Shown in pieces: positions 1-46,738 of a stretch of 46,738 nucleotides of DNA. Made by a program: the position numbers and the translations under genes. The notes beneath the pieces were generated by a model. It was not told the origin of the DNA, ran no database searches, and was given only the letters and a program-made list of their open reading frames with translations. Each line of letters opens with the position of its first letter. The first letter of the stretch is position 1. The stretch is from assembly GCF_004364155.1 (NCBI RefSeq), contig NZ_SOAZ01000025.1, positions 1 through 46,738 of the forward strand, written 5' to 3'. The DNA comes from Fonticella tunisiensis (lineage in GTDB: Bacteria > Bacillota > Clostridia > Clostridiales > Caloramatoraceae).

Positions 1-127
1 ACATATATAATTCGATAAATGTTGGGGGATATCCTGCATATAGATGAATGCAGAGCCTTAAAAATTAAGCCTTTCAAGGTTTTGCAAGAGACTAAAAGAC
101 TGTTACAAAAGGGGGAATTCGAAGATT

Positions 128-562
128 TTGGAAGAGAGAGCAGTTGAAGCTGCAGCATCTCTTAGTTGGTTCTTTCTGTCAAATTCTGTATCTGTAAATA
201 TGTACGTAAATGCATTAAAGCTTCATTATATAAGAGGAAGGGACATAAAAGAATTTAAGAATTTTCAGGAGATATTTTGTGAGGTTACATCGGATGGATA
301 CAATTCGCTAAAGGATGTTTTGGAAAAGAGAATAAAGCTCATTGCCAGAGGATCTTCCTTGATAATTATTACAGGTGATCTTGGAAGTGAGGATGCAAGG
401 GCCTTTGAAGCGATTAAAGAAATGGGATACGATATAGTTCTAATATTTATCAGCGATGAAGAGCTTGAAGATGATATAAAATCTGTTCTTTCTAATTCGG
501 AAATAAGGATGTATTTTGTTACATCGGAATCTGATATAAAGGGGGTACTAGAATCAAAATGA
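128..562 (+). CDS. DUF58 family protein, C-terminal fragment (5' part missing or broken)
   Basis: The motif EERAVEAAASL near the N-terminus matches the segment of DUF58 (von Willebrand A-like) proteins that follows the conserved Asp-containing loop, so only the last third of a usual 380-420 aa protein is present. The reading frame is closed upstream by stops at 41-43 and 59-61. The listed start is a TTG with no good ribosome binding site, so it is probably just the first permitted codon and not a real start. The stop overlaps the ATG of the next gene (ATGA), which is the translational coupling expected of the common DUF58-transglutaminase pair. The family is often linked to a MoxR ATPase; that part would lie outside the window. 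The gene may be truncated by a contig edge, a frameshift or a rearrangement within the first 120 bases. Confidence 0.55.
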   Translation: MEERAVEAAASLSWFFLSNSVSVNMYVNALKLHYIRGRDIKEFKNFQEIFCEVTSDGYNSLKDVLEKRIKLIARGSSLIIITGDLGSEDARAFEAIKEMGYDIVLIFISDEELEDDIKSVLSNSEIRMYFVTSESDIKGVLESK

Positions 563-2826
563 AATGGAAGTCAGCACCCCGTGATTTTATAATATATTTT
601 ATTTTTCTAATTGGCATAACTCTTAATATAATAGATTCTACCTTTAAGTTTGTTGACATAAAATACGACATCAGAATAGCTTTTCTAATTGCAGCTTCCA
701 TATTGATATATTTGTGGCTCAGTATAAACAACAAATATGCCGCCCTTCTTATATTAATTCCTGTTTTTATATTTAAACCCTCAAGAATAATAGAATTTAC
801 AAACTATTTGGTTAATAACTATAAAGATTTTATTCATGTTATGTTTGCAAGCCAGTACATACCTCATGAATTCATTAAATATTATATAAACTTTGTATAC
901 GCTGTTATGTCACTTTCACTTATAGCTGTTTATTTTCTGGTTGTTATAAAGAAGAACACCACGATTTTATTATTTGCAGGTTCTGGAATATATGTATCAT
1001 ATTATTATCTAGGAAACAACGATATGTTTAAAGGCTGCAGTATCTTTCTTATATTAACTATCATACTCTATGCATTTAATGAATATGTAAAGAAGAGGGA
1101 TAGATGGAGCAGTGGGGATAGCGATGTCAAAAAGAATTATTTCTATAGATGGATAAGCCTAACGGTAATATTGGTTCTATTTACCAATTTTATTACTCAA
1201 TTGTTTAAATATGACATAAAGCCCATAACCTTTGACTGGTTTGAAGAAAATATAGTAAATAGATTTGAGAGTTTAACCGGCAGGAGTGATCGGAGGCTCT
1301 CTGAAAGTGGTTTGAAGGAGAAATTCAATCTTACCTTTACAGGCTACCAGGAAAACCCCGGACAGCTTGGTGGGCCCATAAATATGGATAATTCCATAGC
1401 TTTCAGGGTGTATAGCGATAAGGATGTTTCAAATTTGCATCTTAGGGGAAGCATAAGCGACTCTTATACCGGACATGTATGGAAAAAAACAGATGAAAAG
1501 ACGGAGAAGGTCGAAGGTGAAATCAATTCGGGGCTTACCGTCATCTTGAAAGAAGAGTATAAAAAAATTAAGATTACCCCTGCAAAGATTGAAACGACAA
1601 CAGCATTTAACTCTCTCTATCCCGTAAGTGTAAGTAACAGCTGGAAATATGTACTTGTTGATTCGGATATGGGAATATACCATCCCAGGGTAGCAAGAAG
1701 GACAAAAAGCTATGAGGTGAATTTCAAAGAATACGATGCGGCTGAGATTCAGAAATCCCTTATGACTCTAAATTATGATTTAAACAATAAAATATATGAT
1801 GATAATATAAAAAAATATTTAAAACTTCCCGATATTCCTTCAAGGGTATTTGACTTAACAATGGAAATAACTTCGAAATACAAAACTCCTTTTGAGAAGG
1901 CATCTGCAATTGAAAAATACCTGAAAGACAACTACCCGTACAGCACAGAAACTTCTATCGTTCCAGGGAACAGGGACTTTGTTGATTATTTTCTGTTTGA
2001 TGAAAAGAAGGGTTACTGTACCTATTATGCTACTGCCATGGCCGTTATGGCCAGAATTATTAACCTTCCTTCAAGATATGTGGAGGGATATGCCTATCAG
2101 GGTATAATAAGAGGCAGCCAGGAGATGAATATATTAAACAGCGACGCCCATGCCTGGGTTGAGATATATTTCGATGGAATAGGGTGGGCAGCCTTTGATC
2201 CCACACCTGGAATGAGTTCTATTGCGCTTGATTTAAAATCAGACACTGATGGGGGAGCGAATGCACCACAGGATAACGATCAGGAGAGCGATGCATCAGG
2301 AGATACCCCTGCAAGGCTACAGGCACCCAGGCCACAGGATGGCACCATAGAAACCGATAACGTGGAAGTCCATACCAATGATAGTATAAATATCATGTAT
2401 ATAGTTTATCCTATTTCTGCAATATTAATATTGGGATTAATAGCGCTTATATGGAGTATGTCGTTGCTTAAAAGGAAAAGGTATATATACTATTCGCTTC
2501 AAAAATTAATTATTTATGGAAAGTATATAAACATAGAATACAGCACAGGCATGACAATTAGGGAATTTCTAGAGAGGCTTGGCAGAGTAGTGGATATGGA
2601 GCTTGATGAATATATACTGCTTTATGAAGGGATGTTATATGGAGAAGCATCCTTTAAAAAAAGGCACCGCAAAAAGCTTGACAGAATGTTGAGAAATATT
2701 AAGGGTGAAATAATTAGGCAGGGAAGCAGATTGAAGTTCTATATTTTTGATATCACAAGGACAGCTCTGCTCCCGTTGAAAGGCTGGGGATGTGGTAAGA
2801 GAAGCCACACTAGAGGAGAACTATAA
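559..2826 (+). CDS. Membrane transglutaminase-like protein (TgpA type, DUF4129-like tail)
   Basis: This is a 755-aa protein with several hydrophobic N-terminal segments (about residues 10-215), an extracytoplasmic region, a transglutaminase-like core, one more membrane segment (about 612-640) and a basic cytoplasmic tail resembling DUF4129. The catalytic triad of the papain-like transglutaminase fold is visible: Cys487 in GYCTYYAT, His531 in DAHAWVE and Asp547 in AAFDPTPG. Family members act at the cell surface as proteases or crosslinking enzymes; the substrate here is unknown. The gene overlaps the DUF58 gene by four bases. The usual genomic neighbours are MoxR and DUF58. Family membership is clear; the actual reaction is not established from sequence. 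Confidence 0.88.
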   Translation: MKWKSAPRDFIIYFIFLIGITLNIIDSTFKFVDIKYDIRIAFLIAASILIYLWLSINNKYAALLILIPVFIFKPSRIIEFTNYLVNNYKDFIHVMFASQYIPHEFIKYYINFVYAVMSLSLIAVYFLVVIKKNTTILLFAGSGIYVSYYYLGNNDMFKGCSIFLILTIILYAFNEYVKKRDRWSSGDSDVKKNYFYRWISLTVILVLFTNFITQLFKYDIKPITFDWFEENIVNRFESLTGRSDRRLSESGLKEKFNLTFTGYQENPGQLGGPINMDNSIAFRVYSDKDVSNLHLRGSISDSYTGHVWKKTDEKTEKVEGEINSGLTVILKEEYKKIKITPAKIETTTAFNSLYPVSVSNSWKYVLVDSDMGIYHPRVARRTKSYEVNFKEYDAAEIQKSLMTLNYDLNNKIYDDNIKKYLKLPDIPSRVFDLTMEITSKYKTPFEKASAIEKYLKDNYPYSTETSIVPGNRDFVDYFLFDEKKGYCTYYATAMAVMARIINLPSRYVEGYAYQGIIRGSQEMNILNSDAHAWVEIYFDGIGWAAFDPTPGMSSIALDLKSDTDGGANAPQDNDQESDASGDTPARLQAPRPQDGTIETDNVEVHTNDSINIMYIVYPISAILILGLIALIWSMSLLKRKRYIYYSLQKLIIYGKYINIEYSTGMTIREFLERLGRVVDMELDEYILLYEGMLYGEASFKKRHRKKLDRMLRNIKGEIIRQGSRLKFYIFDITRTALLPLKGWGCGKRSHTRGEL

Positions 2827-2849
2827 TGTGAAAAATTTGATTTTATGTA

Positions 2850-2878
2850 TAGACAAATTAAATATTTGGTGATAAAAT
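2850..2878 (+). promoter_or_regulatory. Promoter of tRNA-Leu
   Basis: TAGACA at 2850-2855 and TAAAAT at 2873-2878 are separated by 17 bases and lie 12 bases before the tRNA 5' end. The spacing fits a vegetative sigma-A promoter. Confidence 0.6.
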
Positions 2879-2890
2879 GTTTATGTAAAC

Positions 2891-2976
2891 GCGGGTGTGG
2901 TGGAATTGGCAGACGCGCTGGATTCAGGTTCCAGTGTCCAAAAGACGTGCAGGTTCAAGTCCTGTCACCCGCACCA
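2891..2976 (+). tRNA. tRNA-Leu(CAG)
   Basis: A class II tRNA of 86 nt with an encoded CCA end. The acceptor arms GCGGGTG and CACCCGC pair fully. The anticodon stem-loop is CTGGA-TTCAGGT-TCCAG with anticodon CAG, there is a long variable arm, and the T arm reads AGGTTCAAGTCCT. Confidence 0.97.
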
Positions 2977-3016
2977 CCATTGTTAGTTTTAAACGATATT
3001 TAATACATAAAAATTT

Positions 3017-3076
3017 AAAAACCAACAATAGTTTTTCAGCGATTGAAGTTGAAAATTTCTATTGTTGGTTTTTATT
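3017..3076. terminator. Bidirectional terminator between tRNA-Leu and thiT
   Basis: A perfect 13-bp inverted repeat (3019-3031 with 3059-3071) is followed by T runs on both strands. It can therefore end the tRNA transcript and the convergent thiT transcript. Confidence 0.75.
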
Positions 3077-3165
3077 TTGTTTTTAGACGTATTTAGGAAT
3101 ATATGTTAATTATCCCAACTTGGCCTATCAATCACAGTACGAAAGTGAACGGAATAATTTTTATA

Positions 3166-3804
3166 TTATAAAGCCTCAGATTTAACCCTTAAAATAGCCT
3201 GCTTAAATTGAGGTATCATGACTATTATAAGGGCAATGATTAATTCAACTGAAAGGAATGAACCGTTATATATAATCGAATACAGAACAGGGCTCATACC
3301 TTCAGGAGCATAGTCTGCAAAGAAAAATACTCCAGATAAAAAGTTAAATATAAATCTTCCTAAAACTCCAACTGTAACACCAATGGGAAAATTGTTTTTA
3401 AAGTATCCAGCAAGCCCTAATGCACCAAAGGCAAATGGATAATCTATTAAAACCTGAAACCAGTGTACTATATATGGATCTTGAATAAATTGAAGTATTC
3501 CATAGACCATTCCAGCTAATATACCTTCCATGGGGCCAAATATAAAGGCATAGAACATTATAGGCAGCATACTTCCAAGGGTGACAGAACCTCCCTGGGG
3601 CATCTTATAAAGCCTTATATATGAAAGAATAAAGGCTAGCGCGACGCATAAACTTCCATATGTAAGCTTTTTAGTATTAAATTTTTCATCCCTTTCCAGG
3701 ATTCTTGAAATGAGTAGAGATGCGGCAATCAAGCCCAGCATAAATGCCCAGCTTTGAAGCTTGATTTCGGGAATTTTTTTAAACATGTTGATAAAGTAAT
3801 ACAT
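3166..3804 (-). CDS. thiT: Thiamine ECF transporter substrate-binding subunit ThiT
   Basis: A hydrophobic protein of about 212 aa with some six membrane segments, matching the ThiT/YuaJ S-component family in length and in the GGSVTLGSMLPI segment and the W-x-x-L-x-D-Y region used for thiamine binding. S components bind the vitamin in the membrane and work with a shared EcfT-EcfA-EcfA' module. The ATG at 3804 is chosen because GGAGGAGG lies 7 bases upstream; an upstream frame adding 15 residues would start inside the regulatory hairpin. A TPP riboswitch precedes it. The ECF module in the next operon is more likely dedicated to B12, so a housekeeping module elsewhere probably serves ThiT. Confidence 0.92.
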   Translation of the reverse strand: MYYFINMFKKIPEIKLQSWAFMLGLIAASLLISRILERDEKFNTKKLTYGSLCVALAFILSYIRLYKMPQGGSVTLGSMLPIMFYAFIFGPMEGILAGMVYGILQFIQDPYIVHWFQVLIDYPFAFGALGLAGYFKNNFPIGVTVGVLGRFIFNFLSGVFFFADYAPEGMSPVLYSIIYNGSFLSVELIIALIIVMIPQFKQAILRVKSEAL

Positions 3805-3811
3805 AAAAAAC

Positions 3812-3844
3812 CTCCTCCTTTTTACCGATGCAAAATAGGAGAAG
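3812..3844 (-). promoter_or_regulatory. Shine-Dalgarno sequestering hairpin of the TPP riboswitch
   Basis: On the minus strand CUUCUCCU (3844-3837) can pair with AGGAGGAG (3819-3812), which is the thiT ribosome binding site, across a 17-nt loop (eight pairs, one of them G-U). No T run follows, so the switch probably acts on translation, not on termination. Confidence 0.6.
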
Positions 3845-3849
3845 AGCAA

Positions 3850-3936
3850 TTGTGCTTCCCTTCGCCGGAATTACCCGGTTCAGGTTCAGAGGGTCGAAGG
3901 TTTAACCTTCCTCTCAGCATAACGCTCCCCTAGCAT
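3850..3936 (-). promoter_or_regulatory. TPP (thiamine pyrophosphate) riboswitch, THI element
   Basis: The minus strand carries the conserved THI-box blocks in order: GGGGAGC, GCTGAGAGG, GACCCTCTGAACCTGA and CGGGTAATTCCGGCGAAGGGA. It lies directly in front of thiT. Binding of TPP is expected to switch thiT off. Confidence 0.95.
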
Positions 3937-3944
3937 CAGGTTTA

Positions 3945-3973
3945 ATATTAAATTCATAATAAATCATAAGCAA
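3945..3973 (-). promoter_or_regulatory. Promoter of the TPP riboswitch-thiT transcript
   Basis: On the minus strand TTGCTT (3973-3968) and TAATAT (3950-3945) are separated by 17 bases, which puts the start point at about 3937, at the first base of the riboswitch. Confidence 0.55.
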
Positions 3974-4009
3974 TTTAGCGAGAAATTACAATAACCAAAA
4001 TGAAAATAT

Positions 4010-4450
4010 TTATTTTTCTTTATCCCTTAGCTCTAAAGCAAATGCTACAGCATCCTCCAATACGGGCCTGCAGCATTTGCCTGAGGGGTTTTGGGTTTTA
4101 CACTGACAGCCCTTCATTGCTCCCGTCTTTGAGATAATATCCTCAACGGTTGATGAAGTTTTTTTAATAGCTATTTCATCAATAATGTCCTTCAAAGTAA
4201 CGTTTTTGCAGTAGCATATTATTGGGTTGTCCTGTTCTTTAAACCACACCGGAACCTTTAAATCCCTCTGAAAATATATTTCGTCTGTGTCGTTGTTATA
4301 GTAAACAACATTGCATTTTGGATTGGTACAAAAACCATATGTATAGGATTTAAGATGCTTTCTAAAATAATCCTTAACAAGACTTTCTACTGTAATTAAA
4401 GCTACCCTGTCACCCTCTTGCTTGCAAAGAGGACATAGATCCATAGTCAT
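4010..4450 (-). CDS. CopZ N-terminal-domain-like zinc/[2Fe-2S] binding protein
   Basis: A 146-aa cysteine-rich protein. CPLCKQEG near the N-terminus, followed by FCTNPKCNVVYY, forms a zinc-binding half. CYCKNVT followed by CQCKTQNPSGKCC forms a BFD-like [2Fe-2S] half. This order matches the N-terminal domain of Archaeoglobus-type CopZ, which binds Zn and a [2Fe-2S] cluster. The C-terminal heavy-metal-associated domain of CopZ (M-x-C-x-x-C) is absent, so it is the stand-alone form common in anaerobes. The ATG at 4450 is preferred because GAGGTG lies 6 bases upstream; an in-frame GTG at 4459 lies inside that site. Role unknown: a metal chaperone, redox or sensor function is possible. Confidence 0.72.
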   Translation of the reverse strand: MTMDLCPLCKQEGDRVALITVESLVKDYFRKHLKSYTYGFCTNPKCNVVYYNNDTDEIYFQRDLKVPVWFKEQDNPIICYCKNVTLKDIIDEIAIKKTSSTVEDIISKTGAMKGCQCKTQNPSGKCCRPVLEDAVAFALELRDKEK

Positions 4451-4591
4451 TTTAATCACCTCACTAAATAATTATATTACAAAGGATGGAAAATTAAATA
4501 AGTTTATAAGTAAATGAAATATATTTTTAATTGCAGCGATGTTCTGTAAATTGAATCTTTAATTTAAAAAGGCAAATATTTTTCCAGAACA

Positions 4592-4620
4592 TTGAAATTT
4601 CATTTTGGAAAGATTATAAT
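4592..4620 (+). promoter_or_regulatory. Promoter of the cobalamin uptake operon
   Basis: TTGAAA (4592-4597) and TATAAT (4615-4620) have a 17-base spacer, just before the riboswitch. Confidence 0.7.
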
Positions 4621-4635
4621 TTAATTGATAAGTGA

Positions 4636-4798
4636 ATAACGGTATAGGTGCTCCGGGAGACCGGAGTTAAAAGGGAAAGTGGTGTGAAGCCACTGCAGCC
4701 CCCGCTACTGTAAGTGAGTATGAAACCTGATATGCCACCTTTAGGGAAGGCCAGGGAGTAAGATGATCCACGAGCCAGGAAACCTGCCTGTACTTGAA
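4636..4798 (+). promoter_or_regulatory. Cobalamin (adenosylcobalamin) riboswitch
   Basis: Contains the diagnostic parts in order: an initial TATAGGTGC block, GGGAA, the B12 box GTGTGAAGCCACTGC, CCCCCGCTACTGTAA, the GCCAGG block and a GAGCCAGGAAACCTGCC block. It precedes the ECF operon, which links that transporter to B12. Ligand binding is expected to stop expression. Confidence 0.95.
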
Positions 4799-4824
4799 AT
4801 TTAAGCACCTTCGGAGGGAAGGGA

Positions 4825-4870
4825 GCTTTAAAATTGATTTTAAAGCCCTTTTCCGGGCTTTTTATTTTTC
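4825..4870 (+). terminator. Riboswitch terminator with overlapping antiterminator
   Basis: The terminator is AAAGCCC (4842-4848) with GGGCTTT (4855-4861) followed by a T-rich run. An alternative perfect 10-bp hairpin, GCTTTAAAAT (4825-4834) with ATTTTAAAGC (4837-4846), uses the same 5' arm. The two are mutually exclusive, which is the layout of a transcriptional switch. Confidence 0.7.
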
Positions 4871-4898
4871 CCTCCAAACCTGGAGGAAAGGAGGAAAG

Positions 4899-5777
4899 AT
4901 GAAACGCAATTATAATATATTTCATGTTCTCACATTGGCTTTTACAAGCATTATACTCATGATAATAATTTTTTCTTGTGAAAGCCCATTAATTTTAACA
5001 GGCATATTTATATATTTCTTAGTAGTTTTCATTACATGCGGACATTCAAAGGATATAAAAGACGGGTTTAAATATTTTGCGCCTTTTTTTGCAGTTACGT
5101 TAATCATAAATATGATTTTTGTAACTGATGGTACAATAATGCTTTTCAAAGCCTTTGGCAAAGATTTTACCCTTGAGTCTCTAATAGTTTCCTTTATGCT
5201 TTCCTTCAAGCTTTTGCTTATTATGTACCTGTTTATGATGATGGGCATAATGATCGATTCGGATAGGGCCGTTTCATTTTTTTCCAGCAAAATGCCCAAA
5301 TCCACATTGATGATGATGGTGACCTTCAAGTTATTCCCCAGCATGAAAAACAGATTGGTAACCCTTAAGCAAATATACAGCATAAGGGGAGTGGATTTTG
5401 AAGGAAAGGGTATGAGGGAAAGAATAAAGGCCTTTATACCGATTCTGTCAATTCTTCTTGAAAGTTCCTTAGACGGAGCCTTTGACATCGGTGAAGCTGC
5501 CTATGTGAAGGGGTTTTTGAGTGGGAAACGAACTGTATATGACAGGCAGACCTTTGGAAGGAAGGATTATATTGTAACCCTTTATGCATTTCTACTCATC
5601 GTTGTTTATTTATTTTTTAGGATTAGCGGAAGCTTAAACTTTGATATATATATAGGTATTGATGTATCAAAATTTATCAATTTAGGTGCAATAACTGTTT
5701 TTATAATGCTTCTTATGCTTGCAGCATTAATTTTAATTTTGACTGAGGAGAATGAAGATGGCTTACATAGATATTAA
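4899..5777 (+). CDS. ecfT: ECF transporter transmembrane (T) component
   Basis: A protein of about 292 aa with five to six membrane segments. The two Ala-Arg-Gly-like coupling motifs of EcfT are seen as YSIRGVDF and AAYVKGF, which dock into grooves of the two ATPase domains. The ATG at 4899 follows two GGAGG sites; a longer frame beginning at 4794 would start inside the riboswitch and is rejected. It is the first gene of the cobalamin-riboswitch operon and overlaps the ATPase gene by 20 bases. Having its own T, A and S genes in one operon is the dedicated (group I) ECF arrangement. Confidence 0.9.
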   Translation: MKRNYNIFHVLTLAFTSIILMIIIFSCESPLILTGIFIYFLVVFITCGHSKDIKDGFKYFAPFFAVTLIINMIFVTDGTIMLFKAFGKDFTLESLIVSFMLSFKLLLIMYLFMMMGIMIDSDRAVSFFSSKMPKSTLMMMVTFKLFPSMKNRLVTLKQIYSIRGVDFEGKGMRERIKAFIPILSILLESSLDGAFDIGEAAYVKGFLSGKRTVYDRQTFGRKDYIVTLYAFLLIVVYLFFRISGSLNFDIYIGIDVSKFINLGAITVFIMLLMLAALILILTEENEDGLHRY

Positions 5778-7374
5778 AGGTTTAAGTTATTCTTATCCCG
5801 ATGAAAGGGATAGGGCATTGAAGGATGTAAGTTTAGAGATAGAAAAGGGAGAAATTTTTCTTTTAATGGGGGATTCAGGTTCAGGAAAATCAACTCTGCT
5901 TAAGTGCATCTCTGGGGCAATACCCTATTTTTATGGAGGAACTCTATGGGGAAAAATTGAGATTCAGGGGAAAGCAGTGGAGAACATGACGCACCAGGAG
6001 AGGTCGGGAACAATAGGAATGATTTTTCAGGATCCCGAGAGGCAGCTTTTGATGAATAAAGTTCACAGAGAAATAGCCTTTGGATTAGAAAATATTGGTG
6101 TGGAGGAAAAAAACATTAAAAGGAGAGTATGGGAGGCGCTTCAGTTCTCCAACATACAGGATATTGCTCTTCAGGATATAAATACTCTATCAGGGGGGCA
6201 GAAACAGAGGGTTGCAATTACTTCGGCAGTTGCCGGTTTGCCCCAATGTATACTGCTGGATGAGCCTACTTCACAGCTTGATCCTTCCTCCGCCGAAGAG
6301 GTGGTTGAACTTATAAAAAAAATAAATGATGAGCTTGGCATAACTATCGTTGTGGTTGAGCAGAGGGTTGACAGGTGGTTTCAAATATGCGACAGGATAG
6401 GAATAATGAAGGATGGTATGCTTTTATTTGTTGGAACACGTGAGGAGCTTTACTTAAGTGATGATGAATATTTAAGAGGATTTTTACCGACCCGTTTGAA
6501 GCTTGCAAAGGCTCTTGGCATAGAGAAAATGCCCCTTACCATTAGGGAAACGCGAAGGGCATTAGGCAGATTTGAATTCCGCCTGAAGGAGGATAAGCAT
6601 AAAGGAAGCTCTAAATGCATCCTGTCAATTAAAAACCTTTACTGCGGCTATGGAAATGAAGAAATACTCAGGGGAATAAATCTCTTAGTTAATGAAGGGG
6701 ATTTCATCGGGATTTTTGGTCCAAACGGAGCAGGAAAGAGTACGCTGCTTAAGAGCATTATGGGCCTTTTAAAATATTCGGGAAGCATAAGGATAATGGA
6801 TAAAGAAGTTAAAAATTTAGGGGTGAGGGACATTGCACTGATATCGGGATACGTATCCCAGAATCCAAATGATTATATATCTAAAGACACGGTTTATGAT
6901 GAATTGAAATTTACGCTTGATAATTATGGCATTAAGGATGATGGTGTTATAGATATTACTCTTAAAGACCTCAATATTTATGAACTCAGACATAAAAATC
7001 CAAGGGACATAAGCGGAGGAGAAAGGCAGAGGGTTGCAATTGCTTCCATTCTGGTATTAAGGCCAAAGCTGCTTCTTCTTGATGAACCCACGAGGGGGCT
7101 TGATTTTGAAGCAAAAAGAAAGCTGGGCAGAGTTTTAAAATCTCTGAATAAAAATGGAACAACGATAATTTTAATAACACACGATGTTGATTTTGCAAGC
7201 GAGTTCTGCGATAGATTCGGAATTATTTTTAACGGAGAGATAGTATCGATAGGCACAAGGGAAGAAGTTTTAAGTGAAAGCATTTACTATACTACGGAAA
7301 TTAATAAGCTGCTCAGAGACAAGAATAAAAGAATTTTCAGTCTGGAACAGGCCTTGAGTTCTGTCAGGAGGTAG
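5758..7374 (+). CDS. ECF transporter ATPase with two fused ABC domains (EcfA-EcfA')
   Basis: A 538-aa protein with two complete nucleotide-binding domains. The first has Walker A GDSGSGKST (residues 38-46) and signature LSGGQKQRV. The second has Walker A GPNGAGKST (from residue 321), signature ISGGERQRV and LLLDEPTRGLD. In many ECF systems these are two separate proteins; here they form one chain. The ATG at 5758 is chosen because GAGGAG lies 7 bases upstream, while the in-frame ATG at 5752 lies only one base after it. It powers vitamin import together with EcfT and the downstream S component. Confidence 0.93.
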   Translation: MAYIDIKGLSYSYPDERDRALKDVSLEIEKGEIFLLMGDSGSGKSTLLKCISGAIPYFYGGTLWGKIEIQGKAVENMTHQERSGTIGMIFQDPERQLLMNKVHREIAFGLENIGVEEKNIKRRVWEALQFSNIQDIALQDINTLSGGQKQRVAITSAVAGLPQCILLDEPTSQLDPSSAEEVVELIKKINDELGITIVVVEQRVDRWFQICDRIGIMKDGMLLFVGTREELYLSDDEYLRGFLPTRLKLAKALGIEKMPLTIRETRRALGRFEFRLKEDKHKGSSKCILSIKNLYCGYGNEEILRGINLLVNEGDFIGIFGPNGAGKSTLLKSIMGLLKYSGSIRIMDKEVKNLGVRDIALISGYVSQNPNDYISKDTVYDELKFTLDNYGIKDDGVIDITLKDLNIYELRHKNPRDISGGERQRVAIASILVLRPKLLLLDEPTRGLDFEAKRKLGRVLKSLNKNGTTIILITHDVDFASEFCDRFGIIFNGEIVSIGTREEVLSESIYYTTEINKLLRDKNKRIFSLEQALSSVRR

Positions 7375-7378
7375 CCGG

Positions 7379-8065
7379 ATGAGAAAATTAAGCATATATT
7401 TAACGACATTTTTTATCAGCATACTTCTGTTTTTAACAATAACAGGCAAAATACAGGAGTACATTCCATTATTTGTCACCATTGTTGTTTTAGCAATACT
7501 GATTTTAAGTTATATGTATTTTGAGAAAAGCGCTATGGGTACTAAAGAAATTGCTGTTATAGCAACATTAAGTGCATTTGCAGGTGTAGGCAGAGCTATA
7601 TTTGCCTTTGCACCTGGTGTTCAGCCAACCACCTTTATTGTAGCCATTTCAGGGTTTGTGTTTGGTCCTTATGAAGGATTTTTAGTGGGAAGTACAGCTG
7701 CTTTTATATCCAATATATTTCTTGGTCAGGGGCCATGGTCTCCATGGCAGATGTTTGGCTGGGGTATTGTTGGCGTGATTTCAGGAATTATAGGTAAAGC
7801 AAGGGCTAATATTTCAGTAGAAAAATTTTCGGTTATATGCTTTTTGTATGGATTTCTATTTGACTGGATAATGAATTTATGGCACGTACTTGGATATATA
7901 AGGCCTTTAACTTTAAAGAGCATAATATCAGCATATGCGCTGGGGCTGACATTTGATGTTTTACATGCCATATCCAATTTTTTATTTTCTATGATCTTTT
8001 TCGAAAGGCTTGTTAGAGTTTTAAGGAGGTTTAAAAGAAGGCTTGAGATAACCTATATAAGATAG
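7379..8065 (+). CDS. ECF transporter S component, probably cobalamin-specific
   Basis: A 228-aa, highly hydrophobic protein of about six membrane segments, with the S-component-like core ATLSAFAGVGRAIFAFAPG and GFVFGPYEGFLVGS, resembling the general ECF substrate-specific family. It starts 5 bases after the ATPase stop with AGGAGG in front. Cobalamin specificity is inferred from the upstream B12 riboswitch and the downstream DUF4430 proteins, not from recognised binding residues. It is not a CbiM, because the N-terminal metal-binding histidine sequence of that family is missing. Confidence 0.82.
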   Translation: MRKLSIYLTTFFISILLFLTITGKIQEYIPLFVTIVVLAILILSYMYFEKSAMGTKEIAVIATLSAFAGVGRAIFAFAPGVQPTTFIVAISGFVFGPYEGFLVGSTAAFISNIFLGQGPWSPWQMFGWGIVGVISGIIGKARANISVEKFSVICFLYGFLFDWIMNLWHVLGYIRPLTLKSIISAYALGLTFDVLHAISNFLFSMIFFERLVRVLRRFKRRLEITYIR

Positions 8066-8079
8066 TTGGAGGTAAAGTT

Positions 8080-10530
8080 ATGAAAAAGAGAATAATAAGT
8101 ATTTTTTTAATAGGGATTTTAGCATTAACTCAGGGATTGTTTATATTAAATAATAAGGTAAAGGCAGAGACTAACAGCTTTTTGGTTCCAGTTAGAATTG
8201 AGGGCTTAAATGGAACTATTGCAGAGGGCAGCGCAAAGGGAGAGAATGCACTGGAAATAGTAAAAAATGTTTTAAATGAAAACAAGATACCATTTACGAT
8301 TTCAAGAGCAAGTTGGGGTAGCTTATATATAAGTTCTATAAATGGATTAAGCGAAAAGAAATTCGGCGGGTATGATGGATGGTTATACTACATTAAAACC
8401 AGGGACTCAGTGATATCGCCAATGTCAGGTTTGGACGGGTATTTTCCAAAGGAAGGTGAAAGCATAATTCTGTATTACGGGGATTTTTCAACTCCCTATG
8501 TTAACAGCATAGTGTTTATACCGGAAATTGTAAAAGAAAATGAAAGGTTCAAAATGAAGTTTGTATATAAAAACTTTGACTGGATCTCAAATTCCGAAGT
8601 AATAACTCCTATAAAGGGTGCAATTGTAAGTATAGATAACATAAACTATATAACTAACGATAGCGGAGAAATAGAAATAACCGGACTTTCAAAGGGCGAA
8701 CATACATATAGAATAAGCGGATATAATATAGACAAACTGCCAACCGTTGTTATGGACAAGGGTACCTTCATAATTGATAATGAACACTCACCAAGCTTTA
8801 ACTATACTGACTCCCGTTTTAATGAAGTGACAAGGGATAATACCGGTATTGTGAAGGATATAAATAAAGAAATAAGGGATACTTTAGGTTATATAAAAAA
8901 CAACACTGCTGAGCCCTGGGCAGCAGTTACCCTCAACAAATTTTCTATAAAACCCGATGGTGATTATGTAAAGAAAAATGCAGAAGAAATCTTCAAATAC
9001 GGTGTAAAGGATTACAGCAATACGGATTTGGAGAAACTTATAATTCATCTTACGGCCTCAGGATACAGTCCGTATAACTTTATGGGATATAACCTTGTAT
9101 CAGAACTTTTTAATAGAGATATAAACAAATTTTATATAAACGATATTATTTTCGGGCTCATAAGCTATAAATATGCGAACATTCCTGAAGAGTATAAAAT
9201 AACAAAAAGGCAGTTGGTTGATTTGCTTCTGGATAAGCAGCTTAAATATGAACTAAATGGAGTTGAATATAGGGGATGGGCTCTATATGGGAATAGAATA
9301 AATCCTGATATTACAGGTATAGCAATAAATGCTCTTTCTGAGTTTTATGATTTAATACCAGAGGTAAAGGATTCTGTAGATGGCGCAGTACAGAGCCTTT
9401 CAAAACTTCAGGATAAAGAGGGATATTTGCATGATGAATATGGGCGTTTCAGTGAAAGTATATCCTTTGCTATACTTGGATTAACTTCTATCGGTATAAA
9501 CCCTGAGGGAATCCTCTTTACAAAGGAAAGGGGCGACCTTGTTTCTGCACTCCTTTCATTTAAGGGAACTAATGGTCAGTTTAAACATTCTCTGGATGGT
9601 GGAAATAACTACATAGCAACAGAACAGGCATTACGAGCACTAATAGCATTACAGGAATTTAAAAATACCGGAAAATATGATTTTTATAAGAGCAGCATTA
9701 ATTCAGAGGAACTATCTAAGTACAATTATGTGCCAAGTGTGGATTCAAACCAGGATGGTTACAAAAGCAAAGGCTCCTTCATTTCAAAAAATAGCAAAGT
9801 AGTTAATGAAAATACTTATGAAAATGAAAGTGCAAGTACTGATGAAGGTAAAGAAAAAAATGCTGTGGACTCAATGGAAGAATACAAAGGCGAAATAATA
9901 AAGAACGAAGCTGAAACCATTTTAAAGCTTTTAGAAAGGGTCCCGGATGGTACTGTGATAAAAATAGATGCATCACAAAATACAAGGGTTAGCAAGGAGG
10001 TCTTCGATTCTATAAAGGGAACCAACAAGATTTTAAGTTTTGAAGTTGATGGATTGGTATGGATATTCAGAGGAACGGATATAACCCAGGAAACCAAGGA
10101 CATTGACTTGGGACTTAATAAACTGTCTGAACATAGAGAAAAGATACTTGGAAAGGTAAAGGGAGCATATATAGTATCGTTTAAGGATAATGGCATACTT
10201 CCGGGAAAGGCAGAGGTAAGAATTAAGCTGGATTCGGGCTGGCTGAACGGGAAAAACAGGAATAACATTTATTTATATTATTATAATGCTGAAGAAGATA
10301 AGATTGAAAAAATTTCAGGACCTCTGGGTGTAGATTATGAGGGGTATATTACCATAAACATTACCCACTGTAGTGATTATTTCCTAATCGATAGAGATTT
10401 AACCGCAGTAAAGGATAAAGGAAACATCACTACAATAGGCTGGATAGGTATAGGTTTTATGATTGCTGGTGCGGCAGCAACAGCCGTAATGTTAATTAGA
10501 AATAACGTTAGAAAGGGTAAGGTGGCATGA
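8080..10530 (+). CDS. Surface-anchored transcobalamin-like protein (DUF4430 + alpha-toroid)
   Basis: An 816-aa exported protein. Residues 1-29 are a signal peptide. About 35-150 form a DUF4430 domain (GGYDGWLYYIKTRDS, then GESIILYYGD), the family related to the C-terminal beta domain of intrinsic factor and transcobalamin. About 150-230 are Ig-like. About 265-535 carry helical repeats of the terpenoid-cyclase/transcobalamin toroid type (EPWAAVTLNKFSI, then DLEKLIIHLTASGYSPYNFMG). About 600-770 are a beta-rich surface module ending in ITHCSDYFLI. A hydrophobic segment and basic tail (about 785-816) anchor it in the membrane. The gene sits in the B12-riboswitch operon, so capture of cobalamin or a corrinoid outside the membrane is inferred. 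Domain order is opposite to the human proteins. Confidence 0.8.
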   Translation: MKKRIISIFLIGILALTQGLFILNNKVKAETNSFLVPVRIEGLNGTIAEGSAKGENALEIVKNVLNENKIPFTISRASWGSLYISSINGLSEKKFGGYDGWLYYIKTRDSVISPMSGLDGYFPKEGESIILYYGDFSTPYVNSIVFIPEIVKENERFKMKFVYKNFDWISNSEVITPIKGAIVSIDNINYITNDSGEIEITGLSKGEHTYRISGYNIDKLPTVVMDKGTFIIDNEHSPSFNYTDSRFNEVTRDNTGIVKDINKEIRDTLGYIKNNTAEPWAAVTLNKFSIKPDGDYVKKNAEEIFKYGVKDYSNTDLEKLIIHLTASGYSPYNFMGYNLVSELFNRDINKFYINDIIFGLISYKYANIPEEYKITKRQLVDLLLDKQLKYELNGVEYRGWALYGNRINPDITGIAINALSEFYDLIPEVKDSVDGAVQSLSKLQDKEGYLHDEYGRFSESISFAILGLTSIGINPEGILFTKERGDLVSALLSFKGTNGQFKHSLDGGNNYIATEQALRALIALQEFKNTGKYDFYKSSINSEELSKYNYVPSVDSNQDGYKSKGSFISKNSKVVNENTYENESASTDEGKEKNAVDSMEEYKGEIIKNEAETILKLLERVPDGTVIKIDASQNTRVSKEVFDSIKGTNKILSFEVDGLVWIFRGTDITQETKDIDLGLNKLSEHREKILGKVKGAYIVSFKDNGILPGKAEVRIKLDSGWLNGKNRNNIYLYYYNAEEDKIEKISGPLGVDYEGYITINITHCSDYFLIDRDLTAVKDKGNITTIGWIGIGFMIAGAAATAVMLIRNNVRKGKVA

Positions 10531-11129
10531 AACGAAGAGGGATGCTCATTGCGGCAGTTATACTTTTTTCCCTGGGTGTAATGTTGTTTGCAAAGGGCTA
10601 TCAGAGAAACTACATAGCCTCTAATGCAGAAAACGCAGATGTAAACATTGAAGTGACTGGCACAAATCAAAATCAGGCTAAACAAAATGATAATCAGATT
10701 AAGCAGGAGCAGAATCGGATAAAGGAACAAAATAAAGAAGTAGATAGGAACAAAAATAACGATGATGCCAGTAACCCATCTAAAAGCGAACCACAAAAGC
10801 AGGAGAAAGCAAAGGACAATATAATTTTTTTGGATACAATAAGTGGGAAAAAAATACTGTCCGCAAGCACAAATATAGAGAACAGGACTGTGGCTGAGGT
10901 AACCATTGAAATGCTAAAAAGCAAGGGAATAAGGTACAGGGCTGTTGGAGCAGGAGAAACTATATATTTCTCCATGATTGCCAATTTAAAGGAAAGAGAT
11001 GCAGGCCCTGAGAGCGGATGGTGTTATTTTGTAAATGGGAAAAAGTACAGCGTGGGTGCTGGAGTATATAGACTTAAAAGGGATGATGTACTTGAGTGGA
11101 AGTTTTTGAAGGATGGAGTTAAACCCTGA
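10527..11129 (+). CDS. Membrane-anchored DUF4430 protein
   Basis: A 200-aa protein with an N-terminal membrane anchor (about residues 5-23), a long hydrophilic Asn/Gln/Lys-rich linker (about 45-95) and a C-terminal DUF4430 domain (about 100-198) with the typical GWCYFVNGKKYSVGAG and DDVLEWKF motifs. It overlaps the preceding gene by four bases (ATGA), so the two are translated together. By family and operon it probably binds the corrinoid or receives it from the larger protein and passes it to the S component. The linker would let the domain reach through the cell wall. Function is inferred from context. Confidence 0.78.
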   Translation: MKRRGMLIAAVILFSLGVMLFAKGYQRNYIASNAENADVNIEVTGTNQNQAKQNDNQIKQEQNRIKEQNKEVDRNKNNDDASNPSKSEPQKQEKAKDNIIFLDTISGKKILSASTNIENRTVAEVTIEMLKSKGIRYRAVGAGETIYFSMIANLKERDAGPESGWCYFVNGKKYSVGAGVYRLKRDDVLEWKFLKDGVKP

Positions 11130-11140
11130 ATAGTTAATTG

Positions 11141-11185
11141 AGGGCATGGAAGTTTAAATTAACTTTAATGCCCTATTATATTTTT
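11141..11185 (+). terminator. Terminator of the cobalamin operon
   Basis: AGGGCAT (11141-11147) pairs with ATGCCCT (11168-11174) and a T-rich stretch follows. Confidence 0.7.
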
Positions 11186-11187
11186 CT

Positions 11188-11216
11188 TTGTCAATGTAAA
11201 TAATTTATGTTAGTAT
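11188..11216 (+). promoter_or_regulatory. Promoter of the HAD phosphatase gene
   Basis: TTGTCA (11188-11193) and TAGTAT (11211-11216) with a 17-base spacer, shortly before the gene. Confidence 0.5.
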
Positions 11217-11249
11217 ATTTTTTAGTAGAATTTAAAAGCAGGTGATGGC

Positions 11250-12086
11250 ATGAAATACAAATTGGTAGCAATGGATATGGATGGTACTTTGTTAAATGAC
11301 AACAAAGAGGTGAGTGAAAGGACAAAGGAAACTTTAAAAAAGGCAGCGGATCTTGGAGTGAAGCTTGTTGTGTGCACTGGAAGAATATTTGCATCCGCAA
11401 GGATTTATGCAGGGATAATTGGAACAAAGGCTCCTATAATAGCGTCAAATGGCGCCTATATAAGGGAGAAGGATAGCGAAAGAATCATTTATGAGAAGTA
11501 TATGAATCCCCAAAAGGTGCGAAAGCTTGTCGAGATGGCAAAAAAATATGGTTTTAAACCCACTTTATTTACAGCCGATACAGTATTCGCCGAAGAAATA
11601 TCCTTTATATCAGCAAACTATAAAAAGTGGAATGAGAGTCTGCCAGAAGGTGACAGGATAAAGATTGAAGTAGTAAATAATTTTGATGAGGTAATAGAAA
11701 AAAACAGAAACAGACTTTTAAAGGCTGTAATTATGGGGGATGATATAGATGGTCTACATAAGCTTCGAAGGGAGATTAGGGAAACTGTTGAAGTAGCAGA
11801 TTTATCTATTGCATCTTCGTATTCAAATAATTTTGAGGTTATGGAATATGGCGTTTCAAAGGGAGAGGCAGTAAAATTTCTTGCGAACTATTTTAATATA
11901 TCATCAGATGAGGTTATATGTATAGGTGACAATGAAAACGATATCAGCATGATTCAGTATGCAGGCCTTGGGATAGCGATGGGGAATGCAGAGGATTATG
12001 TTAAAAATATAGCTGACTATGTAACAGACACCAATGAGAATGATGGAGTTGCCAAGGCCATCGAAAAGTTTGTCTTAAATTGTTGA
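11250..12086 (+). CDS. Cof-type HAD superfamily phosphatase
   Basis: A 278-aa protein of the Cof/YidA branch of haloacid dehalogenase-like hydrolases. Motif I is DMDGT with nucleophile Asp9 and general acid Asp11. Motif II Thr is in VVCTGR, motif III Lys is in GVSKGEA, and motif IV is GDNENDISM. The C2-type cap lies between motifs II and III. Family members dephosphorylate small sugar phosphates, flavin or pyridoxal phosphates in the cytoplasm; the substrate cannot be read from the sequence. It has its own promoter and sits alone between the cobalamin operon and two tRNA genes. GCAGGTGATGGC precedes the ATG. Confidence 0.93.
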   Translation: MKYKLVAMDMDGTLLNDNKEVSERTKETLKKAADLGVKLVVCTGRIFASARIYAGIIGTKAPIIASNGAYIREKDSERIIYEKYMNPQKVRKLVEMAKKYGFKPTLFTADTVFAEEISFISANYKKWNESLPEGDRIKIEVVNNFDEVIEKNRNRLLKAVIMGDDIDGLHKLRREIRETVEVADLSIASSYSNNFEVMEYGVSKGEAVKFLANYFNISSDEVICIGDNENDISMIQYAGLGIAMGNAEDYVKNIADYVTDTNENDGVAKAIEKFVLNC

Positions 12087-12101
12087 AAAATGTTGTTGAT
12101 G

Positions 12102-12129
12102 TTGGTGCAAATTCCTGTTAATATATAAT
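12102..12129 (+). promoter_or_regulatory. Promoter of tRNA-Glu
   Basis: TTGGTG (12102-12107) and TATAAT (12124-12129) with a 16-base spacer, 13 bases before the tRNA. Confidence 0.55.
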
Positions 12130-12142
12130 ATGATTTGCTAAT

Positions 12143-12217
12143 GGCCCCTTGGTCAAGCGGTTAAGACACCACCCTTTCACGGTGGTAACAGGGGTTCGAG
12201 TCCCCTAGGGGTCACCA
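12143..12217 (+). tRNA. tRNA-Glu(TTC)
   Basis: 75 nt with an encoded CCA. Acceptor GGCCCCT pairs with AGGGGTC, with one G-U pair. The anticodon arm CCACC-CTTTCAC-GGTGG gives anticodon TTC. Confidence 0.97.
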
Positions 12218-12298
12218 TTTAGAAGTTGGAAGCAGGATGTTGGAAGTTAGTTTTCATATAATTTAATTTTCAACATCTAATCTCTAACTGTCTAATAC

Positions 12299-12389
12299 GG
12301 AGAGATGGTCGAGTTGGTTTAAGGCACCGGTCTTGAAAACCGGCGTAGGGGTAACCCTACCGTGGGTTCGAATCCCACTTTCTCCGCCA
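12299..12389 (+). tRNA. tRNA-Ser(TGA)
   Basis: A class II tRNA of 91 nt. Acceptor GGAGAGA pairs with TTTCTCC, the anticodon loop CTTGAAA gives TGA, a long variable arm (GTAGGGG...CCCTAC) is present and CCA is encoded. Confidence 0.97.
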
Positions 12390-12392
12390 GTA

Positions 12393-12427
12393 AAAAAGGT
12401 CAGCATGTGCTGGCCTTTTTGTTTTTT
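12393..12427 (+). terminator. Terminator after tRNA-Ser
   Basis: AAAAGGTCAGC and GCTGGCCTTTT form a stem with a short loop, followed by TTTTTGTTTTTT. Confidence 0.85.
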
Positions 12428-12500
12428 AAGAATAAATGCCTTTATTATCCTAGTCGGATTGGTGAATGGAGAAATGGGAGGGAACATTAAAAGGTATTAA

Positions 12501-12638
12501 ATGATTAAAAAATTGGTTTATAATAAAAATAAATATGATGCTGCTTTTAAACATCTGTGTGCAAGCGTGGTTATAAGCACAATATACATTTTATGTCAGA
12601 GTCTTTTAAAGCGGAACTGGCATAATACGTTAAATTAA
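12501..12638 (+). CDS. Possible small protein of 45 aa, unknown
   Basis: An open frame from ATG 12501 to TAA 12636-12638 with a weak AAAGGT upstream. It encodes a basic peptide with a short hydrophobic middle (CASVVISTIYILC). It lies between the tRNA terminator and trmL. I do not recognise it, and it could be chance. Confidence 0.22.
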   Translation: MIKKLVYNKNKYDAAFKHLCASVVISTIYILCQSLLKRNWHNTLN

Positions 12639-12653
12639 GCGGGAGGAGTTTCT

Positions 12654-13121
12654 ATGAATTTAAATATAGTGCTGTATCAACCTGAGATACCTCAAAACAC
12701 TGGAAATATAGGAAGAACCTGTGTACTTACAAATTCTAGACTTCACTTAATTAAGCCACTTGGATTTGAGATAACGGATAAACATCTTAGAAGATCAGGA
12801 ATGGATTACTGGTACAAACTTGATGTAGTGTACTATGAAAGCTTTGAAGAGTTTTTAGAAAAAAATAGAGGAGCAAGGATATTTCTTGCAACAACCAGAG
12901 CTAAAAAATTTTATAATGCGGTAAGCTATGAAAAAGGAGACTACATAATGTTTGGAAGAGAATCTTCGGGAGTGCCTGACAGCGTAAGGGAGATTTTTAA
13001 GGAAAGTTCAATTAAGCTTCCCATGATAGAATCAACCGATAGATCGCTAAACCTTTCAAATTCAGTGGCGATTATAGCATATGAGGCTTTAAGGCAGATG
13101 GGATTTCCAGGAATGAAATAA
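12654..13121 (+). CDS. trmL: tRNA (cytidine(34)-2'-O)-methyltransferase TrmL
   Basis: A 155-aa SPOUT-class methyltransferase with the TrmL start motif YQPEIPQNTGNIGRTC. The knotted AdoMet-binding C-terminal part contains MFGRESSG and RSLNLSNSVAI. It methylates the wobble ribose of tRNA-Leu isoacceptors in the cytoplasm, working as a dimer, and at about 155 aa it has the normal family length. A strong GGGAGGAG precedes the ATG. It appears to be a single-gene unit; no clear terminator separates it from the glycine riboswitch. Confidence 0.95.
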   Translation: MNLNIVLYQPEIPQNTGNIGRTCVLTNSRLHLIKPLGFEITDKHLRRSGMDYWYKLDVVYYESFEEFLEKNRGARIFLATTRAKKFYNAVSYEKGDYIMFGRESSGVPDSVREIFKESSIKLPMIESTDRSLNLSNSVAIIAYEALRQMGFPGMK

Positions 13122-13225
13122 ATTTATTGGTAATATTATAAAAATCGATAGCAAAATTTTTGATAATGCCTTATAATGAAATTGGAGAGCATAATTTAAA
13201 ATATAATATTCTGGATGATGCAAAT

Positions 13226-13320
13226 GGGAGAGACCCGATTAGGGCGCCGAAGGGGTAAGTCAAATTTGCCAGATTTGATGATACTCTCAGGCAAAAGTAC
13301 TGTTTGCTGACAGGCCTCTG
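13226..13320 (+). promoter_or_regulatory. Glycine riboswitch (single aptamer)
   Basis: The conserved blocks GGGAGAGAC, GCGCCGAAGGGG and CTCTCAGGCAAAAG are present once. A rho-independent terminator follows, so the switch most likely acts on transcription and opens when glycine is high. It controls the glycine reductase operon. A weak upstream -10 (TATAAT at 13172-13177) is present. Confidence 0.93.
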
Positions 13321-13332
13321 AACTTGGGACAG

Positions 13333-13368
13333 AGAGAATGTAATGGCTGCATTGCATTCTCTTTTTTA
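13333..13368 (+). terminator. Terminator of the glycine riboswitch
   Basis: A hairpin of AGAGAATG...CATTCTCT extended by AATG/CATT, followed by TTTTTT, sits between aptamer and grdX as the expression platform. Confidence 0.85.
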
Positions 13369-13418
13369 ATCCTTTAACAATTAAAGGAAGAGCAGGGTAT
13401 TGACAAGAGGTGTATTAA

Positions 13419-13796
13419 TTGATAGAAAAAATAATAATAGTAACGAATAATGTACTATCTGATACGTCCTTTAGGGGGAATCATCGGGTTGATTTCATAG
13501 AGGGAAGCCTTTTAGATGTTCTTATTAAGGTCAGGGATTATATACATCTTGGTCACAGACTTATGACACATCCTCTTATGGGGAGCATAAAGCCAAATCA
13601 AACTCCCTATAAAACTGTGGCCATTACTTTAAAAGCATATGAATCAGTTGATTTAAATTCTCTTATACTAATAGAGAACAGCATCGAAATCACATTAAAA
13701 TTACTAAATAATAAGCCTCCAAGAAATTGGCCCGAAGAGGTGCTTGAGGACTACAGAGCAGTAGATTTCGAACTTATAAAAAACGCCCTAAACTAA
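13419..13796 (+). CDS. grdX: GrdX family protein
   Basis: A 125-aa protein matching GrdX, the small protein of unknown function found at the head of glycine, sarcosine and betaine reductase operons. The typical segment GHRLMTHPLMGSIKPNQTPYK is visible around residues 47-67. The start is TTG at 13419, with AGAGGTG 6 bases upstream. It is the first gene after the glycine riboswitch and 19 bases before trxB. No catalytic motif is evident; a role in assembly or regulation of the complex is only a guess. Confidence 0.9.
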   Translation: MIEKIIIVTNNVLSDTSFRGNHRVDFIEGSLLDVLIKVRDYIHLGHRLMTHPLMGSIKPNQTPYKTVAITLKAYESVDLNSLILIENSIEITLKLLNNKPPRNWPEEVLEDYRAVDFELIKNALN

Positions 13797-13815
13797 ATAC
13801 AAAGGAGTGATTGAT

Positions 13816-14742
13816 GTGGCAAATATTCATGACATCATCATAATAGGGGGAGGACCTGCAGGTTTATCATCAGGGCTTTATGGCTCAAGGGCAAAACTTG
13901 ATGTTCTCATCATAGAGAAAGGAAATTTTGGGGGGCAAATGTCGACAACTGCTGAAGTCGAAAACTACCCTGGTTCAATTGAAAATGCAACGGGCCCTTC
14001 ACTTACAGAAAGAATGAGGCAGCAGGCGGAAGAGTTTGGAACCAAGTTTGTCAAGGATGAGGTTGTTGGCGTTGACTTTACCGGGGATATAAAGGTTGTT
14101 AAAGGTAAAAATGAAGAATATCAGGGAAGAACAGTTATAATCGCTACGGGAGCTGAACCAAGGCTTGCAGGATTTAAGAATGAAGTTGAATTAAGGGCCA
14201 GGGGAGTTTCATATTGTGCAACCTGCGATGCTGACTTCTTTGAAGGCCTCGATGTAGCAGTAATTGGCGGGGGAGATTCTGCCTTAACTGAAGCCATTTA
14301 TCTTACAAAGTTCGCAGAATCAGTAACAATTATTCATAGAAGGGATGAGTTGAGGGCTGCAAAATCTCTACAGGAAAAAGCCTTTAACAATCCAAAGATT
14401 AAGTTCATCTGGAATAGTGTTCCTGTAGAAGCAAGAGGAGAAGAGATAGTTGAAGGATTGATTATTAAGAATGTCAAAACAGGAGAGACATCTGAGATTC
14501 CTGTCAACGGTATATTCGTATTTGTAGGGCTTGATCCTATAACAGAAGTATTCAGAGGACATATCGAAATGGATGAGAGGGGATATATAATAACAGATAC
14601 GGAAATGAGGACAAACGTAGAGGGAGTTTTCGCGGCAGGCGATGTTAGACAGAAGACTTTAAGGCAGGTAATTACAGCTGCAGCCGACGGAGCAATAGCT
14701 GTAATTGCAGCAGAAGAATACATTAATGAAAAATTTAAGTAG
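13816..14742 (+). CDS. trxB: Thioredoxin reductase of the glycine reductase operon
   Basis: A 308-aa flavoprotein. It has FAD-binding GGGPAGLSSGLYGSRA at the N-terminus, the redox pair Cys134-Ala-Thr-Cys137, and an NADPH-type second nucleotide site, GGGDSALTEA followed by HRRDELRA. The FAD-binding AAGDVRQK lies near the end. It passes electrons from NADPH to the thioredoxin encoded next door, which regenerates the selenol of GrdA. The GTG at 13816 is chosen because AAAGGAG lies 8 bases upstream; the in-frame GTG at 13807 falls inside that site. Confidence 0.95.
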   Translation: MANIHDIIIIGGGPAGLSSGLYGSRAKLDVLIIEKGNFGGQMSTTAEVENYPGSIENATGPSLTERMRQQAEEFGTKFVKDEVVGVDFTGDIKVVKGKNEEYQGRTVIIATGAEPRLAGFKNEVELRARGVSYCATCDADFFEGLDVAVIGGGDSALTEAIYLTKFAESVTIIHRRDELRAAKSLQEKAFNNPKIKFIWNSVPVEARGEEIVEGLIIKNVKTGETSEIPVNGIFVFVGLDPITEVFRGHIEMDERGYIITDTEMRTNVEGVFAAGDVRQKTLRQVITAAADGAIAVIAAEEYINEKFK

Positions 14743-14753
14743 GAGGTATTATT

Positions 14754-15080
14754 ATGTTAGAACTTAACAAGGAAAACTTTGATGCTGAAGTTATTAATTA
14801 TACTGAAAAACCTGTTTTTGTTGATTTCTGGGGTGAAAAGTGTCAAAAATGCCTTGAGCTTATGCCTGATGTTCACAAGCTTGAGGAAAAGTATGGGGAT
14901 AAGATAAAGTTTGCAAGTCTTAATACCAGCCAGAACAGAAGGCTTGCAATTGCTCAAAAGGTTTTAGGACTTCCAACCATGATCGTGTATGTAAATGGCG
15001 AGAAGGCTGAAGTTCTAACTCCTGACAAGATTTCTTCCGCAGCTGACATAGAAGAGATGCTTAAGAGATTTTATAAGTAG
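14754..15080 (+). CDS. trxA: Thioredoxin with atypical CQKC active site
   Basis: A 108-aa thioredoxin-fold protein. The active site reads W26-G-E-K-C30-Q-K-C33 instead of W-C-G-P-C, so the two residues between the cysteines are Gln-Lys and the C-x-x-C is displaced from the Trp. The cis-proline loop is LGLPTM. Glycine-reductase-linked thioredoxins of amino-acid fermenters are known to deviate from the standard motif, so this is probably a dedicated electron donor for GrdA. It lies 11 bases after trxB, with AGGAGG in front of the ATG. Confidence 0.92.
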   Translation: MLELNKENFDAEVINYTEKPVFVDFWGEKCQKCLELMPDVHKLEEKYGDKIKFASLNTSQNRRLAIAQKVLGLPTMIVYVNGEKAEVLTPDKISSAADIEEMLKRFYK

Positions 15081-15118
15081 TTTAAAAAAGCTATTAGCTT
15101 TTGCATAATGATAACCAG

Positions 15119-15147
15119 GCTTCAGATGGGCTATCCTCATCTGAAGC
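15119..15147 (+). other. Intergenic hairpin between trxA and grdE
   Basis: GCTTCAGATG (15119-15128) pairs perfectly with CATCTGAAGC (15138-15147). No T run follows, so it may be an RNA processing or stability element or a weak attenuator and not a full terminator. Confidence 0.55.
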
Positions 15148-15258
15148 TTAGTTTAAGCCAATCATTAAGTTCAGCTCAATGAAATATCTTTTAATAGGGG
15201 ACGGGCTTTAGGACGCGGTTAGCTAAAGGGATTGGAGAAAATATGGGAGGTGAAGGTT

Positions 15259-16545
15259 TTGCGTCTGGAACTGGGGAAAATCTATATTAAGGATGTACAA
15301 TTCGCATCAGAAACAAGGGTGGAAAATGGCACACTTTTTATCAACAGGGAGGAGCTGCTTAAGGAAATAGGGGAAGACGAAAGACTAAAACATATCGATG
15401 TCGAAATAGCAAAACCCGGCGAGGAAGTAAGGATTATTCCTGTTAAGGATGTAATTGAGCCAAGAGTTAAAGTTGAAGGAAATGGTGGAATCTTTCCAGG
15501 ATTCATCTCAAAAGTTGATACCGTAGGCTCCGGCAGGACACATGTGCTTAAGGGAACAGCAGTAGTTACTACGGGCAGGATTGTTGGCTTTCAGGAAGGG
15601 ATTATAGATATGGCAGGAGAGGGAGCAAAATACACTCCATTCTCAAAAACAAACAACATAGTTATAATTTGTGAACCAGTTGATGATTTACCTCAACATG
15701 AGCATGAAGAGGCAGTAAGGATTGCTGGTTATAAAGCTGCAGCATACCTTGGAAAGGCGGGAAAGGACATTTCACCCGATGAGGTTAAGGTTTATGAAAC
15801 CCTTCCACTACTTGAACAGGTTAAGCAGTATCCTGAGCTGCCCAGGGTGATTTATGTATATATGCTTCAGAGCCAGGGGCTTTTGCATGACACATATGTG
15901 TATGGAGTCGATGCAAAGAAGATTATTCCAACTTTTATATACCCAACTGAAGTATTTGATGGTGCAATAGTCAGCGGCAACTGTGTATCTGCATGCGATA
16001 AGAATCCAACCTATGTTCATATGAATAATCCAATAATAGAAGATTTGTATGAGAGGCATGGTAAGGATATAAACTTCCTTGGATGCGTTATTACCAACGA
16101 AAACGTATATCTTGCAGATAAGGAAAGATCATCAAATTATACCGCAAAGCTCGTTGAATTCCTGGGTGCAGATGCAGTTATCATCTCAGAGGAAGGCTTT
16201 GGAAACCCGGATGCTGATCTTGTTATGAACTGCAATAGGATAGAGGAAAAGGGAATAAAGACCGTCCTTTTAACCGATGAATATGCAGGACGGGATGGGG
16301 CATCACAATCCCTTGCAGATTCCACCCCAAGGGGAGATGCCGTTATTACGGCAGGTAACGCAAATCAAATTGTGATACTGCCTCCAATGAAAAAAGTTAT
16401 CGGACATCCTAATGCTGCAGATATAATTGCTGGGGGATTTGCAGGATCGCTGATGGCTGATGGATCAATTGAAGCGGAAATACAGGTTATAACCGGTGCT
16501 ACAAGTGAAGTTGGATTTGGATATCTAACTACTAAAACATTTTAG
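15259..16545 (+). CDS. grdE: Glycine reductase protein B, GrdE subunit (proprotein)
   Basis: A 428-aa precursor of the two small subunits of substrate-specific protein B. Family knowledge: the chain is cleaved at an Asn-Cys bond and the new N-terminal Cys becomes a pyruvoyl group that binds glycine as a Schiff base. The site is visible as SGN-C242-VSACDKN. With the TTG at 15259 as start (GGGAGGTG 6 bases upstream), the Cys falls at residue 242, the position I recall for the Eubacterium acidaminophilum protein. An upstream TTG at 15232 has no ribosome binding site. It acts with GrdB to hand the substrate to the selenol of GrdA. Confidence 0.95.
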   Translation: MRLELGKIYIKDVQFASETRVENGTLFINREELLKEIGEDERLKHIDVEIAKPGEEVRIIPVKDVIEPRVKVEGNGGIFPGFISKVDTVGSGRTHVLKGTAVVTTGRIVGFQEGIIDMAGEGAKYTPFSKTNNIVIICEPVDDLPQHEHEEAVRIAGYKAAAYLGKAGKDISPDEVKVYETLPLLEQVKQYPELPRVIYVYMLQSQGLLHDTYVYGVDAKKIIPTFIYPTEVFDGAIVSGNCVSACDKNPTYVHMNNPIIEDLYERHGKDINFLGCVITNENVYLADKERSSNYTAKLVEFLGADAVIISEEGFGNPDADLVMNCNRIEEKGIKTVLLTDEYAGRDGASQSLADSTPRGDAVITAGNANQIVILPPMKKVIGHPNAADIIAGGFAGSLMADGSIEAEIQVITGATSEVGFGYLTTKTF

Positions 16546-16566
16546 TTTAAATGGGGAGGTATTGTA

Positions 16567-17040
16567 ATGATTTTAAGGGGGAAAAAGGTTATAGCTATTG
16601 GAGACAGGGATGGCGTTCCAGGACCAGCCATAGAAGCATGCGCAAAGAGCGCAGGAGCTGACGTTGTTTTTGCCTCGACAGAGTGCTTCGTTTGAACGGC
16701 TGCCGGTGCTATGGATCTGGAGATCCAACAAAGAGTCAAGGACCTGACTGAAAAGTATGGTGCTGAAAATATTGTTGTTCTACTCGGTGGTGCAGAGGCT
16801 GAGGCTGCTGGCCTTTCAGCAGAAACCGTAACAGCCGGTGACCCAACCTATGCAGGCCCATTGGCTGGGATTTCCCTTGGCCTTATGGTATATCATGTTC
16901 TTGAGGATGAAGTAAGGAATGAATTTGATCCTGAAGTTTATGATGAACAGTGCGGATTGATGGAAATGGTTCTTGATGTTGATGCAATTAAACAGGAAGT
17001 TGGCTCAATCAGGGAACAATATACACAGTTTAAAGATTAA
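16567..17040 (+). CDS. grdA: Glycine reductase selenoprotein A (in-frame UGA = Sec)
   Basis: A 157-aa selenoprotein with an in-frame TGA at 16693-16695 (residue 43) in the signature C-F-V-U-T-A-A-G-A-M-D. The frame is open on both sides of the TGA and both halves match GrdA, so it is selenocysteine and not a stop. GrdA forms a Se-carboxymethyl intermediate with the substrate from protein B, then a mixed selenide-sulfide that releases a ketene-like acetyl group to protein C. The normal length is about 158 aa. GGGGAGG precedes the ATG at 16567. Standard gene callers will cut this gene at the UGA. Confidence 0.97.
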
Positions 17041-17063
17041 TCCACCGGGGGGGATTGCCAGTG

Positions 17064-18365
17064 ATGCGAATTGTCCATTATATAAACCAATTCTTTGGTC
17101 AGATAGGTGGAGAAGAAAAGGCCCATATACCACCTCAAATAAGGGAGGGTATTGTAGGACCGGGAATGGCCTTTAAACAGGCCCTAAGGGGTGAGGCAGA
17201 AATTGTAGCCACAATTATTTGTGGCGATTCATATTTTGCTGAAAACGAAGCAAAGGCTAAGGCTGAAATACTTAATATGGTCAAAAAATATTATCCTGAT
17301 ATATTTATTGCAGGACCCGCATTTAATGCAGGAAGATACGGTATAGCATGCGGTACAATTGCCAAAGCTGTTAAGGATGAACTTGGTATTCCCGTTGTGA
17401 CGGGTATGTACGTTGAAAACCCTGGAGTTGAAATGTTCAGAAGGGATATATACATTATATCCACAAAGAACAGCGCGGCAGGTATGAGGGATGCGGTTTT
17501 AAAGATGGCTGCTATGGCTCTCAAGCTTGCAAAGGGGGAAAGAATTGGCTCACCGGCAGATGAGGGATATGTTGAAAGAGGAATTAGAGTAAATTATTTT
17601 GCCGGGGAGAGAGGCTCAAAAAGAGCAGTTGACATGCTCATCAAGAAAATAAAAGGAGAAGCATTTTTAACGGAGTTCAAAATGCCTGAATTTGACAGAG
17701 TTATCCCAAATCCACCTGTTCAAGATATTACAAAGGCAAAAATTGCCCTTGTAACGTCCGGTGGAATTGTACCAAAGGGCAATCCAGACAGGATTGAGGC
17801 ATCAAGTGCTTCTAAATATGGTGAATACGACATAGAAGGAGTTTTTGATTTAACCGGGGAAACATTTGAAACAGCACACGGAGGGTATGATCCGGTATAT
17901 GCCAACATGGATGCAGACAGGGTGCTTCCGGTCGACGTACTAAGGGATTTAGAAATGGAAGGCAGGATAGGTAGCCTTCATAGATACTACTATGCCACTG
18001 TAGGGAATGGTACATCGGTTGCCAACGCTAAAAGATTCGGTGCAGAGATAGCAAAGAAGCTTTTATTAGATGGGGTTAATGCCGTGATTTTAACTTCCAC
18101 CTGAGGTACCTGTACGCGTTGCGGTGCAACCATGGTAAAGGAGATTGAAAGGGCGGGGCTTCCTGTTGTTCATATGTGTACGATTGTTCCTATTTCAAAG
18201 ACAGTTGGAGCAAATAGAATAGTACCTACAGTTGCTATTCCACATCCACTTGGAAATCCAAACCTATCGCGGGCAGAGGAAAAGGCATTAAGAAGAAAAC
18301 TTGTAGAAAGAGCCCTCAAGGCACTTCAAACACCAGTTGGCGACCAAACAGTATTTGAAGAATAG
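17064..18365 (+). CDS. grdB: Glycine reductase protein B selenoprotein subunit (in-frame UGA = Sec)
   Basis: A 433-aa selenoprotein with in-frame TGA at 18102-18104 (residue 347) in the motif S-T-U-G-T-C-T-R-C. It is the large subunit of protein B and is thought to activate the C-N bond of glycine bound to the GrdE pyruvoyl group. The N-terminus MRIVHYINQFFGQIGGEEKA is typical. The start is taken at ATG 17064; GTG 17061 and TTG 17055 are also possible, with GGGGGGGA at 17047-17054. The part after the UGA (GATMVKEIERAGLPVVH) continues the family alignment. Confidence 0.96.
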
Positions 18366-18370
18366 TACAG

Positions 18371-18390
18371 AGGGGGATGATTATCCCCCT
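18371..18390 (+). other. Intergenic hairpin between grdB and grdC
   Basis: AGGGGGAT (18371-18378) pairs with ATCCCCCT (18383-18390), just after grdB. There is no T run. Differential expression or stability of the protein B and protein C genes is a possible use. Confidence 0.55.
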
Positions 18391-18421
18391 AAAATTATAT
18401 AAATCCTTTGGAGGTGTAAAT

Positions 18422-19951
18422 ATGTTCCCTGTAATAAAGGGTGCAAGCTATATACTTGTTAATGCTCCCGACATGGTCATTCACAATGGGACAACTCAGA
18501 CCCTTGAGAGAGAAACAAATCCTGATTCAGAATACTTAAAGAAAGCTCCTGAACACTTAAGGGCCTTTGATGATGTTGTGGCATACCCTGCAAATCAAAC
18601 TTATATAGGAAATTTTGACCCTATAGAACTTGGAGAAATGGCAAGGCCATGGTATGACAAAAAAATTGAAGGCGCTTCAAGGTTTGGAAAGTTTGGGGAA
18701 ATAATGCCCCAGGATGAGTTCTATGGGCTCATGAAGATATCTGATGCTTTTGACCTTGTCCTTCTGGAGAAGGGTTTTACAGCAAATGTAAAAATCAAGT
18801 TTGAAGCACATAACCTTCTTAAAGGCTTCTCTGTCAAACTGGGAAACGGTGTAGAAATAGAGGAAATAGAGAAAGCCGTTGATAACTTAGGGGCAGAGGG
18901 GCTTTATATGAATGGCAGGCTCGTTGGCTGTGTAAAAAGGGCACATGAATTTGATAAAGCACTTACAGCTCACGTAATGATAGAAAATCTGGCTGTTAAA
19001 GCCTCAGGGATACTTGCAGTTCTCCATCTTGTTGATAAGTTTGGAATAAATAAAGATGACATAGATTATATAATTGAATGTTCCGAGGAGGCATGCGGAG
19101 ATATGAACCAGAGGGGAGGAGGGAATTTTGCAAAGGCAATAGGGGAAGTTGCAGGCCTTAAAAATGCTACCGGATGCGATATCAGAGGTTTTTGTGCGGC
19201 ACCGACACATGCACTTTTAAATGCTGCCTCCCTCGTACAATCAGGAGTGTTCAAGAATGTTTTAGTTGTAGCAGGTGGATCTTTAGCGAAGCTTGGAATG
19301 AACGGAAGGGATCATGTTAAAAAGGGAATGCCTATTATGGAAGATATACTTGGAGGATTTGCTATACTCGTATCTGAAAACGATGGGATAAATCCAGTAA
19401 TAAGAACGGATTGTGCTGGAAGGCATACAATTGGGGCCGGAGCTTCACCACAGGCTGTTATAGAGGCCATAGTTGCATCCCCCCTTGAAAGGGCGGGTTT
19501 AAAATTCAACGATATCGACGTTTATGCCCCAGAAATGCAAAATCCCGAGGTTACAGAACCGGCGGGTGCAGGGGATGTGCCGACGGCTAATTATAAGATG
19601 ATTGGTGCGCTTGCTGTTAAGGAGGGCCAACTTGAAAAGTCAAAACTTTCTGAATTTGTTAAAAAGCATGGATATGTTGGATATGCACCAACGCAGGGGC
19701 ATGTACCGTCAGGAGTTCCGATTATTGGACATGGAAGAGAAAAAATATTAAATGGTGAAATCACGAGGTTTATGGTTATTGGGAAGGGAAGTCTTTTCCT
19801 TGGAAGAATGACAAACCTTTTTGATGGTGTTTCCTTTATAGTTGAGAAGAACCCTGGAAAGACAGAAGAAAAAACAGTTTCAAAGGAAGAAATCAAGAAT
19901 ATGGTGGCGGATGCTATGAAGGAATTTGCTTCCTATCTATTTCAAAAATAG
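18422..19951 (+). CDS. grdC: Glycine reductase protein C, GrdC subunit
   Basis: A 509-aa protein, the larger subunit of protein C. It has a beta-ketoacyl synthase III/thiolase-like fold: Cys residues in IIECSEEACGDMNQ and a GFCAAPTHALLNAASLV segment resemble the FabH-type active-site region. With GrdD it accepts the acetyl group from GrdA and transfers it to phosphate, giving acetyl phosphate for ATP synthesis. The ATG at 18422 follows GGAGGTG by 5 bases; an open frame extending back to 18377 lacks such a site. It is 12 bases upstream of grdD. Confidence 0.94.
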   Translation: MFPVIKGASYILVNAPDMVIHNGTTQTLERETNPDSEYLKKAPEHLRAFDDVVAYPANQTYIGNFDPIELGEMARPWYDKKIEGASRFGKFGEIMPQDEFYGLMKISDAFDLVLLEKGFTANVKIKFEAHNLLKGFSVKLGNGVEIEEIEKAVDNLGAEGLYMNGRLVGCVKRAHEFDKALTAHVMIENLAVKASGILAVLHLVDKFGINKDDIDYIIECSEEACGDMNQRGGGNFAKAIGEVAGLKNATGCDIRGFCAAPTHALLNAASLVQSGVFKNVLVVAGGSLAKLGMNGRDHVKKGMPIMEDILGGFAILVSENDGINPVIRTDCAGRHTIGAGASPQAVIEAIVASPLERAGLKFNDIDVYAPEMQNPEVTEPAGAGDVPTANYKMIGALAVKEGQLEKSKLSEFVKKHGYVGYAPTQGHVPSGVPIIGHGREKILNGEITRFMVIGKGSLFLGRMTNLFDGVSFIVEKNPGKTEEKTVSKEEIKNMVADAMKEFASYLFQK

Positions 19952-19962
19952 GAGGTGAAACC

Positions 19963-21123
19963 ATGTCAGGAGAAAATATAAACAGGCTAATAGGAGAAGT
20001 GTTTAATGAAATTGCCGATGGAATTAAAAGTGGAAGCTTTGGTAGAAAAGTTAGAATAGGGCTAACTACTCTTGGAAGTGAGCATGGGGTAGATGAGCTT
20101 GTTAAAGCCGCTGAGATGGCAACCAGAAAATATGGAGATTTTGAAGTGGTACTTATTGGGCCAAAGTTTAATACGAGCCTTGAAATATATGGGATAACCA
20201 ACATTGAAGAAGGACATAGCCTTATGGAAAAGCTTTTAGATTCTGGGGAAATAGATGGATGTGTAACCCAGCATTATAACTTTCCAATTGGAGTTTCAAC
20301 GGTTGGAAGAGTTATAACACCTGGGAAAGGCAAAGAAGTTTTTATTGCCACAACAACTGGAATTTCTGCTTTTAACAGGGTAGAAGGTATGGCTAGGAAC
20401 GTTCTGTATGGAATAATAACTGCAAAGGCCTGCGGCATTGAAGATCCTTCGGTAGGAATTTTAAACGTAGATGGGGCAAGGCAGATTGAAAGTTTTTTAA
20501 AGGAGCTGGATGCAAGGGGATATAAAATCAACTTTGCAGAATCGATAAGGGAAGATGGAGGCTGTCTTATGAGGGGAAACGATCTACTTGCTGGAACAGC
20601 GGATGTAATGGTTGCAGATACATTAACGGGAAACCTCTTAACAAAAATATTCTCTTCCTTTACAACGGGAGGGGATTATGAATGCCTTGGATATGGATAT
20701 GGTCCTGGAATAGGGGAAGGTTACAATAGGCTTATTTCAATCATATCGAGGGCCTCAGGGGCATCACTTGTTTGTGAAGCATTGAGATTTTGTGCTGACT
20801 GTGCACAAAACAGGATAATGGAAATATCGAAGAAAGAATTTGAAAAGGCTAACAGGGCAGGACTCAGAGAGATAATTCAAAAATTAAATCAGCAGGAGAA
20901 AAAAGAAAAAAGTGAAGAAATTGCTGTACCACCGAAGAAGGTTGTGACTTATTCAATTGAAGGTATTGATATTCTAGAACTAGAAAATGCTGCAAAAGAA
21001 CTCTGGAAAAACGGCATATATTCAGAAAGCGGTATGGGATGCACCGGTCCCATTGTGCTTGTGTCTGAGGAAGATGTAAACAGAGCCATAAGTATATTGA
21101 AAAAATCATCATATATATCATAG
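19963..21123 (+). CDS. grdD: Glycine reductase protein C, GrdD subunit
   Basis: A 386-aa PlsX-like protein, the smaller subunit of protein C. Family knowledge: a C-terminal Cys carries the acetyl thioester before phosphorolysis. The corresponding residue here is Cys360 in ESGMGCTGPI, one position from the Cys359 I recall for E. acidaminophilum. The N-terminal part (KVRIGLTTLGSEHG) is typical. An AGGAGGTG overlapping the grdC stop serves as ribosome binding site. It is the last gene of the operon; I see no clear terminator after it, only AT-rich DNA. Confidence 0.95.
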   Translation: MSGENINRLIGEVFNEIADGIKSGSFGRKVRIGLTTLGSEHGVDELVKAAEMATRKYGDFEVVLIGPKFNTSLEIYGITNIEEGHSLMEKLLDSGEIDGCVTQHYNFPIGVSTVGRVITPGKGKEVFIATTTGISAFNRVEGMARNVLYGIITAKACGIEDPSVGILNVDGARQIESFLKELDARGYKINFAESIREDGGCLMRGNDLLAGTADVMVADTLTGNLLTKIFSSFTTGGDYECLGYGYGPGIGEGYNRLISIISRASGASLVCEALRFCADCAQNRIMEISKKEFEKANRAGLREIIQKLNQQEKKEKSEEIAVPPKKVVTYSIEGIDILELENAAKELWKNGIYSESGMGCTGPIVLVSEEDVNRAISILKKSSYIS

Positions 21124-21220
21124 ATTGATGTCAGCCCTGTATCATTAGTTATATAGTATAATGAACATACTTGGTTATATTAGATTTATGTTAAATTTTA
21201 AAAAAAAGATTGCCAACTGA

Positions 21221-21250
21221 TTGCATAAAACTGCGAAAATATCGTATATT
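21221..21250 (+). promoter_or_regulatory. Candidate promoter of the BMP transporter operon
   Basis: TTGCAT (21221-21226) and TATATT (21245-21250) with an 18-base spacer, about 150 bases before the gene. The long AT-rich leader contains a CTAGCA/TGCTAG pair (about 21313-21357). No known riboswitch was recognised in it. Confidence 0.35.
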
Positions 21251-21397
21251 ATTATTGAATAAAGTAACAACAATTTGTTGTGCCTATTTTTGTGCAAAAA
21301 AAAAATAAATTTCTAGCAGGAATTTCGATAAATTTGTAGAATAAATAATTGCTAGAAGTTTATTTAAAATTAAAAACACATTAAAGGGGGAGTATTA

Positions 21398-22483
21398 ATG
21401 AAAAAGATTCTGGCACTTCTCGTTTCAGTGGTTCTTTTTGCAGGCCTTTTTGCTGGCTGTGCAAAGCCTAATCAACCAGGAGGTGGCGCAACTACAGATA
21501 ACAGAAAGCAGACAGACAAAAAGATCGGTTTAGCCACGGATGAAGGCGGAAGAGGAGATAAATCATTTAATGACGCGGCTATTGCTGGTTTAGACAAAAT
21601 TTCGAAGGAATATACAGTTACACCTCAAATTCTTGAATCAAAGGCGGCAGACCAATATGAACCAAATTTAAAGGCTCTTACTCAAAGTAATGATTTGGTG
21701 TTTGGCGTAGGATTTAAGATGCATGATGCTATGGATGCAGTAGCTAAGGCTAACCCAAATAAGAAGTATGCCATAATCGACTCAGTAGTTGAACAGCCAA
21801 ACGTAATGTCAATCAACTTCAAGGAAGAAGAAGGTTCATTCTTAATGGGTGTTATAGCAGGCAAAATGACTAAGACTAATAAAATTGGCTTCATAGGCGG
21901 CGTTGATATGGAACTCATTCAGAAGTTTGAAGCAGGTTTCATAGCTGGAGTTAAGGCTGTTAACCCTGCAGCAGCAGAAGACCTTATAAACAGAAAGAAT
22001 GTAAGATATGCAGGAAACTTCATCGACGTTAATAAGGGGTATGAGCTTGCAAAACAATTATATAATTCAGGCGTTGATGTTATTTATCATGCTGCTGGTG
22101 GTGTAGGTATAGGATTATTCAATGCTGCCAAAGAATTAAAGAATGGTGGTAAAACAGTTTGGGCCATAGGAGTTGACTCAGATCAGGCTCTTACAGTTCC
22201 AGACAAGGCTGATATAATACTTGCTTCAATGATGAAGAGAGTTGACGTTGCTACCTATACTGCATCAAAGGATCTTATAGAAAACAACTTCCAGGGTGGA
22301 AAGGTCGTAGTTCTTGGACTTAAGGAAGATGGCGTTGGGATTTCAAATACTATCAATCCAGCTGTAACAAAGGATGTGCTTGATTTAGCTGATAAGTATA
22401 AGAAGGCTATAGTTGATGGTACAATCAAGGTTCCTACAAAACCAGGAGATGTTAAAGCATTCCAAGCTCCGGAAATAAAGTAA
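21398..22483 (+). CDS. BMP family substrate-binding lipoprotein (nucleoside type)
   Basis: A 361-aa lipoprotein. The signal peptide ends in a lipobox LFAG-Cys21, followed by a Gly/Pro-rich tether and a PnrA/BMP-type two-lobed binding domain (IGLATDEGGRGDKSFNDAA near the mature N-terminus, then FIGGVDMELIQKFEAGF). Family members bind purine nucleosides for import. It heads an operon with an ATPase and two permeases, the arrangement of NupNOPQ/BmpA-NupABC nucleoside importers. GGGGG precedes the ATG. A strong hairpin between this gene and the ATPase gene would let the binding protein be made in excess. Confidence 0.92.
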   Translation: MKKILALLVSVVLFAGLFAGCAKPNQPGGGATTDNRKQTDKKIGLATDEGGRGDKSFNDAAIAGLDKISKEYTVTPQILESKAADQYEPNLKALTQSNDLVFGVGFKMHDAMDAVAKANPNKKYAIIDSVVEQPNVMSINFKEEEGSFLMGVIAGKMTKTNKIGFIGGVDMELIQKFEAGFIAGVKAVNPAAAEDLINRKNVRYAGNFIDVNKGYELAKQLYNSGVDVIYHAAGGVGIGLFNAAKELKNGGKTVWAIGVDSDQALTVPDKADIILASMMKRVDVATYTASKDLIENNFQGGKVVVLGLKEDGVGISNTINPAVTKDVLDLADKYKKAIVDGTIKVPTKPGDVKAFQAPEIK

Positions 22484-22486
22484 TCA

Positions 22487-22517
22487 AAGGCTAGATGCTT
22501 ATGCATCTAGCTTTTTT
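22487..22517 (+). terminator. Terminator or attenuator inside the BMP operon
   Basis: GGCTAGATGC and GCATCTAGC form a tight stem followed by TTTTTT, between the binding protein and ATPase genes. Partial readthrough is expected. Confidence 0.8.
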
Positions 22518-22544
22518 AAACCGAATCCTAAAGGAGGATGGATA

Positions 22545-24080
22545 ATGGAAAAAGTTGTTGAAATGCGTGGAATAACTAAAGTTTTTCCAGGTGTAAGAGC
22601 AAACGATGATGTAAATTTCGAACTGGCTAAGGGTGAAATACATGTACTTCTTGGAGAAAATGGAGCAGGCAAAACAACTCTGATGAATATCTTATACGGT
22701 TTATATCAGCCAGATTCTGGTGAAATTTATGTTAACGGTAAAAAGGTTGACATAAAGACGCCTGGCGATGCAATTAAGCTTGGAATAGGTATGGTTCATC
22801 AGCATTTTATGCTTGTTCATAATTTTACTGTTGCTGAAAACATAATACTTGGTAAAGAGCCTAAAAAAGGTATAACTGTTAACATGAAGCAGGCAATTCA
22901 AGATGTAAAAAAGCTAGCTGATTTATACGGCTTTAAAATTGATCCTGAGGCTATAATTGAAGATATAACTGTAGGACAGCAGCAAAAAGTAGAGATATTA
23001 AAGGCACTTTACAGGGGTGCTGATATTTTAATACTCGACGAACCTACGGCAGTACTAACTCCACAGGAAATTGAGGAATTAGGAGTCATACTAAAGAACC
23101 TTGTAAAGGAAGGCAAATCGATAATACTTATTACTCATAAGTTAAAAGAAGTCATGAGTATGAGCGATAGGGTAACAATTGTTAGAAGGGGAAAGGTTAT
23201 CGACACAGTTAGAACGAGTGAAACCAGCATAGACAGACTTGCTGAAATGATGGTTGGAAGAAAGGTTAGCCTAAAGATTGATAAAGCCCCTGCTAAACCT
23301 GGCAAGGTCGTATTAGAAATAAAGGATTTGCGAGCACAGGACCACAGAGGACTTCCCGTATTAAAGGGTGTCAACCTTGAAGTTAGATCGGGGGAGATAC
23401 TGGGAATTGCAGGAGTAGATGGAAATGGACAATCAGAACTTATTGAAGTTATAACAGGGCTAAGAAAGTCTACTGGCGGTAAATTTATATTAAATGGGAA
23501 GGATTTAACTGGAAAATCCCCCAGGGAAATAATTGAAGCGGGTATAGCTCACATTCCTGAGGATAGGCATAAAAGAGGACTTGTACTTAAGTATTCCCTT
23601 GCAGAAAATGCCGTACTTGGTAAGCATTATGCAGCTCCTTTTGCAAAGGGCATAATGATGAACTATGCTAGGATAAAGGAGTATGCCAGAACATTGATAA
23701 GGGATTTTGACGTCCGAACTCCAAACGAAGAAGTTATGGCTTCAGCCCTTTCTGGTGGAAATCAGCAAAAGATGGTTGCTGCAAGAGAGATAAATAAGGA
23801 TCCTGAGCTTTTAATTGCAGCTCAGCCCACAAGAGGACTTGATGTAGGGGCCATTGAGTATATTCATAAAAGGCTTGTTATGGAAAGAGACAGGGGTAGG
23901 GCAGTTCTTCTTGTTTCATTAGAGCTTGATGAAATTCTCAATTTATCAGATAGAATTGCAGTTATTTACGATGGAGAGATAGTTGGAATACTGGATGCCA
24001 AAAATGCAACTGAAAATGAACTGGGCATTTTAATGGCTGGAGGTAGCCTCAAGAATAAAAAAGAAGGAGGGATAGTATGA
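22545..24080 (+). CDS. Nucleoside-type ABC importer ATPase with two ABC domains
   Basis: A 511-aa protein with two ATPase domains in the style of sugar and nucleoside importers. Domain 1 has GENGAGKTT, VGQQQKVEI and LILDEPTAVLTPQE. Domain 2 has a degenerate Walker A, GVDGNGQSE, the signature LSGGNQQKM and AAQPTRGLDVGA. Only the first site looks fully able to hydrolyse ATP, as is usual for this family. It couples ATP hydrolysis to the two permeases encoded next and overlaps the first of them by four bases (ATGA). AAAGGAGG lies ahead of the ATG. Confidence 0.95.
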   Translation: MEKVVEMRGITKVFPGVRANDDVNFELAKGEIHVLLGENGAGKTTLMNILYGLYQPDSGEIYVNGKKVDIKTPGDAIKLGIGMVHQHFMLVHNFTVAENIILGKEPKKGITVNMKQAIQDVKKLADLYGFKIDPEAIIEDITVGQQQKVEILKALYRGADILILDEPTAVLTPQEIEELGVILKNLVKEGKSIILITHKLKEVMSMSDRVTIVRRGKVIDTVRTSETSIDRLAEMMVGRKVSLKIDKAPAKPGKVVLEIKDLRAQDHRGLPVLKGVNLEVRSGEILGIAGVDGNGQSELIEVITGLRKSTGGKFILNGKDLTGKSPREIIEAGIAHIPEDRHKRGLVLKYSLAENAVLGKHYAAPFAKGIMMNYARIKEYARTLIRDFDVRTPNEEVMASALSGGNQQKMVAAREINKDPELLIAAQPTRGLDVGAIEYIHKRLVMERDRGRAVLLVSLELDEILNLSDRIAVIYDGEIVGILDAKNATENELGILMAGGSLKNKKEGGIV

Positions 24081-25177
24081 CAGCAAATGCTAATAATTCA
24101 CATAACAGCCTTCTGAATGTTTTAAAGTCTACTTATAGGACTTTGCTTTTCCCACTTATTTCAATTATTGTTGCAATGTTTGTTGCAGTATTGTTTGTAG
24201 TGTGGGGAAGAGGTGTAGGATTTTTTGAAGGTACTTCCCTTCTTTTTAAAGCTATTTGGAATGGAAGCTTTGGAAGCAAGGATAGCCTTATTGAAACTTT
24301 TGTTTATGTTACACCGCTTCTCTTTACAGGCCTTGCAAATGCGGTTGCATTTAAAACAGGACTATTTAATATAGGAGTTGAAGGACAATTTACAATTGGT
24401 GTATTGATTACAGCAATACTTGGCTTAATTTCTGGATTGCCAGCCATAGTACATATCCCTTTAATTATAGTTGGAGGTATATTAGCCGGAGCAATTTGGG
24501 GTGGAATTCCAGGTTATCTTAAAGCAAAGGTTGGTACTAACGAAGTTGTAAATACCATAATGATGAATTTTATAGCAATGTATCTGTCAAATTACATTGT
24601 TATGGGACCCTTAAACAAACCTGGTGTTGCTTCAACCCCAGAAATTAGGCCGTCGGCGATGTTGTGGAGATTTTTGGGAGAAAACAATAGATTGAACACA
24701 GGTTTATTTATTGGCTTGCTTTTAATAGCACTCGTTTACATCTTATTCTGGAAGACTACGATTGGATATGAAATAAGAGCAGTTGGGCTTAATCCATATG
24801 CAGCAGAATATGGCGGCATTAGCATTAAAAAGAATATGATTCTTGCTATGGTAATATCAGGTGGTATTGCGGGTTTAGGCGGAGCAATCTATGTATCTGG
24901 CATTCAACACAATGCTATGGAGCTTACTGGATTTATAGGTTATGGTTTCGACGGTATTGCTGTTGCCCTGCTTGCAAAGAGCCATCCCGTTGGAGTTTTA
25001 TTTGCCTCAATACTTTTTGGAGCTTTGAACAGCAGTGCCATAAGCCTTCAGCTTGTAAATATTCCTAAGCAGATTGTGTTTTTAATTCAGGCCATAATAA
25101 TAATATTTGTTGCTGCAGATTATATTTATAAATGGATAGGAGAAAAGAGAAAGAAGGAGGCGATGATAAATGGATAA
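24077..25177 (+). CDS. Nucleoside-type ABC importer permease 1
   Basis: A 366-aa inner membrane permease of the branched-chain/BMP type with about ten hydrophobic segments. It contains GLANAVAFKTGLFNIGVEGQF and the cytoplasmic coupling region GYEIRAVGLNPYAAEYGGI. It forms a heterodimer with the next gene product. The start overlaps the ATPase stop (ATGA), and its own end overlaps the next gene by eight bases, so all three are translationally coupled. Confidence 0.94.
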   Translation: MTANANNSHNSLLNVLKSTYRTLLFPLISIIVAMFVAVLFVVWGRGVGFFEGTSLLFKAIWNGSFGSKDSLIETFVYVTPLLFTGLANAVAFKTGLFNIGVEGQFTIGVLITAILGLISGLPAIVHIPLIIVGGILAGAIWGGIPGYLKAKVGTNEVVNTIMMNFIAMYLSNYIVMGPLNKPGVASTPEIRPSAMLWRFLGENNRLNTGLFIGLLLIALVYILFWKTTIGYEIRAVGLNPYAAEYGGISIKKNMILAMVISGGIAGLGGAIYVSGIQHNAMELTGFIGYGFDGIAVALLAKSHPVGVLFASILFGALNSSAISLQLVNIPKQIVFLIQAIIIIFVAADYIYKWIGEKRKKEAMING

Positions 25178-26105
25178 TGCAAGTTTACCAGTTGTAGTTG
25201 CACTCATGGCAGCTACTTTACGTCAGGCTACGCCTCTTATACTTGCTTCACTTGGCGGAGTATTTTCTGAAAGATCCGGTGTTGTTAATATAGGGCTTGA
25301 TGGAATTATGACTTGTGGCGCTTTTTTTGGTGTTTATGGTTCCTATAAAACAGGAAGTCCAGCAATGGGAATATTATTTGCGATAATTGCTGGAATGATT
25401 GTATCATCAATACATGCTTTCCTGAGCATACATTTGAAAGCTGATCAGGTAGTTTCAGGTGTTGCCATAAATCTGTTTTCTGGCGCACTAACAAGCTATT
25501 TGCTTCTTGTTTTGTTCAACAGACAGGGTCAGACGGATGGTGTAAATGCATTGACCTATCCAAAGGCCTTTATGAGAGGGATACCTGTTATTGGCGGCTT
25601 CTTAAGTGAGCTAAATTGGTATGTGTTTATGGCTATAATACTTGTGTTCGTAACTTACTTTATTTTGTATAAGACATCATTAGGATTGAGAATAAGAGCA
25701 GTTGGTGAGCATCCAAAGGCGGCTGATACCCTTGGTGTTAATGTCTATGCAATAAGATATTTATGTGTTATATTATCAGGTGCCCTTGGTGGTCTTGCAG
25801 GAGCTTCACTGTCCCTCGGAACAACAAATCTGTTTAGAGAGGGTATGGTAAGCGGTAGAGGCTTCATTGCCCTTGCTGCCATGATATTTGGAGGATGGAG
25901 ACCCTTTGGTGCAATGTGGGCAAGCATATTGTTTGCATTCGCTGATGCTTTCCAGATTGTAGCACAGGGATTTGGATGGGCTATACCATATCAATTTTAT
26001 TCTGCACTCCCATATATACTTACAATGATCGCTCTTGCAGGTTTTGTTGGAAAAACTACTGCACCTGCTGCAGATGGTGTGCCGTATACTAAAGGTGAAA
26101 GATAA
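25170..26105 (+). CDS. Nucleoside-type ABC importer permease 2
   Basis: A 311-aa permease of the same family, with ASLGGVFSERSGVVNIGLDG at the N-terminus and the coupling motif GLRIRAVGEHPKAADTLGV. It pairs with permease 1. GGAGGCGATG precedes the ATG within the end of permease 1. It is the last gene of the operon; a terminator follows at once. Confidence 0.94.
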   Translation: MDNASLPVVVALMAATLRQATPLILASLGGVFSERSGVVNIGLDGIMTCGAFFGVYGSYKTGSPAMGILFAIIAGMIVSSIHAFLSIHLKADQVVSGVAINLFSGALTSYLLLVLFNRQGQTDGVNALTYPKAFMRGIPVIGGFLSELNWYVFMAIILVFVTYFILYKTSLGLRIRAVGEHPKAADTLGVNVYAIRYLCVILSGALGGLAGASLSLGTTNLFREGMVSGRGFIALAAMIFGGWRPFGAMWASILFAFADAFQIVAQGFGWAIPYQFYSALPYILTMIALAGFVGKTTAPAADGVPYTKGER

Positions 26106-26114
26106 AACGCTCCT

Positions 26115-26140
26115 TAACACTCCTTCGGGAGTGTTTTTTT
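26115..26140 (+). terminator. Terminator of the BMP transporter operon
   Basis: AACACTCC-TTC-GGGAGTGTT followed by TTTTTT, 10 bases after the last permease gene. Confidence 0.9.
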
Positions 26141-26171
26141 ATGATTTATTTTTGTTTTCATTACAATAAAT

Positions 26172-26200
26172 TTGTTAGAATTTTTTTAATATGATATAAT
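26172..26200 (+). promoter_or_regulatory. Promoter of rpoN
   Basis: TTGTTA (26172-26177) and TATAAT (26195-26200) with a 17-base spacer. Confidence 0.65.
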
Positions 26201-26257
26201 TAAGACAGATTCAGAAAACATATGGAGTAATATTTGTATATACGCGGGGGATGAAAC

Positions 26258-27616
26258 ATGAAACTTGATTTTAACTTGAATTTACAGCAGCAACAAAAAT
26301 TAATAATGACTCAGGAGCTTCAACTGGCAGTTAAAATACTCCAGCTGACATCTTTTGAACTTAGGGAATACATTCAGGAACAGCTTATTGAAAACCCTAT
26401 GCTTGAAGCGGTAGAAAAGGAAAATCCTGAGCAGGAAAACAAAAATGACGATGATAAGGTTGAATATTTGATTGACTTGTACAATGATGATAGAGAAAGC
26501 TATTATCAGCCTGATGAGGATGAAGAGTATGTTTCTCCTTTAAATTTTGTTGTCAGGGAGGAAACGCTTTGGGAATACCTAAAGGAACAGCTTAATTTGC
26601 TGGTTCTCGATAAGGAGCTTTTAAAGGTAGGAGAATATATAATCGATAATATTGATCAAAATGGTTATCTAACTATAGACGCGGAAAACATTTCTGAAAA
26701 ATTTAAAATTACTTACCAGGAAGCAGAGAAAATGATCAATTTAATTCAAACCTTCGAACCTGCTGGAATAGGTGCAAGAAATATATCCGAATGTCTTCTT
26801 ATACAAGTTAGAAATAAAGGGTATAGTGATAAAATATTGGAGAATATAATATTAAATATGCTTGAGGATGTTGCAGAGGGTAGAGTTGTTAAAATTGCAA
26901 GGGAAAATGGTATAACAGTGGAAAAGGCTTCGGAATATATAGATATTATAAAAAAGCTTGAGCCTAAACCAGGAGTTGCATATTCATCGGATACTGTTAA
27001 GTATATTGTACCTGATGTTATCGTAGAAAAGATTGATAATAGGTATATAGTTACAGTGAATGAAGAGTATATACCCGATTTAAGAATTAACAATTTGTAT
27101 AAAAAAATTATAAAAGACAAAAATTCACCTGAATACAAGTTTATTAAGGAAAGGCTGGACTCAGCCCTTTGGCTCATCAAGAGTATTGAACAGAGAACTC
27201 AAACTATAAAAAGAGTTATGGAAGCCATTGTAGAATATCAAATGGATTTTTTTGAAAAGGATGAAGAGTTAAAACCACTTTCCCTGCACCAGATTGCTGA
27301 AGCCACAAATTTGCATGAATCAACCGTAAGCAGGGCAATAAAAGGAAAATATGTTCAAACGCCAAAGGGATTGTTTGAAATTAAAAGATTCTTCCCCAGG
27401 GGAATGCAGAGCAAATCCGGAGAAGAAATAGCTACAATAAAGATAAAAGGCAGAATAAAAGAAATAATTGAAAATGAAGATAAGAAAAAGCCCTATTCAG
27501 ATCAGCAAATTGCAGATAAGCTCGGAAGTGAAGGGCTTAAAGTATCGAGAAGAACAGTTGCAAAATACAGGGAAGAGATGGGGATACAATCTTCATCTAA
27601 ACGAAAATCATATTGA
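26258..27616 (+). CDS. rpoN: RNA polymerase sigma-54 factor
   Basis: A 452-aa sigma-54. Region I is glutamine- and leucine-rich (MTQELQLAVKILQL). The acidic linker comes next, then the core-binding region, a helix-turn-helix (LHQIAEATNLHESTVSRAIKGKYVQTP), and the RpoN box RRTVAKYRE at about residues 431-439, which reads the -24 element. It directs transcription of genes dependent on AAA+ activators. No sigma-54 activator gene and no clear -24/-12 promoter were noticed in this window, so its targets lie elsewhere. It has its own promoter and terminator. Confidence 0.96.
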   Translation: MKLDFNLNLQQQQKLIMTQELQLAVKILQLTSFELREYIQEQLIENPMLEAVEKENPEQENKNDDDKVEYLIDLYNDDRESYYQPDEDEEYVSPLNFVVREETLWEYLKEQLNLLVLDKELLKVGEYIIDNIDQNGYLTIDAENISEKFKITYQEAEKMINLIQTFEPAGIGARNISECLLIQVRNKGYSDKILENIILNMLEDVAEGRVVKIARENGITVEKASEYIDIIKKLEPKPGVAYSSDTVKYIVPDVIVEKIDNRYIVTVNEEYIPDLRINNLYKKIIKDKNSPEYKFIKERLDSALWLIKSIEQRTQTIKRVMEAIVEYQMDFFEKDEELKPLSLHQIAEATNLHESTVSRAIKGKYVQTPKGLFEIKRFFPRGMQSKSGEEIATIKIKGRIKEIIENEDKKKPYSDQQIADKLGSEGLKVSRRTVAKYREEMGIQSSSKRKSY

Positions 27617-27639
27617 TGAGCCCTTGGGCTTATTTTTTT
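27617..27639 (+). terminator. Terminator of rpoN
   Basis: AGCCC-TT-GGGCT followed by TATTTTTTT directly after the stop codon. The following 160 bases to the cggR promoter are AT-rich with no feature that I can see. Confidence 0.75.
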
Positions 27640-27799
27640 ATATAAAAACAAGGTAAATGGGTAAAACTAAATAAGTAAATAAATTAACTACTGAAAGTAA
27701 AATATTAAACATAATATATGGGATGTAAAATAAATTTAAATTTTATTGGTTGCCTATAATAAAATAAGTAATTAAGCTAAATTTTTGAAATTTCAACTA

Positions 27800-27828
27800 T
27801 TGAAAAATGGTAGAACAAGTGTTATATT
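27800..27828 (+). promoter_or_regulatory. Promoter of the cggR-glycolytic operon
   Basis: TTGAAA (27800-27805) and TATATT (27823-27828) with a 17-base spacer. The operator repeats begin about 17 bases downstream of the -10. Confidence 0.75.
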
Positions 27829-27844
27829 AAGAATGAAGCTCCAA

Positions 27845-27924
27845 GTGGGACATAATTAATTCATAGGGACAACATAAGTCCCACATATATTTCTCTGCAT
27901 GGGACTGTACAAACCCATAGGGAC
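27845..27924 (+). promoter_or_regulatory. CggR operator region with GGGAC repeats
   Basis: GGGAC occurs at 27847-27851, 27866-27870, 27901-27905 and 27920-27924, and the inverse GTCCC at 27878-27882. GTGGGAC (27845-27851) and GTCCCAC (27878-27884) form an inverted repeat, and CATAGGGAC occurs twice (27862-27870 and 27916-27924). Known CggR operators contain GGGAC half-sites downstream of the promoter, so binding here would block elongation until fructose-1,6-bisphosphate releases the repressor. Confidence 0.75.
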
Positions 27925-27951
27925 GTTTCAAATCCAAGGAGAGTGGATGAC

Positions 27952-28986
27952 TTGAAGGACATGCTTATGTTACAGCAAAAGATTATACCTGAGATGCTGG
28001 AACTTCTGGATAAGAGATACAGTATACTTAAAAACATTTACTACAACCAGCCTGTTGGAAGAAGGGCTTTGTCACAGGAATTAAAACTTGGTGAGAGAGT
28101 TGTCAGGACAGAGGTAAACTTCTTAAAAAATCAGGGACTAATTGAAATAAATTCTATAGGTATGATGGTAACAAAAGAAGGAGAAAATATATTAGAACGG
28201 CTGGAAGAGATGATACATGAGATAAATGGATTAAGCAACATAGAGGAAAACCTGCAGAGGTTTCTTCAGATTGAAAAGGTTATGGTTATTCCAGGAGATC
28301 TGGACAAAGACAGCACTGTTCTGAAGGAAATGGGGCGAGTTGCAGCTTCGTACATAAAATCTATTATGAGGAACGATTCAGTAATAGCTCTTACAGGCGG
28401 AACTTCTGTTGCTCAGGTAGTAGAAAACTTTCCCAGGATTAGTAGAGAAAACGTTCTTGTTGTCCCTGCCAGAGGAGGAATTGGTAGAGAAGTTGAAACA
28501 CAAGCAAGTACACTGGCTGCAAAGCTTGCAAATAAATTAGGTGCAAACCATAAACTGCTGCACGTACCAGATAATCTAAGCCATGAAGCTTTGGAGACAA
28601 TGATGCATGAACCTGGTATCATGGATACTTTAAAAAGTATTTCCATTGCAGATATACTGATATTTGGAATAGGCAGGGCAGACGAAATGTCGAGAAGAAG
28701 AGGCCTAAATGACGATGATGTAAAAAATCTGCTGTCCCAGGGAGCTGTTGCAGAAGCCTTTGGTTATTATTTCAACAGAAATGGAGAAATAATATTTATA
28801 ACACCAACTATGGGACTAAAATTTGATGACGTAAAGTATATTAAAAACATAATTGCCATAGCTGGTGGTAAAAATAAGGCAGAGGCTATTATTGCAACTA
28901 AGACCCATAATCCCCACATGGTTTTGGTTACAGATGAAGGTGCTGCAAAGGAAATTATCAGAATAAAAGAGAATAGTGTTTCATAG
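27952..28986 (+). CDS. cggR: Central glycolytic genes regulator CggR
   Basis: A 344-aa SorC-family repressor. The N-terminal winged helix (RALSQELKLGERVVRTEVNFL) is followed by a sugar-phosphate-binding domain with GGTSVAQV and VVPARGGIGREVE. In relatives it binds fructose-1,6-bisphosphate, the signal of glycolytic flux. A TTG at 27952 is chosen because AAGGAGAG lies 8 bases upstream; the GTG at 27943 touches that site. It leads the glycolytic operon and its own leader holds the operator, so it is autoregulated. Confidence 0.93.
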   Translation: MKDMLMLQQKIIPEMLELLDKRYSILKNIYYNQPVGRRALSQELKLGERVVRTEVNFLKNQGLIEINSIGMMVTKEGENILERLEEMIHEINGLSNIEENLQRFLQIEKVMVIPGDLDKDSTVLKEMGRVAASYIKSIMRNDSVIALTGGTSVAQVVENFPRISRENVLVVPARGGIGREVETQASTLAAKLANKLGANHKLLHVPDNLSHEALETMMHEPGIMDTLKSISIADILIFGIGRADEMSRRRGLNDDDVKNLLSQGAVAEAFGYYFNRNGEIIFITPTMGLKFDDVKYIKNIIAIAGGKNKAEAIIATKTHNPHMVLVTDEGAAKEIIRIKENSVS

Positions 28987-29028
28987 TTGTTCTGCCAATC
29001 AATAGCCTGTAGGTAATAAAAAATTTAA

Positions 29029-30063
<1,035 letters not shown>

Positions 30064-30073
30064 TTAATTTAAA

Positions 30074-30111
30074 ATGTCCGGTTTTATAGTTTGGGCTATG
30101 AGGCCGGACAT
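30074..30111 (+). other. Intergenic hairpin between gap and pgk
   Basis: ATGTCCGG (30074-30081) pairs with CCGGACAT (30104-30111). No T run follows. In Bacillus the gap message is processed near here; a stability role is an inference. Confidence 0.55.
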
Positions 30112-30139
30112 TAATTTCTAGGTTAATGGAGGTACATCT

Positions 30140-31327
30140 ATGAATAAAAAAACTGTTAGAGATATAGATGTTAAAGGCAAGAGGGTTATAGTTAGATGCG
30201 ACTTTAATGTACCACAGGACAAGGAAGGGAATATAACAGACGACAGAAGAATAGTTGCAGCCCTTCCAACTATAAAGTACCTTATTGAAAATGGAGCAAA
30301 GGTTATACTCATGTCTCACCTTGGAAGGCCGAAGGAAGGATATGATGCTAAGTACAGCTTAAAGCCCGTGGCACAGAGGCTTTCTGAGCTTCTTGGCAAA
30401 CAAGTAAAGCTTGCTGAGGATAAGGAAGTTGTTGGAGAAAACGCTTTAAAGCTTACTTCAGAAATGAAGGAAGGGGACGTAGTAGTACTTGAAAACGTAA
30501 GGTTTATTAAGACTGAAACCAAAAACGATCTTGAATTTGCAAAGAAGCTTGCTTCCCTTGCGGATATATTCGTAAACGATGCCTTTGGAACTGCTCATAG
30601 AGCACATTCTTCAACTGCTGGTATAGCTAAGTTCCTTCCAGCTGTTGCGGGATTCCTTATCGAAAAGGAAATTTCAATCATGGGCAAGGCCCTTGAAAAC
30701 CCTGAAAGGCCATTTGTAGCTATACTTGGTGGAGCAAAGGTTTCAGACAAGATTGGCGTTATAAACAACCTTCTTGAAAAAGTAGATAGGCTTATAATAG
30801 GAGGAGGTATGGCTTACACATTCCTTAAAGCCCAGGGAAAAGGAATAGGAAAGTCACTTCTCGAAGCGGACAGGATAGATTATGCAAGGGAAATGCTTGA
30901 TAAGGCAGCAGCTAAGGGAGTTACTATTTATCTTCCTGTTGATCACGTTGTGGCTGCCGAATTTAAAACTGATGCAGAATCTAAGGTGGTTGAAGGAGAT
31001 ATTCCTGAAGAATACATGGGTCTTGACATCGGTCCAAAAACTGTTAAGCTTTTCAGCGATGCTGTAAAGGATGCAAAAACAGTTATCTGGAACGGGCCGA
31101 TGGGCGTATTTGAAATGCCGGCCTTTGCAGTAGGAACAAAGGCTGTAGCTGAGGCACTTGCCAATGTGAATGGAACTACTATTATAGGTGGAGGAGATTC
31201 GGCTGCTGCGGTTGAACAACTGGGATATGCCGATAAGATGACTCACATTTCAACAGGTGGTGGAGCATCCCTCGAATTCCTTGAAGGAATAGAGCTTCCT
31301 GGTATAGCAGCACTTAATGATAAATAA
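30140..31327 (+). CDS. pgk: Phosphoglycerate kinase
   Basis: A 395-aa two-domain kinase. It has RCDFNVPQD near the N-terminus, [15 protein letters not shown], the hinge region and the nucleotide-binding [13 protein letters not shown] near the end. It makes ATP from 1,3-bisphosphoglycerate in the cytoplasm. The length is normal. TGGAGG precedes the ATG. It is separated from gap and from tpiA by stable hairpins. Confidence 0.97.
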
Positions 31328-31343
31328 TTTAAAACTGATTAAG

Positions 31344-31379
31344 GCAAGCTATATGGATGTAATTTTCCATATAGCTTGC
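31344..31379 (+). other. Intergenic hairpin between pgk and tpiA
   Basis: A perfect 14-bp stem (31344-31357 with 31366-31379) with an 8-nt loop. No T run follows. It is likely an mRNA stability or processing element. Confidence 0.6.
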
Positions 31380-31450
31380 AGGATGTAAATGTATATAGAT
31401 TTTATGGCTGATGAATTTTATTTTGAGTTCCTGTTAGGAGGATTAGAATA

Positions 31451-32197
31451 ATGAGAAAACCAATAATTGCTGGAAACTGGAAAATGAATAAAACTTCAAA
31501 GGAAGCTGCTCAGCTTATCCTTGAACTCAGGGACAAGGTTAAAAATGCGAACTGTGAAGTTGTGGTGTGCCCTCCTTTTACATCCCTTGCGCAGGTAATA
31601 ACACTCGTTGAAAATACCAACATAAAGGTTGGAGCACAGAATATGTATTATCAAGCTGAGGGTGCTTTTACAGGAGAAGTTTCACCAACAATGCTTAAAG
31701 ACCTGGGAGTTGAATATGTAATACTTGGACATAGCGAAAGAAGACAGTACTTCAAGGAAGATGACGAGCTAATTAATAAAAAGGTTAAAGCAGCCTTTAT
31801 ATATGGGCTAACTCCAATACTCTGTGTAGGGGAAACCCTTGAGGAAAGAGAAGCCGGAAAGACATTTGAAGTAATAAGCTCTCAGGTAGAAAGGGATTTA
31901 ATGAACCTTGATGCTGAAAAGGTTGCAAGAATGGTTATAGCTTATGAGCCTGTTTGGGCAATTGGAACAGGAAAGACAGCAACATCAGAGCAGGCCAACG
32001 AAGTTATAGCATTTATAAGAAATAAAGTTAGAGAACTTTATGGTGATAACGCTGCTGAAAGCATAAGAATACAATATGGAGGAAGTGTTAAACCATCAAC
32101 AATTAAGGAACAGATGGCTCAAAGCGATATAGACGGAGCACTGGTTGGAGGAGCAAGCCTTAATGCAGCAGACTTTGCAGCAATTGTGAATTATTAA
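31451..32197 (+). CDS. tpiA: Triosephosphate isomerase
   Basis: A 248-aa TIM barrel. The catalytic residues are visible: Lys in GNWKMNK, His in LGHSERRQ, Glu in [11 protein letters not shown], plus the phosphate-binding YGGSVKP and GALVGGASL. It interconverts dihydroxyacetone phosphate and glyceraldehyde-3-phosphate. AGGAGG precedes the ATG, and the gene is followed after 11 bases by gpmI. Confidence 0.98.
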
Positions 32198-32208
32198 GGA
32201 GGATATAT

Positions 32209-33741
32209 ATGCAGAAAAGACTGAGAATGTTAGTTGTCCTGGACGGATGGGGAATAAATGAAAAAGTAGAGGGCAACGCCATAGCCCATGCTAAGAAGCC
32301 TAATTTTGATAACTACTGGAACAACTATCCCCATACCGTACTCAGTGCAAGCGGTCTTGATGTTGGTCTTCCAAAGGGACAGATGGGAAACTCTGAAGTT
32401 GGACACTTGAATATAGGCGCCGGAAGAATTATATATCAGGACTTTACAAGGATTAACAAGGAAATTGAAGAAGGAGACTTTTTTAAGAGAGAACCCTTCC
32501 TGAAAGCCATTCAAAATGCTAAGGATAATGGAAGTGACCTTCATCTTATGGGATTATTATCAGATGGAGGAGTTCACAGCCATATTGACCATTTAGAAGC
32601 TCTTCTCAAGCTCTGTAAGGATAATGGTTTATCAAATGTATATGTACACGCTTTCCTTGACGGACGTGACGTTCCGCCTCAAAGTGCCATTGAATACATT
32701 GACAGGCTTGAGAGCTATATGAAGAAAACAGGTATTGGAAGGATTGCAACCATTGCAGGAAGATATTATGCAATGGACAGAGATAAAAGATGGGAAAGAA
32801 CAGAGCTTGCATATAATGCAATGGTAAAGGGAGAAGGCGAAACAGCAGCATCAGCAAGGGAAGCTGTTGAAAAATCCTATGCCCAGAATAAAACGGATGA
32901 ATTTGTTGTCCCAACTGTAGTGTTTAGCCAGGGTAAACCAACGGCAACTATAAAATCAAAGGATTCTGTCATATTCTTTAATTTCAGACCTGACAGGGCA
33001 AGGCAAATTACAAGGGCACTTGTTGACAGAGAGTTTGCAGGCTTCGAAAGAGAACTATTATCCCTTTACTTCGTGTGCATGACTCAATATGATAAAACCA
33101 TCGAAAACGTTGAAATTGCTTATAAACCTCAGGTTCACAAGAATACCTTTGGTGAATATATAAGCAGCCTGGGATTAAACCAACTTAGAATTGCAGAAAC
33201 AGAGAAGTATGCCCATGTAACTTTCTTCTTCAATGGTGGGATTGAGGCTCCATATCCAAATGAAGAAAGGATACTCATTCCATCACCAAAGGTGCCAACC
33301 TATGATCTTCAGCCGGAGATGAGTGCATACGCTGTAACTGACAGGGTTATTGAGGAAATAGAGAGCAACAAATTTGATGTAATAATATTGAACTTTGCAA
33401 ATCCTGATATGGTTGGCCACACTGGAAATTTTGATGCTGCTGTAAAAGCTATTGAAACCGTTGATAAGTGTCTTGGAAGAATTGTAAACAAGGTTCTTGA
33501 AAAGGGTGGAGCTTTATATGTTACAGCAGATCATGGAAACGCAGACCAGATGATTGACTATGAAACTGGAGAACCTTTAACATCCCATACGACAAATCTT
33601 GTGCCGTTCATAGTAATTGGTGAAGGAGATATTGAGCTTAGGGAAGGTGGAAGACTTTCCGATATCGCCCCAACGATGTTGGAGCTTATGAAAGTTAATA
33701 TACCAGCAGAAATGACTGGAAAATCACTTATAAAGAAATAA
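32209..33741 (+). CDS. gpmI: 2,3-bisphosphoglycerate-independent phosphoglycerate mutase
   Basis: A 510-aa binuclear-metal enzyme of the alkaline phosphatase superfamily. The N-terminal metal motif is VVLDGWG, the phosphoryl acceptor is Ser62 in [15 protein letters not shown], and the second metal set is seen in [12 protein letters not shown] and [10 protein letters not shown]. It is Mn-dependent in Gram-positive relatives. It converts 3-phosphoglycerate to 2-phosphoglycerate. GGAGG stands before the ATG and eno follows after 21 bases. Confidence 0.97.
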
Positions 33742-35061
<1,320 letters not shown>

Positions 35062-35084
35062 TAGATAATAATTTGTTTGGGTTT

Positions 35085-35110
35085 AGGAGGGTATACTACC
35101 CTCCTTTATC
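35085..35110 (+). terminator. Probable terminator after eno
   Basis: AGGAGGGTA (35085-35093) pairs with TACCCTCCT (35097-35105), followed by a short T-rich stretch. The T run is weak, so readthrough into secG is possible. Confidence 0.55.
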
Positions 35111-35122
35111 GTTTACAGATTA

Positions 35123-35151
35123 TTGTATTTAATTTACCATTATGCTAAAAT
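35123..35151 (+). promoter_or_regulatory. Promoter of secG
   Basis: TTGTAT (35123-35128) and TAAAAT (35146-35151) with a 17-base spacer. Confidence 0.55.
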
Positions 35152-35188
35152 ATGAATATCGTTAACCTGTAAGGTGGGAGGTGCTATA

Positions 35189-35428
35189 ATGGTTAAAACA
35201 ATAATTACTGTTCTTCATATAGTTATAAGCCTTGTAGTTATGATCTCGGTACTAATGCAGCCAGCTAAGGTTCAGGGGTTATCAACTGCTATTTCAGGCA
35301 GTGCAGAGACGTTCTTTGGAAAAAACAAATCTCGAACATATGAAGGAAAACTGAGGGTACTTACAATTGTATCAATGATATTATTTGTTATTACATCAAT
35401 TATACTTGTTTATCTATCGAATAAATAA
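35189..35428 (+). CDS. secG: Preprotein translocase subunit SecG
   Basis: A 79-aa protein with two membrane segments (about residues 4-22 and 56-75) and the SecG-typical VLMQPAKVQGLSTAISGS loop between them. It is part of the SecYEG channel and stimulates SecA-driven export. The ATG at 35189 follows GGGAGGTG by 5 bases; an open frame starting 5 codons earlier overlaps it. Synteny eno-secG-rnr-smpB-ssrA is common in Firmicutes, although here hppA is inserted. The 276 bases after it are AT-rich, with only a weak ATCGC/GCGAT hairpin before TTTTTATTTT. Confidence 0.93.
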   Translation: MVKTIITVLHIVISLVVMISVLMQPAKVQGLSTAISGSAETFFGKNKSRTYEGKLRVLTIVSMILFVITSIILVYLSNK

Positions 35429-35704
35429 TGAACTTTAAGCTAAACTATAAGGATCGCCCTTTATTTGTTAAGGAGCAAGTAGAGGAGCGATTTTTATTTT
35501 ATTCTCTAAAATTTAAATATAATTAGGCATAACAGGAACAAATTATATGATATTTTAGTTTATAGTTATTAAAGTAAATTTTATCCATGAATTTTGCATA
35601 TAATAATTACAAAAGTACTACCATATTACCATAATATGTAATATAATTTTTATATGATTAATAATTATCTATATAAAACTGGGTAAATGGAGGGGGAGAA
35701 TCTT

Positions 35705-37729
35705 ATGAACGAAACTGCATTGGTATTTGCACCTATTTCCGGTATTCTTGGGCTTTTGTTTGCCCTATATCTATCCAACAAAATCTCAAAAGAAGATACA
35801 GGAACTGACAAAATGAGAGAAATTTCAAGCTACATTCACGAAGGAGCAATGGCCTTTTTAACCAGGGAATATAGGACACTTGCAGTATTTATTCTGATTG
35901 TATTTATGATTCTCGGATTATTTATAAACTGGTCAACTGCTATATGCTTTGCTATAGGGGCTGTGTTTTCAATTTTATCAGGTTTCTTTGGAATGCAGGT
36001 TGCAACAAAGGCCAATGTAAGAACAGCTAATGCGGCAAGGAAGGGACAGAATAAGGCCCTTGAAATTGCCTTTTCAGGTGGAGCTGTAATGGGAATGTCA
36101 GTTGTAGGACTTGGACTTCTTGGAGTTGGAATATTGTACATTATTACGCGTAATGCTGAAATAGTAACGGGCTTTGGACTTGGAGCCAGCTCCATAGCAC
36201 TTTTTGCACGTGTTGGAGGCGGTATTTATACTAAAGCTGCTGATGTAGGGGCTGATCTTGTGGGTAAGGTTGAAGCAGGAATTCCAGAAGATGATCCCAG
36301 GAATCCGGCAGTTATAGCCGATAACGTTGGTGATAATGTAGGTGACGTTGCAGGCATGGGTGCTGACCTGTTTGAATCCTATGTAGGTTCAATCATTTCA
36401 ACTTTAACCCTTGGAGTGGTTTTATTTAAAGATGGAAGGGGAGTGCTATTCCCTCTTGTTCTTGCTTCAATTGGAGTTATTTCTTCTATAATTGGGTCAC
36501 TTTTTGTTAAAGGTAAGGAAGACTCTAATCCACAGAAGTCACTTAAAAATGGCACATATGTAAGCAGTATACTTGTGCTTATAGCTGCTGGAATACTCAG
36601 TTATACATTGTTTGGTGGTTTAAAGGCATTCTGGGCAATTGCAGGTGGAACTTTAGTTGGAGTAATAATAGGGCAGTTAACAGAGGTTTATACTTCTGCT
36701 GACTACAGACATGTTAAAAAGATTTCCTATCAGTCCCAGACGGGACCAGCAACTACAATCATTTCAGGACTTGCGGTAGGAATGTATTCAACTGTTCCTT
36801 CAATATTATTTATTGCAGTTGCTGTTTTATTCTCATTCTTTGTAATGGGCGGATTTGCAAATTCAATGGCGGGGCTCTATGGAATATCCCTTGCAGCCCT
36901 TGGCATGCTGTCAACAACAGGAATGACCGTTGCAGTTGATGCATATGGCCCAATTGCCGATAACGCAGGGGGTATTGCTGAAATGTCTGGGCTTCCAAAG
37001 GAAGTAAGGCAAATAACGGATAGATTAGACTCAGTTGGAAATACCACTGCAGCTATTGGCAAGGGATTTGCAATAGGTTCAGCAGCTTTAACAGCACTTG
37101 CACTTTTTGCTTCATATTCACAGGCGGTCGGAATAAAGGCTATTGATCTTTTGAACCCCTTAACTCTAGTCGGTGTTCTTCTAGGAGGAGTACTGCCATA
37201 TTTCTTTGCAGCACTTACAATGGAGGCTGTTGGTAAATCTGCAAATGAAATGATTGAAGAGGTTAGAAGGCAGTTTAGGGAGAATCCTGGTATTATGGAG
37301 GGTAAAGAAAAGCCCGATTATGCCAGATGCGTTGATATATCCACAGGAGCAGCCCTTAGGCAGATGGTTCTCCCAGGAATACTGGCTGTTGTAGTTCCTG
37401 TCGCAGTGGGATTGATATTGGGAGCAGAGGCCCTTGGGGGACTTATAGCAGGTTCAGTTGTATCCGGCGTACTTGTTGCCATACTTATGGCAAATGCCGG
37501 CGGCGCATGGGATAATGCAAAGAAATATATTGAAACCGGAGAATTTGGAGGGAAAGGAAGCGGCGCCCATAAGGCTGCGGTTGTTGGGGATACGGTAGGA
37601 GATCCCTTTAAGGATACTGCAGGCCCTGCAATGAATATACTTATAAAGCTTATGACGATAGTGTCACTTGTATTTGCGCCTGTTATAGCACAATACGGTG
37701 GTATGTTAATAAATAATTTAGTTAAGTAA
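35705..37729 (+). CDS. hppA: Membrane-bound ion-translocating pyrophosphatase, K+-dependent type
   Basis: A 674-aa protein with about 16 membrane helices. The pyrophosphate-binding motifs are [19 protein letters not shown] (about residues 197-215) and [15 protein letters not shown] near the C-terminus. The segment [18 protein letters not shown] has Ala, not Lys, at the position that distinguishes K+-dependent from K+-independent enzymes. It couples hydrolysis of pyrophosphate to pumping of H+ or Na+; which ion cannot be told from what I can see. The ATG at 35705 follows GGAGGGGGAG. It is a single-gene unit with a terminator. Confidence 0.96.
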
Positions 37730-37734
37730 TTCTA

Positions 37735-37765
37735 AGGCCCATTTACTAACGGGCCCTTTTTATTT
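37735..37765 (+). terminator. Terminator of hppA
   Basis: GGCCC (37736-37740) pairs with GGGCC (37751-37755), extended by flanking bases and followed by CTTTTTATTTGTTTT. Confidence 0.8.
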
Positions 37766-37768
37766 GTT

Positions 37769-37797
37769 TTGACAAATGAACATTATTAATATAAGAT
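37769..37797 (+). promoter_or_regulatory. Candidate promoter upstream of rnr
   Basis: TTGACA (37769-37774) and TAAGAT (37792-37797) with a 17-base spacer, 175 bases before the gene. The leader between them is AT-rich with no recognised element. Confidence 0.5.
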
Positions 37798-37971
37798 GTA
37801 AAATGTATGCATAATTTTCAAATGTGATTGGTGCCTGAGAATAAAAATATCTATAATGTAAAAAAATAAATAAAAGAGCAGCTATTTATCTTGAATGATG
37901 TTATTATAATACTAATCATTAACTATTTATTTACCCTATTTGATGGATAAATACTCTGGAGGAGTGATATT

Positions 37972-40101
37972 GTGAGCAGGATAAAAGAAAAACTTCTGGA
38001 TTTTATGAGGGAAGAAGCATATAAACCAATGACGGCTGAAGAACTTGCACTTATTTTTGATATTAACAAAAAAGAGTGGGGAATGTTTTATTCCATACTT
38101 GACGAAATGGAGTTAGAGGGGAAGGTAATTAAAACCAGAAAAAATAGATATGGCATTCCTGAAAGGATGAACATGGTTGTAGGAAAGCTCCAGGGTAATC
38201 CTAAGGGCTTTGGGTTTGTAATACCTGACATTGAAGGCCAGCCCGATGTATATATACCTGCCGAAGGTATAAATGGAGCTATGCATAATGACAGAGTAAT
38301 AGCCAAGATAGTAAAGGAAGGTATTCCGGGGAAAAAGATTGAAGGAGAAATAATAAGAATACTTGAGAGAGCGAACACAAAGATTGTAGGAACATTTGAG
38401 AAAAGCGATTATTTTGGCTTTGTTATTCCAGATGATAAAAGAATATATCAGGACATATTCATTCCAAAGGCCGATATCAATGGTGCTAAAAATGGATATA
38501 AAGTAGTTGTAGAGGTTGTAAAATGGCCTGAAAAAAGGCGAAACCCTGAAGGCAAGATCATTGAAATACTTGGAAGCAGGGATAATCCAGGAATAGATAT
38601 ATTGTCCATAATTAAAAAATACAATCTTCCTGAAGAATTTCCAGAAGAAGTTGAAAAATATGCTGCAAAGATACCTGATGAAATTGATGAAAGGGAATAT
38701 GAGCGAAGAAGGGATTTGAGAAATCTTAAGATAGTTACAATAGATGGTGAGGATGCGAAGGATCTTGATGACGCCGTTTCAGTGGAAAAGCTTCCCGATG
38801 GGAAATACAGGCTTGGAGTGCATATTGCAGATGTGACCTATTATGTAAAGGAAAAATCACCTCTGGATAAGGAAGCCTTTAAAAGGGCTACCAGCGTATA
38901 TCTCGTTGATAGAGTTATACCGATGCTTCCTAAAAAGCTTTCGAATGGGCTCTGCAGTTTAAATCCAAGGGTGGATAGGCTAACTTTAACCTGTATGATG
39001 ACAATTGACAGCAGTGGAAGGGTCGTTGATCATGAAATATTCGAAAGCATAATAAAAACGTGTGAAAGAATGACATATACTGAAGTAACAAAGATTTTAA
39101 GGGATAGAGATCCTGAACTTATGGAAAGATACAGCTATTTGATTGAAGATTTTAAGATTATGGAAGAGCTCTGCAATATACTTTATAATAAAAGAATGCA
39201 GAGGGGAGCGCTGGATTTCGAGTTTGAAGAAAGCAAAATTGTGTTGGATGAAAAGGGTAAACCCGTTGAGATCAAGCCCTATGAAAGGGAAATAGCCAAT
39301 AGAATAATAGAGGAGTTTATGCTTGTATGCAATGAAACCGTTGCTGAGCATATGTACTGGTCAGGGGTACCCTTTGTTTATAGGGTGCATGAGGATCCGG
39401 ATGAAGAAAAGCTGGCGGTTTTCGGCGAGTTTATACATAATCTGGGATATTTCATGAGACCCACCAGAGAAATTCATCCAAAGGTTTTACAGGAAATCCT
39501 TGAGGAAGTAAAAGGAAAAAGGGAAGAAGCAGTTGTCAGCACACTCCTTCTAAGATCCCTGAAACAGGCGAGATATTCACCAGAGTGTACGGGGCATTTT
39601 GGTCTTTCAGCAAGGTATTATTGCCATTTTACATCCCCCATTAGAAGATATCCTGACCTTGCAATACACAGAATAATAAAGGAGTTTATAGCAGGAAAAA
39701 TAGATGAAAAGCGTGAGAAGAAGCTCAGAAAATTCGTAGAGGATGCCTCTAAACAGTCAAGCGACATGGAAAGGGTTGCCCAGGAGGCAGAGCGTGAAAC
39801 GGAGGATTTGAAGAAAGTCGAGTTTATGTCTGACAAAATTGGTAATGTTTATACAGGCATAATATCATCCGTAACTTCCTTTGGTATGTTTGTTGAACTT
39901 GAAAATACCATAGAGGGACTTGTTCATATAAGCAATATGGTTGACGATTTTTATATTTATGACGAAAAACATTATTCTTTAATTGGAGAGCGTATGAGAA
40001 AGGTTTACAGGCTTGGAGATACTGTAACGGTAAAGGTTATAAAGACGGATATAGAAAACAGGACAATAGATTTTGCTTTGGCAGACGAGTATGAGGAGTA
40101 A
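37972..40101 (+). CDS. rnr: Ribonuclease R
   Basis: A 709-aa RNB-family 3'-5' exoribonuclease. It has an N-terminal winged-helix-like region (about 1-65), two cold-shock domains (about 68-215), the RNB catalytic domain with the metal-binding DGEDAKDLDDAVSVEKL at about residues 258-274, and a C-terminal S1 domain from about 625. It degrades structured RNA, and in many bacteria it works with SmpB-tmRNA, which are encoded just downstream. A GTG start at 37972 follows GGAGGAGTG. Confidence 0.97.
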   Translation: MSRIKEKLLDFMREEAYKPMTAEELALIFDINKKEWGMFYSILDEMELEGKVIKTRKNRYGIPERMNMVVGKLQGNPKGFGFVIPDIEGQPDVYIPAEGINGAMHNDRVIAKIVKEGIPGKKIEGEIIRILERANTKIVGTFEKSDYFGFVIPDDKRIYQDIFIPKADINGAKNGYKVVVEVVKWPEKRRNPEGKIIEILGSRDNPGIDILSIIKKYNLPEEFPEEVEKYAAKIPDEIDEREYERRRDLRNLKIVTIDGEDAKDLDDAVSVEKLPDGKYRLGVHIADVTYYVKEKSPLDKEAFKRATSVYLVDRVIPMLPKKLSNGLCSLNPRVDRLTLTCMMTIDSSGRVVDHEIFESIIKTCERMTYTEVTKILRDRDPELMERYSYLIEDFKIMEELCNILYNKRMQRGALDFEFEESKIVLDEKGKPVEIKPYEREIANRIIEEFMLVCNETVAEHMYWSGVPFVYRVHEDPDEEKLAVFGEFIHNLGYFMRPTREIHPKVLQEILEEVKGKREEAVVSTLLLRSLKQARYSPECTGHFGLSARYYCHFTSPIRRYPDLAIHRIIKEFIAGKIDEKREKKLRKFVEDASKQSSDMERVAQEAERETEDLKKVEFMSDKIGNVYTGIISSVTSFGMFVELENTIEGLVHISNMVDDFYIYDEKHYSLIGERMRKVYRLGDTVTVKVIKTDIENRTIDFALADEYEE

Positions 40102-40136
40102 TGTCTGTAAGTGATTATGGAGTAAAGTAGTAATTG

Positions 40137-40162
40137 TAGGGTAGAGTTTTTCTACCCTATTT
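40137..40162 (+). terminator. Terminator after rnr
   Basis: TAGGGTAGA (40137-40145) pairs perfectly with TCTACCCTA (40151-40159) and a short T run follows. Being symmetric, it may also end the opposing pseudogene transcript. Confidence 0.75.
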
Positions 40163-40169
40163 AAATGTG

Positions 40170-40483
40170 TCAATTTAATATTATAATATAGGAGTCTGTA
40201 TCATCTAACAGTTCCTGGATTATTTTTCGCTTCTTAACAATAAGATTATCTACCTTCTTGGGCTCTAAATCGTTATAGATTCCCCAGCTTTCTTTAACTT
40301 TCTCTGTATAATCATAATAACCATGGATGGCCACTGCATAAATACCCTCTCCGGGAATTAAGGCGCATAAAATGATGAATCAACATCTGTACTGGCCGAG
40401 TTCTCCTCAACTAATTTAAAACCGCAACGAATGCAAAACCTGAAACTATTATTTTCTTCATTGCCACAGTTTGAACATTTCAT
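40170..40483 (-). pseudogene. Frameshifted zinc-ribbon protein gene
   Basis: On the minus strand GAAGGTGAT precedes ATG 40483. The frame encodes MKCSNCGNEENN...FCIRCGFKL, a C-x2-C...C-x2-C zinc ribbon, and stops after 41 residues at 40360-40358. A different frame then runs open without a gap (ALIPGEGIYAVAIHGYYDY...) for about 60 residues to a TGA at 40172-40170. One frameshift near 40360 would join them into a protein of about 100 aa. I do not recognise the second part. This is a broken gene or a sequence error. Confidence 0.6.
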
Positions 40484-40636
40484 TTTATCACCTTCATCAA
40501 TATATTTAATATGTATAAAGATTTATGATTTATTATATTCTTTAAATAGGAGCTGGTTCATGATATAATAAAGCATGGGGATAAATTAAACTAATTTCTT
40601 GTTTGCAGGGGCAGCCCCCTTGATATTAAGTGCCTG

Positions 40637-40664
40637 TTGACAATGTATGTATATATGATATAAT
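40637..40664 (+). promoter_or_regulatory. Promoter of smpB
   Basis: Consensus TTGACA (40637-40642) and TATAAT (40659-40664) with a 16-base spacer. It follows a small GGGGCAGCCCC hairpin (about 40608-40620). Confidence 0.75.
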
Positions 40665-40698
40665 AATAATCTGCTATAATATTTTATATGGTGATGAT

Positions 40699-41160
40699 AT
40701 GAAAACTCAAAACAAAACTCTGGCAGAAAACAGAAAGGCCAGGCATGATTACTTCATAGAAGAGACCTATGAAGCAGGAATTGAGCTATTTGGTACTGAA
40801 GTCAAATCAGTTAAGCTTGGCAAGGCTAATTTAAAAGACAGCTACGCTGATATTAAAAACGGCGAGATTTATGTATACAATCTTCATATAAGCCCCTATG
40901 AAAAGGGAAATATATTTAACAGAGACCCTTTGAGACCCAAAAGGCTTTTAATGCATAAGAGTGAAATAAGGAGGCTGGCGGGTTTAACCTCACAGCAGGG
41001 ATATACTTTAATACCATTATCCCTTTATCAAACCAGGGGACTTGTGAAGGTTCAGTTAGCTGTTGCCAAGGGAAAAAAGCTATATGATAAGAGGGAAGAC
41101 ATAGCAAAGAGAGATGCTCGAAGAGAAATTGAAAGGCATATTAAAGAATCCTACAGATAA
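40699..41160 (+). CDS. smpB: SsrA-binding protein SmpB
   Basis: A 153-aa tmRNA-binding protein. It has [20 protein letters not shown] at the N-terminus, GTEVKS, and a C-terminal basic tail ([21 protein letters not shown]) that enters the mRNA channel. It delivers tmRNA to stalled ribosomes. The ATG at 40699 is chosen by alignment with the family start and GGTGATGAT upstream; a longer open frame from 40630 runs through the promoter. The tmRNA gene begins 3 bases after the stop codon, so both may share a transcript. Confidence 0.97.
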
Positions 41161-41163
41161 CCT

Positions 41164-41515
41164 GGGGGCGTTCAGGCTTTCGACGGGGGTAGTAGGAATT
41201 CAAGAAGCGAGCAGAGGACCCCGGTGCCTCTATAAAAACCGGGATTAAAAATAAACGCAAACGATAATTTAGCTTTAGCTGCTTAATATAGCAGCTCGTT
41301 CTACCCGGGAATCCCACGGCCTGGGATAGGGCGTCGACCAGTGGGGTACCGAGCCCTGCAAAGCTTTGAGCAGGGAACGGAATTTATGAAGCTACTGAGG
41401 TTAGAAGCCTGTCCCTGGGCGTCTAACTGAGGGAATGTTAAAGCAGGGACTGCGCTCGGAGATGCTTGAGTTTCTATACTTTCGGACAGGGGTTCGATTC
41501 CCCTCGCCTCCACCA
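41164..41515 (+). ncRNA. ssrA: tmRNA (SsrA)
   Basis: A 352-nt tmRNA. The 5' part starts GGGGGCGTTCAGGCTTTCGA and the 3' part is a T arm GGACAGGGGTTCGATTCCCC with acceptor CGCCTCCA and encoded CCA. The tag reading frame begins at GCA 41257 and ends at TAA 41284-41286, giving ANDNLALAA, a typical degradation tag ending. It rescues stalled ribosomes with SmpB and marks the product for proteolysis. Accessory DNA begins just downstream. Confidence 0.97.
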
Positions 41516-41549
41516 AATTTGAACGATGCGTTGATACGATAGTTAGAAG

Positions 41550-41582
41550 CCTTGAGAAATCAGGGTTTTTTTGCTTTTTTGA
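41550..41582 (+). terminator. Terminator of ssrA
   Basis: CCTTGA-GAAA-TCAGGG (with G-U pairs) followed by TTTTTTTGCTTTTTT. Confidence 0.75.
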
Positions 41583-41621
41583 TGGCAGCTATATCACATA
41601 TAACTTTTGTAGTTGAAACTT

Positions 41622-43264
41622 ATGGCAAGAGCCGTAACGGTAATACCAGCAACAGCAACTAACGTTTCTCTAATTACAAAAACAAAATTAAATAGAAAAA
41701 GAGTAGCTGCTTACGCAAGGGTTTCAACTGATAATGAAGAACAGCTTCAAAGCTTTGAAGCACAAATGGATTACTATACAAAATATATAAAATCAAACCC
41801 TGAATGGACTTTTGTAAAGGTTTACACAGATGAAGGCATTTCAGCAACAAGCACTAAAAGAGAGATGGGTTTAACAGAATGATTGAAGATGCCCTAAATG
41901 GCAAGATAGACCTTATAATAACAAAGTCAGTTAGCCGATTTGCAAGAAATACAGTAGATACATTAACAACAGTTAGAAAACTAAAGGAGAAAGGTGTAGA
42001 AGTTTATTTTGAAAAGGAAAATATCTATACCATGGATAGTAAAGGAGAACTTTTAATCACCATTATGTCAAGCCTTGCTCAAGAAGAGAGCCGTTCAATC
42101 AGTGAAAATGTTGCATGGGGCCAGAGAAAAAGGTTTGCTGATGGGAAGTTTAGTTTGCCATATAAAAGGTTTTTAGGGTACACAAAAGGAGAAGATGACT
42201 TTCCTAAGATAGTTGAGGAAGAAGCAAAGATTGTAAGGCTAATTTATAAAATGTTTTTAGAAGGCAAAACTGCATTAAGTATAGCAAAGTATTTAACGGA
42301 GAATAAAGTTCAAACACCAGGTGGTAAAAAAGTATGGCACCAGAGCACAGTTTTAAGTATCCTTCAAAATGAAAAGTATAAAGGAGATGCAATACTTCAA
42401 AAGACATTTACAGTAGATTTTCTTACAAAGAAGATAAAGAGAAACGAAGGGGAAGTTCCACAGTATTATGTAGAAAACAGCCATCCTGCAATTATCTCAC
42501 CTGAAGTATTTGATTTAGTGCAGATGGAGATAAAAAATAGAAAAGGTGCAAGAGGATATAAGACAGGGAAAAATTACTTTTCAGGAAAGATTATCTGCGG
42601 TGACTGTGGAAGTTTCTATGGAAGAAAGGTTTGGCATTCCAATGATAAGTATAGAAAGATTATTTGGCAGTGCAATTCTAAGTATAAGAATGAGAAAAAG
42701 TGCAAGACGCCATTTATAAATGAAGAAGATTTAAAGAAGGCATTTGTTGAGGTGTTTAATGGGGTTATAAGTAATAAGGAAGAAATATTAAGAGGGTATG
42801 AGGAAGTTATAAAGGAAATTGTTAATACCAAAGATTTAGATGAAAAAATATGTGAACTTGAAAAGGAAGCAAAAGAAATTATAGAAGAAATAAATAGGTG
42901 TATTCGTGATAATGCAACTAAAGCACAGGACCAAGAGGAATATGTGAAAAAGTACAATGCCTTAGTTGAAAGGTATGAAGGGAATAGAAAGTCAATTGAA
43001 GATGTTGAAAATGAGAGGTTTGAAAGGCTTGTAAAGAAGGATAGGATAGAGGAATTTATGAAGGTTTTAAGGGATAGGGATGAATTAATAGATGAGTTTG
43101 ATGGTGAGCTTTGGAATATAGTAATTGAGACAGTTAAGGTTTATGAAGATGGGAAGATGGTTTTTGTGTTTAAGGATGGGATGGAGGTGGAGTGGGAGGG
43201 TGACAGTAGAAGATACTTTTACTACGATTTTTTATTTTATGATAAAATTTTAACTTTCATTTGA
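41622..43264 (+). pseudogene. Large serine recombinase (integrase), frameshifted
   Basis: The first part (to a TGA at 41880-41882) has the serine recombinase catalytic start RVAAYARVSTDNEEQ, where the Ser is the nucleophile. The second part (from about 41864) continues with MIEDALNGKIDLIITKSVSRFARN, the recombinase domain, a Cys4 zinc ribbon (CGDCGSFYG...CNSKYKNEKKC) and a coiled-coil-rich end. The expected joint K-R-D-G-F-N-R-M is recovered by removing one GA from the AGAGAGA run at 41859-41865, so a 2-nt insertion breaks the gene. Intact, it would be about 546 aa, normal for phage or island integrases. It sits 107 bases after tmRNA, at the left border of an accessory region. Confidence 0.85.
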
Positions 43265-43360
43265 ATTTATATTTAGGTATTTGTAAGTTATTGATATATT
43301 AGGCAAGTTTGAAAAGAAATTTATATTAAAATTATGTGTAATTAATTGTATTACAATAAG

Positions 43361-43562
43361 TTGACGTAGAATTATGTCAGAATAAAAAGGAAATTTTTAA
43401 TTGACACAATTGTCAATATATAGTAAAAAGTCAATATGAGGCAGCTCATACATGCTTTTACTTAAACTGGTTATAACTTTGAGGAAGGGAGGGACGAATG
43501 AAGAAAAAAATAATAATCTACGGATTAGAATCAAAAGTACCCTAAAACTTTTGACAATGTCA
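43361..43562. repeat. Three TGAC/GTCA dyads upstream of the secreted-protein gene
   Basis: TGAC-10 nt-GTCA at 43362-43379, TTGACACAATTGTCAA at 43401-43416 and TGACAATGTCA at 43552-43562 are dyads sharing the same half-site, in a 330-base stretch with no other gene than a 15-codon frame. They could bind a regulator; the TTGACA parts could also serve as -35 elements. The rest of 43265-43593 is AT-rich without recognised features. Confidence 0.4.
43498..43545 (+). CDS. 15-codon open frame with a strong ribosome binding site
   Basis: ATG 43498 to TAA 43545 encodes MKKKIIIYGLESKVP. GAAGGGAGGGA lies 4 bases upstream, nearly the same as the site in front of the next gene. It may be a leader peptide, a small peptide gene or the remnant of a duplicated gene start. 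There is no similarity that I can name. Confidence 0.3.
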   Translation: MKKKIIIYGLESKVP

Positions 43563-43593
43563 TCATCATCTATCGTTTGAGGGAGGGATAATA

Positions 43594-44235
43594 ATGAAAA
43601 TAAAAATTAAGAGAAATACTATACTATGTTTAGTTGCGGCAGTCATTATGATATCAATTTCTAACATTGCTTATGCAATTGTTTATGGACCTACTGTAAG
43701 TTGGGACTATGGAAGTGGTAAAACAGATTTACATGGTAGTTATTGTCCATATTCAGGAACGGGTTGGATGTCATTTTGGAATGAAAATGGAAAGAACTTA
43801 CTTAATGTTAGAACCTCAAATATGTTATTTAATCAATATGCTGTTAATGCTATCCAAAATTACATGAATACAAAAGGATGGTACTTCACGTGGGATATAT
43901 CAAATACTAATGATTACGATGAGACAATAGATGCTACTGGATGGCTTTCTACTAATTTACCTAATCCCAAAATAGATATAGAAGATGATCCATGGCCTTT
44001 TGGTAATGGATATAATGATGAAACAGAAGTGGTTGCTTTGAGCCTAGTTAATTCCTCTACAGCGTATTATGTAATATCCCAGTTTGAAGATAAAAGAAAT
44101 GGAACTTCTGGTGGAACTATTCAAACAAGAGCGTGTATGAGTTCAAAAAGTATAACAGGTGAATATAATACAGAATTAATGTCTGATGTTCCACAACAAA
44201 CATTTACATATGGTAAAAATCCTGGACAACCTTAA
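43594..44235 (+). CDS. Secreted protein of unknown function, 213 aa
   Basis: The N-terminus is a clear signal peptide (basic KIKIKRN, hydrophobic core, SNIAYA cleavage region about residue 28). The mature part is rich in Trp, Tyr, Asn, Gly and Thr, has only two cysteines and no membrane segment: an extracellular, probably beta-rich protein. It ends in TFTYGKNPGQP. I do not recognise a family. GAGGGAGGG lies 5 bases before the ATG, and the same sequence precedes the next gene. The AT-rich base composition differs from the core genes and suggests transfer with the neighbouring recombinase. Confidence 0.75.
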   Translation: MKIKIKRNTILCLVAAVIMISISNIAYAIVYGPTVSWDYGSGKTDLHGSYCPYSGTGWMSFWNENGKNLLNVRTSNMLFNQYAVNAIQNYMNTKGWYFTWDISNTNDYDETIDATGWLSTNLPNPKIDIEDDPWPFGNGYNDETEVVALSLVNSSTAYYVISQFEDKRNGTSGGTIQTRACMSSKSITGEYNTELMSDVPQQTFTYGKNPGQP

Positions 44236-44288
44236 TATAATGATATAATCAGAAAGAAAAAATTAAGATTAATGAGGGAGGGATAGAA

Positions 44289-44908
44289 GTGAAGTTGAAT
44301 AGTAAAAAAATATTTATACTTATATTAATACTAATGTTGTTGAGTTCGATTACAGTTTTTGGATATAAAAAAATAATAATATAGATAAAAAAGATTTATT
44401 AAAGACAAAGCAACAAATTTTAAGTTTATATTCTGAAATAGATAAAACATCATTAGCAAAACTTAATGAGTACAAGAATACTATTAAAAATAAAAATAAC
44501 ATATTGATTAATAATAAAAAAGAAAACATATTAATAACAGTGACGTTAAATAAACCTATTACAATAGATGAATTTGAAAAACTTATAGATAGATATAAAA
44601 TTTATATACACAGATTTGCCTTAAGAGCAATAGATGAAAATGGTAATAGAGTTACTATATCTGGAACAATTGATAAAAATGGGAAAATTTCTAGAAATAA
44701 TATAAAAATAATGGTGAGTGAAACAAAATCTGAATTAAAAGGTGTTATTGATTTTTATGGAGAGATAAGTTACAAATATTTGAAAGAACTTCAAACAGAT
44801 GAAAGAATATTTTTGGTTGATACATCAGCTGATAATACATTTATTGAAAATAAGTATAAAAAACATATTCCATCTTTGTATTGGTACTTAGAGGAATATA
44901 ATAAATAA
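44289..44908 (+). pseudogene. Exported protein of unknown function, frameshifted in an A tract
   Basis: GTG 44289, after GAGGGAGGGA, starts a signal-peptide-like or anchor sequence (KIFILILILMLLSSITVFG). It runs into a stop at 44382-44384, just after a run of seven A (44367-44373). The -1 frame is open from that point without a break (NNIDKKDLLKTKQQIL...) to 44908, passing ATG/ATT codons near 44504, and encodes a Lys/Ile/Asn-rich protein. One extra A would restore a single protein of about 206 aa. An internal start at 44504 would give a 134-aa cytosolic protein, which I think is less likely. No family recognised. The sequence may be a true mutation, a slippage site or a read error. Confidence 0.6.
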
Positions 44909-44917
44909 GGCAATCAT

Positions 44918-44957
44918 AATATCAAAGAAGAGTTTTTGTGAACTCTTCTTTGATATT
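44918..44957 (+). terminator. Perfect 17-bp hairpin after the exported-protein gene
   Basis: Bases 44918-44934 pair with 44941-44957 without mismatch around a 6-nt loop. No T run follows, so it may be a factor-dependent or processing stem or an operator. A TATAAT at 44961-44966 right after it could be the -10 of the next gene. Confidence 0.55.
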
Positions 44958-44997
44958 GTGTATAATGTGGAAAAATTTAAAGAGGTGGTAAAAAATT

Positions 44998-45336
44998 ATG
45001 ATGATAATAATAGCTGTGGTAATTATATTAATTATCTATAATATGGTTGTTTATAAAAAGACAAATCGAATAAAATTATCAAAAAGTATCCTAATAGCAT
45101 TATTATTTTCCATTTTAATTAATATTCAATTAGCCGTTAATTATTTAATACCAATAGAAAAATATGATGGGATAGGTATTGCTAATAAAGTATCTTACTG
45201 GTTAATTGGAGACGAAGGATGGTCTACTAAGTTGTTTGAAGATTTTTTTTATAAATCTACGATAATTAGTTTTATTTTATTATTTCTTTACTTAATATTT
45301 TTAATAATTGAAGAATTTGTGTATAGTAAAAAATAA
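44998..45336 (+). CDS. Small membrane protein of unknown function
   Basis: A 112-aa protein with three hydrophobic segments (about residues 2-18, 29-50 and 86-106) and a hydrophilic loop containing KYDGIGIANKVSYWLIGDEGW. AGAGGTGG lies 9 bases before ATG 44998; the next ATG at 45001 is equally possible. It follows the two exported-protein genes in the same orientation and has the same AT-rich character. A role with them, for example immunity or export, is only a guess from position. Confidence 0.6.
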   Translation: MMIIIAVVIILIIYNMVVYKKTNRIKLSKSILIALLFSILINIQLAVNYLIPIEKYDGIGIANKVSYWLIGDEGWSTKLFEDFFYKSTIISFILLFLYLIFLIIEEFVYSKK

Positions 45337-45742
45337 TTTAATTATTGCAAAATATGAAACTGAATGTTCAGTAGAAAATAAAATACAAGTAAAAAATGTA
45401 TAAAGTTGTTGCAGATATATCTTGTTACACAGCACAATAAAATATGCTGATAAAGTCACAATATAATACCCTCAAAATAATAAAAAATGATTCTAAAAAC
45501 AGCAGATTAAATAAACTGCTTCTAGTAAAATCAGCCTAAAATGCAAATTATAGAAACTTAGTACATATGGGGCTCTGCCCCAAACCCCGGGATTTATCGC
45601 TTTGGTTCTTCCAAGATAAATGAAAAAAGGCAGTGCAAACTACCCTTTCTCATTTATCTTGTATAGAATTCTACCGGGCGCTCAGGTTGTATCCCTACAT
45701 TGCCCTATCCTCCCGGTAGACAAGAAACTTAAATATCATTTG
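45337..45742. other. Gene-free stretch between the secreted-protein group and the transposon-like genes
   Basis: The left half (to about 45560) is AT-rich. It holds a small palindrome, ACTGAATGTTCAGT (45359-45372), and no gene that I can support. The right half holds GGGGCTCTGCCCC (45569-45581) and two hairpins listed separately, and is the 3' flank of the minus-strand genes. The element boundary probably lies here, but I could not find matching terminal repeats. Confidence 0.5.
45613..45720 (-). terminator. Two hairpins downstream of the transposon-like genes
   Basis: Read on the minus strand, TCTACCGGG (45720-45712) pairs with CCCGGTAGA (45678-45670). A second hairpin, AAGATAAATGA (45660-45650) with TCATTTATCTT (45623-45613), follows it. 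They lie just after the stop of the DUF6618-like gene. They may end its transcript or form part of the element's end structure. Confidence 0.5.
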
Positions 45743-46096
45743 CTAATCTTCCTTGTGTACTTTAGGCCCAATATAATCTGCTACAGCACGTAGTGCCTCA
45801 GCAATTGTAATTCCTGTGACTTCGTCAATGATTCTGACTAACTGCTCAATATTCCAAAAGATATCCTTAAGGTGTGAAAGGTGACATCCAGCTTCAAAAT
45901 CAGGAATACATGCAAAATATCCAAAGGCAGTTTTGCCAAATAACACTAAAACTGACCCGTAATAGGAGTGTATCCGTATTTCATAATGACTTCCATAATT
46001 TTTTAGGTACAATATACGGGCTTCCCATGAATCCGCTAAACAATGCTCCTTATCGCCAATTGCGCACTTAACTGGAATATTAACATTAGTATCCAT
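45743..46096 (-). CDS. Small accessory protein of a transposon-like element (DUF6618-like)
   Basis: A 117-aa protein with a central segment HYEIRIHSYYGSVLVLFGKTAFGYFACIPDF and a C-terminal ITIAEALRAVADYIG. I recall similar short proteins (DUF6618) next to ExeA-type ATPases in clostridial transposable elements; this name is from memory. AGGAGATG precedes the ATG at 46096 and the ATPase gene ends 11 bases upstream, so the two form one unit. Function unknown; a transposition accessory role is inferred from position. Confidence 0.6.
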   Translation of the reverse strand: MDTNVNIPVKCAIGDKEHCLADSWEARILYLKNYGSHYEIRIHSYYGSVLVLFGKTAFGYFACIPDFEAGCHLSHLKDIFWNIEQLVRIIDEVTGITIAEALRAVADYIGPKVHKED

Positions 46097-46107
46097 AATA
46101 TCATCTC

Positions 46108-46738
46108 CTATGGTGTTTTAAGGGTATTTTCATCGCTGGCTTTAAGAAATATATCAGAAGTAAGCACTGATTGCTTTTCCTTAAAGCCTAACAGGAGAGC
46201 CATTGTCATAAGCTTATTAATCTTTCTCGGGATACCACCTGTAGTTGTATAAATAAACTCATATACACCTTCTTCAACAGGTGGTTCCTTCCTGCCACTT
46301 GCTTTAAATCGTGATAATATATATTCCTGTGTTTCGCTCCTGGATAAACCAGAGAAAGTATAGTTAATCGCTATACGCTGACGCAGAGCCTCATGGGGCT
46401 GCCTTTCAAGCTGCAAAACAAGCTTTGGTTGACCGCAGAACACAACTATGCAGAGATTTTTAGAATCCATGTCAAAGTTAAGGATTAATCTGAAATCATC
46501 AAGGATGCTGTTTGAAAGGAATTGTACCTCATCAATGAGTATTACAGGTGTAATGTTCTTTGATGAATAGCTGCGTATTGAATCCTGTATCTGCTTAAAC
46601 ATGGTCACTTTCTTGTAAGCTGGCGTTATACCAAGACCATCACAAAGAGCCATATAAAACTCCTTTACTGTGAGGGTGGTAATTGGAATATATATGACTT
46701 TGTAAAGGCTTTTGCTCAAGGAATGTGCGAAGCACCTC
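46108..46738 (-). CDS. ExeA/TniB-type AAA ATPase of a transposon-like element, N-terminus cut by window
   Basis: The visible 210 residues are the C-terminal part of an AAA ATPase. The frame remains open to the window edge (RCFAHSLSKSLYKVIYIP). Walker B is PVILIDEVQFL, a sensor-like FCGQPKL follows, and then the lid region RQRIAINYTFSGLSRSETQEYI. The Walker A motif would lie just beyond the edge. Such ATPases work with a DDE transposase as target-site selectors (TniB, IstB-like, MuB-like), and the transposase gene is expected upstream outside the window. A start codon inside the window (TTG 46719) is not the true start. Confidence 0.82.
   Translation of the reverse strand, partial: RCFAHSLSKSLYKVIYIPITTLTVKEFYMALCDGLGITPAYKKVTMFKQIQDSIRSYSSKNITPVILIDEVQFLSNSILDDFRLILNFDMDSKNLCIVVFCGQPKLVLQLERQPHEALRQRIAINYTFSGLSRSETQEYILSRFKASGRKEPPVEEGVYEFIYTTTGGIPRKINKLMTMALLLGFKEKQSVLTSDIFLKASDENTLKTP

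Follow-up and report, generated by a model that had tools for sequence, protein, structure and literature searches.

A riboswitch-headed operon of Fonticella tunisiensis encoding a CbrT-type ECF importer and two predicted transcobalamin-like surface proteins

The operon and its leader

The window is the whole of a 46,738-nucleotide stretch of Fonticella tunisiensis DNA (contig NZ_SOAZ01000025.1). On its + strand, a single unit running from a promoter-like site at 4592 to a hairpin ending at about 11174 carries a cobalamin riboswitch followed by five genes, which encode an EcfT-like protein, a double ATPase, an S component and two surface proteins, the first (816 aa) exported and the second (200 aa) anchored in the membrane (Table 1). 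A sequence-only reading had described a complete operon of co-oriented, overlapping genes. Each part that it named was located and all share one orientation, but overlaps were found at two of the four junctions, the other two being gaps (in order along the five genes, a 26-base overlap, gaps of 4 and 14 bases and a 4-base overlap).

Table 1. Features of the operon and predicted domains of the 816-aa protein (nucleotide positions in the window unless residues are stated)
Feature	Position	Strand	Basis
Sigma-70-like promoter, TTGAAA-17-TATAAT	4592..4620	+	11/12 positions; consensus match only
Cobalamin riboswitch aptamer, RF00174	4629..4805	+	123 bits (cut-off 31.5), E 1.6e-30
Predicted antiterminator hairpin	4825..4846	+	fold of 4815-4862, -19.7 kcal/mol, z -2.7
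Predicted intrinsic terminator of riboswitch leader	4842..4861	+	7 bp stem, T-rich tail
EcfT-like transmembrane protein, 292 aa	4899..5777	+	PF02361 (CbiQ), 24.1 bits
Fused double ECF ATPase EcfA-EcfA', 540 aa	5752..7374	+	two ABC_tran stretches, E 9.6e-60
CbrT-type S component, 228 aa	7379..8065	+	phmmer to 6fnp_A, E 3e-10
Exported surface protein, 816 aa	8080..10530	+	AlphaFold2 model, fold search, DUF4430 24.9 bits
816-aa protein, N-terminus to middle	signal helix; SLBB/DUF4430 beta domain, residues ~36-136; Ig-like, residues 143-240		reading of model
816-aa protein, middle to C-terminus	alpha/alpha toroid, residues ~255-548; low-confidence linker, residues 554-608		reading of model
816-aa protein, C-terminal part	low-confidence domain, residues 606-780; helix, residues 783-815		reading of model
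Membrane-anchored SLBB/DUF4430 protein, 200 aa	10527..11129	+	DUF4430, E 7.6e-13
Predicted operon terminator hairpin, T-rich tail after	11141..11174	+	fold of 11125-11190, z -4.0

The end points given by that reading, 4592 and 11185, agree with the sigma-70-like site at the 5' end and with the hairpin and its T-rich tail at the 3' end. The promoter site was the best of 34 sigma-70-like matches in 4450-11260, a region for which shuffled sequences average 24.3 matches. The 3' hairpin is absent from the terminator-scan list covering the region.

The B12 riboswitch said to head the operon was recovered well above the Rfam gathering cut-off. The match spans the full length of the model (1-189) and is the sole one found in the genome. 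Downstream of it, the predicted antiterminator shares bases with the 5' arm of the predicted terminator, the two hairpins excluding each other, and we infer that the riboswitch acts through transcription termination. Among 13 related leaders (Clostridium/Caloramator-type loci with an Rfam match, the broken locus L050 being left out), a GC stem ahead of a T run was seen by eye in 11, while L037 and L047 had no clear terminator.

Importer and surface proteins

In a profile search of solved chains with the S component, 6fnp_A was matched at E 3e-17 and the next chain at E 0.26. 6FNP is the structure deposit of ECF-CbrT of Lactobacillus delbrueckii (PMC5997447), and these matches place the Fonticella protein in the family of CbrT, itself a proven B12 S component. 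The double ATPase passes ECF ATPase models (TIGR04520, 368.6 bits; cut-off 315). The EcfT-like protein, whose start was picked from sequence as the ATG at 4899, scores just below the PF02361 cut-off of 25, and its homologues occupy the same place in related loci.

CbiQ is the top Pfam match of the EcfT-like protein and the ATPase also passes the cbiO model TIGR01166, as would suit import of cobalt by a CbiMNQO-type system instead of B12. CbiQ/CbiO-type modules, however, work with ECF importers generally; the S component matches ECF-ribofla_trS and ECF_trnsprt but not CbiM in Pfam, and CbrT among solved structures; and no corrin methylases, the enzymes that would call for cobalt, were found in the genome. 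Cobalt is thus a most improbable substrate.

The ATPase domains and the S component are encoded within one operon both in the window and in related loci. Transmembrane and ATPase genes of its own beside the S gene make up what we take to be the group I ECF layout. In this the operon differs from L. delbrueckii, where CbrT is described as using a module common to other S components (PMC5997447), and the Fonticella operon further adds the two surface SLBB proteins.

The second of these, the 200-aa protein, was correctly recognized as an anchored DUF4430 protein: it has an N-terminal helix (residues 4-31) and an SLBB domain (~96-199), modelled at pLDDT > 90 across residues 91-200. In a fold search with this domain the top 15 entries were B12 carriers or 3u7z (Z 11.2-13.3), and the next fold scored 7.3. 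The carriers were transcobalamin, intrinsic factor and haptocorrin (Z 11-13), to which 93-100 residues were aligned, against 76 to MoaD, a difference that hints at the beta-hairpin insert following the helix in the transcobalamin-like SLBB clade. The sequence-profile search of the PDB with the 200-aa family gave no B12 carrier at E ≤ 1. A match of this protein to 5l0p was dropped, because 5l0p is a fusion protein and the matched stretch lies in its repeated ETV6 part.

For the 816-aa protein, residues 31-550 were mostly modelled at pLDDT > 85, but with an overall pTM of 0.47 the arrangement of its domains is uncertain. Its DUF4430 domain is marginal by sequence (24.9 bits in the genome search; cut-off 23.8) and was not listed by hmmscan at E ≤ 1. 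The fold search backs the beta domain, with the transcobalamin beta domain (5no0) matched in row 7 at a TM-score by target of 0.71 and E 7.3e-5. The six rows above it, one polysaccharide lyase and otherwise chains of complement C3, had rmsd values of 23-31 Å and were not used, and later C3, C4 and macroglobulin rows were likewise set aside. Matches of the model to whole B12 carriers were poor, with rmsd values of 6-10 Å and TM-scores by target of 0.33-0.44. Given these matches, the low pTM and a domain order opposite to that of the animal carriers, closure of the two domains on a ligand is conjectural.

The toroid claimed for this protein is present in the predicted structure. Its fold search returned 322 chains at Z ≥ 8, with terpene cyclases on top (squalene-hopene and drimenyl diphosphate cyclases, Z 19.4). 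Haptocorrin stands in row 43 (Z 16.3, 245 residues aligned, 3.5 Å), and transcobalamin and intrinsic factor are absent among the best 50 of the 322 matches. The sequence-profile PDB search with the 816-aa family gave no solved B12 carrier at E ≤ 1 but did match one of these cyclases weakly (E 0.003). From the cyclase matches, the toroid protein might be an extracellular enzyme of terpene cyclase, lyase or hydrolase fold, but it is exported, lies under a B12 riboswitch and has a toroid region that haptocorrin also matches, and an enzymatic role is very unlikely.

Related loci and a survey of the class

Homologues of the ATPase and of the CbrT-like S component occur at 36 of 49 related loci, in varying gene orders. 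Twenty-eight of the 49 were given to Rfam and 25 contained RF00174 (it was missed in L046, L049 and L071). The other 21 were searched for a B12-box pattern with an upstream motif, giving 12 positives and 9 negatives; as this pattern missed 11 loci having an Rfam riboswitch, it undercounts. The ATPase and S pair was not found at 13 of the 49 loci. Contig ends cut six of these (L045, L061, L067, L074, L075 and L077), and L070, L080 and L081 have flanks with neither ECF genes nor a match to the riboswitch pattern. A riboswitch signal, but no ECF genes nearby, was found at L059 and L063 (Rfam) and at L062 and L064 (pattern).

The 816-aa protein had no match in 31 of 60 relatives, and a plasmid search with it returned one record only, the best place in which covers 37% of the query. 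Domain flags for the loci are coarse, in that a match to the beta domain may come from the small gene, and L038 was scored as lacking a toroid solely because its single match exceeds the set limit. In Paenibacillaceae relatives the toroid precedes the other domains. Anchors also differ: LPxTG motifs are present in surface proteins of 10 of the 16 loci L034-L049, SLH domains in the scanned Paenibacillaceae proteins of L051, L059 and L064, and lipobox-like cysteines are visible in the small-protein alignment.

A survey of DUF4430 genes downstream of B12 riboswitches, as had been suggested, gave a clear association. In 98 genomes of the class, at least 56 of 116 DUF4430 matches lie ≤ 10 kb downstream of a cobalamin riboswitch, where 0.54 would be expected by chance in genomes assumed to be 2.5 Mb. 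The 116 are domain matches, several per protein, and include two from the window; at least 54 of 114 remain without the window, and at least 46 of 105 when counted by open frames. A CbrT-like S component and DUF4430 occur together in 41 of the 98 genomes, S alone in 3, DUF4430 alone in 6 and neither in 48 (Fisher test, P = 1.7e-17, which ignores shared ancestry; the window and its relatives supplied the sequences for the S profile). A dedicated ECF importer under B12 regulation, as had been suggested, is probable given a CbrT-like S component and an association that is kept across many genomes.

It is conceivable that the surface proteins belong to the B12 regulon yet do not bind free cobamide, instead docking B12-carrying proteins or cells or serving as envelope scaffolds, with CbrT alone responsible for capture. 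The toroid is a common fold and the anchors vary, as such roles might allow. Against them stand the strong pairing of DUF4430 with CbrT-like genes and a beta domain of B12-carrier type, separated by a clear gap from other beta-grasp folds, and we consider docking or scaffolding improbable.

DUF4430 alone is no sign of B12, since 32 of the 116 matches are near neither a CbrT-like S gene nor a riboswitch among the matches listed. Six short DUF4430 proteins (L090-L095) were chosen from these 32 for inspection of their neighbours. Those of L090, L091 and L092 directly adjoin a protein of 172-182 aa, hydrophobic by eye and with no Pfam or NCBIfam match. The L091 neighbour, the sole one of the three compared with CbrT, matched 6fnp_A at E 2.6e-4, and the S profile matched the neighbours in L092 (31.4 bits) and L091 (29.5 bits) but not in L090. 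The neighbours in the remaining three are not known S components (a 138-aa hydrophobic protein in L093, DUF624 in L094 and a chloride channel in L095).

Cobamide scavenging and its antecedents

Encoded in the genome are two proteins above the cut-off for the B12-binding domain, a methylmalonyl-CoA mutase C-terminal domain and a radical SAM protein of B12 type. Corrin-ring methylases were not found, there being just three TP-methylase proteins in the genome (best names CobA-HemD, rRNA methylase and YabN). The host therefore probably uses B12 without building the corrin ring, and the operon would serve to scavenge it.

The most likely role of the operon is cobamide scavenging, in which surface proteins capture the ligand and a CbrT-type ECF transporter imports it. 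Under B12 scarcity, transcription would be allowed to proceed through the riboswitch leader. The 816-aa protein, tethered to the envelope by its C-terminal helix, would use its toroid and its beta domain of transcobalamin type to capture the cobamide, and the 200-aa SLBB protein, on a shorter tether, would hand it to the CbrT-type S component or assist in its delivery. The dedicated transmembrane and double-ATPase module would then power passage across the membrane. We put the probability of this full account, from capture through relay to CbrT-type import in a B12-using bacterium without corrin-ring synthesis, at nearly 80%; that the surface proteins bind cobamide, that one passes it to the other, and in which direction, are parts that we infer. 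A capture protein is not strictly necessary, as the ECF S component is described as itself binding substrate (PMC5997447). ECF importers are described as relying on the membrane S component for binding; a dedicated capture stage outside the cell would be an extra step in that scheme, and would account for the way in which B12-dependent bacteria with a wall compete for the scarce vitamin.

Alternatively, the real ligand could be a cobamide distinct from cobalamin, or an incomplete corrinoid, cobinamide for example. According to PMC5997447 cobinamide is also taken up by ECF-CbrT, and the riboswitch is silent on which corrinoid enters; we regard this alternative as rather unlikely. A second B12 import route may be provided by an ABC importer elsewhere in the genome, where a Peripla_BP_2 protein adjoins permease and ATPase genes that match BtuC and BtuD models under cut-off. 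By NCBIfam name the Peripla_BP_2 protein is of iron or siderophore type, with every such match below its cut-off.

An operon of this kind was already predicted in 2007, and that of Fonticella is a further example. Burroughs et al. (PMC1796856) described surface proteins that combine a toroid with SLBB, accompanied by CbiO/CbiQ and another SLBB gene, and predicted B12 scavenging. Their transcobalamin-like SLBB clade shares with the Fonticella operon an exported toroid and SLBB protein, a paralogous SLBB gene and CbiO/CbiQ in one operon. Neither 'riboswitch' nor 'S component' is a term in the text of PMC1796856; beyond it, the Fonticella operon adds both of these, predicted folds and a genome survey.

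The sequence-only reading was right that the two surface proteins share predicted folds with transcobalamin, as their modelled beta domains match animal B12 carriers. Its idea that the same two-domain clamp evolved independently is not supported, because by fold search both beta domains fit the SLBB clade that PMC1796856 places in Gram-positive bacteria and proposes as the source of the animal carriers. Common ancestry is thus a better reading than convergence. Animal transcobalamin, intrinsic factor and haptocorrin have the same beta domain fold and alpha/alpha toroid as those modelled here, but in the order toroid then beta domain. The 816-aa protein is reversed (beta domain, Ig, toroid), has its Ig-like domain in between and is membrane-anchored, and its cobamide binding is putative. 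If the scavenging account is true, such proteins are bacterial relatives with which the published origin proposal can be tested.

A broader proposal, which we hold tentatively and at somewhat less than even odds, is that the CbrT-type ECF importers of Bacillota constitute a class served by dedicated extracellular binders. An SLBB/toroid catcher would be held at the wall or membrane, and an SLBB protein close to the membrane would deliver cobamide to the S component. The minimal core would be SLBB and CbrT-like S, with the toroid added, and the animal B12 carriers would be a borrowed copy of the catcher. In titles and the starts of abstracts, with subscription journals thinly covered, no paper was found in which a bacterial SLBB/DUF4430 protein is tested for B12 binding. 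In Bacteroidetes, BtuG and BtuH are described as surface proteins that assist B12 uptake (PMC6977713, PMC8941943), but BtuG is a beta-propeller working with BtuB (PMC6977713), whereas the Fonticella system is Gram-positive and lies beside an ECF importer. In L. delbrueckii, cbrS is reported to adjoin cbrT (PMC5997447).

The operon and its importer

The F. tunisiensis operon is real and well conserved, and most probably serves cobamide uptake. It forms a single co-oriented unit from a sigma-70-like site to a hairpin with a T-rich tail, and its adjacent genes overlap or lie no more than 14 bases apart. All of the parts ascribed to it by the sequence-only reading (riboswitch, EcfT-like gene (T), double ATPase, S component and two surface proteins) were found between 4592 and 11174. 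Its cobalamin riboswitch is the only one found in the genome. In the leader that separates the aptamer from the first gene, a hairpin (4825-4846) overlaps a terminator-like stem (4842-4861) at the latter's 5' arm; two hairpins with bases in common, one of them terminator-like, are the layout of a transcription-attenuating riboswitch. Of 13 leaders from related loci, 11 were judged by eye to contain a GC stem followed by a T run.

Features of the probable cobamide uptake operon
Feature	Position	Strand	Basis
Sigma-70-like site	4592-4620	+	consensus match
Cobalamin riboswitch	4629-4805	+	123 bits
EcfT-like gene	4899-5777	+	start 4899 chosen from sequence
Fused double ATPase	5752-7374	+	domain/family profile matches
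S component	7379-8065	+	CbrT match
816-aa exported protein	8080-10530	+	open frame
200-aa protein	10527-11129	+	open frame
Predicted hairpin with T-rich tail	near 11141-11174	+	fold

Pfam and NCBIfam gave only loose names for the S component. Against solved structures, its single sequence had one match at E ≤ 1, 6fnp_A (E = 3e-10), and for a profile of eight orthologs the E-values were 3e-17 to the same chain and 0.26 to the next S component. This chain belongs to 6FNP, the L. delbrueckii ECF-CbrT complex, for which PMC5997447 demonstrates cobalamin and cobinamide transport. Whereas L. delbrueckii has, according to the same text, one module common to several S components, the F. tunisiensis operon carries its own T and ATPase genes.

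Predicted surface proteins and earlier work

In the AlphaFold2 model of the 816-aa protein (22 sequences; mean pLDDT 76, pTM 0.47), a signal helix is followed by a beta domain at residues 36-136, an Ig-like domain at 143-240 and a toroid at 255-548, most of this part having pLDDT > 85. Beyond it come a linker and another domain, both of low confidence, and a helix at the C terminus. Foldseek matched the beta domain to that of human transcobalamin (5no0) with a TM-score by target of 0.71 and E = 7.3e-5. With VIA-align, the toroid matched terpene cyclases at Z 19.4 and haptocorrin at Z 16.3 over 245 residues, the latter in row 43 among the best 50 of 322 chains at Z 8 or above. The toroid and beta domain proposed from sequence are thus both predicted, but the two-domain arrangement of the animal carriers is unmatched in the model, since TM-scores by target to whole transcobalamins and intrinsic factor were 0.33-0.44 once more than one domain was spanned.

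Residues 91-200 of the 200-aa protein were modelled at high confidence. The top 15 entries in its fold search were haptocorrin, intrinsic factor, transcobalamins and bacterial 3u7z (Z 11.2-13.3); the next was a MoaD relative (Z 7.3). From these matches a transcobalamin-type beta domain is predicted in both proteins, fold likeness alone being no proof of B12 binding. Cobamide capture by the predicted surface proteins is likely, and a putative relay between them and the importer is possible.

The SLBB superfamily was defined in 2007 by Burroughs and colleagues (PMC1796856). That paper reports bacterial toroid-SLBB fusions in either order and operons pairing a second extracellular SLBB protein with CbiO/CbiQ genes, in hosts mostly without key B12 synthesis enzymes, and suggests B12 scavenging. 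The F. tunisiensis operon therefore belongs to a kind already predicted, and the convergent origin first proposed for the two-domain clamp runs against this account. Neither the riboswitch link nor the CbrT identity occurs as a term in that text; new relative to it are these two points, the carrier-matched predicted structures, the split-gene relatives and the genome counts. Ordinary as gene annotation, the operon offers a means of directly testing the 2007 prediction and a possible binding-protein stage for ECF importers.

Distribution and conservation

Among 98 genomes spread over the class (F. tunisiensis included), DUF4430 was present in 47 and a cobalamin riboswitch in at least 81. At least 56 of 116 DUF4430 matches had a same-strand riboswitch no more than 10 kb upstream, against approximately 0.54 expected by chance. 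Such linkage was found in at least 29 of the 47 DUF4430 genomes and, by open frames, in at least 46/105 cases; conversely, DUF4430 lay downstream of 34 of 150 riboswitches among the matches listed. CbrT-like S genes occurred in 44 genomes (41 with both S and DUF4430, three with S alone, six with DUF4430 alone, 48 with neither), and 33 of 47 such genes had a DUF4430 match within 10 kb on the same strand.

Against a strict rule, 32 of the 116 DUF4430 matches were near neither a CbrT-like S gene nor a riboswitch among the matches listed. Three of six inspected adjoin a small, apparently hydrophobic protein, forming two-gene units (L090:4814-5780, L091:4468-5480 and L092:4564-5468) in which a small DUF4430 protein is paired with an unnamed partner of 172-182 aa. 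The L091 partner matches CbrT weakly (E = 2.6e-4) and a second matches the S profile only; these very few cases hint at candidate minimal SLBB and S-component pairs.

In a collection of 84,980 species, 100 pattern matches to the core of the 816-aa protein were obtained, 49 of which encode a relative. By tblastn, T, ATPase, S, beta domain, toroid and 200-aa protein were all matched in 26 of these 49 loci, and ATPase with S in 36. Gene order and domain make-up differ: in Clostridium/Caloramator-type loci the order is T, ATPase, S, 816-like, 200-like, and in Cohnella/Paenibacillus loci (L051-L058 and L060) a toroid-first surface gene and then 200-like precede T, ATPase, S (T unmatched by tblastn in L053). 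Beta domain and toroid are on separate genes in Ruminococcus MAGs (L065, L066, L068, L069) and a Clostridia MAG (L076). Retention of the same gene set despite differing orders argues that the operon's parts would function together. Counting against joint function, the 816-aa protein was unmatched in 31 of 60 relatives searched; the ECF pair (ATPase and S) was not found at 13 of the 49 loci, and contig ends truncate only six of these.

A cobalamin riboswitch was found in 25 of 28 loci given to Rfam. The anchors of the surface proteins vary: 10 of the 16 loci L034-L049 have an LPxTG motif, and scanned proteins of L051, L059, L064 and L072 have SLH domains. At L059, L062, L063 and L064 (Paenibacillus/Bacillus), toroid/SLBB genes accompany a cobalamin riboswitch signal, with ECF genes not found nearby; in L059 and L064 the SLH domains are borne by the surface genes. 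In L050 (Caloramator sp. mosi_1), matches to the T, ATPase, S and surface genes are spread over several frames, reflecting either assembly errors or decay.

B12 need of the host and neighbouring features

In the F. tunisiensis genome (completeness 99.5, contamination 2.75), two proteins pass the cut-off for the B12-binding domain: one is a B12-type radical SAM protein, the other a methylmalonyl-CoA mutase C-terminal domain. A third match was below cut-off. Three proteins matched the corrin-ring methylase family, with CobA-HemD, rRNA methylase and YabN as best names. These matches point to a probable B12 user unable to make the corrin ring, in a search that covered one pathway family.

A ThiT thiamine S component (3166-3941, - strand; TIGR02357 above cut-off) lies under a TPP riboswitch, so two vitamin uptake units stand close together on opposite strands. 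A glycine riboswitch is at 13215-13312. The gene at 17055-18377, presumably encoding glycine reductase subunit GrdB, is a selenoprotein gene whose codon 350 is an in-frame TGA (peptide context TUGTCTRCGA), directly followed by a SECIS_4 element (18105-18142).
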